Source: Rhizophagus irregularis | Lineage: Eukaryota > Glomeromycota > Glomeromycetes > Glomerales > Glomeraceae | Length of the DNA: 64,000 nt | Direction: 5' to 3' | NCBI RefSeq assembly: GCF_026210795.1 | Contig: NC_089438.1 | Span: 2,687,501-2,751,500 of the forward strand | In this document: in pieces, positions 1 to 64,000 of the stretch | Layout: each line of letters starts with the position of its first letter | Position numbering within the stretch: position 1 is the stretch's first letter | Program-made: the position numbers and the translations under genes | The notes under the pieces: generated by a model | Database searches by the model: none | Told to the model about the DNA's origin: nothing | Seen by the model: only the letters and a program-made list of their open reading frames with translations

Positions 1-1925
1 TGCTAATTTGTTGAGACTTGATTTCATGAATTGTAAGCTGTCTATAAATCGGAGGGAACCTAACTTGAATGCCATATACTTTTCCATGTTATAAGGGATA
101 GGATCGATATCATCCTCACATTCCATTGCACCAATTCCTTGCATAATTATATGTCCATTATATCCTGATAAATTGTAAAAGATTACTGGGATATGCATTT
201 CACGAGGTTTTATGGATAAGTCAAGATTACATCCTCTATGTGCTGCACCTTGATACCTTCCTGTAATATGGCAGTGATCTCTTACTTTATTTTCATCTAA
301 GGGGTTACGACATATCCAGCAGTTTATTGCATTATCATAACTTACTTGCTCTTGGGTTGTTAACGGCATCATTTCCATTGGGTTTCTGAATTCATTACGG
401 ATTGCTTCAGCCTCATTTAGCATTTTGATTACAAATTTCTGTACTGCATTTTCTCCTGTAAATATCTTCTGTGATTTACTTACACCATCATATCTTACCT
501 TAATATACGAGTATAAGCAGGGAATTTGCTCTTGTACTTTCTTGGTTTTCTTATCTTTGTCTTCATCTGTGGGTGGTATGTCCATTACTAGGGCTTCAAA
601 GTCTGCAACAAAGTAATATGGGACTTGCATGCGGCGTTTCCAGTTCTTGAATTCATATATATCATTTCCTTTCTTTACTGATGGCATTTGGTCTGCTTGT
701 GGGGTTTTCTTTAATTCTCGACATATTGCTACATGTTTGTCATGGATTTCTTGTTTAATGTGTGAAGTGGGAGATACACTATCGGCAGACAAATGTTGCA
801 TGTCCATTTTTTGTACGTTTATTTACTAAGCGGCTCATATTCTTAATCCAGCAATAGTGCTGCTTTTCCCCATTACTAATAAGTACTAAATCTATTATTT
901 TACGGTTCTCTGCATCATCCCTATCGGTAACATATATTGGGCATAGGCAGTGGTCACGCCATTCACAGATGCAGAGGGCAATAGTTGGATTCTGTCGCTC
1001 AAATCTTCTTAGAATTACCTCATCAGCTTGTACTGGGAACTCAATACCTTCAAAGTTTAACTCGTTTACATACACCTTATACTTGGAAATTCTTTCTGCA
1101 TTCTTTTCTACTGGATGTAATGCTGCTAGAATTGTCCACTGAAAGCATTTGTCATCATCATTAGCTGGATTTACTACTCCCTTTTTCGTGGCAAGATCTT
1201 TTGGGAGTGGTATGTGTTCTGCTCCTGTAGGTGGTTGGAATTGCGAGATTTCTATGAATATTTTTTCTACACGATAGAATTCCCAACCTGATCCGTAATT
1301 TACATAGTCTTCTACTTTCTGCATGATTCTTGCTAATGCAAAGTTAAATGTACCATTAATATCTGTTGATGGTAGGATTGGCATATTGCGAGTTTTAAAT
1401 GGTATATTATATCTGTAGATATACTCTACTCCATCATCTTTACTAAAGTTACCATCTCCGAATAATCCCTCAAGGTAAGAATCTAAATGTATTATTGTGG
1501 CAAATATTCCAATTCTTACTGACCTTTATTGATCCTAATCGATCTCGTTCATCCCGAAGAATATTCTGGATTGTTTGACTGTGTGCTGTGAGAAATGAAG
1601 CATAGTCATGCTCTCCAGGTGTTCCTATAGCAATATCAGCCGTAAAATTTGAGTCTGTTAACTCCTTTCCTATACGTACCTGATCACGACGTTCAAAGAC
1701 TACCTCATAATGTGGGTCTGGGTCGATTTGCATCATGCGGGTTATCTCTTCATTGGTTACCGCCGCTTGTGCTTCACGAATTTGGCGGATCTCATCCTCA
1801 TATTCCTGCAATTTTGCATTTGAGCGGGGATATAGGATGGATTTGACAGGTACCTGCATAAATTTAGCTAAAACTGATCGGACGACTTGTCTGTGTTGGG
1901 CACTTCTTGCTTGATGTGTTGACAT
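1..1925 (-). pseudogene. Polinton/Maverick-type DNA polymerase B, N-terminal part, broken; runs off the left edge
   Basis: Reading leftwards from the ATG at 1925, three pieces in different frames form one protein. They are 1925-~1510, ~1510-779 (the usable ATG of this frame is at 1384) and ~775-1. The last piece has an exonuclease-like motif (YYFVADFEA, ~600-625), a recombination-endonuclease-like zinc motif (CWICRNPL...VRDHCHITGRY, ~255-320), the segment IPVIFYNLSGYNGHII (~150-195) and RFIDSLQF at the left edge. This order is known from protein-primed family B polymerases of Polinton-like elements. HYCWIKNMSRL followed by a Cys-rich finger lies just upstream. The frame breaks at ~1500-1530 and ~745-775, and a TAG stands at 779-781 inside the finger. 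The polymerase catalytic motifs would lie beyond the window. The gene is non-functional as read; family assignment is by motif recognition. Confidence 0.8.
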
Positions 1926-2344
1926 TTTGTATACTTTTTAGGTCCCTCTTTTATTCAATTACATTTTTTCTCGGTATAAGGGAAATTGCTTGCCTTGCTA
2001 TTCCGCTCTATTGACTCCATGGCTGGTTTTCTGGATGGGTTAATATTTCCTTACCTTTTTTGGCTTTGTTGGCTTTGAAATCCTATTTCTTGTTCGGTTG
2101 GGAGTAAGTAGGTGAAAATATTAATAAACGATTTAGATTATGAAATAAGTAGGATATAAGTGAATTAGATTATAAGATAAGTAGGATATAAGTAGGTAAA
2201 AATATAAAAAAGGTGATATAAGTAGGTGAAAAATATAAAAAGGTGACCAGGATTGGACCCACAGCCGGTAGGAGAGCAACAAGGGGATAGCAAGAAAAAG
2301 GTAACCAGGATTGGACTCTGAGGAAAGTGAGCCAGAACTGGGAT
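1926..2344. repeat. Non-coding stretch with short AT-rich direct repeats
   Basis: Between the polymerase start and the truncated transposase. From about 2100 to 2330 short phrases recur: AAGTAGGATATAAGT, GTAGGTGAAAAATATAAAAA and two copies of ACCAGGATTGGAC. No gene is visible in 1926-2100. Confidence 0.6.
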
Positions 2345-3889
2345 TTATATACTACTAAGGTGCCAAAATCATCATAATATATATCTAACATTAACTTTAA
2401 TGTAGGTATATTTTAAGGAGCAGTGGATGGAATTTTTGTGGATGATGATGTCGTAACTCAACATTTCTGATTTTCCATCGGCCTTCATAGCTATATAAAA
2501 TTTCTTCAACATAAAATTGATAATTGGATAAGTGTAAAGAATCTTGAAGCCAAACTGCAATTGGTTCTATAATATTGTCTTTATTGATTAAAGATGTTAC
2601 TTCACTTAACCATAATTCTCCATTTTCTGCTTCTTGAACTCTAGAAAGTTTTCTAAAATTATTTGGTAATTCATCACAATAATAAAGAACCTGAATTTTT
2701 AATTTAACATCACTTGATGTTGAAACTATCGCTATAATTCTTCCAATTCTAGTCCTTTTATCCTTGTATTTAACAAAAGAACCTGCTGTGTACAATACTA
2801 AATAATTTATTGGTCAAGTATAATATTATAAAAAAAGAATTTCATTAGTAAGTCCAAAAGGAATATATATCACAAATTACATATGACAAAAGTGTTACAA
2901 ATGCATTCTCAGATAAAAATATAAAAAATAATATAATTAACAGATTAAAATATTACTTTCTGAATTATAAAAGTTACCTTGATTTATCCATATTGAAAAT
3001 TGACCAAAAGAGGTGATTCTTGCCATAAATTTCCGTCCCAGAATTCTTTTTTTATATCAGTTTCAACACCTGGTCCAAAATACATCTGTGATTGTAAATT
3101 TTCATTTTCCAAGACTCTTTTTATATGTTCAGTTACAGATATGGTATAAGCATCTTTAAAAGGCTTTGAAGTGGATGGAGTTTTCATATTTTGTATATAA
3201 ATACTATGACTCTTTACTGTCTGAAGTGGAAGTCGATTACATAATAATCTCAATCGTCGAACATTCTCAATTATATGTTCAGTTCGAAAATTAGGATGCT
3301 TTAAAATACATATAAGATCATCATACCCCTTTGTTGCTAAATGATTAAATTTAATTAGTAAGTTAATAGCAAGTAATAATTTTATAAAAAAAAACAAACA
3401 TACTATGTTTAACTTACATATCATATGTTTAGTAATTCAAGTAAACAGCATCATTTCTGTAAAATTCTGGAAATAAGGACCATATTCACCTGGCAAAGGT
3501 TCAAATTTTGTTTTACCTTCTATTGTTTCTTGAATAACCTCCATATTAATTAATTCTTCACTATCAGTTAAGTCATCTGAAGTTTTTTGATTGGCTTCAT
3601 GATCTAGTGTATCTGACCATTCACTATTATTTAATTCATCTGAAGACATAGAAAAATCAGATTTAGAATTACAAAATTGTTCTAAGGTTTCATATTCTTG
3701 ATCATTATTTAATAAACCATCCTGTAAATCTTTGTTGCTATCATTTTTATTATGTAATGAAGCAATATATTGTAGTTGTAAACTTTCTGCTTCTTTTTGA
3801 ATATTATTAGTAGTAATTTTAGGTGTTACACGTTTTCACAATGAAATTTTTTGTTTTTGTTTAGATTGTTTAGAATGTATTCGCTTCAT
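2345..3889 (-). pseudogene. tnp2-like (CACTA/Plavaka-related) transposase, N-terminal half, broken
   Basis: The reading frame starts at the ATG at 3889 (MKRIHSKQSK). An in-frame TGA lies at 3838-3836 (CGA would read on), followed by an acidic stretch and PLPGEYGPYFQNFTEMMLF. A second TGA follows where a Trp codon would fit. After a GT-AG intron (about 3419-3345) come YDDLICILKHPNF, the block TPSTSKPFKDAYTISV and MYFGPGVETDIKKEFWDG. A one-base slip precedes the next intron. The exon from about 2800 begins YTAGSFVKYKDKRTRIGRI and includes YYCDELPNNF. A last slip leads to IYYDDFGTL at about 2375, where similarity ends. These blocks are familiar from large transposase families of Rhizophagus. The catalytic half is missing, so this is a 3'-truncated, inactivated copy. 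Confidence 0.7.
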
Positions 3890-4192
3890 TACAGTTTTTG
3901 AAAGCAAATTGTATTAAATTCTATAAACTTTAATGAAACTAATAACAAAATAGTTAAAAGTTCGTGTAATATCTCATCAATAAATAATGTTGATCATCAC
4001 GTTATTATTTAAAATCCAAAATAGTATAATTTAGTATAATTTAAATAAATGAAAAAAAAGCAATGTTATTTTCTGATATCATTATTATTATATTTTACTG
4101 GCAATTAATAGTTAGTATTTTTTACAGGATGACATCAATATGACAAATTTATAAATGATATTAACTAATAGCTATTACGTTTATTTTAATAA

Positions 4193-5150
4193 TTACTGTC
4201 TATCCAAATTAAGTAGTGATCTGATATCTATTCGTTGTAGAATATCATTTCCATTTACCGTATATACTTTCATATCAACTGTTAAGTAATTCAAATTTTT
4301 AACAGTATCATTTACTTCTTTACCTAAAAGATTTTCTTGGATAAACATATTAAATGCTGAGTGTATAAATTTTGTAAATGCTGTAGTATTTCTAGGCTGA
4401 TCTTTAAAGGTTTTCTTTTTATCAATTACATCCATATGTCATTTTAAAAAGGACATCCAAACTTTTTCGGTAATATATTCAGAAATTTGTTGCATTGTTG
4501 GCTGCCTTGATTCAGATAATTTATAAATATTAATTAGTTTTAATATTCTTAATTCTAACAATAAATTTTATAGTAATCTCAAATACCTGTATTTTCTAAT
4601 AAATTCAGGAACCAAATTTCGAAGTTCACGTCGAATTATCATATTATAATCACGATAGCTTCTTAAAGCCCACATATGCAATGTAGCCAGATCTGACATT
4701 CCGTTCATTTCTATATTTGGGAATAAGGATCTCACTAACTCATTAATAATTTGATTGTTTATAACTCTTGTACGAAAAAATAGGCACTTTAAATGCAATT
4801 GTAAGACTCCAAGTTCCTAGTTTTTTTTTAAAAAAAAATCAATTATATTTTAAATAATAAATCAAACAATGTATTAATTTACATTATCTGAAAATTTGCA
4901 AAATCTACTAGTGGGTTTTTCTTGAATTATTTCATGTCCATGCCCACTTGCTTTCATCATATTTAATGTTAAACTGACAAGCTCTGGTCGTTGTGATATA
5001 TATAAGCAAATTTCAAGTTCATTTTTAAATGGACCAATATCAGTAGTATTTGATGTTGACAATTGTTGGTTAGTACTTTTAGATAAATAATGAGATATAT
5101 TTTGCAGACTATCAGTGTTTTCAGGTGAATCATCATGTAATTCACACTAG
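4193..5150 (-). pseudogene. Unknown spliced gene, probably an accessory gene of a transposon
   Basis: The exon pattern is clear but the product is not recognised. Exon A (~5150-4883) reads through STSNTTDIGPFKNELE and ends at GTAAAT. Exon B (4816-4587) contains NELVRSLFPNIEMNG and LVPEFIRKYR. Exon C starts at 4505 (QPTMQQISEYITEKVW). Both introns are short GT-AG introns that keep the frame. Exon C meets a TGA at 4441-4439, but the same frame continues to 4193 (MDVIDKKKTF...), so CGA to TGA is the simplest explanation. The upstream end breaks at about 5150 against unrelated repetitive DNA. It lies on the same strand as the transposase at 2345-3889, so it may be that element's second gene. Confidence 0.5.
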
Positions 5151-5565
5151 TCGAACAATGACAAATCAGGGACCAATCAGGTGATCGAATTCCACCCAAT
5201 TGGTCACTATTTTTTTTAAAATTTTTATCAATCGGTAAATCTGATTGCTGCCAAAAGATGGCGCAAAAGGAGGATACTCGGGTACCAATCGGGATATTCA
5301 ATAGAAAGCAATTAGGTATTAATAGTTACCAATAAGATATTTACTATTTGGCATATCAGTATACCGATTGATAACTTTTTGATTAAATGTCAGTGTACTG
5401 ATTGATTACTTTTTGATTAATTTGTAACAATGCATTTTTATTTAAAATTATTTAGAATTTACATTAAAATATTAAATTACAAAAATCAGTACATTATTTA
5501 ATAATTCCATATATAAATTATGATACTAATATTATCATATTCTTATACTTTCGAAACTTTTCTAG
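5151..5565. other. Non-coding, no gene seen
   Basis: AT-rich filler between the unknown gene and the first intron-like array. It contains several scattered copies of short phrases such as ACCAATCGG and GATTACTTTTTGATTAA, but no reading frame worth calling. Confidence 0.5.
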
Positions 5566-6060
5566 GATCCGGTAAAAAAAGTTTTGAAATGAAACTTTTC
5601 AAAACTTACTGATCCAAATTTAAGTCTAAGATCAGAGACAATGGTACCTAAAAAAACAGAAAAAAAAATAAATATTTTTTTAATTAAAAAAAGGTTCCAA
5701 AATGAAACTTTTCAAAACTTACCATTACCGATCCAATTCTAAAGATCGGAACCAATAGCTAATAGTGCCTAAAAAAACAGAAAAAAAATTAAATATTTTT
5801 TTTAAATATTAAAAAAAGTTTCAAACGAAACTTTTCAAAATTTACCGTTACTGATCCAAATCCAAGGGAACCGGTAGTACCTAAAAAACAAAGAAAATAA
5901 AATAAAATTATTATTTTTTAAAAAAAAATATTAAAAGTTTCGAAAGTTTAAGTAAACTTTCGAAACTTACCGATCCAAAATTCATATCGAAGTCCGGGAT
6001 CATTTCTAAATAAAATTTGAAAATGGAATGTTAGTAATGCCTACTAATGTTCCTAATTTA
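5566..6060 (-). repeat. Tandem array of about four intron-like units (minus strand)
   Basis: Units of roughly 115-125 bp. Read on the minus strand, each begins with GTAAGTTTTGAAAAGTTTC, continues through an A/T-rich part and ends in a T-run with TTTTTTAG. A block of about 40 bp that starts GTACC or similar and ends GGATC then leads to the next GTAAG. The blocks act like micro-exons and the rest like short introns. A hairpin (GAAAAGTTT / AAACTTTTC type) follows each donor. No continuous protein is conserved across the units. Confidence 0.55.
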
Positions 6061-6099
6061 AAAAAATCACGCCCTTCTTTATTTACCTTTCAGGCATTT

Positions 6100-6950
6100 C
6101 GTCTATGACCACCGAACTATGACCACTGAACTATGGCCACCTTAGTAAGTTCCTCGGGCTCTAAAACCTGATTCATGCTATGATTATCCTTTATATACTC
6201 ACCTGGATCCCGAACTATGACCACCGAACTATGACCACTTGCCCCGAACTATGACCACTTGTCCTGAACTATGACCACCGAACTATGACCACCGAACTAT
6301 GACCACCGAACTATGACCACCCTTTATCTACTTACCTGGAACACTGAACTATGACCACTTTATGTCCCGAACTATGACAGCCGAACTATGGACACCTTAG
6401 TCAGCCTTTTAGGCTCCAAAACCCGATTCAAGCTATGGACACCTGCCCCTCTATCTCACTCGAAAAAATATATTCGGCAATTGAGGATTAGGTAACTATA
6501 AGTAACATACAATGATGAACTTACACGCAGCCATTTCTCTTGTTGAAGACCTCGGACTTGATCTTGTAGACATCTATGGAATCTGTAAATGGATCCAAAT
6601 GCGGGCATCACCACTCAATGACCTGGACATAGTAGCAGAGATGGTCAGAAACCTTCCGGTTAAAGAATTCGGAAAACATCTCAAGATTAACAGACTCTGG
6701 TACAATGGTTGTAAAGCCGAGTTGTGGAAGCGGCATAAAGAAGCTGAGGAAGCATACGACAGGACAGTAGACCACTACAGGGAAGCTAATGATCCTGCAG
6801 AGTCATATTTTTTGTCCAGATTTTTACAAGGATTGATGACTATATAACCATATCATCAGGTATTTTTACATTTTTCAACAAGGATTAATGACCATGTAAC
6901 TTCATCATCAGGCATTCATGAATTCTTAACATAAACTAATAAATTTTTGA
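6100..6950 (+). repeat. Left arm of a long inverted repeat
   Basis: Inverted copy of 8128-8850. It contains a tract of tandem 14-bp units (CCGAACTATGACCA type, about 6100-6400), then a degraded reading frame, then non-coding sequence ending near AAACTAATAAATTT. Compared with the right arm it carries a 40-bp insertion after GGCAATT (about 6482-6522), which shifts the frame. The arms remain very similar. Confidence 0.8.
6512..6847 (+). pseudogene. Arm-encoded hypothetical protein, copy 1, N-terminus disrupted
   Basis: Residues from LHAAISLVEDLGLDL to the end match the inverted copy at 8222-8641 almost exactly (YGICKWIQMRASPLND, RLWYNGCKAELWKRHKEA, SRFLQGLMTI). The upstream part of that copy is out of frame here because of the 40-bp length difference at about 6482-6522. 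The protein is not recognised; it is helical and rich in charged residues. Either the left copy gained the 40 bp or the right copy lost them. Confidence 0.45.
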
Positions 6951-6969
6951 ATATTCTCTAATAATTTCT

Positions 6970-7165
6970 AATGTGTATTAAATGGAATGGCATCCATTTG
7001 TTCATCTGGCCATTTGTACAATAATGTACAGGATTCCATCCATCCATCCATCCATCCATTTATACGTTAAAAATATAGCATTGGATGGAATGGCATCCAT
7101 TTGTTCATCTAGCCATTTGTACAATAATGTTTAGGATTCCATCTATCCATTCGTCCATTTGAACA
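6970..7165. repeat. Two direct repeats of about 100 bp with a (CATC)n tract
   Basis: TGGAATGGCATCCATTTGTT followed by CATTTGTACAATAATGT occurs at about 6980 and again at about 7084. Each copy ends in a run of CCATCCATC or a degenerate form of it. It lies just upstream of the ORF at 7221. Confidence 0.7.
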
Positions 7166-7220
7166 TACACATCAGAAATGAACACTTTACATTTACTGAG
7201 TGGTTGTAATATTATTTACC

Positions 7221-8039
7221 ATGTTGCCTCCATGTCCTAAATGTGGAAAAGATAATTTTAAAAGTACTCGAGATAGAAACACTCATCTGAATCGCAGAAT
7301 TCCATGTATACCTAAAATTACTGAAGTAATTAGCTATCCAGAAACTATTCCAGAACCTTCAGAAGTTGGAAATAACCTTCCAAATAATCTAAAGTATGGT
7401 GGTACATCATCTGTAGAAGAGCTTAAAGCAACTATAGATGGGCTTGCTTCACAAATGCGAGCAATTTCTTGGCAATTAAAAAATACATCAATGGATATTA
7501 AGGGAGTGTCAGATGATATAACAGAATTATCAAATCAGCAGGAAGCAGCACAAAGTAAAATACAGGATCTTGAGGAAACAATGTCTCAACACACTGCTTT
7601 AACTAAAAAATCTGTTTGAAACCTTCAAAAAACAATGTCTCAACATACTGCTTCAACCAAAAAATCTGTTCAAGATCTTGAGGAGACAATGTCTCAACAT
7701 ACTGCTTTGTTTAGTAAATCAAGTATTCATAGTATTCCACTTTCAACTGCTAGTTCTAAAACTTCACAATTTACATATGATCCTACAATAGCAGATTTAG
7801 AACAGACTGAAGAGGATAAAGAAACGGCTAAATTATATACGAATCAACTTTTATTAATGTTAAGATCATGTCCACTTGATGATAAAGAATTTACAGAAGG
7901 AAATAATATACTACAATGGCTTTTTGCTAATAATATAATAAGAGATGAATACTTATTTCGCAAGTTTTCTGTATTTTTACATAGTCCAAAACCAGTAAAA
8001 TTAAGAATTTCTTTGGAAAAATCTGATGAAAAGGATTAA
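7221..8039 (+). pseudogene. Zinc-finger plus coiled-coil protein between the inverted arms, one in-frame stop
   Basis: The ATG at 7221 starts MLPPCPKCGKDNFKSTRDRN, a C2H2-like finger (CPKC...H...C) found in many Rhizophagus element proteins. Residues from about 75 on form a coiled coil. The motif DLEETMSQHTALTKKSVQ is then tandemly repeated about three times (7560-7710). Within the repeat a TGA at 7617-7619 interrupts the frame, which continues cleanly to 8039. The C-terminal part (DLEQTEEDKETAKLYTNQLL...) is unrecognised. Being the only long ORF between the inverted arms at 6100-6950 and 8128-8850, it may be cargo or a DNA-binding protein of that element. Confidence 0.5.
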
Positions 8040-8127
8040 TTCAATTTGCTATCTTATTGGTTCAAACTAGTGATTAGACAGGATTTTGAAAAAGTAATAG
8101 ATAGAATGAATTTGATGGAATAAAATT

Positions 8128-8850
8128 TATTAGTTTATGTTAAGAATTCATAAATGCTTGATAATGAAGTTACATGGTCATCAATCCTTGTTGAAAAATG
8201 TAAGGATACCTGATGATATGGTTATATAGTCATCAATCCTTGTAAAAATCTGGACAAAAAATATGACTCTGCAGGATCATTAGCTTCCCTGTAGTGGTCT
8301 ACTGCCCTGTCGTATGCCTCCTCGGCTTCTTTATGCCGCTTCCACAACTCGGCTTTACAACCGTTGTACCAGAGTCTGTTAATCTTGAGATGTTTTCTGA
8401 ATTCTTTAACCAGAAGGTTTCTGACCATCTCTGCTACTATGTCTGGGTCATTGAGAGGTGATGCCCGCATTTGGATCCATTTACGGATTCCATAGATGTC
8501 TACAAGATCAAGTCCAAGGTCTTCGGCAAGAGAAGTGGCTGCGTGTAATTGCCGAATATATTTTTTCGAGTGAGATAGAGGGGCAGGTGTCCATAGCTTG
8601 AATCGGGTTTTGGAGCCTGAGGGGCTGACTAAGGTGTCCATAGTTCGGCTGTCATAGTTCGGGACATAAAGTGGTCATAGTTCGGTGTTCCAGGTAAGTA
8701 GATAAAGGGTGGTCATAGTTCGGTGGTCATAGTTCGGTGGTCATAGTTCGGGACAAGTGGTCATAGTTCGGGGCAAGTGGTCATAATTCGGTGGTCATAG
8801 TTCGGGGCAAGTGGTCATAGTTCGGTGGTCATAGTATTATCATAAGTTTT
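8128..8850 (-). repeat. Right arm of the long inverted repeat
   Basis: Inverted copy of 6100-6950: non-coding inner part, reading frame 8222-8641, then the tandem GGTCATAGTTCGG tract (about 8640-8840). The arms are separated by about 1.2 kb. Confidence 0.8.
8222..8641 (-). CDS. Hypothetical protein encoded by the right inverted arm
   Basis: An open frame of 139 residues from ATG 8641 (MDTLVSPSGSKTRFKLW), with no recognised domain. It is charged and helical, with LAEDLGLDLVDIYGIRKW, KINRLWYNGCKAELWKRH and a C-terminus SRFLQGLMTI. The start codon lies just inside the tandem GGTCATAGTTCGG tract, so the first 20 or so residues may not be genuine. The inverted copy at 6512-6847 has several substitutions and a frame-breaking 40-bp difference. 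Gene or relic cannot be decided from the sequence. Confidence 0.4.
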   Translation of the reverse strand: MDTLVSPSGSKTRFKLWTPAPLSHSKKYIRQLHAATSLAEDLGLDLVDIYGIRKWIQMRASPLNDPDIVAEMVRNLLVKEFRKHLKINRLWYNGCKAELWKRHKEAEEAYDRAVDHYREANDPAESYFLSRFLQGLMTI

Positions 8851-8889
8851 TCGAACTATGGCCAGTACTATGATCGGATATTCTGTCTG

Positions 8890-9145
8890 ATTTCAGCTTT
8901 ATTTGTGTTTCTATCCACTTTTTAGTAGTCTGGTCATAGTGGTCATAGTGGTCATAGTTGTTTTTATATATAAGAAAAAATGGAGAAAAAAAAAGAAGTT
9001 GGAAAGTACTGTGACCAGCCATGGCCACTGTGGCCATGGCGGTAGTATATATGGGGAATTCTCTACCCCACGAAGGGGGAATGTGGGTACTGCGAGGCCA
9101 TGAGGCCGAGGTGGGGTGAGCGTAGCGAGACACACTACCAGCCCG
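8890..9145. other. GC-rich patch with inverted repeats
   Basis: A locally GC-rich island in AT-rich DNA. It has CCATGGCCACTGTGGCCATGG (a near-perfect palindrome around 9019-9039), CTACCCCACGAAGGGGG and GAGGCCATGAGGCC. It ends GGTGGGGTGAGCGTAGCGAG. This could be the end of a small mobile element. The ORFs crossing it on both strands are not convincing. Confidence 0.45.
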
Positions 9146-9149
9146 ACGA

Positions 9150-10015
9150 TGGGGTCCTATAATAAAAAAAAAGAAAATGGAACGTTAGTAAATAATACTA
9201 ATGTCCATAATTTAAAAATAATACACTCCCCCTCCTTCTTTATTTACCTTCCGAGACGTTTCGTCAGTTTCGAAGCGTCTTGAGTCCTACAATAAAAAAA
9301 AAAGAAAATAGAATGTTAGTAAATGATACTAACGTCCATAATTTAAAAATAATACACTTCCCTCCTTTTTTATTTACCTTCCGAGACGTTTCGTCAGTTT
9401 CGAAGCGTCTTGAGGGTCCTACAATAAAAAAAAAAAGAATTGGACCGTTAGTAAATGACACTAACGTCTATTATTTAAAAAAAATTTCCCTCCCCTTCTT
9501 TATTTACCTTCCGAGATGTTTCATCAGTTTCAAAGCGTCTTGAGGGTCCTACAATAAAAAAGAAAATGTAACGTTAGTAAATGACACTAACGTCCATTAT
9601 TTAAAAAAAAATTCCCCCTCCCCTTCTTTATTTACCTTCCGAGACATTTCATCAGTTTCGAAGTGTCTTGAAGGTTCCTACAATAAAAAAAGAAAATGGA
9701 ACGTTAGTAAATGACACTAACGTCCATTATTTAAAAAAATTCTCCCCCTCCTCTTCTTTATTTACCTTCTGAGACGTTTTGTCAGTTTCGAAGCGTCTTG
9801 AAGGTTTCTACAATAAAAAAAAAAGAATTGGACCGTTAGTAAATGACACTAACGTCCATTATTTAAAAAAAATTCCCCCTCCTCTTCTTTATTTACCTTC
9901 CGAGACGTTTCATCAGTTTTGAAGCATCTTGAAGGTTTCTACAATAAAAAAAAAAAGAAAATAAAATGTTAGTAAATGACACTAACATCCAATATTTAAA
10001 AAATCCTCTCCCCCC
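9150..10015 (-). repeat. Tandem array of seven intron-like units with branch-point hairpins
   Basis: Seven units of about 128 bp. On the minus strand each is a block of 41-42 bp, (G/A)ACCCTCAAGACGCTTCG... ending GTCTCGGAAG, followed by GTAAATAAAGAAG, a purine-rich part, a hairpin (ACGTTAGT, 7-base loop, ACTAACGT), a pyrimidine-rich part and TTGTAG. The hairpin's 3' arm contains TACTAAC, the consensus branch site. A 42-bp block is open in one frame (KPSRRFETDKTSQK); 41-bp variants break it. Confidence 0.7.
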
Positions 10016-10229
10016 CTCCCGACGTTCTGTTAGTTCTGTGAAAAGGTTAATAAAAAATAAACTTTTTTTTTATTTTTTTATAAAAAAAAGATCATTGATC
10101 TGATAATCTGTTATTCATCAGATCTAATGATCTATCCGATACAAGTCAAAATAGTGTCTGAATGACGGAATCGACTGTTATTTCTGTCATGGAAAATATT
10201 AACAATTCAATAAATTCCATGATATAAGG

Positions 10230-10920
10230 TTATCAGTTATTAATTCCAGAAATATGAATTTTTACAGAAAAAAAGATGGAAAATAAAAACGGATCAACTT
10301 TTTTTATAGGGCGAGAAAAAATCAAAAAATCAGAACATAACAAACGTTCTGATGGGTTTTTTTTTAAAAAAAATAACATTCGAAACATTAAAACGTTTCG
10401 ATAAAAAAATTGATAAATAGGAACGTTAGTTAACGTTTCTATAAATTTTTTAAAAAACAAGTATTCAAAACGTTAAAAACGTTTTGATAAAAGAATTTAA
10501 AAATCAGAACGTTAGGTAATGTTCTGATGGGTTTTTTTAAAAAAAAAGAATATTTGAAACGTTAAAAACGTTTCGATAAAAAAATATAAATAGGAACGTT
10601 AGTTAACGTTCCTATAGATTTTTTTTAAAAAAACAAGTATTTGAAACGTTAAAAACATTTCAATAAAAAATTAATAAATTGGAATGTTAGTTAACGTTCC
10701 TATAGATTTTTTTTTAAAAAAAAAGTGTTCAAAACGTTAAAAACGTTTCGATAAAAGAATTAATAAATCGGAACATTAGTTAATGTTTTGGTAGATTTTT
10801 TTTAAAGAAAAAATGTTTCCATAAAAAAATTAATAAATCGGAACGTTAACAAACGTTCTGACAAATTTTAATAAAAATTCAAAATAAAAAAAACGAAATG
10901 TCAAAAAACTTTCCGTTTCG
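10230..10920. repeat. Array of alternating AACGTT hairpins
   Basis: About six units of 85-95 bp alternate two palindromes, GAACGTTAGTTAACGTTC and GAAACGTTAAAAACGTTTC, separated by poly-A/poly-T linkers. Unlike the neighbouring array it has no GTAAG...AG signals. A minus-strand ORF here (10233-10460) is an artefact of the repeat. Confidence 0.7.
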
Positions 10921-11539
10921 TTTAAAAAGTAAAATAAAGAAAAAATTGAGTTAAAGATTGGTTTATTAACTTTTAAAGATTGGCTTTAACTTCATCTAAA
11001 AGAAGGTAATCTGAAGCTAAAACCGTTATATTCAATACAGCACGTGTTATCATTTCGGGCAATCTTATTGATCAGCCAATATTATAGTTAAAAAAAAGTT
11101 AATTCGAGATCTGGCTATAAATCAGTGAAAATTACTATCTAAAAATGGGGTGAAATTTTGTAGATCACTTAACAAAATTCATTTAATCGGCATTTTTGTG
11201 GATAAGATATCACTGCATTTAGTGTAACAAAATGAAAATGTTACACAATATTTTATAGCAGAAAAACCACAGCTTTCAAATGAATTATTAATTTCCTATC
11301 CAATAAAAATAAAAAAATAACTTGTCTTTGTGGCGACGGCAGATTCTTGGGAAAAAACTATTATGAACTTTCTTATTAATTGCCGGTTATAAATTATTCA
11401 TTTTATGATTTATTATAACACAAAAGACGTTATACACTCAATAAACCTATTATTATTTCATTTTTTGCAAATTTTATGTTTTTTAATTGTTGGTAACGAA
11501 TGACCTTTTAAGGCAATATCTTTATTATTATTCCTAATT
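10921..11539. other. Non-coding, no gene seen
   Basis: AT-rich sequence between the hairpin array and the gene remnant at 11540. No long ORF and no clear repeat family. Confidence 0.4.
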
Positions 11540-12217
11540 TTACAAATTATTATAATTCAAAACTCTAGTTGCAGCCTCTTCACGATGCTCTCTGGTAGTT
11601 TTTGATATCCAATTTTGAATTGTGGTAACTTTTGGAACGTCGTCTTTGTCAATCTCACCTTCCTGTGCACACTTTTCCAACTCACGTTGCATATCTTGAG
11701 CGGTATAACGGTTACTTTTATCTGCATTACCTGCCATAAAATATCCTTCTAATAGTGCTCTCACTTGATTTGTCATCCTTTTTCCTGCTCCCTTTTTACC
11801 AAATTTTTGGTTCTCCTTTAGAGCCCAGCCGATTTGCAGTGGATATACTTCCTTGACATCACTAAATAACGAATAAACAAATAGGTAAGTAAATGTTCAT
11901 TATCTTTGGTATAATAAATTGAGTGTAAAACATACCATCGTATAGTTTGGCTGTTTGTTACATCTACTAACACACCAACTATTCTTTCTGGTTCTATATA
12001 ATATATGTTATATAATTCAAATATCAAAAACTTTGAACGAAAGCATTAATCATTGCTAATTAATCTTACCCAATTTTTTGCGTTCTACTTCTTTATTTAA
12101 TTCTTTATCTAGATTAATTACTAATTCTTCTTTATTTTCCTTTCCATTCAATTCTATTCCTCTAGATTGTAATTTTTTTACAAGAACTTGTTTTGTAAGA
12201 CGTTCTGGTCGAATAAG
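11540..12217 (-). pseudogene. Remnant of a multi-exon gene with SAP-like motif and C-terminal GWALKENQ domain
   Basis: Three exons can be read leftwards. The first (about 12217-12071) gives VLIRPERLTKQVLVKKLQSR and GIELNGKENKEELVINL, resembling a SAP DNA-binding motif, then GTAAG. The second (about 12000-11945) gives EPERIVGVLVDVTNSQTIR. The third (about 11865-11540) gives EVYPLQIGWALKENQKFG, KKGAGKRMTNQVRALLEGYF and NRYTAQDM, ending at TAA. The third exon resembles a C-terminal module I associate with zinc-finger proteins of transposon origin. The 5' end is cut by the inverted-repeat element at 12218-12655. Function is not established. Confidence 0.45.
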
Positions 12218-12655
12218 GACTGGGAAAACTTATAATAAGGGTCACCGGACAATAGTAAAATGATGGTTTTGCCCAAATTAATAAAAATTTTTCTTAAGTA
12301 ATTAAACTAAAAATCTAATAAATCATACAGAAATGTCTGAAAAATAAAATGAATCATAAATTATTCTTTTAATATCAATATTAACTGAGATCATTAAATT
12401 TTCTGAAAAAAAATTTATAATAACGCGAACCACTTTTTAAAAAATTTACTAATTATGCGAACCACCTTTTTGTGTTACACAGAATATATAAAAATCTAAA
12501 TTGAGTGTATAAATCATGCATTTAACTCTAAACTTAAACAGATAAGTTTAATCCACACATTTTGGCTTCATTAAAAATTGTATATATAAAAAATTCAATG
12601 GATTTTACTAGTGTGCCGGGTACTACAGTGACCTCCATTATAGGTTTTCCCAGTC
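12218..12655. mobile_element. MITE-like element with imperfect terminal inverted repeats
   Basis: The left end GACTGGGAAAACTTATAATA and the right end (reverse complement GACTGGGAAAACCTATAATG) are inverted repeats, followed on both sides by a GGTCAC block. About 440 bp, no coding capacity. No convincing target duplication was found. Confidence 0.6.
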
Positions 12656-12669
12656 TTGTTGAATATCTA

Positions 12670-15600
12670 TTACAGTAATATCTCATTAATTACTAATACT
12701 ATCCTATTGCAAGAAAGAATATGAAAAGAATAAAACTGACAAAATTGAAGGTGAAAAAGTGCAAATGGGAAATTTTGTGAAGCAATCGGTAAAGAATCAA
12801 AATAATTTCCATGATACATACGTTCTGAATTAGGAGGTGGAATTTCCCAATTAGAATTTGAAATAGTAGGGGTGGATATATTTGGATTAGGTTTTTCAAT
12901 TTCACGCTTTTGTAATTTTTCTAATTGCGTAGGAGTAAATGTAGTCCAAGGTCCAAGATTGGGTATAGACCGTGCTAATATACATCCCTCAAAATCTCCA
13001 GAGGTTGGCCATTGCCATTCAAACCAATTTGAATTGCCTGGCAACGTATTACTTCCACTCCCTTTATTGGTAATATTATTTATTACAATTTTGTAATAAA
13101 ATGATAGATGTAATTAATAATGAAAAAAAATTTATTTTACATATTGCGTTGTAATAATTTACACAATTATAAAAATACATGATGCAAATTTTATAATTAT
13201 ATAATATACCACGATCTCGATTAGGTACCAACTGAGCTACAGAAGTTCCCCAAATATCTTGAATTGCATTTTCAATATCTTTTCCTGTTTGAATATCAAA
13301 TCCCAACCGAACATAACGATTTATTGCATGCGAAATCTGTTATAACAACCCAAATTAGCTTAGTGTATATATTACAAAAATACATATAATTGGATATTAA
13401 TTTACCTGTGCATGATGAGAGTCTATAGCCATTTTAGCTTCACCAGCTTCAAGAAAAACCCATTTCTTAACCTTTACATTATACCATTTTGGCCAAAAAG
13501 CCATAATTATCATTAAATCCGCGTTGTGGTAATGACCACCATTATCAGACATTATAATAACGAATTCTGGTCGTGAATCTAATGTTTCAAGAACAGCGTG
13601 AAGTGAAGTGGCCGTAAACCAAGAATCTTGTCGGGTATCTGGAGACCAATGGTCAAATGCTTGTACTTGAAGTTTGGTTGAAGTGGGTATTGTTGTATAT
13701 ACTAAAATAGCTAAAGTGCAATGACCAATCCTTTTTGCCAAACCAATCACTTTTTGTTTCTCGAGCAGTCTTTGGCAAAATTTTCATCTTGTAATCAACT
13801 AGAAAAAGAGCAGTCTTTTCATCTAATGCTAACAAATTGGCATTAAATTGGGCGTTCAAATAAACTTTTCTTGTTTGATGTGCAAGATAATATAACAAAT
13901 GTTCCTTCATATTAAGAAGATCATTATAATTTGTTTCATTACTATGAGTTTTAATATCAGCGAAAAAGTTGAAGAATTCTTGACATTCATTACATGTTAA
14001 TGTGTGAGATTCTGTGCATTGGTTAAAAGCATAAAGTAAATAATGGTTTATACATGGATCGTGGGAAGTCTTGCCATTTGAAGTTACATGAAAATGTTGT
14101 TCATAATCACGTTTTAAAAATCTTTTCAGATTTTCACAGCGTACTATTAGTTGTTTCTAATGTTAAAAAGGAAAAGTTTAGTTTTACTAATAATTTAGTA
14201 TTTCGTATTTAAATTTACTAAATTACTAATAAATCAAATAAATAAATACCTGTATATAAGATTGTGTAATATACTTGTTAATGTATTCAATAAGATCTGA
14301 AAAAATTTCATATCCATATTTTTGACAGGTTAAACACAAACCACCCAAATTTTCATGATAAATATATTTATTTCCTTCCAGCTTGGTAAAAAATGTTGTT
14401 CGTTGAATTCCATCTGGATATTGTTCATGATATTTTTTCCAAAGTGCTGTTTTTATTTGCTTAAGATAATGCACAGGTTCATTAGTTGCTGCATCTGTTT
14501 TATATGAATTTATTACGACATGTGCTTTATCCATTAAAAAAGCCTGTAATTGTTCTTGCATCTCAGTTGATAATTTTTCACGTGTTATTACAGGTTTATT
14601 CCAAACTTGACCACCAGTACCATGTATGAGAGCATGATTTCGTGCATAACGAATTGCATCATTTGATACCTAAAAAAATTTACATTAGTAATTATTGATA
14701 ATCAAAAAACCAGTCAAAAGCGCAAATTACTTACATTCAAATTACTTTTAATTTCCTCGTAAGGAAATTTTTTAGCAATGATAGATAAAATACGAGTTTT
14801 TCCATCATACCCATTTTTGTTAATATTTACTGCCTCCCAAAATGAATCCCAAAAAATCTCAGTTTTATTTTGAAAATGAACTGGTATTGGATTAATAAAT
14901 CCTTGCTTGTATAGTATCATCAGATTTTTTTGATCAACAGTTGGAGCGGAAGATCTAGACCAAAACTCACACTTTAAAATAAACAAATATTAGTTAATAT
15001 TCACTAATTATTCAATTATTCTTATCAATTTACTAACCTCTGATTGTTCCTTAGTAAAGGGAGTAATTTTTGTACATCCCACATTTTTCAACATTGATTT
15101 CCATGCACGTAACTCTCGATCATTGATATTGTGATTAAATGGATATAATTTTTTAAATTGTGTTCGCAGTTCTATTATAGTAGATGTTTCAGAGCGCCAA
15201 TCATTAAATAACAATTGCCAGTTGATAATTGCTGGAATTTGTCGTCTAAGATGATGTGAATACATTCTTCTCATCACGTCATCATCATTCCATTCTTCTA
15301 ATGTACAACTAGGCGTTGACAAAACCAATTGTTGTATTTTGTTATTTTCCAGCCCAAACAATTCTTTTCCTTCATATTGTTGTAAAATTGCAACTTCTTT
15401 CCATACCAATTCTGGATTATTATCAACATAAATATTACATATTTCATTTTCTGAGTATATTGTGACCTGACAATAATCATCCTCTAATTCCTGGACAAAG
15501 ACACATCTTTTTTTTCGATATGTGTATATAAAAGAAGTCTTATATCCCGTTCCAGCAAAATTCCATTCATTATTATTAGATTTTCCAATTCCTAATACCC

Positions 15601-16447
15601 ATATATTTAATTTTCCTAAAGGAAATAGGAAAGCACGAAATGGTAAATCCTTTAGTAATGCTTCAGAAATAATTGGTATGTCAAACCCCATTACTGCAGG
15701 CCCCGAATATTTGGCATTTGTCTGAAAGATCTCTTTATAAACGCTATTAACTGCAGCTGTAAGTGATTCGCAGAGTTCACTTTGAATACCATCACATTTG
15801 CAAATATATCCAGGTATTTGACCATAATTTGAAAAGGTTTCAACAACCTCAATAATAAAGTCCCGGTCTTTTAAATTAACTAGAGTTTTCATACGTAGGA
15901 CCCCGGATATCTCCAAAACAGGTCATAAGTCACACTTTCGGCAGATTGGCCCATTTTTCAGGGCTCAAAAAATCGTTTTTTGTAAATATCTCGGCATCCA
16001 GTAGTCCAATTTTGATAAACTTTTTTTTAAATTGTAGAGCTAAATGAGGGCTACAAAATAAAAAAAGTTCATTAAATTTGAATTACTGGATGCTGAGATA
16101 TTTACAAAAAACGATTTTTAGAGTTTCAGCAAAAGGGGGTGTTTTTGGCCAAAAGTCCATTATGACCTTTATATTAGATATCCGGGGTCCTTCATACGTA
16201 ATCTAATAGGGTGAAGAAATATTGGATTTTCACGTTTTTTAGAAGGTCTAGAAATCCACCAATTATGACAAAAAGGCCCATAATGTAGAGCGTCCACTAT
16301 TAGGCCTGAAGAAATTAATGTAACTGTGTATTCTTTATGTTTAGGCATAAGTTTATATGAGGAAGTGAAAGATTCTAAAACGCGTTGTATTGTATAAGAT
16401 CACTTATCCCCAAATGTATATTGATTACACTGGTCAGAATAGTCCAT
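12670..16447 (-). pseudogene. FY-rich-like plus DDE-transposase-like multi-exon gene, split by a MITE
   Basis: Leftwards from a possible ATG at 16447, exon 1 carries SYTIQRVLESFTSSYKL and HYGPFCHNWWISRPSKKREN. A 295-bp MITE then interrupts it, and the exon resumes with MKTLVNLKDRDF. GYKTSFIYTYRKKRCVFVQE followed by WKEVAILQQYEGKELFGL resembles paired FYRN/FYRC chromatin domains. Four further introns (for example 15020-14969 and 13405-13343) keep the frame. The core has D in LVDYKMK (~13795), D in MSDNGGHYHN (~13545) and E in FLEAGEAK (~13450), a DDE-like triad; then DSHHAQ, ISHAINRYVRLGFDI and WFEWQWPTSGDFEG. A one-base slip lies at ~13715 and a possible TGA at 16402-16400. The C-terminus ends next to the 12218-12655 element. 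The DDE and FYR assignments are by motif only. Confidence 0.65.
15897..16191. mobile_element. 295-bp palindromic MITE with 8-bp target duplication
   Basis: The ends are inverted repeats AGGACCCCGGATATCT. The flanks are direct repeats TCATACGT at 15889-15896 and 16192-16199. Inside, ATCTCGGCATCCAGTA (about 15990) and its inverted partner (about 16085-16105) make most of the element fold back. An 8-bp duplication fits hAT-type insertion, although the first base is A. It sits in an exon of the FYR/DDE-like gene; without the element and one duplication the frame joins up. A half copy of the same family is at 21313-21358. Confidence 0.88.
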
Positions 16448-17280
16448 TTCGGCAAAATTTTAAATTGCCGAATGTTGGACGAAATTCGGTCTGACATTAG
16501 CCGATCAGTACCAAAAAAATCGGCAACTAATTTTATGGACGATTTGCACCATAACACCTGCCACTCGCAATTAGAAATTGGCAAAGTTTCGGAATTAGTT
16601 AAAAAAATCGGCTGTATATATCAATAAAATTCGAACCTGCCATGCAAATAAAATTCGTCATAAACAATCGACTATTCATTTAAAAACCGATATTGATTTA
16701 ATTTGCCGATTTGCAAAAATAAATAAAATCGACCATAATAATTTTGATGAAATTTAGCAAATTTAAGTTTTAAAACTGATTTTATTTCGATTGATTTACC
16801 AATTATTTTAATTAAATCAATTAAATCGCAAAAATTTCCTACAAAAATAGTGAAAATTTCCTACGAAAATAATACTAAAATAATACAAAAATAATAAAAA
16901 TTTCCTACAACAATAATACTAAAATAATACGAAAATAATACTAAAATAATACGAAAATAATATGAAAATAATACGAAAATAATACGAAAATAATACTAAA
17001 ATAATAAAAATTTCCTACGAAAATAATACTAAAATAATACGAAAATAATAAAAATTTCCTACAACAATAATACAAAAATAATACGTAAATAATACGTAAA
17101 CAATACGAAAATAATACGAAATAATACTAAATTAATAAAAATTTCCTACGAAAATAGAAAAATTCAATCCACAATTCCACAAAAAATCCCATAATTTTCA
17201 AAAAAAAATCCAAAAAAAACTGACGAATTCACAATCTAAAATTCGAAAAAAAAAGTTAGTATAATAAAAATTCAAACAAA
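16448..17280. repeat. Non-coding, ending in an AAATAATAC low-complexity tract
   Basis: 16448-16840 shows nothing recognisable. From about 16845 to 17160 the sequence is a degenerate satellite of ACGAAAATAAT and AAAATTTCCTAC phrases. Short ORFs here are not supported. Confidence 0.6.
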
Positions 17281-18724
17281 AATTAAAGTACAAATTTATA
17301 CCATTTGTCTGTTTCATCTTCCATTTCCGGCGATTCTTCCACTCCCATTGGTTCCGATTCTTCCACTCCCGTTGGTTCTGATTCTTCCATTTCCGTTGGT
17401 TTCGATTCTTCCATTCCCGTTGGTTCCGAATCTTCTATTACCACTATTTCGTCCATCTCCGCCGATACTTCTGCATCTTCCGCCATTATTAGATTCTCCA
17501 TCATTTGAATCGGCGTCTCCGGCTCAGAAAAGTCGGAATCGGCCGGCGTATTCTGCTCCACATAGGTCCAATTTGGAGCACCTCGTGGATGACGAGAGAC
17601 GATATTATATATCTCATCGTCATAATTTCACGTTCGTATCAATTGTGCAGATTGAAGAGAGAAAGCGTGTTGGTCCAAGACATTTCGTAATAAATCTATT
17701 AACTATTATTAGAAAAAAAATCAATCCTATTACGAAAAAAATAATACAAATAAAAAATAAAAAATAAAAAATGCGACAAATAAGTTATCGAACCTCTTCA
17801 GATCTCCAAGACGGATTATAAACATTGATATGTCTTTTACCGTCTGGTTGCTCCTCATCCGATTCAGAATACTCTGGAGAGTGATATCGGTTGTCACTTA
17901 AAACATTCAAAAGTTCTTTTTGATCATAATTCTCCAGTTTTTCATCATTTTTGTCAAAAAGTGATTTTGCGCCTTTAACTCGATGTGCCTTTTTCTATAT
18001 TTAAAGTTTCGACGAATGATGAGATTTTTTTTTTTTTGAAATAATAAAGAAATTATTTACCTCATTTAACTGATTTAACCGATTGTTTTGATGTAGACGG
18101 CGATTATCTTTGTCTAAAGTGCCGCGTTGTTTATATAACAAGCGCACTCTGCGATGTTTATGTAAAGCGGAGAGCCAAGACTTGACTTGCCTGTATCGTG
18201 GAGTATACCTTGGCTTCATCGCTTCAATTAGTTGAGGTATAACCTGTCGAAGAATTTCATCATTCGACTCACTGGTAAACTTTTCATTGTATTTTAATTC
18301 TAGTTCAATCGGAAAAGTTTTTAGAATCATCTTCATCTCAGCCTAAATTGTACAAAATATCAGTTTAGCGAGCGTTAAAAGTATACATTAAAAGAGGATT
18401 TTTGGACGAACCCTAGCTTCTTCTTCATCTACTTCCATTTCATCTTCAGAATCGCGCACAAGATTTTTTCCTTTCCTACGCTTTGTTGGTCATTGATCCT
18501 CTTCAAATTCGATATCTTGAAGGTCAGATGAATGTCGGTGACGCAAGCCATCATTTTCCTGACTAAGTATATTGTTATACGATTGTAATTGGCCAACGTC
18601 TAGCCGTAGGTCACGCAACTCGCCATTTGTATTATCTAGTTGCCGATTTAATTCGTCGATTCTTCCCCGTAAGCAGGCATTTTCTTCTTGGAGATCATAC
18701 GTTTCTAAAAAAACGTTAAAGTCG

Positions 18725-18925
18725 ACCAGAACGGCGTTAATTCTCTCCTATATGGTTCGGCGGTGCGTACATTGCTCCTATAAGGTCTGGCGGTGCGTAC
18801 ATTGCTCCTATAAGGTCCGGCGATGCGTACATTGCTCCTATACGGTTCGGTAGTGCGTGTAATGAGCGTTAATTCCCTATGTACATTGCTCCTATATGGT
18901 TCGGCTATACGTGTAATGGGCGTTA
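18725..18925. repeat. Tandem 30-bp repeats inside the decayed gene
   Basis: GCGTACATTGCTCCTATA with GGTTCGGCGGT variants repeats four to five times. On the minus strand it encodes YRSNVRTAEP-type units. Confidence 0.8.
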
Positions 18926-19054
18926 ATTCCCTATGTACAGTTACATTACGAATTGGTGGTACCATCCTGCTTTGTTGCGAGTACAAGCTGGATGGTACCA
19001 CTAAGCGAAATGGCCCATTATCTTCCGAAGCTTCTGGTATCAACGTTTGTTTTT

Positions 19055-19500
19055 GAGTTTTAGTAAAACTGGAACCGGAAGCTGCAGATTCCTGTTTCGA
19101 CGTTTGTTTTTGAGTTTTGATAGAACCAGAACCGGAAGCTGCGGATTCCTGTTTTGACGTTTGTTTTTGAGTTTTGGTAAAACTGGAACTGGAAGCTGCG
19201 GATTCCTGTTTTGACGTTTATTTTTGAGTTTTGATAGAACCGGAACCGGAAGCTGTGGATTTCTGTTTCGATGTTTGTTTTTGAGTTTTGGTAAAACTGG
19301 AACCAGAAGCTGCGGATTCCTGTTTTGATGTTTGTTTTTGAGTTTTGGTAGAACTGGAACCGGAAGCTGCGGATTCCTGTTTCGATGCTTGTTTTTGAGT
19401 TTTGGTAGAACTGGAACCGAAAGCTGCGGATTCCTGTTTCGATGCTTGTTTTTGAGTTTTAATAGAACCGGAACCGGAAGCTGCAGATTGTTGTTTTGAT
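19055..19500. repeat. Tandem 54-bp coding repeats (about eight copies)
   Basis: GTTTGTTTTTGAGTTTTG followed by GGAAGCTGCGGATTCCTG, period 54 bp. On the minus strand this gives 18-residue Ser/Gln/Lys-rich repeats in one frame. One unit carries the TAA at 19218-19220. Confidence 0.85.
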
Positions 19501-19929
19501 ATCGACGTTTGTTTGGGAGAATCAGAACTTACAAATTCCTGTGATGAAGTTTGTTTGTGAGACTCTTGACGACTTTTTTCGACACTTTTTTTTCCAGATC
19601 GTTTCATTCTTTATAGAGATTTTAATAAACAGAAGAATAGTAAAATTAGTAAATAAAGTAGAACTTTCTTTCAAAATGACGAAAAATATTGTTCGATTTA
19701 TATAAAAGTTACGTTTGACGATCAATATAAAAATGTATTGCAGATTTTATAAAAATTTTATAAAAATTACAAGAATTGTTTATCGAAAAAATAAAATTAT
19801 TTTTGCAAAAAAAATTCGATTAATGGAGCTTTATAAATTCAAAATTCAAAATAAGATTTCCTGGGAAAAAGTCTATTTGATAAAAATAAAACTGAAATTT
19901 GATTTAAAAGTTAATTAATCGTTAAAAAA

Positions 19930-20440
19930 AAGTTTAATCGAAATTAGACTTTTATTACTTTTATCAAATCAATTACTAACGGATCAAATTTAACCGAAAT
20001 TTTTAAATTAAAAAAAATTCTCATGATTGAAAATTTAATTAATCGAAATCTCGAAATTAAACTTTTATTAAATCAATTACTAACAGATCAAATTTAACCA
20101 AAATTTTCAAATTAAAAAAAATTCTCATGATTGAAAATTTAATTAATCGAAATCTCGAAATTAAACTTTTATTAAATCAATTACTAACAGATCAAATTTA
20201 ACCAAAATTTTCAAATTAAAAAAAATTCTCATGATTGAAAATTTAATTAATCGAAATCTCGAAATTAAACTTTTATTAAATCAATTACTAACAGATCAAA
20301 TTTAACCGAAATTTTCAAATTAAAAAAAATTCTCATGATTGAAAATTTAATTAATCGAAATCTCGAAATTAAACTTTTATTAAATCAATTACTAACGGAT
20401 TAAATTTAACCGAAATTTTCAAATTAAAAAAAAAATTTCA
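19930..20440. repeat. Tandem repeat, about 106-bp unit, nearly five copies
   Basis: AATCGAAATCTCGAAATTAA recurs at about 106-bp spacing, with TTACTAACAGATCAAATTTA and ATTCTCATGATTGAAAATTT in each unit. Units are almost identical, so amplification is recent. Non-coding. It lies upstream of the transposase-like ORF at 20547. Confidence 0.85.
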
Positions 20441-20546
20441 TAAAATTTTAATTTTCAAGAGAAAAATTGACTTCATTTGTCAAAGTTTCGTTAAATTTTA
20501 AAGTACATATTAATTATAACCGATTCTTTATCAAATTTTATAAAAC

Positions 20547-21312
20547 ATGACGAGAAGAAGATCGATTAATCAAATTATGGGTTCGGAAAGGATAGCAAAC
20601 CGACTATCTTCTAAAAGGTTTAGCAAAAAAAAAACTAAAGTCCCTTGTTATTGTAACAAATGTAATGGAAAACTGGTTATAACACGAACCAAAATGCTTC
20701 ATGAAGCAGCAGAAAACACAACTGACTCGAATCTTAATAGTGGTTTGGCTTCATTGTTACTAATTAATCAAGAAGAGGATTCAACAATAACTTCGTTAGA
20801 AGAAAATCCGATAAATGAAGATATTTTGGTACCTCCATTAAATGAAGAGATTTCGGTAATAACTCCTTTAGAAGAAGATTCGACAACAATTCCATTAAAT
20901 GAAAAAGATAATTCGACAACTCCAGAATACAACGAAAACGAATATATTTTTTTACCTTGAAGACGTACAAAAAGCTACGCAAATCGCCCACAAATTATGC
21001 TCGAACATTCAGGAACAGAAGATTTGAGCAATTCTGATTATGAACAACATACTGATACTTCTTCTTCTGATGGCAATGAGTCAGATGATGAAACTTTTGC
21101 CGATACTTTTGAAAATTATTCACCACCAGATTTTAAATCATATCAAGAGGAAGAAAAAACAACAATCGATAATAAATTTTCATGGATTTTATTGTGGATA
21201 ATGACCTTCCGAAAAAAGTTCAATCTCCCTAAAACAGTGACCGAATCTCAACTAAAATTCATGAAAATAGTGTTAAAAGAAATTGGTGGAGACATTTACG
21301 ATAGCTTTCCTG
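20547..21312 (+). pseudogene. tnp2-like transposase, N-terminal part only
   Basis: The ATG at 20547 gives MTRRRSINQIMGSERIAN and a zinc-binding-like segment VPCYCNKCNGKLV typical of the N-terminus of these transposases. An acidic linker with PLNEEISVITPLEEDS repeats follows, then an in-frame TGA at 20958-20960 (CGA would read on: RRTKSYANRP). The frame continues through another acidic stretch to FSWILLWIMTFRKKFNLP and KEIGGDIYDSFP. At 21313 it runs into a MITE end and stops matching. The protein is non-functional: one stop, and the catalytic part is absent. Compare the unrelated, more C-terminal fragment at 2345-3889. Confidence 0.7.
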
Positions 21313-21358
21313 TTGGCCAAAAGTCCATTATGACCTTTATATTAGATATCCGGGATCC
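21313..21358. mobile_element. Solo end of the 15897-16191 MITE family
   Basis: GGCCAAAAGTCCATTATGAC and TAGATATCCGGGATCC match the right end of the complete element with one mismatch (GGGATCC for GGGGTCC). No left end is present, so this is a truncated insertion at the break point of the transposase ORF. Confidence 0.85.
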
Positions 21359-21504
21359 TATTTTACATGTAAAAACGCTGGAATCATTAGTTCTGGCGTT
21401 TTTTTTCAATTTTACATGTAAAAACTTAAATAAACATTTTCACAATGTTCTTTAATAAACAATGAAAAAAAGTTGCGAAAACGTTTCGCAACATTTTTTG
21501 TATA

Positions 21505-21709
21505 ATAGCTCGTTTGGCTCATGAGCCAGCTCGAGCTTTTGAGCCAAGTCTGTTACAGGCTCGAGCTTTTTGAGCTGAGCCTAATAACTGGCTCAAGCTC
21601 TTTCAAGCTGGCTCGTGAGCCACCAAGCCAATTTAATCATGGCTTGGCTTGGCTCAGCTTGAAAAGCTTGAGCCAGCTCATGAGCTAGCTTGGCTCGTGT
21701 AGAGCACTA
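21505..21709. mobile_element. Small element made of GAGCC/GGCTC repeats
   Basis: About 205 bp packed with GGCTCATGAGCC, AGCTCGAGCT and GCTTGGCT phrases in both orientations. The right end GAGCACTA matches the terminus of the hAT-type element at 37332-38137. The left end is degraded and no target duplication is visible. Confidence 0.6.
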
Positions 21710-22392
21710 ATTAGCCACATTCTTAGGTTCTTGAGAATTTTGGCTTTGCTTGGTAGTTAAAGCTTTTCGTCTTACTATATAATTACGAATAGAATTTTTT
21801 ATAAGAAAAAAAGGCTTCCCACGTTTCCCCTCTTATTCTCTTATTTTAAAATCACTTAAAATCTTCAGGCGTCAGATGGGCTGGAATCATTTTAGTTATT
21901 TAAAAAAGTGGCAAGAGAAGGGTCTAAGGTTGCTTGCCGAAACTTAGGGGTTTAGGCAAGATGGCGTTTTGCCAAAAAGTAAAATTCTGCCAAAACTATA
22001 TTAAAGTTATATTAAAAAACTGGCAAAACTTTGGAGAAAGACGAAACTGCCAAAACTGCTGAAACTCTGCCGAAACTATAATAAATCTATAGTAAAATTT
22101 TGATGAAACTAATCGTAGGATTTTGAAGAGGTTTAGACAAGCAACCTTAGAAGGGTTCCTTGTGTATTTTCTACAGTTGGTCACAGAGTTTACCCTTTGG
22201 CAAGTAGGAATCATTCTCTTTGGCATGGCGGAAAACAATACCAACCGTTATCTTTAGCCATAAAGAAATTATTGCGTGGGTAAGTTTTTTTTTTCGGTTA
22301 AAATTTTTTCCGGATTAAAATTTTTTTTTTTTGGAAAATAGTATAATTATGATATACTATTTATAATGACGTCTTACATATGAATTTTTTTA
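21710..22392. other. Non-coding, no gene seen
   Basis: AT-rich. It includes phrases built on CCAAAACT/AGTTTTGG (about 21970-22080) that suggest another degraded repeat, but no gene. ATACTATTTATAATGACGTC just left of the next element is nearly repeated on that element's right. Confidence 0.4.
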
Positions 22393-22869
22393 TAGAGGTT
22401 GGAACCGGTTAAGCTTAACCGGTTAATTAACCGGTTAAAACGGTTAACCGGTTAAAACATTTGTTAACCGGTTAAAAAACAATTTTTAAGTGGTTAAATT
22501 ATCCGGTTAAATTAACTGGTTAAAATGCGTAATTCTGGCCAAATTTACAGTGCCGGCCAGAATTATAAATCACGGGACTTCAGATAAAAGTTTAGCCACC
22601 AGGTAAGGAATTTTTTGTGTTATATATGCGGGCCGAAATTCATAGTGCCGGCCAGACAATTTTGGCCTTAATTTCGTCTTTCAGCTAGAGTTTTGTTTCG
22701 ATAGTGGTTTGGCCTAATTTTGGCCGGGATTAAAAATATATTTGATGCTAATCCTGGCCAAATTTTAATTCTGACTAGGATTGAGTTTTAACCGGTTAAT
22801 TAACCGGTTAAAGGTTTGGTTAACCGGTTATTAACCGGTTAAGACTTTTTGGACCGGTTCCAACCTCTA
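22393..22869. mobile_element. hAT-type non-autonomous element with AACCGGTT subterminal repeats
   Basis: 477 bp. The ends are inverted repeats TAGAGGTTGGAACCGGT. The flanks are TTTTTTTA direct repeats (22385-22392 and 22870-22877). Both subterminal regions are tandem TTAACCGGTTAA palindromes; the interior carries scattered GGCC-containing phrases. TAGNG ends and 8-bp duplications fit hAT. Confidence 0.85.
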
Positions 22870-22974
22870 TTTTTTTATACTATTTTATCATAGTGACGTC
22901 TTACATTTTTAATTGTAATAATTATCATATCCATCTAATATCTAATCAAACCTCGTATTGATTTCTAATTAAAA

Positions 22975-24795
22975 ATGAATCAATGTAGTCTTTGTGAGAG
23001 ACGTTTTTCACGAAAAGCTGACCTAGCACAACATTATAATCAGCTTCATCCATACCTTAAACGTTCATATACATCGAATTGGATTCAAAACCAATAACAG
23101 TTGAACTCTATACCGCAAATACCACAATTTTCTATTAGTAATAATATTTGGAATGAAATCGGAGATTTGGGTGATTTTTTACAAGCTAAGGTAGGTATTA
23201 TTTTTTATGATTATTAACGAATTTGACAACTTCTAATTACTATTTTTATTTAAGATAAACTGAGATTATGATAAAAGAGAAGTTGATGATAATAGTGATA
23301 AATCAGAAGGGATGTGTGATGACAGATCAAAAAGAATGGATGATGGATCGAATGAAAACAATGATGACAGATCGGACGAAAACAATGATGACAAATCGGA
23401 CGAAAACGTTGATGGCAGATCAAATGAAAACGTTAATGATGGTTTTAATGAAACTGACAGTGGAACTGATACTAATGTTGAAAATAATTGAAATAATAGA
23501 ATTAATAAAAGTATGAAAGGTAATGAAGTTGATAGTGATGATGATGAGAGATTCAAATGGATAAATAATAATGAAAATAAAGATTTTTATAGAGTGGATT
23601 TAAACGATGCATATGAAGACTTATGTAATAATAAAATTGATGTAATCAAGACATTATGGCCGAGCGAAGTATATAAAGAGTTCATGGCAGCTGTCACACA
23701 ACATCGTCTTTCAGATGCAGCTGCTGATTCTATGTTACGCATAATTCGAAAATATTGTACCGAACCTCTTCCTGGCTTCACTCGAAAAGGTAGAATGTAT
23801 ATGGATCAAATGAATATTAAAGATTTTAATATAAAAATGAAAGATATGGTTGAGTTTGAAGGAAAAATTTACAAACTTCAATATCGACCAATTATTGATG
23901 CTATTAAAAGTTTGTATCTAATCCCAACTTAAGTAAAAATTTCCTTTTTGATTATAAAGAACTGTAGGAACATGATGATGTAAGTAGAAATTATAAAAAA
24001 CCAATAATACAGTAAATTATAATCCTATTTACTAATATTTGTATTTTATTTAAAAATGGAAATTTAGTTCGTGTTTACTCTGAACAGAATAGTGCAAATT
24101 GGTGGCGTGAAAGACAGAATTCATTTAGTAAGATTTTAGCGATCATGATCTATATTGATGGCACAACACTTGATTCTTTAGGAAGACAATCGGAATATCC
24201 AATCTTTTTAACTCTGGGTAATATTCCAAACTGGCGTCGGAATTCTCCTGATGCTAAAGCTTTAGTTGGTTTTCTTCCATATTTAATTACTCGTAATAAT
24301 AAATTAAAAGGGTCCACAATATTTAGACAGATGCAACGAAAGCTAGAACAGCATTCTTTTGAATATTTATTAAGTCCACTACTTCAAAAAAATGGCATCT
24401 ACTTAGCAATAAATGGAAGAATTGAACATTTTACTCTGCACTTATCTGCTATACTTGCAGACATGTCAGAAGCACAAAATATTTGTTGTACGTATAAATC
24501 ATATCGTACACAATGTCCTTGCTATAAATGTCTTACACCTGGTGATCAATTAAATAATATGAATATTGAACAAAACTCCATTGTTTTACGTGATAATAAT
24601 AATATGCGCGAAGCTATTCTTTCAAATAATGCTACTGAATGTTCTATTTATGAATATAATAATTTTTTTTGGAAATTTCAGACAAATATTTATGATGCGA
24701 CAGCTATGGATCGTATGCATCTTCAGGAAATAGGTTTATGTCCATATATGCTTGATTACATCGGGAAAATTTTTAGGGGTTATATGTCAATGAAA
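22975..24795 (+). pseudogene. Plavaka transposase copy A, 5' part (interrupted by nested copy B)
   Basis: Exon 1 (22975-23190) encodes a C2H2 finger (CSLCERRFSRKADLAQHYNQ). The next exon starts at 23255 with Asp/Asn-rich repeats (DDRSDENN type), then TLWPSEVYKEFMAAVTQHRL. A one-base slip lies at about 23925 and a short intron follows. The last exon (about 24065 on) has the Plavaka signatures IYIDGTTLDSLGRQSEYPIF, LGNIPNWRRNSPDAK, ILADMSEAQ, CPCYKCL and DRMHLQEIGLCPYMLDYI. In-frame stops lie at 23095 (TAA), 23261 and 23489 (TGA). At about 24790 the frame enters element B; the protein resumes at about 31345. The D of the YIDGT motif is a likely catalytic Asp, by family knowledge. Confidence 0.85.
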
Positions 24796-25139
24796 AGATC
24801 ACGTGATAAACATCGATAATAATCACACTCGTCGAGTAATATCGATATGGATAAACAGTGATAAAATATCACTATTTAGCCTAAATGATAAATATCGAAT
24901 ATCAACCAAAATTATAATTATCGTAATTTAACCCACATGATAAACATTGATAATATTTTTATTAGATAATTGTCGAGAATAACCATTGCATTTATTAACG
25001 TTATATTTATAAATGATTATAGCAATAAAATTTAATAATACTAAATAATTGGAATAATTCATTACTATTTATCGGATCAAAATATAAGCATAAATGTATT
25101 AATAAAAAAAAAGATTAATAGCGAAAAAAATTCGGTAAC

Positions 25140-25404
25140 CTTTTGTTTTATCTCTGATGGTTCCTTTGGTTGCATGTTTTGACTTAAATGGCTTATTGGA
25201 TTGTTTTAACGAGCCAGCTCTATGATGAAATGGTTTTTCGGTAGGCATTTTAACGATATTAAATTCTATACGAATATTAGATCTAATATATATAATGTTC
25301 AAATTACTTCTTGGATGAGTGCCAAGTGCCACCTTTTTTATAATTATATTCAATGATTTCGATCGTGACACACATCGGAATCTTTTATTATAAATCATAA
25401 ACAC
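25140..25404 (-). pseudogene. Captured fragment resembling exon 1 of ribosome-biogenesis factor TSR1
   Basis: ATG at 25248. The peptide MPTEKPFHHRAGSLKQSNKP continues FKSKHATKGTIRDKTK and ends at a splice donor (AAAAG|GTTACC at 25140/25139, phase 1). The pattern SLK..NK.(F/Y)KSKHA.KG....KG matches the extreme N-terminus of TSR1, the 40S ribosome assembly factor. About 150 bp upstream (to 25404) may be its 5' UTR or promoter. No later TSR1 exon follows; the sequence runs into the element's terminal region. I infer a host gene fragment picked up by the Plavaka element. It is unlikely to work on its own, but it could yield a short transcript. Confidence 0.65.
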
Positions 25405-25456
25405 TATTAATTAAATAATAAAAGCTTCGTATGAATATTTAATTGTATAACATTAC

Positions 25457-27123
25457 CTTTCTCATCTTAATTTTCCTCGAACAATGCATCAAAATATTGT
25501 TCTTGATCTCTCTCTTCTTCATCTTCTGCATTAACGTCGCCTTTTTCTTCTTCATCTTTTTTCTTCTTCATAGTTTCAGGAGCTTCTTCTTGCATTACCG
25601 ACGCAGAATCACTAAGTTTAATAGATCCGTTATTTGTGAGTAATTCCTAAAATGTTGATTTAAATAAATTTCAACAATTTTGATAATTTCAATTTTTTAA
25701 TCAATAGTAAAAAAAATTACCTTGAATTTTTGGAGGCGTCTCTCCAAGGGTTTTTTTGCACATTCTATGTCCGGATAGCCTGGATTTAAAATGATATTAC
25801 AGACCGCCACCGTGTATATGTAAACACCTTTGTATGATTCATCATCTCTCGATATAGTGGAGAAAGCTAGATTGGCGATATTTTCTATCACATTTTCATT
25901 ATCATCATATAACATTCCTTAACTCTTTTTGATTTTTTCCATTCTGAGATGTTAATGAAATTACACTTTTTCCTGTTGTTAGGTATCTGCAATCTGAGTT
26001 CTTTGAAAATCGAATTTCGGACCGTGGCAGCATAGGTACCCCTCAAATCTTTCATTTTGTGCAAAAGCTAATTATTGGTTATTATTGGTAATAAAATTTA
26101 TAATTTATAATGATAATAGATGATTATTACCATAGAATGGTGCTGCCCGGTAAATAAGTTTGTCCACTTTTGCTCTCCAAGTTCCTTAAGGTAATTTGGA
26201 TGATTTTTATTAAGCCAATTTTCCAATCCAACTTTATAATCATTGAAATTTGGCCACAAATTATCTGGAAAAAAACTTCTGCACAATTGGCTATAACCTT
26301 CCTATATTTGTTATTAATATACAATGAAAATTATCAATGGTAATCTAAAAATGGTATGATACTGAAAATATAGAATTACTCACCATGAAGACCTTCTGGT
26401 CTAAATCGATATCATCTTTTTTATTAGGTTGTGATTTTAGTTGATTTTGAACCCATGTCAATTTTTCATTTGTGGATTTTTGTAGCTCGTATAGAACTCG
26501 AATTTGTTTCCCCTGCTTCACTAAGATTTCCTGAATATTTTTGTTCTGCTTAACTAAAATTTCTTCCCATTTATTGGGATGATAATTGGACATTATACAT
26601 CTTTGTTTGTCTATTGGATTTTCAACTTCGATAATTGGCACGTTCAAACGTCGTGATGTATGAGTGGATGGACTTGTCGAAGAATCTGGAGTGGTTGAAT
26701 GACTAGGACGTGAATTAATGATGATTGTGGTCCCAGCAGTGGTTTCAGAACCTGTTAAGGTTGTTGCAGTATCATCGTCATGATTATAGTCTGGTAAATT
26801 ATAGTAGGATAATTTTTAGTAAATCATGATGGATATTTTGACCATTATAATTATAAACGTTATAAACATCATAATCAAACCACTTACTTCGTTTCAATTT
26901 TTTACTATATGTAGAAGAAGCAGCATCTTTTTCTAAACATTGTTTATTAAAATTGAACATAATACATCATATTATTAAAATTAATCTAAAATAATAAATG
27001 TTATTATTTACCTTCCGTCGTTGTAAAATTTTATTCCTCTTGACTGCTAGTAGACGTAGATTTTTTTGATTTTTCGCTTTTACTAGTTGATTTTTGATTT
27101 TTTTGTTTAGATTTGTGTTTCAT
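25457..27123 (-). pseudogene. Accessory gene of Plavaka element B (Ser/Thr-rich, coiled coil)
   Basis: At least six exons with short GT-AG introns. Exon 1 from ATG 27123 (MKHKSKQKNQKSTSKSEKSK) contains a TAA at 27033-27031 where CAA would fit. Exon 2 (~26930) is EKDAASSTYSKKLKR. Exon 3 (~26795-26385) has a Ser/Thr-rich part and a coiled coil (KWEEILVKQNKNIQEILV). Exon 4 (~26305-26135) is EGYSQLCRSFFPDNLWPNF... Exon 5 has KMKDLRGTYAATVRNS, then a slip before MLYDDNENVIENIANLAF. Exon 6 ends in an acidic tail (EEERDQEQYFDALFEEN). It is divergent from the transposase gene at 27824. The role is unknown. A second protein is usual in CACTA-like elements, but no domain here is recognised. Confidence 0.5.
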
Positions 27124-27823
27124 TTTTTTAAAAAAATGTTGAGAAAGAAATGAAGTTTGAGGAAGATGAAAAATTCCAAAGTTTAAGAGAAAGAATGAAG
27201 TTTAATGATGAAAAAATTCTGTAGTTTAAGAAGCTTATCTGAAGTTACACTAAAAGTATGTGAAAGTATCAAATTACATCATTAGTTTTTTTGAAATATT
27301 ATACTTGCAACACACTAAAAAATTTATCGACTTACATCACTTCTTTTTAATTAATTAAATTAATTACTAATTAATTAATTACTATACTTATCATCATTTT
27401 CTTGATCGATTTGCATTTTTATCAACTTGCATTATTGCTTTCTTTACTTTCCTTTTAATTAATCAACTAATTAATTATACTTTGATCGATTTATGTCTTT
27501 ATTTAGTTATTAAAAAATAAAAATAAATTTACTATATAAAATTTATCAAAATAAGTTTCAAATCATGATGATTTTAACGATTTAATTGAATCCGTCTACT
27601 TACAAAATTACTGACATGATCAAATTCCTTTAACTCCATTATCAAACCAATTTTACTGAGAATGTAGTTTTTTGCATTTAATATAAAAATTGTCCTCGGT
27701 ATTGATATTACGAAATTCTGTTAAAAAATTTGAAATCTACATATATTACGATCAAACCTGCAATATACAAAATAAATTAATTTTGCTGAATTCACTTTCA
27801 ATACGTACAATTAACTTTCGATA
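27124..27823. promoter_or_regulatory. Shared upstream region of the two divergent element-B genes
   Basis: About 700 bp of AT-rich DNA between head-to-head start codons (27123 minus, 27824 plus). It contains several TTAATTAATTA tracts (27345-27475). It probably holds both promoters; no specific element can be assigned. Confidence 0.4.
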
Positions 27824-30806
27824 ATGCCTTTTTATAAATGTTTACATTGTCCACGTACTTTTTCAAGTCCATTTGGATTAAAATGACATATTTCCGATAA
27901 ACATCAATATGATGTTATCGATGAAAAAGAAAACATTACTAGGGATGAAAAAGAATTTAAACCAGCTATACAAACTGATAAACCCGGTCTTTGGGATGAT
28001 GAAAAACAAACTGAAGAAACCCTTTTTTCAGATGATGACTTTATAATGTATTATTATGAGGTAATACTACAAATAATCTAATCATCATTAACCACGATAA
28101 TTAATAATTACTAATTGATATTTAATTATAAACAGGATGAAGCTGAACAAATGATATTAGATCAAAATGCAGAATCTTCAGCTGCAGTTTCAAAATCTAA
28201 AACTATATCAGAAGCTTTTTCTCAAGAAACAAATGAGGAAAATAAGAAGTTTAATATCGATAGTGAAACAGATGAGGAGGAAATTAATGCTGGCTTAACA
28301 TTTCCGTTATTTATTGATGAAAATGATTATCGTGAAACCACATTGGATGATGCTATAAAAGACAAAAATCATCCTCTCAGCACCGAGTGGCCAAGTAATA
28401 TTTATCGGCAGTTTATGGAAATCGTCACTGAATATCAGTTACCAAATTCATGTGGCGATAGATTAATCAAATTATTTAATTCAATCGAAAATGTTGATAA
28501 AATTTGTTTCCAAAATCTACCAAAGAGGGCCAAAAATTCCTTGATAACAGTAATTTTCCTTATATGAAATTTAAAAATGTTCCCATTACCAATTTTCAAG
28601 AAGTTGACTATGAATTTTATTATCAACCAATAATTCATGGAATTAAAGTTTTACTTCTTCAATCTGATATTAATAATGAATTTGTCTTTAAGTATAGTCA
28701 AAATAATAATACATCTTATGGCGAGTAATACGAAAGTGAATGGTGGTGTACTACAGAAAAAAACATTCCTATTGATAATCATTTGTTATCGATAATAATC
28801 TATGCCGATTCTACCACCTGTGATCATCTTGGAAAATCTTCGGAACATCCCATTTACATTTCACTTGGAAATATCCCAAATTGGATACGAAATAAACCTG
28901 ATGCTAAGGTACTTATCGGGTATTTACCAAAATTAAAGGCTAAGGATAATACCACAAAAAATTCCAAATCATTCCAAAGATTACAAAGACAAGTATTTCA
29001 AAGATGTCTTCAAATATTATTATCACCAATAATAAATAAAACCAATATGTATTTTGTCATAAAAAATGAAATATACTCATTCACGCCAAAAATATCAGTA
29101 ATTCTTGCTGACATGGCAGAAGCTGGTGCATTTACTATGACATATCTACCATCAACGTCAAAACGACCTTGCTATTGTTGTCTAGTAGATAACAATGATC
29201 TTAATAATATGGAGTTATCTCATATTACTTTACGAACCCCAGAAATCATGAAAAAAATAATCAATGAAAATCGAGCAAAAGATTTTTTGATTCATGAAGA
29301 AATTAATTATTTCTGGAAATCTAAAGATTTTAACATTTACTCAGCAACGGTTCTGGATCGGATGCACATGCTCGATCTTGGAATCACAAAATATCTTCTA
29401 GAGTATACACGTGAATATTTACAGCAAAAAGTTGACAGTAAAACTGTTAACGAAATTGATCATAGACTTCGTAAAATTCCACGTTACCCAGGATTGATTA
29501 TTTTTAAAAATGGATTAGAAAATATAACGAAGTTTACTGCCAATGATTATCGCAACATAATGAAAGTGATCATCTTTATTATAGATAATTTATATGATAA
29601 TTACAAAGAAGGTGGAATAATGTGTAAAAAATTATGCAATGTTTTTTATAAATATTTAAAAATGTATATGATGTTGCGACAAGAAATGTTTACAGATATG
29701 GATTTAAAAGAGTTAGAGGTAAATGTTTTAAAATAACTCTATCAGTTAAATGTTTTGTCATTAAATACAATTTTAATCAGTTAAATGTTTTATCATTAAA
29801 TACAATTTTAATAATTGTTAATATATTATGATTATTAGACGCTAATAATTGAATTTTGTCAAGAATTTGTAAATATATTTTTTGAATATTCTACCAGCCA
29901 TTGTAAAATCCCAAAACTTCACATGCTCCGCTATCATGTAATTCCATCAATTCGCCTTTATGGTTTTATGAACGTAATGTCGACTGAAACGTATGAAACA
30001 TTACACAAAAGCAATGTAAAAAATCCCTACAGATCGACCAATAAAAAAAACTATGTTCTACAAATGCTTAAAACGGTATATATCGGTATATCTTTATTAG
30101 TTAATTTATCGATAATAATATATTTTAAAATTTATATAGGTATGACGTCAATTAATTGCTTCTAAACAAAAGTTACATAAAATAAGGAAATCTAGCGGAT
30201 TTAAAAATCTGCTGTGGGAATTTAAATTTACTGAAATTGAAGAAAAAGTATCTCAAATAATACAAGATGATACTATTAATCCCTTACATAAAACAGGGTT
30301 TAAAAATTTTCGTGCTGGGTTGGAAGAGTTTTTGACAGAAAATGATGTTACTTATGATGAAAATTTTGGATATTTCAAAATATATTCAAATGCATCTGTT
30401 GAATCAATGGATATTATTCGAACGTCAGGAAGTTTTTATGGCAGTGAGTGGTTTAGCGATGTAGCAGTTTCCTCTGAGAAAACTGAATGGTATGGAAAGG
30501 TAACAATTTAATCATTATAATTACTACGAAACCTAATTTTTTTTCAAATTATATAACATTCATTATTAATTTAATTTCCAGGCACTTCTATTATTTGAAT
30601 TTTTTGCAGAAAATAAAAAAGATCCAATAAACCTTATTTTACTACAATGGTATGATGAAATATATGAAGAAATGTATGAATGTAAAAGAATACAACTAAC
30701 CGATCAGTACATATGCGTTTATCTAGATTCGGTAGATATGGCAGTTCATATCATACCAAGAAATAACTGTGAAAATGAATATTTTGTTAATAGATATATT
30801 TATTAA
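27824..30806 (+). pseudogene. Plavaka transposase copy B
   Basis: Exon 1 (27824-28060) is a C2H2 finger (CLHCPRTFSSPFGLK, then TGA at 27884, HISDKH). Exon 2 starts at 28136 with an acidic region and STEWPSNIYRQFMEIVTEYQ. A frame slip at ~28500 leads to PKSTKEGQKFLDNSNFPYMK. A TAA at 28726 precedes ESEWW, then the core: IIYADSTTCDHLGKSSEHPI, LGNIPNWIRNKPDAKV, RPCYCCL, DRMHMLDLGITKYLLEYT. After an intron: KLHMLRYHVIPSIRLYGF and TYETLHKSNVKNPYRSTNKK. The last exons end at TAA 30806 (ENEYFVNRYIY). The same exon layout as copy A supports the model. Several stops and a slip make it inactive as read. Confidence 0.85.
29738..29812. repeat. Two tandem copies of a 37-bp repeat inside an intron of copy B
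   Basis: ATCAGTTAAATGTTTTGTCA followed by TTAAATACAATTTTA occurs twice in a row with one substitution. Confidence 0.8.
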
Positions 30807-30859
30807 AATACTAATAAGGATAAATTATCAGTTAATTCAGTTGTAATAATCAATATAGT

Positions 30860-31275
30860 TAATTATTGTTGATAATTAACGATAATAATCAATATCGTTA
30901 ATTATTAATAATTAACTTATAGATTTTTTACGATATTAATCAATATCGTTAATTATTAATAATTAACTTATAGATTTTTTACGATATTAATCAATATCGT
31001 TAATTATTAAAAATTAACTTGTAGATTTTTTTCGTTAATAATCAATATTGTTAATTATTAATAATTAACTTGTAGATTTTTTACGATATTAATCAATATC
31101 GTTAATTATTAATAATTAACTTATAGATTTTTTACGATATTAATCAATATCGTTAATTATTAATTATTAATAATTAACTTGTAGATTTTTTTTGTTAATA
31201 ATCAATATCGTTAATTATTAATAATTAACTTGTAGATTTTTTTCGTTAATAATCAATATCGTTAATTATTGCCAT
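30860..31275. repeat. AT-rich tandem array at the 3' side of element B
   Basis: About eight units of roughly 50-55 bp built on CGATATTAATCAATATCG, TTAATTATTAATAATTAACT and TATAGATTTTT. Each unit contains two palindromes. Non-coding. Confidence 0.85.
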
Positions 31276-31339
31276 ATTTCATGTGATAAAATGTGATAAC
31301 TACCGATGAAGTGATAAACATCGATATTTATCTCCTGAA

Positions 31340-32740
31340 AAAATTTCCTGATGTATACAAGAAATATGATTGCGCAACAATGTGGAAATCAATTCCTTAC
31401 TAAAATGGATAATCGTTTAGGAACTATTACGCCATATAATAATTTAAGAATATTATCAAAAGGATATCAACAAGAGGTAAAATTTACAGGGGCTGAAATG
31501 TGAGATGTAATGAAGATTATCGTATTTGTACTTAATGAACTTTACGCAATAGATAATGGTACATCATGTTTAAAACTTATTAAATGTTATATTAAGTTTA
31601 TTAAAATGTATAAAACATCAAAAAAAGAAAAATTTAATGAAAGTGAATTGAAAAGTTTTGAGGTAATTAATTAATTTCAATTTAAGTATTAATAATAATA
31701 ATTTTTTCTTATTGATTTTATAATTAATTTTGCAGTATGAAATAATTGATTGGACACAAGATTTTGTAAAATTGTTTAAAAACTTCTTTCCTAGCAATCT
31801 TCAATTACCAAAACTTCACATGTGGCGGTATCACACTATTCATACAATTAAACGTTATGGATCACTTAATGGGTTAGCTACTGATACTTATGAGACATTA
31901 CATAAAAATTGGGTTAAAAATCCATATAGAATGACCAATAAAAAAAATGTACTTGATCAAATGTTAAAAACAGTAAGTTTTAACTAGTTTAAATTTTGTT
32001 TTATAATTAAAAAAAATATTTTTACTTATTATATTTTAATTTAGATTCGCCAACAAGAAATAATAACTAATGTAAAAAAAACACATGTTTCAAAATTAGA
32101 AACTATGAAATCATTATTATGGAAATTGCCGATTAGTGATCTACAAGCTTTTCGGGAAAAACTTGAACATGAAAATAGTGTAGATGAACTATGTATTGAA
32201 GTAATGCATCACCTAATTAATTGTTTAGATGCTTATTGGATGATAAATCCAATGTTACTGAATGTGAAGATATTTATTTAAAAATTTATGCTACAGGAGT
32301 ATTGTCAAATAATGAAATTATTTATGCTACTAGTAAATTTCACAATAATGCAAAATTTAGTGATATCGCAATAGCAATGGATAATGTTGATTATTTAACT
32401 GATGATGGATTGTGTTATGGCAAAGTAAGTTTATTTAATATTGCTTTAATATTAAAAATAATCTTTAATTTTAATAATTTAACATTTTTTAATTATTTAG
32501 ATATTAATGATAGCTGAAATTTTATTTCTTCCTAATTATTATCCTATTTTTCCTATTGTATTAGTGCATTGGTATGATTATTATTCAAAATGACATCCAT
32601 TAAAATATGGATGTCCTCATATGAAATTAGTAAATCAATATGATATAATAATACCTTTTAATTCTATTGCAGGTTTAATACATATGGTAAAGAGATTTGA
32701 TCATAAAAATGAATTTTTTGTAAACAAATTTCAATTTTAA
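31340..32740 (+). pseudogene. Plavaka transposase copy A, 3' part
   Basis: Continues the copy A protein after nested element B. It starts YTRNMIAQQCGNQFLTKMDN, aligned with the EYTREYLQQKV region of copy B. A TGA lies at 31501 (GAEM*DVMKII). After an intron: YEIIDWTQDFVKLFKNFF, KLHMWRYHTIHTIKRYGS and TYETLHKNWVKNPYRMTNKK, then IRQQEIITNVKKTHVSKLET. A slip near 32220 follows, then DDKSNVTECEDIYLKIYATG. The final exon carries a TGA at 32591 and ends at TAA 32740 (FFVNKFQF). Exon borders match copy B one for one. The coding block is clearly the missing C-terminal part of 22975-24795. Confidence 0.85.
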
Positions 32741-32814
32741 AATAAATATATTAATTGTAAAATAATAATATAATAAATTTAAAGATAAAATTTATATAAA
32801 ATTTTTAAAATTAA

Positions 32815-32990
32815 AATTCAAGGAATACTTAAGGATTTTTTATATAGGAATCCTTATTAAGGATCTATAAATTTATAGAATCCTTAAGGATATTTTACAA
32901 GTCAATAAGGATTTTTAAAGAATCCTTAAAATCACAGATCCTTAGGGATTCTGAAGCAATCTATGGAATCCTTAAGGATCCACGCTGTAA
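32815..32990. repeat. Cluster of AATCCTTAAGGATT palindromes
   Basis: Seven or more copies of GAATCCTTAAGGAT or half sites in both orientations over about 170 bp. The organisation resembles the subterminal regions of the hAT-type elements nearby, but no terminal repeat or duplication was found. Confidence 0.6.
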
Positions 32991-32999
32991 AAGGTCAAA

Positions 33000-33566
33000 T
33001 ATCAAGCATGAAAATATGATAAAATTCAACCACCAAATGTAATTGACAAATATTAAGAACGAACAAATTAATTATGAATTGGCGTAGATGGATAAATAAT
33101 TAGCCGAAAAGGATAAATATTTAGGAAGAGTAATGATTTACATGATGTAATATTTATTGAATGATTGACAAAGAACCAATAGAATAATTAGAGTCGATCA
33201 ATTGCGGCTTAGCAATCTTTAACAATAAGAATAATTGGAAAGAATAATTATAAGCCACAAAAGATAGATTATAAGCAAAACACATAAAGCGAATTGAAAG
33301 AACATATAAAATAATGTCAGAAAGATTAAAGAACATAAAATAATATAAAAGATAATATAAAAAGATAGTATAAAGATGGAATATAAAAGATAACATTAAA
33401 AAGAACATATATAAAAGATAGCATATTAAAAGATAGTGCATTTAAAATATAGATAGCATATTAGAAAGATAGTTCAAAGATAATATGTAAAAAGAACATA
33501 AAAGATAGTATATAGATAGAATAGAAAGTAGCATAAAATTTGTATAAATAGAGAGCGGAATTCAAA
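33000..33566. repeat. AAAGATAGTAT low-complexity tract
   Basis: From about 33240 to 33540 phrases such as AAAGATAATATAAAAAGATA recur irregularly. The antisense ORF at 33154-33441 is a by-product of this composition. Confidence 0.6.
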
Positions 33567-33574
33567 GTAATTCC

Positions 33575-34562
33575 TAGAGTTCCGAATGGGTCAGGTCAGG
33601 TCAGGTTAATTGATAAACCTGACCTGAAATTTTTTTTCAGGTCAGGTCAGGTCAGGTTATATCAGGTTGTCTGTTTGACCTGACCTGACCTGAAACCTGA
33701 AAAATTTCAGAACTATTTTTATTAAAGTATTGAAAAAAAATGGTACAAAACTTTTTTTTTTAATATAATATTATGAAAAAAAAACGTTTTTGCAACGTTT
33801 TTATTAAAATATTGAAAAAAAAATATTGCAAAACGTTTTTTTTAATATAACATTATGAAAAAAATGTTTATGCAACATTATTATTGAAATATCAAAAAAA
33901 AAACGTTACGAAACATTTTTTTAATATAATATTATGAAAAAAACGTTTTCGCAACGTTTTTTCTCGAAATATTGCGATTCAACATTTTTATATTAAAATC
34001 ATATAAAAAAGTGAATCCCAATACTGCAATTCACTTTTTTTATATAGAATTAATATAAAAAAGTGAATCGCAATATCGCAACTCACTTTTTTATATAGAA
34101 TTAATATAAAAAAGTGAATCGCAATATCGCAACTCACTTTTATTATATAAAATCAATATAAAAAAGTGAATCGCAATATCGCAACTCACTTTTATTATAT
34201 AAAATCAATATAAAAAAGTGAATCGCAATATCACAACTCACTTTTATTATATAAAATCAATATAAAAAGTGAATCGCAATATCGCAACTCACTTTTATTA
34301 TATAAAATCAATATAAAAAAGTGAATCGCAATACCGCAACTCACTTTTATTATATAAAATCAATATAAAAAGTGAATCGCAATACTGCAACTCACTTTTA
34401 TTATATAGTAGTATCAATAGTAGTTTCAGGTCAACAGGTCAATCAGGTCAGGTCAATCTTCATACCTGACCTGAATTTTTTTCAAAAATCTCATACCTGA
34501 CCTGAATTTCAGGTCAGGTCAGGTCAGGTTACCTGAATTTGGCTGACCTGTTCGGAGCTCTA
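33575..34562. mobile_element. hAT-type non-autonomous element with CAGGT subterminal repeats and internal hairpin array
   Basis: 988 bp. The ends are inverted TAGAG(T/C)TCCGAA. The flanks are GTAATTCC direct repeats (33567-33574 and 34563-34570). Both ends carry clusters of TCAGGTCAGGTCAGG and its complement. The interior holds AACGTTTT-rich hairpins (33720-33990) and about eight 58-bp units. No ORF. Confidence 0.9.
33990..34405. repeat. Tandem hairpin array inside the hAT-type element
   Basis: About eight units of 55-60 bp: AAAAAGTGAATCGCAATATC, then GCAACTCACTTTT and an AT linker (ATTATATAAAATCAATAT). Each unit folds as AAAAGTGA / TCACTTTT with an inner GCGAT/ATCGC-like pair. Confidence 0.85.
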
Positions 34563-34570
34563 GTAATTCC

Positions 34571-36004
34571 ACAGTTCTCATCCACAGAACTCAATAAAAA
34601 TATAAGTTTCATTTAATTATTTGTTAGTAAAGTTTAATATTAATTAGAGGTAATAGGTTCGCCCTAAACTTTAATTAATGTTTGTTTAATTAATTTTAAT
34701 TGAATAAAATGGAAATTTTCAAGATGAATTAAATATATACTTTTGAAAGGTAATAATTCGTAGCGAGAGCTATCGAAGTTTGAAATTAAAGGTAAAAGTG
34801 GATATAATTTGGGGAAAATTTAGAGAAGTTAATTTTATTTTATATCGTTTGATGTTTTATATTACTAACGCTATTTATGTTGTGAACCAAGAATGTTATT
34901 GTATATTGTTCATTGATTATGTTATTTGTTAATTATGCTGTTGATTATTTGCTCGTTCGTTCAATTGTTCGTTCGTTTGTTCATTCGTTCGTTCGACCAT
35001 GAGAATGCCCGTTCGATGTGGCAACTCTGTAAATTGATGACAGAGGGAATTGGGGGATCTCAATGCCCTAAAAAATTTACTGATGCTAAGCTATCCCACC
35101 AGCTGGCAAAGTGTATGAAATTTCTTTTATTTCACAAAAAAATGCCTTGCTAAAGTCATCTTTAGCGTAGGTTTAGTAATACATTGCTTTAATTGAGCGT
35201 GGCTACGAAGTTTATGATTCTCATGATCACAGATGGATGTAGGTAATTGGTTAATTGTTTGTGATAAGAATGATTGACATATATAAATTTGGATCACGTA
35301 GGACCGCAGTCTTTTGCGGTATTATATATTCATATTTTTGTTTAATGGTTTCTGTATAATTTATTTTATAATAAATGTTAAATATTTATCTGTACATAAA
35401 ATTGTTAATTAGTAATATTTTTGAATGTAAAATGGAAAATTACGACCATATTGTTTATATTGTTCAAATTGATTATTTTAGACGATCTGTTGTAATACCA
35501 TTTTAATACTGTTTTAATGTTATCATCATGCAATTATAAGTATTATAACTACGTTTTGACAATTCTGAAATTTATTAATATAAAAAAATAGTTTACCATT
35601 TTTTACATTGAAAAACTTAAATTCCGTCACAGCATCATTACGATATATCTAACAACACTGTCATAGCATTATGATTGTATTGTAACTTTGCGCTAATGTA
35701 TAATGCATTATCACGTTATTACAACCATGATGTTACATTATAGTGAAAGCGTTGTCTTAAAATTATAAGTTTCTGCTATGTTAAAACTAAGATGAAAAAT
35801 TAAATTATAGCGTGTATTAGTTCTATTAACATGAAATATTTTGAAAATTCAGTATAATAGGTTTTCAGTATATCAAAATTTTTTTGCTATACCGGGATAA
35901 ACCGGATATTTTTAATGGAACCGATAGATCAGTTTATCAAATTTCACTGTGTATCATGTTGGAAGGCAAAAAATAGTAAAGCAAATCTCGTGTCTCACTA
36001 CTAC
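34571..36004. other. Non-coding, with a (GTTC)n tract and one conserved 134-bp block
   Basis: A GTTCGTTC-type microsatellite lies at 34951-34996. The conserved block at 35088-35221 is listed separately. The rest is AT-rich with no gene. Weak similarity of 35950-36000 to 46360-46415 (AAAATAGTAAAGCAAATCTC) shows shared repeat ancestry. Confidence 0.5.
35088..35221 (+). ncRNA. Conserved 134-bp block, copy 1 (candidate structured RNA or coding relic)
   Basis: Starts AAGCTATCCCACCAGCTGGC and ends GTTTATGATTCT. Two other copies lie at 41521-41653 and, inverted, at 47904-48036. The central stem GCTAAAG-TCAT-CTTTAGC is conserved with compensating changes between copies. Similarity stops sharply at both ends of this copy. 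The alternative is a relic of a coding exon (KLSHQLAKCMKFLL frame), broken here by a slip. Confidence 0.4.
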
Positions 36005-36009
36005 TATCT

Positions 36010-36410
36010 ATGATATTCACCTCAGAATTTAATTAGTTTAGCATTTCTAAAAAAAGAAAAAAAATGTTGAAATGCTGTTAGCACAATGAATATTAAAAAA
36101 CAATTTCGCATCTCACCCATTTCTATTTACCTTAAAATTCAGCATTTCTAAAAAAAAAAAAAGTAAAAATGATATTAATATTACTTCTACATAATTTTAT
36201 GTCTCGTCTATTTCTATTTTACCTTAAAAGCATTTCTAAAGAAAAAGAAAGAGTAAAAGTGATATTATACCCATTTCTTTAAATAAATGTTAAAAAAATC
36301 AATCTCACCCCTATTTACCTTAAAATTTGGTTATGTCGGCATTTCTAAAGAAAAAAGAGAGTAAAATGATATCAGTATCGTTTCTTTAAATAAATATGAA
36401 AAGAGTGAAT
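36010..36410 (-). repeat. Intron-like array, minus strand, about four units
   Basis: On the minus strand, blocks of 13-26 bp starting AAATGC and ending TTTTAAG or TCTGAG are followed by GTAAATAG or GTGAATA. Next come 80-100 bp of intron-like sequence and TTTTTTAG. One unit has a GTGCTAACAGC branch-like site. Non-coding overall. Confidence 0.55.
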
Positions 36411-36412
36411 TT

Positions 36413-36559
36413 ATTTACCGCACCCTGCGTTACAATGCATCCTTCCTTTTTTGTAAATTGTTTATGTCGATCTTTAGTTTATACACCGCACCCCCCCTTA
36501 AAATGGCAAATGATAAACATAAAAATATATATAAATTTGTAACGCAGGGTGCGGTAAAT
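36413..36559. mobile_element. 147-bp hairpin MITE
   Basis: Terminal inverted repeats of 23 bp are perfect: ATTTACCGCACCCTGCGTTA at the left and its complement at the right. The middle is AT-rich with a CACCGCACCCCCCC tract. Target duplication is ambiguous in the AT-rich flanks. Confidence 0.8.
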
Positions 36560-36589
36560 ACATTATTTCATATGAAAAATATAATATTC

Positions 36590-37325
36590 TTTATTGAAAA
36601 AAAAATTTCAAGCCAAATTCTCAATACCCTTATTAAAAAAAAAACTATTTTCAATAAAATTTCTATTAAGATTTCTAAACAAAATTCTCCATCAAAAAAA
36701 TAAAAAAAAATTTTCAACAAACAATTCTCTAATAAAATTCTCAATCAAAAAAATATCTCTTATTAAAGAAAATTTCTAACGAAAATTTCCCATTAAAAAA
36801 CACATTTTCCCTATTAAAAAAAATTCAAAGATTCTTGCCTATTAAAAAAAATTCTCAAAAGAATTTCTATATCAAAAAAAAACTTCCCTCCTATTAAAAA
36901 AAAAAACTTTACCGAAATTCTCTATCAAAAAAAAATCTCCCCTGTAAAAAAATTTACAAAAAATCTTACCTATTAAAAAAAAATTTTATAATGAAATTTC
37001 TATCAAAAATATCAAAAAAAAAAAAAATTCTCAGCAAAATTATTTATCTTCCTATTAGAGAAAATTCTTTAATGAAATTCTCTATCAAAAACAATCCCCC
37101 TATTAAAAAGAAAATTCTCTAATAAAATTCTCCGTCAAAAAATACTTTCACCTATTAAAAAAAATTCCCAAAAGAAATTCTTTATCAAGGAAACTCCCTC
37201 CTATTAAAAAAAATTCTTAACGAAATTTTCTATCAAAAAAAAATCTTTCCTATCAAAAAAATTCTCCAAAGAATTTTCTAAAAAAAAAAAATTCAATGAA
37301 TTCTCTATAAAAAAAAAAAATCTCT
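36590..37325. repeat. Degenerate tandem array of about 55-60 bp units
   Basis: About a dozen units of the form AAATTCTCTATCAAAAAAAA followed by TCTCCCCTATTAAAAAAAAA. A-runs vary in length between units. Non-coding; short ORFs at 36458-36779 fall into it. Confidence 0.75.
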
Positions 37326-37331
37326 CCTGTT

Positions 37332-38137
37332 TAGTGCTCCGCAAAATTCGGGTCTAACCCAGATAATTCAATCCGAGTGAATTTTAAATCGGGTCGGTAC
37401 TAACAATTTTAATAACCCGTGACCCACATGACCCGACCCATCGGGTCAGGTCATTCATTTCCTTGACTCGAGTTTTGACCCAAATTAGACCCGGATGATC
37501 ATTAAAATCACTGATCACATATTGAAAACACGTTAATATTGATTACGTTATATAATTTTGTTAGATGAATGAGGTAGTATATCCCCACTTAGTGTGTATG
37601 AATTATTATTTTAATTATTAATATTACATTAACTAATAAGTTGATTTTGATGATTAATAAAGCAATCAGCATTCCAGTAGTTTCCGGTAGAACCGATTTG
37701 ATAGCTGCAAAAAGATTTAGTCTTAAAGCAGATACAATTAGAGCATATTTAAAGTCCTGGCAGATATAAGGTATAGTCAAATTTCTGTTAAAGCAAGTGA
37801 TATAATTTCGATTTTATAATTCAAATATAAAGCAATAAATAAACAGGAATTGAAGATATCTTTAAATTCGTGCTTAGCTTTAGTTTTAATAACAAAAAGT
37901 TGTGTGACCTTTATGATCATCTTGTAAATCAATTACCTTGCGTTATTGAAAAAATTATATATTTTTGATATATTACTAAGCATACAGTATATTATCCAAT
38001 GAAAATTTCGGGTCTAACCCGGATTATTCGAATTAAATATACTCGGGTCGGGTTAAAATCAGATTATTTCTATTTTTGCCGGGTCGAGTCAGATATATTC
38101 TCCAAACCCGACCGAATCCGACCCAGTAGGAGCACTA
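37332..38137. mobile_element. hAT-type non-autonomous element with GGGTCGGGT subterminal repeats
   Basis: 806 bp. Ends are inverted TAGTGCTCC. Flanks are CTCCTGTT direct repeats (37324-37331 and 38138-38145). Subterminal clusters are of ACCCGACCC / GGGTCGGGT type on both sides. The interior, including a minus-strand ORF at 37589-37780, is unremarkable. Confidence 0.9.
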
Positions 38138-38277
38138 CTCCTGTTAAAAAAGGAGTTTGTCATTTTAGAGGTCTTCAAAAGCAAAAATTCACTTTAATGC
38201 AATATTAGAATGTTAATCTAAAAAAAAAAAGTTTTAAATGTCAATAAAAAAGTAAAGGTTGTTAATGATGGTAAGTA

Positions 38278-38475
38278 CAGTCAGACCTTTATGTACCGAT
38301 ATTCTATGTACAATTGCCTGTACCGACAAAATGATAAATTTTCCGTGTCCCACTTCACAATTAATCATACTGTAGTAAGATGTATTGATATTTTATGTTA
38401 CATTGATACATATAGTAATTCAGGCCAACACTATAAATTGGCCTGAGAACATAAAGGTTACCATTCAAATCACTG
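38278..38475. mobile_element. Possible mariner/pogo-like MITE
   Basis: The left end CAGTCAGACCTTTATGTACC and the right side (reverse complement GGTAACCTTTATGTTCTC) share an inverted ACCTTTATGT core. The TA before the left end and the overall size suit a TA-target element. The ends are only partly inverted, so this is tentative. Confidence 0.4.
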
Positions 38476-39119
38476 ACATTTTAATATACTTTGCAGAAAC
38501 CCTATCAATATAAAAAATATGTTAGAGATATTTTTAAAATATACCAAACATATGATATTCATATTTATGTTAACTCTGTTTTAACTATATGTTGACAATA
38601 TGCTGAACATATAATATAGAAATCTAATTTTTATATAATAACTATATGTTATATATATGGTAAAAATATTTTTTAAATGTGGCTATTATATGTCGAATAT
38701 GTATCAAAGATATGATAAAAACATTATTTCGAAATGCCAATTTTATATGGTCATCATATGTCAAATATGTATCAATAATATAATAGATATTTAATTTTAT
38801 AACGATTATACATATGAAAATATATTAAAAACAGAGTAATAATAACAAAATAGTAAAATAATCATGTGTCAATAATATAAAATAATGCAACAATTGTACT
38901 ATAAAGATATTTTGATTTTTCTTGTCTTTTTCGTTAAATTAAATTTGTGCATATGATTGATTCAGGAAATTCGCGAATTCTGATAATGAATCAGAGGAGA
39001 CCTACAAAGTGAAAGATGAAGTTACTGTAATTGACGACTTTTCACAAGAGTTCTGAAATAAAAAGTCCTACAAAAGAAAATAGAAAAATATTAATAAAAA
39101 GATGTATTATAATAAAGTT
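38476..39119. other. Non-coding AT-rich DNA, no gene seen
   Basis: Contains scattered ATATGTC and AATATGT phrases. ATACTTTGCAGAAACC at about 38490 recurs inverted at about 42460-42480, so the ends of a larger decayed element may lie here. Confidence 0.4.
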
Positions 39120-39560
39120 TAGAAACTTTTTTTTTCGGAACTCACTTGAGAATCCAATGCCCACAACGAAGTTAGTTTCCATACAAAAAGGGGAAACCCG
39201 TTAAAAAAACCTTTTACTTTATAACATCTTTTTTCGAAACTCAAGTATCTGGGATTCTGTTTTTCCAAGTTGGATCCAATTTCCCTACAAAAAGGAAAAA
39301 AAAGCTATAAAAACTTTTTTTTATAGTTACAAATTCCTTTTCAAAAAACTCACTTGGGAAGTCACATCAGAGCTAATTCCCCTAAAAAAAAAAAGAAAAT
39401 GGTAAAAAAGTCTTTTGTATGAAATTTTAAGTTCCTTTTTTTCGAAACTTACTACTAATTAGGATTCCAGTTTCCAAGCCGGAGCTGATTTCCCTTCAAA
39501 AATGGAAAAAAAGAAAACTTTTTTAAAGTTTCAAATTTCTGTTAGTGTGATGTCCGAAGT
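39120..39560 (-). repeat. Intron-like array, minus strand, about four units
   Basis: On the minus strand, donors GTGAGTT or GTAAGTTTCG are each followed by an A/T-rich hairpin part and TTTGTAGG or TTTTTAGG. Blocks of about 30-45 bp, such as GGAAATTGGATCCAACTTGG, stand where exons would be. Confidence 0.55.
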
Positions 39561-41159
39561 GAAAATATAAAACTTTCAAGTCGCAGAAGGATCTGGTAAC
39601 GAAAATAATCATTCCCGCTCTATTCAAAGTGTTAGATACCAACACATATCTGGTTAGTGAAGGCGTGCTTCTTTGGAACTTACCTGTTCTGTGCTGCTGC
39701 ATATCCAGACTTCTCTAAAATTAGAAAACCCGAGGCTGATTTCTCACTGAAATCATATGTGTCCAAGCCATTTAAAATAAAAGAAAAAAAGAAAAAAGAA
39801 ATTAGTAATCATTTTTTAAAAGACGAAATATAAAATTTTTAAAAAAAATAATACACTCACCAAACTTCCACGTTCAGAGAACCAAAAAGCTGCCTAGAGA
39901 AGAAATGAAATATCAATAATTGTTTCAAGAGGTAGGCTAAAAATATTCCTCTTTACCAAATCCTTGTCCAAGAACTTTCAAAAAATACGGAAATTTACAT
40001 TTGTCTAAAAAAAAAGTGAAGGAAAGAGAAAGTACGAGAGAGAGAGATAAGGGAAAAATGAAGGAGGGGAATTACGAAAGAAAAGGAAAGGTGAAAATGA
40101 GAGTTTAAACTTTTTTTTAAACTTTTTTTTATACTTTAGACTTTTTTGTTTAAAAAAGTATTAAATCACGTGATACACGTGATAATTTAATATAAATATA
40201 GTCTCATTTTTCCGATAAAAAAGTTTCTTATAAAAATTTTTTTTCATTTCTTTTTTATAATGTAGAAACCATTGTGTAGTTTATATAATTATTACAGCAA
40301 TTAAATAACATTTAGTCCTTATATAAACTAATTTTATCTATCTAAAAGAAACTGGGCTATCTATGACTATGCATACGTTACTATTTAATGCATCTTCTTG
40401 TTCTTCCCCTTTCCCTGTAATTGCTTTTCTTTTTCTCCTTCTCTTCAACAATAAAATGCTTTTTACCCTCTTTTATACTTACCTTTTCCACCTCTGATAT
40501 CTTTTCCTAAGTATTATTTTTTAATAAAGTTCAAGTTCTTCTTGTGAAACTTCCTTTGCTGCTAAGTATACTGGAACCTTATTATACAAAACTAAAGCCT
40601 GCATCTGATAATACCCTAAATTCTTCACTTAATTTCTTGGTATTTTGCATGTAAATAGGGAAAATTAACGTGCAAATTCATCATCTCTTTTTTTTAAAAA
40701 AAAATTGTTTCCATATAGCTCTGTGTGAATAATTGTAATCCCCTCTTCTCCTTTAAGTCTGTACTTCTCTCTTCACTATTTCTACTTTTAAGGGTTTCTT
40801 TTTATATAGGTTCTTACTCTTTGAATTTTAAATTGCTTTTTATTCTTATACCTAATTTTTTTAACATCCTTAACAGTTATCATAATATATTAAATCACCA
40901 ATTCTTCATCTTCTGGATTATTTACTTTTTTAGTTAGTACAATTACTTGAATTCTTAGACGTTGTGTTATTTTCATGTAAAAATTTTTGTTGCACCTCTC
41001 GCAGCCAACGTCAAAGGTCAGAGGTATCCTTTCCAAATTTCTTCTATATTATCTGTAGGCTATTCTCAATATTCCTCTTGCTAATACTTCTACTATTTAA
41101 TCTTTTATGCTTGTTGAAACACAAATATTTTTATATTTCTGTGTTTTTCACATACCACT
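39561..41159. other. Non-coding, no gene seen
   Basis: Mixed AT-rich DNA with pyrimidine-rich stretches at 40380-40510. ATCACGTGATACACGTGAT at about 40156 has an inverted relative at about 48700. ORFs at 40725-41161 are Leu/Phe/Ser-rich by composition and have no gene features. Confidence 0.4.
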
Positions 41160-42095
41160 AGAGTAAGAAGCTTAAAATTTTGGATTTCCGATGAATATTT
41201 GCTCTTTAAATGGATCTAGATGTGTAAAATTTTGATGGTAATTGGTATATAGATCATATCCCTTATACTTGGCTGTAACTTTTCCGGGATTGTCTGTACA
41301 AGTTGGAGTCATGCAAATTAATCTCAATTGATATTATGTGATTATAAACAATAATGAAAGTATTTTTTTTTTATTTTAAATTTGATGAATGTTTACTAAT
41401 TGTTCATTTATTTTATTTTTTCTTTTTAGGGATTTTTTGAAGCATCTTAACTATACTTTTTATTAGTGATGCAAGAATTCTGGGTTTATTAGTATAAACA
41501 GACTTGAGGTTAAAGGTCATAAGCTATCCCACCAGCTGGCAAAGTGTATGAAATTTCTTTTAATTCACAAAGAAAGCCTTGCTAAAGTTATCTTTGGTGT
41601 AGGTCTAGTAATACATTGCCTTAATTGAGCGTGGCTACGAAGTTTATGATTCTTAAGTAAACTCCAATATATCCTATGTTTAATTACACAATTTATTTAC
41701 GTTATTATACATTATTGCTATATCAATAAATTAACAGCTAAATAATGACTGAATGACTTGTTATATTATAATAATGCATTAATGTTATTATAAATGGCAA
41801 AGCCAATCAAAATTTTTACGTATTTTCAGATAGTATTTTCATTAATGGATTAATATTGTATTAACATTATTATTGCTTCTATATTGTCAAGTTGAAGTGA
41901 AAGGATAAAAAAGGATAAAATCTATAATTTAAATTTTTTTTTAAAAAAATAGTTGTATTATTTAAAATTTAAAAAAATTGTTCATATAGACAATATAAAG
42001 TAGTGATGCACTGAACTGGACAATCGAGACGAAAAAAATACCTTGATTGACCTGTTAGTCACATGATAGTCACATGCTAGAAGCGTTAAAGTCAC
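41160..42095 (+). repeat. Left arm of a second long inverted repeat
   Basis: Matches the reverse complement of 47640-48365 with indels. Shared landmarks in order are AGAGTAAGAAGCTTAAA, ATTTGCTCTTTA, ATCATATCCCTTATA, GACTTGAGGTTAAAGGTCAT, the conserved 133-bp block, AAATGGCAAAGCCAAT and AGTCACATGCTAGAAGC. The 5.5 kb between the arms contains an intron-like array and CaaX peptide unit 1. Confidence 0.85.
41521..41653 (+). ncRNA. Conserved 133-bp block, copy 2
   Basis: Same block as 35088-35221, within the left inverted arm. The stem reads GCTAAAG-TTAT-CTTTGGT, kept by G-U pairs. In one frame it reads KLSHQLAKCMKFLLIHKESL with a TGA near the end, so a coding origin is also possible. Confidence 0.4.
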
Positions 42096-42099
42096 AGTT

Positions 42100-42430
42100 T
42101 CAGTATATATCAACAACATATTCAAAATATATTATTCATATATTAACAACAATATTCAAAATATGTTATTAATATATCAACAGCATATTTGAAATATATT
42201 AACAATGTATTCAAATTATTCACTATATCATTAATTTAAGTACATATTCGAAAATATTGTAAATTTATTTTATTCATATTACAAAAATATTTACTACATT
42301 ATATTAGTTTAAGTTTAAATTTCAACATATATTAAAAATATTATAACATTATTTTATTAATATTACAAACATATTACGTATATTAAAATATGTAGAACAT
42401 ATATATACCATCTGTTAGTAACATGTAGTG
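42100..42430. repeat. Degenerate ATATTCAAAATAT repeats
   Basis: Phrases such as ATATTCAAAATATATTA and TATTAACAACA recur over about 330 bp. Similar in style to 38500-38900. No gene. Confidence 0.55.
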
Positions 42431-42784
42431 ATTATGTATAACATATTTTGCGAAAACCAGAGGTTTCTGCAAAGTATATATTAACTAATAAACTATATAT
42501 CTGAAGTTTGCATAATGCTGGCAGGCTCGCACTATGGTTTATATCACATTTAACTAAAACACATTCATCTGTAATAAGAAAAATTAATTGTCCGGAGTGA
42601 AGCAAAGGACTATATATGTTTATGACTCTTAATGACATATTGGATCACGTGGCAAAGTCCGTTTGTCCGCACGCATCATTTCTGATTGGTCCACACAGAG
42701 CATGTCATTGAAATTTTGTGCTACATCAAAAAATAAACAAGTGTTTATGATAAACTAGATATCTTTTTTTTTGATTCTTTTTTT

Positions 42785-43520
42785 AGGTTTCGGCAGACTG
42801 GAATAGTGAGTATATTTTTTTTCTTATTTGGTTTCAAAGAAATATCAGATATTTCTGACGGATTATTTCTTATTTTTTTTTTCTAAGGTTTTTTGATTTC
42901 TTGTACATACTGGACTTTAAAGGTAAATTAGAAAGAGGTGGGTTTTTTTATTTGTTTGACTTTAAAGAAACGTTTCTAACGTTTCATTTTTTATTTTTTT
43001 TTCTAGGGACACTGGGTTTTTTGTACACGCCAGACTTTAAAGGTAAAATAGAGAAGAGGGTTTTTTTTATTTGTTTGACTTTAAAGAAACATTTCTAACG
43101 TTTCATTTCCTATTTCTTTTCTAGGGTTTCCAGATTTTTTGTATATACATACTTTAAAGGTAAATTGGGAAGAGAAGGGGTTTTTTTATTTGGTTGACTT
43201 TAAAGAAACGTTTCTAACGTTTCATTTTTATTTTTTTTTTCTAGGGATGCTGGGATTTTTGTACATGCTGGACTTTTAAAGGTAAATAAGGAAGAGGGAC
43301 TTTTCTTATTTGTTTGAGTTTAAAGAAACATTTCTAACGTTTCATTTCTTGTTTTTTTTCTAGGGACGCCAGGACTGGGCTTTTAAAGGTAAATTGGGAA
43401 GAGCAGATTTTTTATTTGTTTGATACTTTTTTGATAGGGTTTTTTAAATAAATGTTTTTTTTTGAATTTTCAACTTTAAAGAGATGTTCCTGATGTTTTA
43501 ACTTTATTTTTTTCGTAGGT
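42785..43520 (+). repeat. Intron-like array, plus strand, about six units with branch-point hairpins
   Basis: Blocks of 25-37 bp (for example GGACACTGGGTTTTTTGTAC...ACTTTAAAG) alternate with intervals of about 80-85 bp. Each interval starts GTAAAT, contains GAAACGTTTCTAACGTTTC and ends TTTCTAG. CTAAC sits in the loop/3' arm of the hairpin, where a branch site is expected. Block lengths (35, 36, 37) do not preserve frame, so no protein is supported. Confidence 0.7.
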
Positions 43521-43769
43521 ACATAATTTAAACTTAATCATTTTTTATCTTGTTTAGCTAATCTTGAAAAGTACAAAAGATAGTGTTTAAAAAAAAAATA
43601 AATAAATAAAAATTTTTGTACAAAATTTTTCTCTCCGGACGTACAACGGTTTCCGTTTCCTAGTATATTATATAAACGAAATAAAAAAAAAACCATGTAT
43701 TTTGAAGTTAAATGAAAATATTAAAGTTTTTGTCTGGCTAAAATTTTACTTCAATTTGTGTAAATTCTA

Positions 43770-46130
43770 ATACTACCTCCCATTCTCCAATAATAATTAT
43801 TTATATTATCTGTTATGTATAAAATTAAAGAAACCAGGAATTTCCTTTTTTTGAAATTTTGTGCAACACATCTTTTTCAATTCGACCTCTCTATATCATC
43901 ACGAATTTGCCGATCATTTATTGACATTGTCACCTAAGAAAAGGTGACTATTTTATATAAATTCTACAGATCAACATTTACCGTTGAATCTGATCCATTT
44001 ACGATTTATTGTCCTACAAAATAAAAAAAAGGCGGAACATCCCTGTTGCTGAAAAGCGACGTGAGACGATATTTCATTTTTGGAAATTAATATAACCAAA
44101 AATTTTCCTTAGGAATACTACTATTTCTTTTTTGTTTGTGTAACATAACTGACGAGTGGGAGAAAAGCTACACAGACACCACATGATTGCAATGATTTCA
44201 AATAATATAGATAAAGATAATACAACAATATAAAAAAAAAAAAGATACAATATAGTATTTTAGGACAATACTCATACCTGAATTTTAAAAAAATATTGTT
44301 AACATACAAATATGGTGAAAATATTGTCTGTATGAAAATTCTTTTGTATGTTGTGATGTTTCAGCTCCTAAAAAGTGTAACTAAAAATTTGACGTATTGT
44401 AGATCAATTACTAATTGTTTTTTCAAACACGGAGACATGCATAAATGCACACAATATTAAACATTTTTCAATCCAAAAGTATGAAAAAGTATAAATTAGC
44501 AAAAAATTTTCTTAAGAAGACAAAAAATTAAAATTCAATCAATTAAAATTCAATCAAAAAAAAAAGAAAAAATACTTTGATAGTTTTTTTCGCATAATTC
44601 AAACTCTTAAAATCAATTAAATTCTTTAAATTTCCTAACAAAATGAATCAGACTGAAGTTACCATTAAACTATCCATTCCATCTATCGCAACTGCTGAAG
44701 CCACTGAAAAACCGGGTGATTCTGGTGGCTGTACAATTATGTAATAAAATAAAATTCTTTACATTTACGAATTTTATCGTCAGATCTGATTGGAAATTAA
44801 ACATTTATGTATTGTTAAATAATCATTTGTCTATAGTTTACAACTTTTAAATTCTATTTATTTGTAATATACATTATACTTTATATATATATATTTCGTT
44901 AGTTTACCTGTGTTATTATATTATCAAATTACTTAATATTCGAATCACTATTACTTTTAAAACGATTTCGGTGTTTTAAAACATGTGTTAAAAAATGTTT
45001 TAAAACACTTCGATATTATAAACTTAATGTTTTAAATCTTAAATTTAGGTTAAAAATCAATTCATATATAATAAAACAAAAACTGTTTTAGAACATGTTG
45101 TTTTAAATTACGTGGCATACCTATCTGTATTTTATCGTTTGTGTATTCTAAAAATTGCAAAAATAAAATCACATCTTTAAATTCATTATTTAAAATGTTC
45201 TAAATTCTAATAATTTTGGCAAGTTTGAGGTTGCCTTAAAAGTTGCTTGTCTAAACCATAATTAATTTTCTAATAGTGTACACAGAAAATTTTCTATGCT
45301 GATCACGTAATAAGAAAAAAAAATCTTTTTGATGCAAAATACACAATATTTATTAGGACCAGTTGATCATCTTTATAAGTAACGAAAAATTAATATTTTT
45401 GTTAGAAGATATCATTTCTGTAAAAGATTTATCCGTAATTTCTATATTACGGAAAAATAACTAAAAATCGAGACTATAAATTCCGGGAATGTAATACATT
45501 TACGGAAATAACAGAATAAAAAATACGGAATAAATTTATTATAGGGAATCCTATATTATTATTAAGATAAACACAAGGTTATTGATAATCAAAAACTCGA
45601 TAAAATATATACTATTATTGTAAGTGATCATCTAAACTCGAAAGTATAATTCTAGTTAAAACTAATATGCTGTATTGCTTCTAGTGAAAGGTTTCATTAA
45701 TGTAATTTATCAATAGTAAAGAGTCCTTTATTGAGTTGCGAAAAAAACAAAAGTTTATGGATGAAAAAAAATTATTGCTAGCTGCGAGTGAAACGTTAGG
45801 AAATGAGCCCGGCTGACGTTTGTTCTTTCTTGTTTAACGTATTTTTAAATACTTTACTTTTTCAGTTGAAACAGAACAATACTCAAAGGCAATAGTACAT
45901 AAAATATGAAAGACATCGAATTTTCTAATCACTTGAGAAATTTAGCCGCCGTGAAAGTGACAAATTAATTGAATCATTGGTTGCTAGATTATTTCCTTTG
46001 AATTTTATTTTACTAGAATTAAAACCAACTTTGCTGTCAATATAGTATGTTTTTTTGACAACCATATAACACCCATATAACAACCCTGTCATATTTATAT
46101 TTTGTAATGATTTGCGATATGACTGTTATT
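43770..46130 (+). repeat. CaaX-peptide unit, copy 1
   Basis: Similar to 53120-55395 in reverse complement over its whole length, and to 50570-52070 directly over its 5' two thirds. Shared marks include CACGAATTTGCCGATCATTT, GAAAAGCGACGTGAGACGAT, the peptide gene, GGCAAGTTTGAGGTTGCCTT and GAAATGAGCCCGGCTGACG. Indels are frequent outside the peptide gene. Confidence 0.85.
44643..44744 (+). CDS. 33-residue peptide ending in a CaaX box (copy 1)
   Basis: The ATG at 44643 follows CCTAACAAA. The peptide begins MNQTEVTIKLSIPSI and ends KPGDSGGCTIM, then TAA. C-T-I-M at the very C-terminus is a CaaX prenylation motif; Met in the last position is favoured by farnesyltransferase. Short precursors ending in CaaX are known as lipopeptide mating pheromones in other fungi. 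CaaX is also found on G-gamma and Ras-like proteins, but no such domain is present here. A TATAAATTAG motif lies about 155 bp upstream and AATAAA overlaps the stop region. Copy 2 is identical over all 102 bp. Copy 3 differs at five positions, three of them silent. Product and role are inferred. Confidence 0.7.
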   Translation: MNQTEVTIKLSIPSIATAEATEKPGDSGGCTIM

Positions 46131-47639
46131 ATGATTCAATATATATTAAAACACCATATCAGAATTTGCATTATAACACTATGATTATAACATGTATTAT
46201 CACATAATTACAATAATATTGATGCTTTATTTGTAAAATGTATGTATATACTATAACGTTATTGTAATATTTGCACATAATCATTATATAATAAACTCAA
46301 TATTCTAATAACTACCTATGCGCACCCATTTCACATGCATCTCACTACTATTATTGACAAGTAGTATGTTGGAATACAAAAAATAGTAAAGCAAATCTCG
46401 CGTCCCACTACTACCCTATAAAAATTTTTTCAGAAAAATGGTCACGTGTCTGAATTTCTTCGGAATAAAAACTAGAAAAATGATCATTTATCAGAGTTTT
46501 TCCTGGAATTTTTTTATAGGGCTACATTGCAGAAATTTTTATAATCGAAACCATATCGTGATTAAGTCGAAAATTTATTGTAAACCTTATATCCAAGATT
46601 TGGTCACGATATGGTTTCACATCGTCACGATAAGCTTAAGTTGATCGTATGTATAAAGTTGATACATATTAAGGAGATCATCACCGGGTCGTACAAAAAT
46701 TGTAGAAATTGTAAAGTTATGTTGAAGTTATAGTCAAGTTATATTAAATGTATATTTAAGTTATAGTCAAATTGTATTAAATGCATATTAAAGTCATATT
46801 ATGTTGATAGTAAATAAATAGTAGTTTGTGTGACTAACGTTTAGATTAGCCTGTATAAATAATCTTTGAATTGTGCAATGCGTCTATTCATCTGCGCCTC
46901 TACACCTGATCTATTACGTTTTCTTATAGACATACAAATCATACAAATGTTAATTACTAATGGTGTAACATTTAATATGATTAATGTGTTTGCGCCTGAT
47001 CTATTCTTAATAGTTAAGACCACTTGATCGGCAAATTACTGATATGCAGGAAAAGGAAATTTGTATAATTCTGGCCGGAATTATACCTTCGCAATTTTCT
47101 CCCAAAATTAAAAAAGACCATCCACGCTATAAATTAAAAATTTTAATTGTGTCAAGACTTCCAGAAATTATTTAAATTTTAAATTTAACATTTTACACTT
47201 AAAGTTATAACTGACTTTGCAAAAATCCTGAAATTTTGTATTAGCATTTTAATATGCTAAATTAATTAAAAACTATTAATATAATAGTCTATTAAAAGCA
47301 TAATAAAGGAATCTATAATATAAAATTACAAATATAGCCTTAAAATAGGTCGTAATAAAGGTCTATAATAGTCAAATAATATTTTTTAAAATTTTGTTAA
47401 AAATTTCATTATATTTATGCAAATATTATATTACGTTTATATTGCTAATATATGATTTTATAATTCTATATTTAGGATTATGTATAATTAAGGCTTTTCA
47501 GACGAAATAAAGTGCATTTATTATATCAAGCTTAATAATTATTCTATTATAAAGAATTTTCAAATATATATACTGTATAGTAATATAAGATTAATAAGTT
47601 TACTTAATTAGTGAGTTTTATATTTAGCGACTTTAATGC
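46131..47639. other. Non-coding, no gene seen
   Basis: Inner part of the 41-48 kb inverted-repeat element. 46418-46520 (CAGAAAAATGGTCACGTGTC...) is repeated directly at 55418-55520. Many short direct repeats (TAAAGTTATA type) lie at 46700-46800. Small ORFs at 46438-46644 and 46841-47023 have no support. Confidence 0.45.
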
Positions 47640-48365
47640 TTCTAGCATGTGACTATCATGTGACTATAGGCGGAAGCCTTAATTTTTTTAATTTTAAATA
47701 ATGACTACTTTTTTAAAAAAAAAATTTATCCTTTCAATTCAACTCAGCGATATAGAAGCAATAAGAATGTTAATACAATAATTTTTTATTAATCCATTAT
47801 TGGCTTTGCCATTTATCATAACATTAATTTATTAAAGTTTGTATAATTAAACGTAATTAAACATAAGATATATTGACATATATATATAGTTGGAGCTTAT
47901 TTAAGAATCATAAACTTCGTAGCCACGCTCAATTAAGGCAATGTATTACTAGACCTACACTAAAGATGACTTTAGTGAGGCTTTCTTCGTGAATTAAAAG
48001 AAATTTCATACACTTTGCCAGCTGGTGGGATAGCTTATGACCTTTAACCTCAAGTCTATTCATACTAATAAATCCAGAATGTTTCTAATAAAAGTAGTAT
48101 ACTTAAGGTACTTCAAAGAATCTCTAAAAAGAAAATAAATAAATAAATGAGCAATTAGTAAACATTTCATCAAAAAATAAAATAAAAAAAAATAAATACT
48201 TTCATTTTTGTTTATAATCACATGATATCAATTGACACCTCCGACTTATACTGTTATAGCCAAATATAAGGGATATGATCGATATACCAAACGTCTAAAT
48301 CCATCTAAAGAGCAAATATTCATCTAAAAAGTTTAAGCTTCTTACTCTAGTAGTTCCAAGAGGTG
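47640..48365 (-). repeat. Right arm of the second long inverted repeat
   Basis: Reverse-complement partner of 41160-42095. It includes the conserved 133-bp block and ends at the outer side near ACTCTAGTAGTTCC. Similarity between arms is good but interrupted by small indels. Confidence 0.85.
47904..48036 (-). ncRNA. Conserved 133-bp block, copy 3 (inverted)
   Basis: On the minus strand the stem is CACTAAAG-TCAT-CTTTAGTG, fully paired. Relative to copy 1 the G-C pair has become A-U and the outer U-G has become C-G. Confidence 0.4.
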
Positions 48366-48919
48366 AAATGATTTAAAAGATATAATTGTAAAGAATGTGT
48401 AAAATAAACGTTTAAAATGTATAAAAATATATAATATTATGCAGAGCTCATAAAGAATAAAATGAGTTAATTAATTAAATTAAAGTAAATGATTCTATAA
48501 GTCGCAACTCGCAAGGCAAAATGTTTTGGCTTAACATTATATTTAGTATAATGTATTCTTTGACAAATAATATATACCATTATTTATATTAGATATATAT
48601 ATGTGTGTATATATATGAGCACATATATACATATCAATTAAAAATATAAAAGAAAAATTTGAATTTCGGGGAAAAGCTCCTATTTATATAAAATTATGTA
48701 TCACGTGAATCACGTGATATTAAATTAGTAATTACCGCAGCTTTAGCTGCGGTATAGCAAAAAAAAAATTAAGCTTTTTTTGGTAAAGCTTAATTTTTTT
48801 TTCTTTTTATCACCTTTCGCTTCATCTTTCTTTCCTTTTGCCTCCCCTCTCTTTTACCCTTTCCCCTTCCCTCAATTCTACCCCCTTTTCCCCTTTCTTC
48901 TGCCCTTTTTCCTTCCCTT
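48366..48919. other. Non-coding; palindromic and pyrimidine-rich patches
   Basis: ATCACGTGAATCACGTGAT at about 48700, the palindrome ACCGCAGCTTTAGCTGCGGT at 48734-48753, AAGCTTTTTTTGGTAAAGCTT, then a CT-rich stretch to 48920. No gene. The ORF 48780-48974 is composition-driven. Confidence 0.5.
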
Positions 48920-49760
48920 CTTTCAGAAAAATAAAATGGTAAGTTTCGAAGCAAATGCTTCGAAACTTTATTAAAAATTTATTTTTTTAAAAAAAAATCA
49001 GAAAATGGTAAGTTTTGTATGTTTTGCTACGAAACTTTTCCATTTTTCTTTTTCTTTTCTTTAAGAAACATTCTAACTGAATGTTTCCTTTCTTTTTTGT
49101 AGGTCTTTTTTAGGCAGTCCTTTCAGTTTCCTTTAACATGAATTTGGTAAGTTATTCAATTTTTTTTAATTGTTTTTATTTTAACGAACAGTTTCTAACA
49201 GTTCGTTTACTTTCTTTTATCTAGGCGGTTCTCTTTATGATTTTGGTAAGAAATCAGACAGTGTTTATATTTCTATATATTTCCTTAACGAAACGTATAC
49301 TAACGTTTCAATTTTTTCTTTTTTTTAGAAGACCGAGTCTTTGGATGTATAAGAATTCGATGGGGTGAAGTTTTTTTTGAACTATCTTCAAGAAATGTTT
49401 ATTAATGTTTCTTTCTCCTTATTATGTGACTTATTCTTCAAACTTCTTGATGTAAATTTTGGTGGGTATTTTTTTCTTAACTATTTATTTTAACGAAGTG
49501 TTTTCTAACGCCTCAATTTTTCTTCTTTTAGATGTTTCTTTTGGTGGCTCTGGATGTGGCATTTTGGTAAGTTTGTTCTTTTTTTTCTTGAAATTTTTTT
49601 TTGATAAACATTTCCTAACTGTTTTTTTTTCTTTTTAAATAGTTCTTCAACTCTTTTGACGTGAGACTTCAGTGGAAGTATTATTTTTTTGTTTTATTCC
49701 ATCTTTTGTTTTTAATAACGGTTACTAATTTCTTTTTTTTCTTTTTTTTAAGCGGCTCAG
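48920..49760 (+). repeat. Intron-like array, plus strand, about seven units with branch-point hairpins
   Basis: Successive intervals begin GTAAGTTT, GTAAGTTATT, GTAAGAAATC, GTGGGTATT or GTAAGTTTG and end TTTTGTAG, TTATCTAG, TTTTTTAG, TCTTTTAG or TAAATAG. Most contain a hairpin around CTAAC, such as GAAACATTCTAACTGAATGT, or around TACTAAC (GAAACGTATACTAACGTTTC). Between them lie blocks of 20-130 bp often ending in ATTTTG. Blocks share no protein motif. Confidence 0.7.
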
Positions 49761-50569
49761 ACATGGTTAGGTGATATTATGCAAGGTTATTCTTCATATT
49801 ACTCGATGAATTGAATGAGGCTTTATTATCAACTCGAGTCTATTTTTAAATGTTTTATAAGAATTCAACAACGATAATTGTATTATAAATGAATATTAAA
49901 TAATTAGTAATATAATATTATCATTATTACAATTGCCTTTTATTATTATTACAAATGTTATTACAAATGTCTTTAATTATTGTTATAATTGAATTTTATT
50001 ATAATTATAAATGTCTTTTAATATACTTACAAACGCCTTTTATCAAACTAATAATTTAATATAATAAGCCTGAAATTAAACTATTCCGATCATAAAATAT
50101 TCATTTGTTATCTTCTTACTAGCATTATTAACGAGATGAATGATAGCCCTAAATTATTTCTATTCTAGGCCTATAATAATTCTCTTATTAGGCTTATACC
50201 GAAAATAATGTTTTTAGCAAAGGATATATATCACATACTGTAACCTTTTTTTCCATCAAAATTAATTTAATCACTTTCTTAGCAAAGATCTAAATTTGAA
50301 AACGTGTGATCAAAAATGACGATCAAATATAATTACAATATACATACCTGCATACCCGATGCGAAGCAACGGGCTACTGCTAGTAATTGTATTAAAGTTA
50401 TAGTAAAATTTTATTTTTGAAGTTGTAAATAAGTCATTAAGTAATAGTAAAGTTCCTATTCTAAGCTAATTAACTCTAACAATCATAAACCCTAACAATC
50501 ATACTTTTCATATTTCAAAAAGAAGGAATCTGGCCAGAACCTGAAAAATGTCATCAAAAAAAAAGAAAA
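49761..50569. other. Non-coding, no gene seen
   Basis: AT-rich DNA between the intron-like array and CaaX unit 2. ATTACAAATG and TTTTATTATTA phrases recur at 49910-50040. Confidence 0.4.
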
Positions 50570-52070
50570 ATTACATCTTTTCAATTCTATCATCACGAAT
50601 TTGCCGATCATTTATTGACATTGTCACGGTGACTATTTTTATATAAATTCTACAGATCAACATACCGTTGAATCTGATTTATTGTCCAGATAGGTACCTA
50701 CAGAATAAAAAAAAGGCGGAACATCCCCTGTTGCTGAAAAGCGACGTGAGACGATATTTCTTTTTTTGGAAATTAATGTAACCAAAAATTTCCTTAGGAA
50801 TACTATTCATTTTTTGTTTGTATAACATAACTGATGAGTGGGAGAAAAGCTACACAATTACACAATTAAAGGAGTCTTAACGTGACACCATATGATTACA
50901 ATGATTTCAATATAATATAGTAGATAAAACAATAAAAAAAAAAAAAAAAAATACAATAATATAGTATTTTAGGACAATACTCATACTGAATTTTAAAAAA
51001 ATATTGTTAACACACAAATATGGTGAAAATATTGTCTGTATGAAAATTCTTTTGTATGTTGTGATGTTTCAGCTCCTAAAAAGTGTAACTAAAAATTCGA
51101 CGTATTGTAGATCAATTACTAATTGTTTTTTCAAACACGGAGACGTGCATAAATGCACACAATATTAAACATTTTTCAATCCAAAAGTATGAAAAAGTAT
51201 AAATTAGCAAAAAATTTTCTTAAGACAAAAAATTAAAATTCAATCAAAAAAAAAAAAGAAAAAGAAAAAATACTTTGATAGTTTTTTTCGCATAATTCAA
51301 ACTCTTAAAATCAATTAAATTCTTTAAATTTCCTAACAAAATGAATCAGACTGAAGTTACCATTAAACTATCCATTCCATCTATCGCAACTGCTGAAGCC
51401 ACTGAAAAACCGGGTGATTCTGGTGGCTGTACAATTATGTAATAAAAATAAAATTCTTTACATTTACGAATTTTATCGTCAGATCTGATTGGAAATTAAA
51501 CATTTATGTATTGTTAAATAATCATTTGTCTATAGTTTACAACTTTTAAATTCTATTTATTTGTAATAATACATTGTACTTTATATATATATATTTCGTT
51601 AGTTTACTTGTGTTATTATATTATCAAATTACTTAATATTCGAATCACTATTACATATTTTGTCTTATATTCTGTATTTAGGGACATGTTTTAAAACGAT
51701 TTCAGCGTTTTAAAACATGTGTTAAAAAATGTTTTAAAACACTTCGATATTATCATAAATTTTAAATCTTAAATTTTGATTAAAAAATCAATTTATATAT
51801 AATAAAACGAAAACTGTTTTAGAACATGTTGTTTTAAATTACGTGCCATACCTATCTGTATTTTATCGTTTGTGTATTCTAAAAATTACAAAAATAAAAT
51901 CACATCTTTAAATTCATTATTTAAATGATTTAAATTCTAATAATTTTGGCAAGTTTGAGGTTGCCTTAAAAGTTGTCTAAACCATAACTAATTTTCTAAT
52001 AGTGTACACAGAAAATTTTCTATGCTGATCACGTAAGAAAAAAAATCTTTTTGATGCAAATACACAATCA
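50570..52070 (+). repeat. CaaX-peptide unit, copy 2 (3' third displaced)
   Basis: Direct copy of 43860-45350. After TTTTTGATGCAAATACACAA at about 52070 the match breaks, and 52070-52970 is unrelated. 52975-53115 then matches the distal part of unit 1 (about 45755-45890), so unit 2 appears split by an insertion or partly deleted. Confidence 0.8.
51341..51442 (+). CDS. 33-residue peptide ending in a CaaX box (copy 2)
   Basis: Identical in nucleotide and protein sequence to the copy at 44643-44744, including ATG context and stop. Upstream and downstream of the gene the two units differ by many substitutions and homopolymer indels (for example ATAAAATAAAA versus ATAAAAATAAAA right after the stop). 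Identity of the coding part therefore suggests constraint or very local conversion. The same TATAAATTAG motif and polyadenylation-like AATAAA are present. Function is inferred as for copy 1. Confidence 0.7.
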   Translation: MNQTEVTIKLSIPSIATAEATEKPGDSGGCTIM

Positions 52071-52974
52071 CTGGTCGAAGTGGGATGATTTGCATGAAGT
52101 TTATTGCCCATAAATAATAGCTTATACATTTGTTGATCTCAATTACGCTTAATAAATCTCCATCAAATTTAATTTATAGATTGAAATGGGTAAAATTTAT
52201 TGTAAATTTTATGCTTTTAAAACTAATTCACTAATTATAATGTATGTATAAGTCAAATTCTAAATAAATTTTAATTAAATTTAATATCAATGTTTATTAC
52301 GCACTTCTTAGTATGGAAATATCCTTATTTTTTACTTTTTTTTTGTAGTTATAGAAGGGCTTTGATTGGGTACCTGGAGACTGGAGATGGTAAGTTTCTT
52401 TGCGAAACTTACTTTTTTTTGTTTTCTTTAATTAGAAACATTCTTAATGTTTCTTTTATTTTTTTTTTTTGGATCTCGGCTCCTTCAAAACTTTTTGTTA
52501 TTGGACAGATTGTTTTTTGGAGTTCTTAAATGTGTAGAATTTCGGTAGGAGGCTCCCTTTCTTGGGATTATTTCGTTTTAAGGAAAAGTTTCATTTTTTT
52601 GGACTTTTTCAAATTACCTTTAGAAAAACATGTTTATTAAATAATTTTATGTTCAGATACTTTATACATTTTATATAAAGAATTATATTATCAATACTTA
52701 ATAATGGATAGCTAGCGTAGTATGTAATATATAACATTGTTTGCTTTATCAAATATATATGTAAATAAAGTGTGTTTACAACGTTGTAAAAAATAAATTA
52801 CTACGTTTTGACTATATGTTTACAATAGCAAAATAGGTACAGTGAAATCATTTTTACGGTAAATTAAAAAAGCGTAGTGGCGATACATTTACGTTCAATA
52901 ACGACGCACAAAACGACGGATGAATCACGTGATTTTGGCGCAATGTCGACGTTGTTAAAAATATGAAGTTTCTG
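52071..52974. other. Insertion-like segment with one intron-like unit
   Basis: Unrelated to the CaaX unit on either side. At 52385-52480 GATGGTAAGTTTCTTTGCG and a GAAACATTCTTAATGTTTC hairpin form a single unit of the 48.9-49.8 kb array type. ORF 52290-52529 crosses it and is not convincing. Confidence 0.45.
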
Positions 52975-53515
52975 CAATGAAAGTTTATGCATGAAAAAAA
53001 TTTTTGGCTAGCTGCGGGTGAACGTTAGGAAATGAGCCCGGCTGACGCTTGTTCTTTCTTGTTTACCGTATTTTTAAATATTTTACTTTTTCAGTTGAAA
53101 CAGAACAATACTCAAAGGCAACTGATATATAATAGCAGTCATATCGCAAATCATTACAAAATATAAATATAACAGGGTTGTTATATGGATGTTATATGGT
53201 TGTCAAAAAAACATATATTGACAGCAAAGTTGGTTTTAATTCTAGTAAAATAAACGAAAATGTGACAATTCAAAGGAAATAATAGAACCAATTACCAATG
53301 ATTCAATTAATTTGTCACTTTCCGGTTAAATTTCTCAAGTGATAAAAAAATTCGATGTCTTTCATATTTTATGTATTGCCTTTGAGTATTGTTCTGTTTC
53401 AACTGAAAAAGTAAAATATTTAAAAATACGTTAAACAAGAAAGAACAAACGTCAGCCGGGCTCATTTCCTAACGTTTCACTCGCAGCTAGCAATAAATTT
53501 TTTTCATCCATAAAC
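52975..53515. repeat. Palindrome at the junction of CaaX units 2 and 3
   Basis: 52982-53120 and 53380-53515 are inverted copies (GAAATGAGCCCGGCTGACGC... / ...CGTCAGCCGGGCTCATTTCC) with about 260 bp between them. This puts the distal ends of units 2 and 3 tail to tail. Confidence 0.85.
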
Positions 53516-55395
53516 TTTTATTTTTTTCGCAGCTCAATAAAAGGACTCTTTACTGTTGATATATTACATAATGAAACCTTTCACTAGAAGCAATCAACAT
53601 ACAGTATTAGTTTTAATTAGAATTATACTTTCGAGTTTAGATGATCACTTATAATATATATTTTATCGAGTTTTTAATTATCATTAACTTTGTGTTTATC
53701 TTAATAATAATATAGGATTCCCTATAATAAATTTATTCCGTGTTTTTTATTCTGTTATTTCCGTAAATGTATTACATTCACAGGATTTATAGCCTCAAAA
53801 TGTATAGATTTTATATTTTTCCGTAAATATAGAAATTGCAGATAAATCTTTTACAGGAATTATATCTTCTAACAAAAATATTAATTTTTCGTTACTAATA
53901 AATATTGTGTATTTTGCATCAAAAAGATTATTACGTGATCAGCATAGAAAATTTTCTGTATACACTATTAGAAAATTAGATATGGTTTAGACAACTTTTA
54001 AGGCAACCTCAAACTCACCAAAATTATTAGAATTTAGAACATTTTAAATAATGAATTTAAAGATGTGATTTATTTTTGTAATTTTTAGAATACACAAACG
54101 ATAAAATACAGATAGGTATGGCACGTAATTTAAAACAACATGTTCTAAAACAGTTTTTTTCGTTTTATTATATAAAAATTGATTTTTTATAATATCAAAG
54201 TGTTTTTTAAAACATGTTTTAAAACACTGAAATTGTTTTAAACCATGTCCCTAATTACAGAATATAAGACAAAATATGAATGGTGACTAGAATTATTAAG
54301 TAATTTGATAATATAATAATAAGTAATAACACAAGTAAACTAACGATATATATATATATATAAGGCACAATATATTATTACGAATAAATAAACTATAGAC
54401 AAATGATTATTTAACAATACATAAATGTTTAATATCCAATCAGATCTGACGATAAAAGTTCGTATATGTAAGACTTTTTATTTTATTACATAATTGTACA
54501 ACCACCAGAATCGCCCGGTTTTTCAGTGGCTTCAGCAGTTGCGATAGATGGAATGGATAGTTTGATGACAACTTCAGTCTGATTCATTTTGTTAGGGAAT
54601 TTAAAGAATTTAATTGATTTTAAGAGTTTGAATATGCGAAAAAACTATCAAAGTATTTTTTTTTTTTGATTGAATTTTAATTGATTGAATTTTAATTTTT
54701 TGTCTTCTTAAGAAAATTTTTTGCTAATTTATACTTTTTCATACTTTTGGATTGAAAAATTTTTAATATTGTGTGCATTACGCATGTCTCCGTGTTTGGA
54801 AAACAATTGTAATTGATCTACAATACGTTAAATTTTTATTTGCACTTTTTAGGAGCTGAAACATCACATCATACAAAAGAATTTCATACAGACAATATTT
54901 TCACCATGTTTCTGTGTTAACAATATTTTTTTAAAATTCAGTATGAGTATTGTCCTAAAATACTATATTGTTGTATTATCTTTATCTATATTATTTGAAA
55001 TCATTGCAGTCATGTGGTGTCACGTTAAGACTCTTTTGAATTGTGTAATTGTGTAGCTTTTCTCCCACTCGTCGGTTATGTTTAATCAAATCGGTTACAT
55101 TAATTTCCAAAAAGGAAATATCGTCTCACGTCGCTTTTCAGCAACAGGGGATGTCCCTCTTTTTTTTATTTTGATGGACAATAATCGGATCTATATAAAA
55201 ATAGCCACCTTTTCTTATGTGACAATGTCAATAAATGATCGGCAAATTCGTGATGATATAGATATGTCGAATTGAAATAGCTATGTTGCACAAAATTTCA
55301 CAAAAAGGAAATTCCGTCCGGTTTCTTTAATTTATACATAATATAATTAATTGTTATATTGTTATTATTGGATAATGGGAGGTAGTGGGTTAATT
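53120..55395 (-). repeat. CaaX-peptide unit, copy 3 (inverted)
   Basis: Reverse complement of 43770-46130 over about 2.3 kb, from GGTTGTTATATGG at its distal end to CTACCTCCCATT at its proximal end. With unit 2 it makes a long, gapped inverted repeat that could be read into double-stranded RNA. Confidence 0.85.
54486..54587 (-). CDS. 33-residue peptide ending in a CaaX box (copy 3)
   Basis: ATG at 54587, TAA at 54488-54486. Relative to copies 1 and 2 there are five base changes and no indels. Three are silent (ATT to ATC, GGT to GGC, GGC to GGT); two fall in one codon and change Thr7 to Val (ACC to GTC). The C-terminal GDSGGCTIM is unchanged. The flanks of this inverted unit carry many indels relative to the other two. 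The open frame, the CaaX box and the silent bias together favour a real small gene. Confidence 0.7.
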   Translation of the reverse strand: MNQTEVVIKLSIPSIATAEATEKPGDSGGCTIM

Positions 55396-56145
55396 ATCGA
55401 AATGTTTAGTTTGTTAGACCCTATAAAAATTTTTCAGAAAAATGATCACGTGTCTGAGTTTCTTCAGAATGAAAACTAAAAAATGATCATTTATAGGAGT
55501 TTTTTAATTTTTTTTGTAGGAAGATTTTAAATAGTTTCGTTTGTAATCACCTCACCATTGAAGTAGATTTATTGTCTCTTCTTTCAGTTTAGTTTATTTT
55601 GTTATTTCTTATAATTATATGTGCACTAACTAATTACTGGTAAAATAAAAATAAAAATAAAAACATAATTAATTGTTATTGTGGTTTAAGATTTTATTAT
55701 TTTCTTCTTTTATATATTTTTCTTTAAAAAAAATTGTACATAATAGAAGAAATTATTAAACTAGAAGGAATATATATGTTTTTCTTTGATTTAAATAAAA
55801 ACTAGAAAATGGAAACCGGTCGCAACTGTAGGCCGCAGTATATATGTGTTATATAAGAATATTTCAGGGGTTCAAAAAAGCAAATAACACGAAATGTCGA
55901 AATGTGGACATTTTGCATGGGATAAACAAATTTTACATTTTCGTATTTTCGTAGTCTTCCGTTTCGCTATAGCGGACATGCTTTATATCATTTGCCGATC
56001 AAATTTTTCTTAATTTAAAAATAATTAAAAATTTTAAAAAAGTATCTAGCAAAGTAAATTCCTAACAAAATAAATCAAAAGTGTGGCACCTTAATTGTTA
56101 CACAACTTAATTACATAATTTTAATATAGGCAATTTCTATTTGTA
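55396..56145. other. Non-coding, no gene seen
   Basis: Contains the repeat 55418-55520 (also at 46418-46520) and AT-rich DNA. Confidence 0.45.
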
Positions 56146-56378
56146 CACGGGGTGTTTAAACACGGGTCATATTAGTAGATTAAAAACGGCATTCAAACCC
56201 TCCTTTAATGCCTTAAGTAAACTTGCAGAGCAGGTGAAAATACATATATTTATCTGTAATATAATAAGAATAAAAAGTAAAAGAGTATAATGTCGGTAGC
56301 ATTCAATTTCAAATTAAAAAACAAAAAATTAGTCTATTAAAAATTATATTTATATGACCCGTGTACAAACACCCCGTG
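56146..56378. mobile_element. 233-bp MITE flanked by TA (Tc1/mariner type)
   Basis: The ends are inverted CACGGGGTGTTT, followed on both sides by ACACGGGTCATAT after a 2-base gap. TA dinucleotides flank both ends (56144-56145 and 56379-56380). It lies about 190 bp downstream of the kinase/Sel1 gene stop. Confidence 0.8.
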
Positions 56379-56571
56379 TAAACTTAGAAATTTTCTTTAA
56401 TATAATAGGGAATTCTGTTCATTGATAAGAGGGTTATATATTAAACCATTGAAGAAAAGACTTATTATAATAGAGAATTTAACATTTTTTTTATTTATTA
56501 AATATATATACTACATTCAATGTGGATTTCAAAAGAAGATGAAAAAAAATACAAGCTATTATATTTATTAT

Positions 56572-59500
56572 TTAACTTAAATATTCATATTCTTTACCAA
56601 CTTTTTTCCCGTGTAACTCAATTCCTTTATTTTTATAGTATACAACTTTATGCCGTGCGTTTGAATACCCATATTCAGCTGACTTTTTATAGAATTTAAA
56701 AGCTTTAGCTTCATCCCTTTTAACACCTATTCCATGTTCGTAACATCTTCCTAAATTATATAATGCTACTTCACTTCCATTATTTGCTGCTTTTTCATAC
56801 CAAAAAAATGCCATTTCATCATTCTTTTCAATTTCTTCCCCATTTTCATATAAAAATCCAAGACTATTTTGTGCAAACTTATTTCCTTTTGCAGCTGCTT
56901 CTTTATATAATTTCAACGCTTCTTTTTTATCGGTATCAGTACCAATTTTTTTATTATAACATTCAGCAACCTTATATTTTGCATTTAGATATCCTTGTTC
57001 ATTTGATTTCTTATAATACTCAAAAGCCTTAACTTCATCCTTTTTAACGCCCATTCCATATTCATAACATCTGCCTAAATTATATATTGCTATTTCGTTT
57101 CCATTATTTGCTGCTTCGTTATACCAAAAAAAGGCCATTTCTCCGTTCTTTTCAATTTTATTCTCATTTTCATATAATAATCCAAGACTGTTTTGTGCAG
57201 ACTTATTTCCTTTTCCAGCTGTCTCTTTATATAATTTCAATGCTGCTTCTTTATTAATTTTAGTACCAATTCCTTTGTAATAACACTCGGCAACTTTATA
57301 TTTCGCATTTAAGTATTCCTGTTCGGCCGATTTCTTATAACATTTAAAGGCTTTATTTTCATCTTTTTCAACACCTATTCCGTTTTCATAACATATACCT
57401 AAATTATATTGTGCTATTTCATTTCCATTAACTGCTGCTTTTTTATACCAAAAGAATGCCGTTTCCACATTTTTTTCAGTCCCATAACCTTTTTCATAAA
57501 AGAAACCAAGAGCGTTTTGCGCCAATTTATTTCCATTTTCTGCTGCCTCCTCATATAATTCAAATGCCTTTACTTTATTAATTTCAGTACCAATACCTTC
57601 ATTATAAAAATTACCAAGCCGGAATTTTCCATCTGTATATCCTTGATCAGCTGATTTCTCGTAACATTCAAATGCTTTATTTTCATTTTTTTCAACACCT
57701 ATTCCATATTCATAACATCTTCCTAAATTAAATAATGCTATTTCGTTTTCTTTCGCTTCATTATACCAATAGAAAGCTTCTTCAAATTTCTTTTCTTTTT
57801 CATAAAAAGTTCCAAGTTTAATTTGTGCAAATTTATTTCCTTTTTTTGCCATCTTTTTATATAATTCATACGCCTCTTTTTTATTAGACTTGGTTCCAAT
57901 TCCTTTATCATAAAAATATGCTACTTTATATTGTGCTTCTATATACTTTTGTTTAGATGCTTTTTTATAAGATTCAAAAGCTTTAATAATATCATTTTCA
58001 ACATTCATTCCATTTCCATAAAATATATTTAATGTATATGGACGTCTATATTTAGCTGATTTTTTATAATATTCGAATGCTTTATCATCACTTTTCTCAA
58101 CACCTATTTTATTTTCATAACATACACCTAAGTTATACTGTGATAACCTATTTCCATTATCGGCCGCTTTTTCATACCAACGAATTGCTTCTTTAAAGTT
58201 CTTTTCGATTCCTTCACCTTTTTCATATAAATGTCCAAGGTTATTTTGAGCTCCAAGGTTTCCTTTCTTAGCGGCACGTTCATATAATTCAAAAGCTTTT
58301 ACTTTATCAATACTAGTCCCAACTCCTTTATCATAACAATATCCCAATCGAAATATCCCATCTATATAACCTTGTCCAGCTGATTTCTTAAATAATTCAA
58401 AAGCTCTTCTTTCATTTTTTTCTACACCAATACCATCTCTATAACAACAACCTAAATTATGTAACGCAACTTTATTTCCAATTTCTGCTGCTCTTTCAAA
58501 ATAATGAAATGCTTTGTCATATCTTATTCTTATTAATAATTTTCCAATATAATATAAACCAAATTGACTCAACCTTTTTGTAATTAATATTTTATGAGAA
58601 TTAATCTCGTTATCTTTAAGAATATCTTTTGCGATAATACTTCCACTTTTTGTTGCTTTTTTATACCAATAAATAGCTAGATCCTTATCTATTTTCGTTC
58701 CAATTCCATCATTAAAACAGTTTCCTAATTGATATTGAGCATCAGCAATTTCATAACGCTTAGCTAATATTTTATAATATTTAAATGCTTTGATTTCATC
58801 CTTTTTAACACCTTTTCCTAATCTGTAACAGTTTGCAAGATAAAGTTTTGCGGTTGTATTATCATTATTATTTGCTTTTTTATACCAACAAACTGCACGT
58901 TTTTCATTTTTTTCAATTCCAATACCATTTTCATAACAATAACCTAAATAAAACTGCCCAATTATACTTTTATTTTCCACAGATTTTTTATACCATTCAA
59001 ATGCTAAATATTGATTTTTCTCTGTTCCATATCCTTCATTATAACAATTAGCAAGATAAACTTGAGCCAATGAATAGTTATCTTTTGATGCTTCTGAAAA
59101 TAATTGAAAAGCTTTATTGCTGCTTTCTTTAGTATTAATATTATAATAATAAAACAATCCCAAAACCCACTTATGTTGTGCATAACCTTGATTTTTTAAT
59201 AACCAATTAATAAGTTTGTCTATATTTTGATTTAATATTTGTTGATTAATGAGTTGTTGAATTTGATCAAAAGTGACGCCTTGATTATGTTTCTTAATTA
59301 AAATTTTAATTAATTTATCAACAATTACATGGTTCATAGAATCCAATAGATGTTTTGAATCTGATGAGGAATTTGTAATATTTTCGGAATCGGTTGTAAC
59401 AGTTTCATAAGTCTGTGAACTTAAGTTACTATTTGATAAAACTATACTTGGTATGTTATCTATTACCAAATCATCATTTAAACCCATAGATTCTCTGCTC

Positions 59501-60964
59501 ACTGTTGAATTAGAACTATCCATATAAGTGTAAGTATTTAATAACGGATTTATCAAATATGATTGTGAGTACCTTTCCTTTTCTTTATAAATATTATTAT
59601 CAATTACATACTTTCTTTCCGAAATAATTGATTCAAGAATTGAAACAACTTCTAATATATTTGGACGTTCACTCGGTTCATATTTCCAACATTCTAAAGA
59701 ATTGTGTAGAATAAGAGTAATGAGAATTAACGTTATATTCATTATTATCCGGAGCGGAGCGAAGGTACTGCGATCGATCACGTGAATGACTCTATCCTCT
59801 CACGTGACATCATCGATAGATTTATCTTATTCGCTACAACGATTTCCGTTTTCTAGGATCTATGATCTTTTAAACATGATTACGAAACTACTTACTTGTA
59901 TATAAATCACTGTATTCAGTAGGAGTACCATGAATAATTTCTTCTCTTTTTCCTAATTGTATATCAAGAGCTAATTCATAATTGTCTTCGTAATGAAATG
60001 GTTGATATCCACTTGAAATTTGCCACATAATAACTCCAATACTATATATATCAGACTTTTTATCTAGTTTGTGATTTTTATCGGCAAAACTTTTCGGATC
60101 TACATAAGGTACTACACCATGTAGGCTTGATGTACTATTTGACGCTTCGGCAATTTTTTTTGATAAACCAAAATCTGCAAGCTTAATATTTTTTTGATGC
60201 ATAAGTATATTTGCCGCGTGCTTTAAATTACATATATAAAAAGTTGATAATTAATTTTATGATTTATTTTTTTTTTTTTTTTTTTTTGAAAAAGTAAAAT
60301 TTGTAAGCAAGTTTGATGTATTACCAGATCACGATGAATAATATCACATTCATGTAAACATAGAATAGCGTTTGATAATTGAAACACTAGTCTTAGTTTA
60401 TCGTCCCATCCGAGTTGATCAAAGTTATCATGTAAATAGCTCTCTAGTGTACCACTATCAGCATATTCTAAAACCAAAATGTAATTGTTAATTTGATGAT
60501 CATCTAAAAATAATGAAAAAAAAAATATGTTAAAAATTGTTAATTTGTTTCAATGTAATATGTTGTTCCCACTTTTCTTACCGATCATTATTCCTTTTGT
60601 GATACCATAAAATCTTAATATATTATCATGAATATTAACGGTCCGATGTAATTTTAACTAAAAAAAAAATATAAAAATATGATTAAATAAAGTAAAACTT
60701 ATATTTTCAAAAAAAAAGAAAGAAATCAATGATAATTACTTCATTAACGACTTCTTTAAGAGTTGATTTATGATTAATAAAAGATTTTAAAGCGAAGAAC
60801 GTATTAGTATGTTTCCAATTAGCACGAGCGATACTTCCAAATGCACCATTCCCTATATTCTGTATATTTTTAAAATCAGAATATTCATAGTAATTAATAT
60901 GTTCATTAGCGATTGATCTTTCTAACCAATCAACGTAATTTTTTGTATCAGAATCGGTTGTCAT
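56572..60964 (-). CDS. TKL-like protein kinase with C-terminal Sel1 repeat array
   Basis: Five exons: 60964-60740, 60657-60582, 60503-60325, 60220-59896 and 59693-56572, all with GT-AG introns. They total 3927 nt, giving 1308 residues. The kinase domain has a glycine loop IGNGAFGS (37-44), Lys60 in FALKSF, Glu71, HRDL (157-160) completed by HAANIL across an intron, DFG (176-178), YVDPKSF and [12 protein letters not shown]. All key catalytic residues are present. A Ser/Thr-rich linker follows, then about 22-24 Sel1 repeats (LGxCYxxGxGxxKx type, 36 residues each) to the C-terminus. Such kinase-Sel1 fusions are expanded in Rhizophagus; they are thought to be signalling or scaffold proteins in the cytosol. 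The 59895-59694 intron is unusually long (202 bp) and open on its 3' side, so a simple ORF search adds about 30 false residues. Confidence 0.9.
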
Positions 60965-63511
60965 TTTAATGATTTTTTTAAAAAAAAGTGCTTTTTTTTT
61001 TAAAAAAAAAAATTGATTTGATTTATAACAATTTTATCGGTCGGATGGAAATTCCGATAAACAGGTTTCCACCCTTCCAGACTATTGTACATCGAGGATC
61101 ACATTCTAGATTGTACAAAAAATTAATTTGTTATGAAAGATTTGCAATCAACAGAAAATGTGTAATGAATTGACTCGGTACTTTTTTTTAATTGGCCAAA
61201 TTATTGCTTATTCCAAATGCGAGTTATAAGTGTGTTCTAAGCCTTCTACTCGATTTGATACATAGTACTGTTACACAGTCGGAGTTTATTTTTTTTAACT
61301 AATCTGGGTACGGTTTCGAAGCAATCTGGAATATAAGAAATCTTTAACGGACATCTCCATAATAGATAAGAAGTTAAAGACATATTGGGCTTATTTTGGT
61401 AATTACTATCGTATTAAACCTTGCAATACAAATTAGAAAACGTCCATTCACCGCATAGAGGAAAAGAACTTTAGAAAAAAAAAAGTAAAAAAAGAAAAAA
61501 ATTTTGAATTTTTTATTTATCGTTATTATATAATAGAGAATTTTATTTTGTAAGGAAGATCTTTGAGAATTGTTTTTGTTTCGACTATCTATTCAAATTA
61601 ATCGAGCCTTCAATTATTCTAATATTATTTAAAGACCTCACTTTGATAATAACACACTTTTTTATAAATAATTTCTAATTAATATAAAATAATGCTTTTA
61701 GTTTCTAATTTATCAATCGACTATTAACGGACGAAAGATATCTAGTTTAGTGTAGTTGAATTCGAAATTGACCAAGCCAAGACAAAAGAAACAACTGAAG
61801 TTTTTCCTTACTGAAAATGTTAGATAACTCCTTCCGCTTATAGAAAAATATTTAAAAGTATATAGTAATTATATCGTAATTAATCACACTCTCCTAAGAG
61901 CGCAACCTCGAGATTTAATTGATTTGTTATCTCTCATATGGGGTTATATATGTAATTTGATTTCGCACGGTATATATATATTTTATATGATACTTGTATA
62001 AGTTTAAAATCAGTATATTAAATTAAAGGGATTTAATTTTTCGACACTTTATTGTTAAATTCCATGTAAATTCCACGTAAATTCGTGTGAAATATTTTCC
62101 TTATATATCTGGTAAAACCGTTTCAATAATTCTACTATATTACTATATTATCAAATATTACTACAATTATACTATTTCGAAATATGTCGTATTCTGGTGT
62201 CGTGCGTAAATGATAAATATGAAGTGCTTAATCGACCAATTTCAATAAAATTTAAACTACTGATTTTGCAATAAGTTAAGTTAGGTTATTCAAATTAGGT
62301 ATTTTCATAACGGTCTTTTTGATATCAATTCAGGAAAGAAAATTCCTTTTTTCCAAAAATTCTAAAAGAAAGTTGTTAAAATTCTACCAAGTTCACCGCA
62401 ACGACGCAACGTATAATCAGCGGTCACATGACCATTCTTATGATGACGACTGCTTACAAATTACGGGGTCACAGAAAGGAAGAAATCCTATTGGCCTTCT
62501 TAATTCATTTTTTCTTTATTCTATTTCCCAATATATACAGTATGTACTATATTTACTTAATATTATCAATAAATCTTTCATTAATTTACGTTATTTACGT
62601 TGGAAATTCTAATTAGAAATACATAAAATTTATAAAATTTAAAAAATATTAATTTTCGATTGTACTAAACATATTAAAAATTTAAAAATAAACTGGCTTT
62701 TATTTTTATATTTATATAAATTTCACAAAAAATTTAAAAATTTTTTTTTTACATTAAGATCATGTGATTTCATATTAAAATTTTTTTTCAATTTTCGAAA
62801 AAATTGATGTTGTGCGGGTTACGAATAATAATTTTATTATATGTCATCAGTTTTATTAACATAGTTTTAATTACGGTAATTTTTTTTTTTTAAAAAAAAA
62901 TATTATGGATAATTTTTTACTAAATAAAAATAATAATAATAATAATAATTATTTGTTTAGGAATATCATCCGAAAAATTTTTGTGGCGTTACTGTTGAAA
63001 TCCGAACGATTTCCTAAAAAAAAAGGATAATTTCTATATAAATATTTTAACTTTTAGATAAGATTATTTAAGAAATACGAAAAACAATTTTCTTAAAAAA
63101 TGTCAGTTTTTATCTACATATCATCATTACACGAAAAAAATTTTTTTATAAAATTAAAAGCATGCAAACTTATTTATTTTTTTACTTTATTCAAATCACT
63201 AAATTTGGTGACGCCCACAGAAAAATTTTTAGCCCTCATTCTGCGCATCGTAACTTTAAACAAAAATCAATTTTAGAATCTTCCATCGAAACACGGATAA
63301 ATCGATTGGAAATTTCAATAATGCAGCATGACATTCAAAAGATTCTTAATTTGGGAATAAACCCGTTTAACCGGTTGATCAAACAATGAAATGTCACGTG
63401 AATTCGGAATTTTTGTCCGATTTTGCAGAAAAAATTTTTTTTTTTATTTATATTTGAACGAAGACTAAATTTTCTTTTTTTTTTCAAAAAAAAAACGGAG
63501 AAATTCTTACA
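60965..63511. promoter_or_regulatory. Divergent intergenic region between the two kinase genes
   Basis: 2.5 kb of AT-rich DNA between head-to-head kinase starts. Poly-T and poly-A runs lie next to both starts (60975-61010 and 63470-63495). Short ORFs at 60988-61173, 62319-62616 and 63162-63389 have no domain or splice support. Promoters of both genes must lie here. Confidence 0.5.
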
Positions 63512-64000
63512 ATGTCAAATGATAATGACACGAATGATTATAGTGGTTGGTTAGATAAATATTACGATCGTTTCGATTATTCGGACTTTACAGTTTTAGA
63601 AAAAATTGATACCGGCTCTTCCGCACGAATTAAAATTGCTACATTAAAAGATATTAAGGATACTAAATTTGTTTTGAAATGTTTTAATTATGTTAATTAT
63701 GATAAAATAACTCTTGAAAAAGTTGTTAATGAGGTAAAGTATGTATTAAAAGTATCTGGTATTATGGAACCAATTAATAAAATCATTTAATTTATATAAA
63801 CATATATTTTTACAGATACGATTGCTAAGAGAAGTTAACTATCATCCTAATATTATAAGATTATATGGTATCACAAAAGGTAAGAATTTAACGATAAAAT
63901 ACATAATTGAATCCAACTTATAATATGTTTATATATATTATTTATCTTGTTTCAGATCCAATATTAGGAAATTGTTCATTAGTACTGGAATATGCTGACG
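63512..64000 (+). CDS. Second kinase-family gene, N-terminal part, cut by the right edge
   Basis: Exon 1, 63512-63733 (74 codons, MSNDNDTNDYSGWLDKYYDR); exon 2, 63816-63879; exon 3 from 63956. Introns are GT-AG and in frame. The layout matches the kinase/Sel1 gene exon for exon: DYSDFTVLEKI, LEKVVNE|IRLLREVNYHPNIIRLYGIT|DPILGNCSLVLEYAD. The ATP lysine is Lys56 (FVLKCF). The glycine loop is degenerate: IDTGSSARI in place of GxGxxG, with only the first glycine kept. It may be a pseudokinase or a weak kinase. HRD and DFG lie beyond the window, so this cannot be decided. It is a diverged paralogue of the neighbouring gene, in opposite orientation. Confidence 0.85.

Follow-up and report, generated by a model that had tools for sequence, protein, structure and literature searches.

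A dispersed family of short CaaX-ended genes in Rhizophagus irregularis, probable candidates for a-factor-like lipopeptide pheromone precursors

Introduction

Lipopeptide pheromones are known in Dikarya, where basidiomycetes carry several different pheromone genes per genome, and Pfam includes a curated fungal pheromone model. To our knowledge, no such precursor family was known before outside Dikarya. It has long been asked whether arbuscular mycorrhizal fungi, which are regarded as asexual, have sex, and one recent article (PMC11414155, 2024) argues that R. irregularis is asexual. Halary et al. 2013 (PMC3834313) report that this fungus has one STE3 and a STE6; neither an a-factor nor an alpha-factor gene was found in that study. 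The open-access journal articles that we searched contained no report of a lipopeptide of this kind in arbuscular mycorrhizal fungi.

In common with the a-factor of yeast and the a-type precursors of filamentous ascomycetes, the peptide family described here occurs in a genome that has a STE3-type receptor gene. It differs from them in lacking Pfam-recognised similarity and in having, within one genome, 22 intact copies and ten end types; the fungus is probably a member of Glomeromycotina. The pheromones of the basidiomycete P/R (B) locus are also lipopeptide precursors with a CaaX end (PMC3248468), whereas here the peptide genes are unlinked to the receptor gene, which lies on chromosome C13. 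The KEPs of R. irregularis (PMC6339444) have likewise been proposed as peptide signals, and in the same kind of fungus, but they carry a signal peptide and repeated motifs between KEX2 sites, and the peptides here have neither. What is probably new is that such genes occur in this fungal lineage, in a high and dispersed copy number and without linkage to the receptor.

Results

The window is the whole 64,000-nucleotide stretch of DNA analysed, and positions without a chromosome name refer to it. The initial annotation had described three 33-codon ORFs ending in GDSGGCTIM, all of which are present at the positions given there: copy 1 at 44643-44744 on the plus strand (33 codons, MNQTEVTIKLSIPSIATAEATEKPGDSGGCTIM), copy 2 at 51341-51442 on the plus strand and copy 3 at 54486-54587 on the minus strand. 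The coding sequences of copies 1 and 2 match fully, as had been stated, and copy 3 shows silent changes at three codons and a single amino-acid replacement (T7V). The description of the flanks as rich in gaps was likewise accurate: aligned with copy 1, copy 2 has 115 gaps among 1525 positions, and copy 3 has 287 among 2453. In copy 1, codons 25-29 (44715-44729, plus strand) encode the variable segment GDSGG, which would form part of the mature peptide, and the CaaX tail CTIM follows at 44730-44741 on the same strand. The window has 288 ATG-initiated ORFs with lengths of 25-80 codons; a loose CaaX end occurred in three of these, which are exactly the three copies, and a degenerate tail pattern with up to three mismatches gave three matches in the window versus a mean of 0.00 in 100 shuffles.

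Upstream of copy 1, a TATA-box-like TATAAA with a putative promoter role is located at 44490-44495 (plus strand), 153 bases 5' of the ATG, and a conserved block CAAACACGGAGACATG...ATGCACACAATATTAAA, a candidate regulatory element, spans 44424-44461 on the plus strand. The duplicated unit around copy 1 extends over 43893-45600 (plus strand; about -750 to +960) and consists of pieces common to other copies, its ends varying between pairs. The neighbourhood is one of Sel1 repeats and kinases.

We searched the genome (146.7 Mb, 32 contigs) for further copies, and the family counts are to be read as lower bounds. A protein search returned 24 matches, none of which had a stop in the matched stretch (0/24), and a DNA pattern search recovered the identical 24 loci, its reversed control giving 0. 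The number was again 24 when a diverged sequence served as a second query. The ATG, the frame and the CaaX end are kept whole in 22 of these 24 copies. The two broken copies are L020 (starting at C10:1428210), in which the frame is left after the pro-part, and L021 (starting at C1:6051343, minus strand), which has lost its 3' part. A search with upstream DNA gave 30 matches. A tail-pattern search gave 27, compared with a single match in its reversed control; of the 27, 23 fall at family loci and four elsewhere, the latter without an ATG-stop tail. Taken together, the upstream-DNA and tail-pattern searches added three decayed relics (C10:1411241, C10:1464267 and C7:3431584-3433580), in the last of which inserted DNA separates the promoter from the ORF. 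The family therefore comprises at least 27 loci, 22 intact and five decayed. The initial annotation had stated that stops or frameshifts in other copies would speak against a functional gene. Such damage is seen at five of the 27 loci, against 22 that are intact.

The loci are dispersed, with peptide genes on C1, C2, C5, C7, C9, C10, C15, C16, C20 and C21. Chromosome C10, which makes up 5.3 of the 146.7 Mb, carries 13 of the 27 loci. Four of these lie at 1.41-1.46 Mb and another eight, including the window's three copies, at 2.50-2.74 Mb, with a single one at 4.44 Mb. Viral contigs gave 49 pattern matches, but tblastn found no relative in them.

Translation of the 22 intact copies gives 11 different peptides, which have 10 different C-terminal ends but share one design. 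Their ORFs are single frames of 33-38 codons, and the peptide lengths differ by whole codons. A nearly invariant pro-part (MNQTEVxIKLSIPSIATAExTEKP) is followed by 5-10 variable residues and then by CTIM, CTVM, CTLM or CPLM, so that a C[TP][IVL]M end is found in 22 of the 24 copies; the ends start after KP or GP. GESGGCTIM is the end of 11 copies distributed over 10 chromosomes and GDSGGCTIM that of three, and the remaining ends are each found in a single copy (GQSGGCTIM, QDDGGCTIM, KAITDCTVM, SDAAGIQCTVM, VDSGIKAGGSCTLM, GDGNNQAGGCPLM, EQKKDANFECTIM and NPNPTKTSCTVM). Sixteen positions (M1 N2 Q3 T4 V6 I8 K9 L10 S11 I12 P13 S14 I15 T17 C30 M33) are invariant in all 11 distinct peptides. Hydropathy revealed no hydrophobic run of more than four residues in any of the 11, inspection by eye revealed no internal repeat, and the two approaches together detected no alpha-factor/KEX2 pattern, that is, no signal peptide followed by repeated units with dibasic sites. 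None of the 11 variants matched a Pfam model at E values up to 10, although profiles have difficulty with peptides this short (33-38 residues). Upstream, TATAAA occurs 56-153 bases 5' of the ATG in all 24 copies, where it may act as a promoter element, and the words AAACACGGAGAC and TGCACACAAT, both putatively regulatory, are each found exactly in 17 of the 24.

Constraint on the ORF was assessed by a dN/dS-type comparison across copies, as the initial annotation had proposed. Among 12 distinct coding sequences, codons 1-15 had a pN/pS of 0.24 and the CaaX codons one of 0.30. In seven equal-length sequences, from which L018b (same length, shifted core) and four longer sequences were left out, pN/pS was 0.21 in codons 1-24 versus 1.27 in codons 25-29, the core value resting on five codons. 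Residue changes were seen in 5/5 core codons versus 3/28 others (p = 2.4e-4 by Fisher's test, for a boundary that was set once the data had been seen). Retention of the ORF was compared with that of other frames in the unit of copy 1 (-750 to +1000), which holds eight ORFs of at least 25 codons. The ORF at 44643 was intact in 15/15 other E-like copies, and the seven remaining ORFs were intact in 10, 10, 6, 5, 4, 2 and 0 of the 15; one of those retained in 10/15 runs antisense over the 44643 ORF itself. Base mismatch of the ORF among the E-like copies (2-3%) is similar to that of neighbouring blocks, and only the absence of gaps stands out.

Across nine divergent representatives, the mean p-distance was 0.067 in codons 1-15 and 0.139 in the CaaX codons, and non-coding blocks had p-distances of 0.13-0.17 with 12-37% gaps; the zero gaps in codons 1-15 and CaaX are partly by construction, as these blocks had been trimmed to the same length. 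In codons 1-15 the synonymous sites, too, were fairly conserved (pS 0.14), so nucleotide-level constraint or gene conversion may contribute, and conversion of the 5' part of the ORF is possible. The divergent copies L016, L017, L019 and L021b keep the frame in units only 70-73% identical to copy 1, which calls for selection even if the unit is mobile. As read from the aligned copies, the pattern is one of purifying selection flanking a relaxed or diversifying core, with few codons involved.

The genome holds one STE3-family gene (PF02076, above the curated cut-off) at C13:4767083-4768006 on the minus strand, with two open exons matching at 128.9 and 72 bits. None of the 24 peptide-gene matches falls on this chromosome. 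The DNA upstream of STE3 contains no copy of TGCACACAAT or ACACGGAGAC, and blastn between it and the upstream DNA of the peptide genes returned short hits only (16-32 bases). With regard to processing, an ICMT match was found on C5 (103.8 bits), and an Rce1-like match on C26 was weak (27.9 bits) with two stops inside. Both homeobox-KN matches lie on C12, and no linkage of the peptide genes to them was seen. A STE2 search of the genome gave no match, but neither did its controls, so this result does not speak for a lack of STE2. PMC9231725 describes CSIM as a canonical, fully processed yeast motif and names Met at X among GGTase-I targets, and the tail lipid here could accordingly be farnesyl or geranylgeranyl.

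Discussion

The initial annotation had suggested a prenylated, perhaps pheromone-like peptide. This proposal gains support from the constant pro-part and invariant CaaX that surround a variable segment, and from the finding that the same genome carries a STE3-type receptor gene whose two exons are open. Short length, the lack of a signal peptide, a constant N-terminal part, a variable core and a prenylation box, combined with a lone STE3, are best accommodated by an a-factor-like precursor, and we consider it likely that these genes encode lipopeptide pheromone precursors of that type. Because none of the variants matches Pfam, the assignment rests on anatomy, and the family is likened to a-factor precursors in its working rather than placed in a profile family. 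Prenylation and further processing, secretion, receptor binding and expression of the peptides are inferred, as is any part they play in mating or hyphal recognition.

On this model, the cysteine would be prenylated, probably with farnesyl, the last three residues would be cleaved off and the new C-terminal end methylated. A cut near EKP would remove the pro-part, leaving a lipidated peptide only about 6-12 residues long for export via a STE6-like ABC transporter, and this peptide would act on the STE3 of its own or another hypha. Many near-identical copies may raise the dose, and diverged copies may provide alternative signals.

A different role for the same kind of molecule is conceivable. 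The product could be a prenylated micropeptide residing on internal membranes, or a signal in hyphal self-fusion or towards the plant, rather than a ligand of STE3. A CaaX end by itself is no proof of secretion, the motif is not exclusive to a-factor (PMC10569646), and ten end types with one unlinked receptor gene would be unusual for a mating pair; having about ten peptide types for one receptor gene is odd and counts against the pheromone reading. Also counting against it are the location of the peptide genes off the chromosomes of STE3 (C13) and the homeobox-KN genes (C12), a STE3 upstream region that is devoid of the conserved words of the family, and the weakness of the Rce1-like match. 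We nevertheless regard a role away from STE3 as unlikely, since the constant N-terminal part, with variability placed just before the CaaX, would better suit a pro-region that is discarded and a mature peptide that is recognised than a housekeeping membrane anchor. The ORF might otherwise simply be carried along by a mobile element or by segmental duplications, and be open only because the copies are young. The scatter of the GESGGCTIM copies is consistent with this, as is the identity of the aligned unit, which ranges from 81-96% (median 90%) over all 120 pairings of the 16 E-like copies. A left junction also recurs near -750 (30 of 120 pair ends in bins -775 to -726), where two or more different outer sequences are seen, and the unit may be mobile or recurrently broken. 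However, the other ORFs of the unit are broken to the extent given above (0-10 of 15 intact), while the four divergent copies have kept the frame of this one. Pair ends also range from -1300 to -400 on the left and from 575 to 1600 on the right. Furthermore, 25 of the 27 left-flank matches are at family loci by coordinates, and the right flank matches family loci and, elsewhere, short pieces of its outer part (40 of 140 candidates scored). Altogether, a mere passenger appears very improbable.

Two further explanations concern whether the ORF is a gene in its own right. One would make it the terminal exon of a longer protein with a CaaX end, for example a small GTPase or a G-gamma subunit; CTAAC shortly 5' of the ATG and CAG at codon 3 resemble a branch point and an acceptor. 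This acceptor reads CAA in L005, L007, L010, L016, L017 and L021b, with N2 and Q3 kept, and among intact copies CTAAC is altered in L005, L019 and L021b; the in-frame open stretch upstream covers 9-48 codons, and a Pfam match is absent for the 11 variants. We therefore give the last-exon explanation hardly any credence. Lower still is the likelihood of a chance ORF in repeated DNA, for which a short frame in AT-rich DNA speaks; this is already contradicted by the copies, as start, frame, stop and CaaX are retained in diverged ones, and a CaaX end is rare among the window's short ORFs.

Returning to the a-factor-like precursor, the best reading of the sequences is that the family would be the missing ligand side of the STE3/STE6 pathway in R. 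irregularis. More tentatively, and with some doubt on our part, variable prenylated peptides scattered through the genome and read by one STE3 might constitute a system of self/non-self recognition before hyphal fusion or nuclear exchange. A sequence-defined family of candidate ligands makes the question of sex directly testable. If true, such a recognition system would provide working evidence that fungi deemed asexual have a sexual or parasexual step of recognition.

Genomic setting of the CaaX-peptide family

Among the E-like copies, the 16 close sister copies of the family, a left junction recurred at TCACGAATTTGCCGATCATT, ~750 bases upstream of the ATG, and at least two different outer sequences were found at this junction. 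To the right of copy 1, the outer part of the flank (window 45447-45600) matched a dispersed repeat, with at least 10 of the matches listed for this flank located on contig C3.

Elsewhere in the window, a Plavaka transposase ORF (28729-29736, plus strand; 91 bits) and a large inverted repeat (6209-8806) were identified, the latter enclosing ORFs at 7200-8039 between arms of 427, 205 and 99 bases that were 95-98% complementary. At 56572-60250 (minus strand), a Sel1-repeat ORF of 1075 residues, with 18 repeat stretches, was adjoined by a protein-kinase fragment.

Head-to-head pairs of family members, ~2 kb apart, occurred at two loci, L018 (C10:2496559-2501941) and L021 (C1:6049787-6054713), and the members within each pair were unlike one another. 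At L031 (C7:3430600-3434400 of G000, the genome searched), a decayed family relic was split by inserted DNA, the ends of which, judged by eye, look like CCCTATAAAA inverted repeats.
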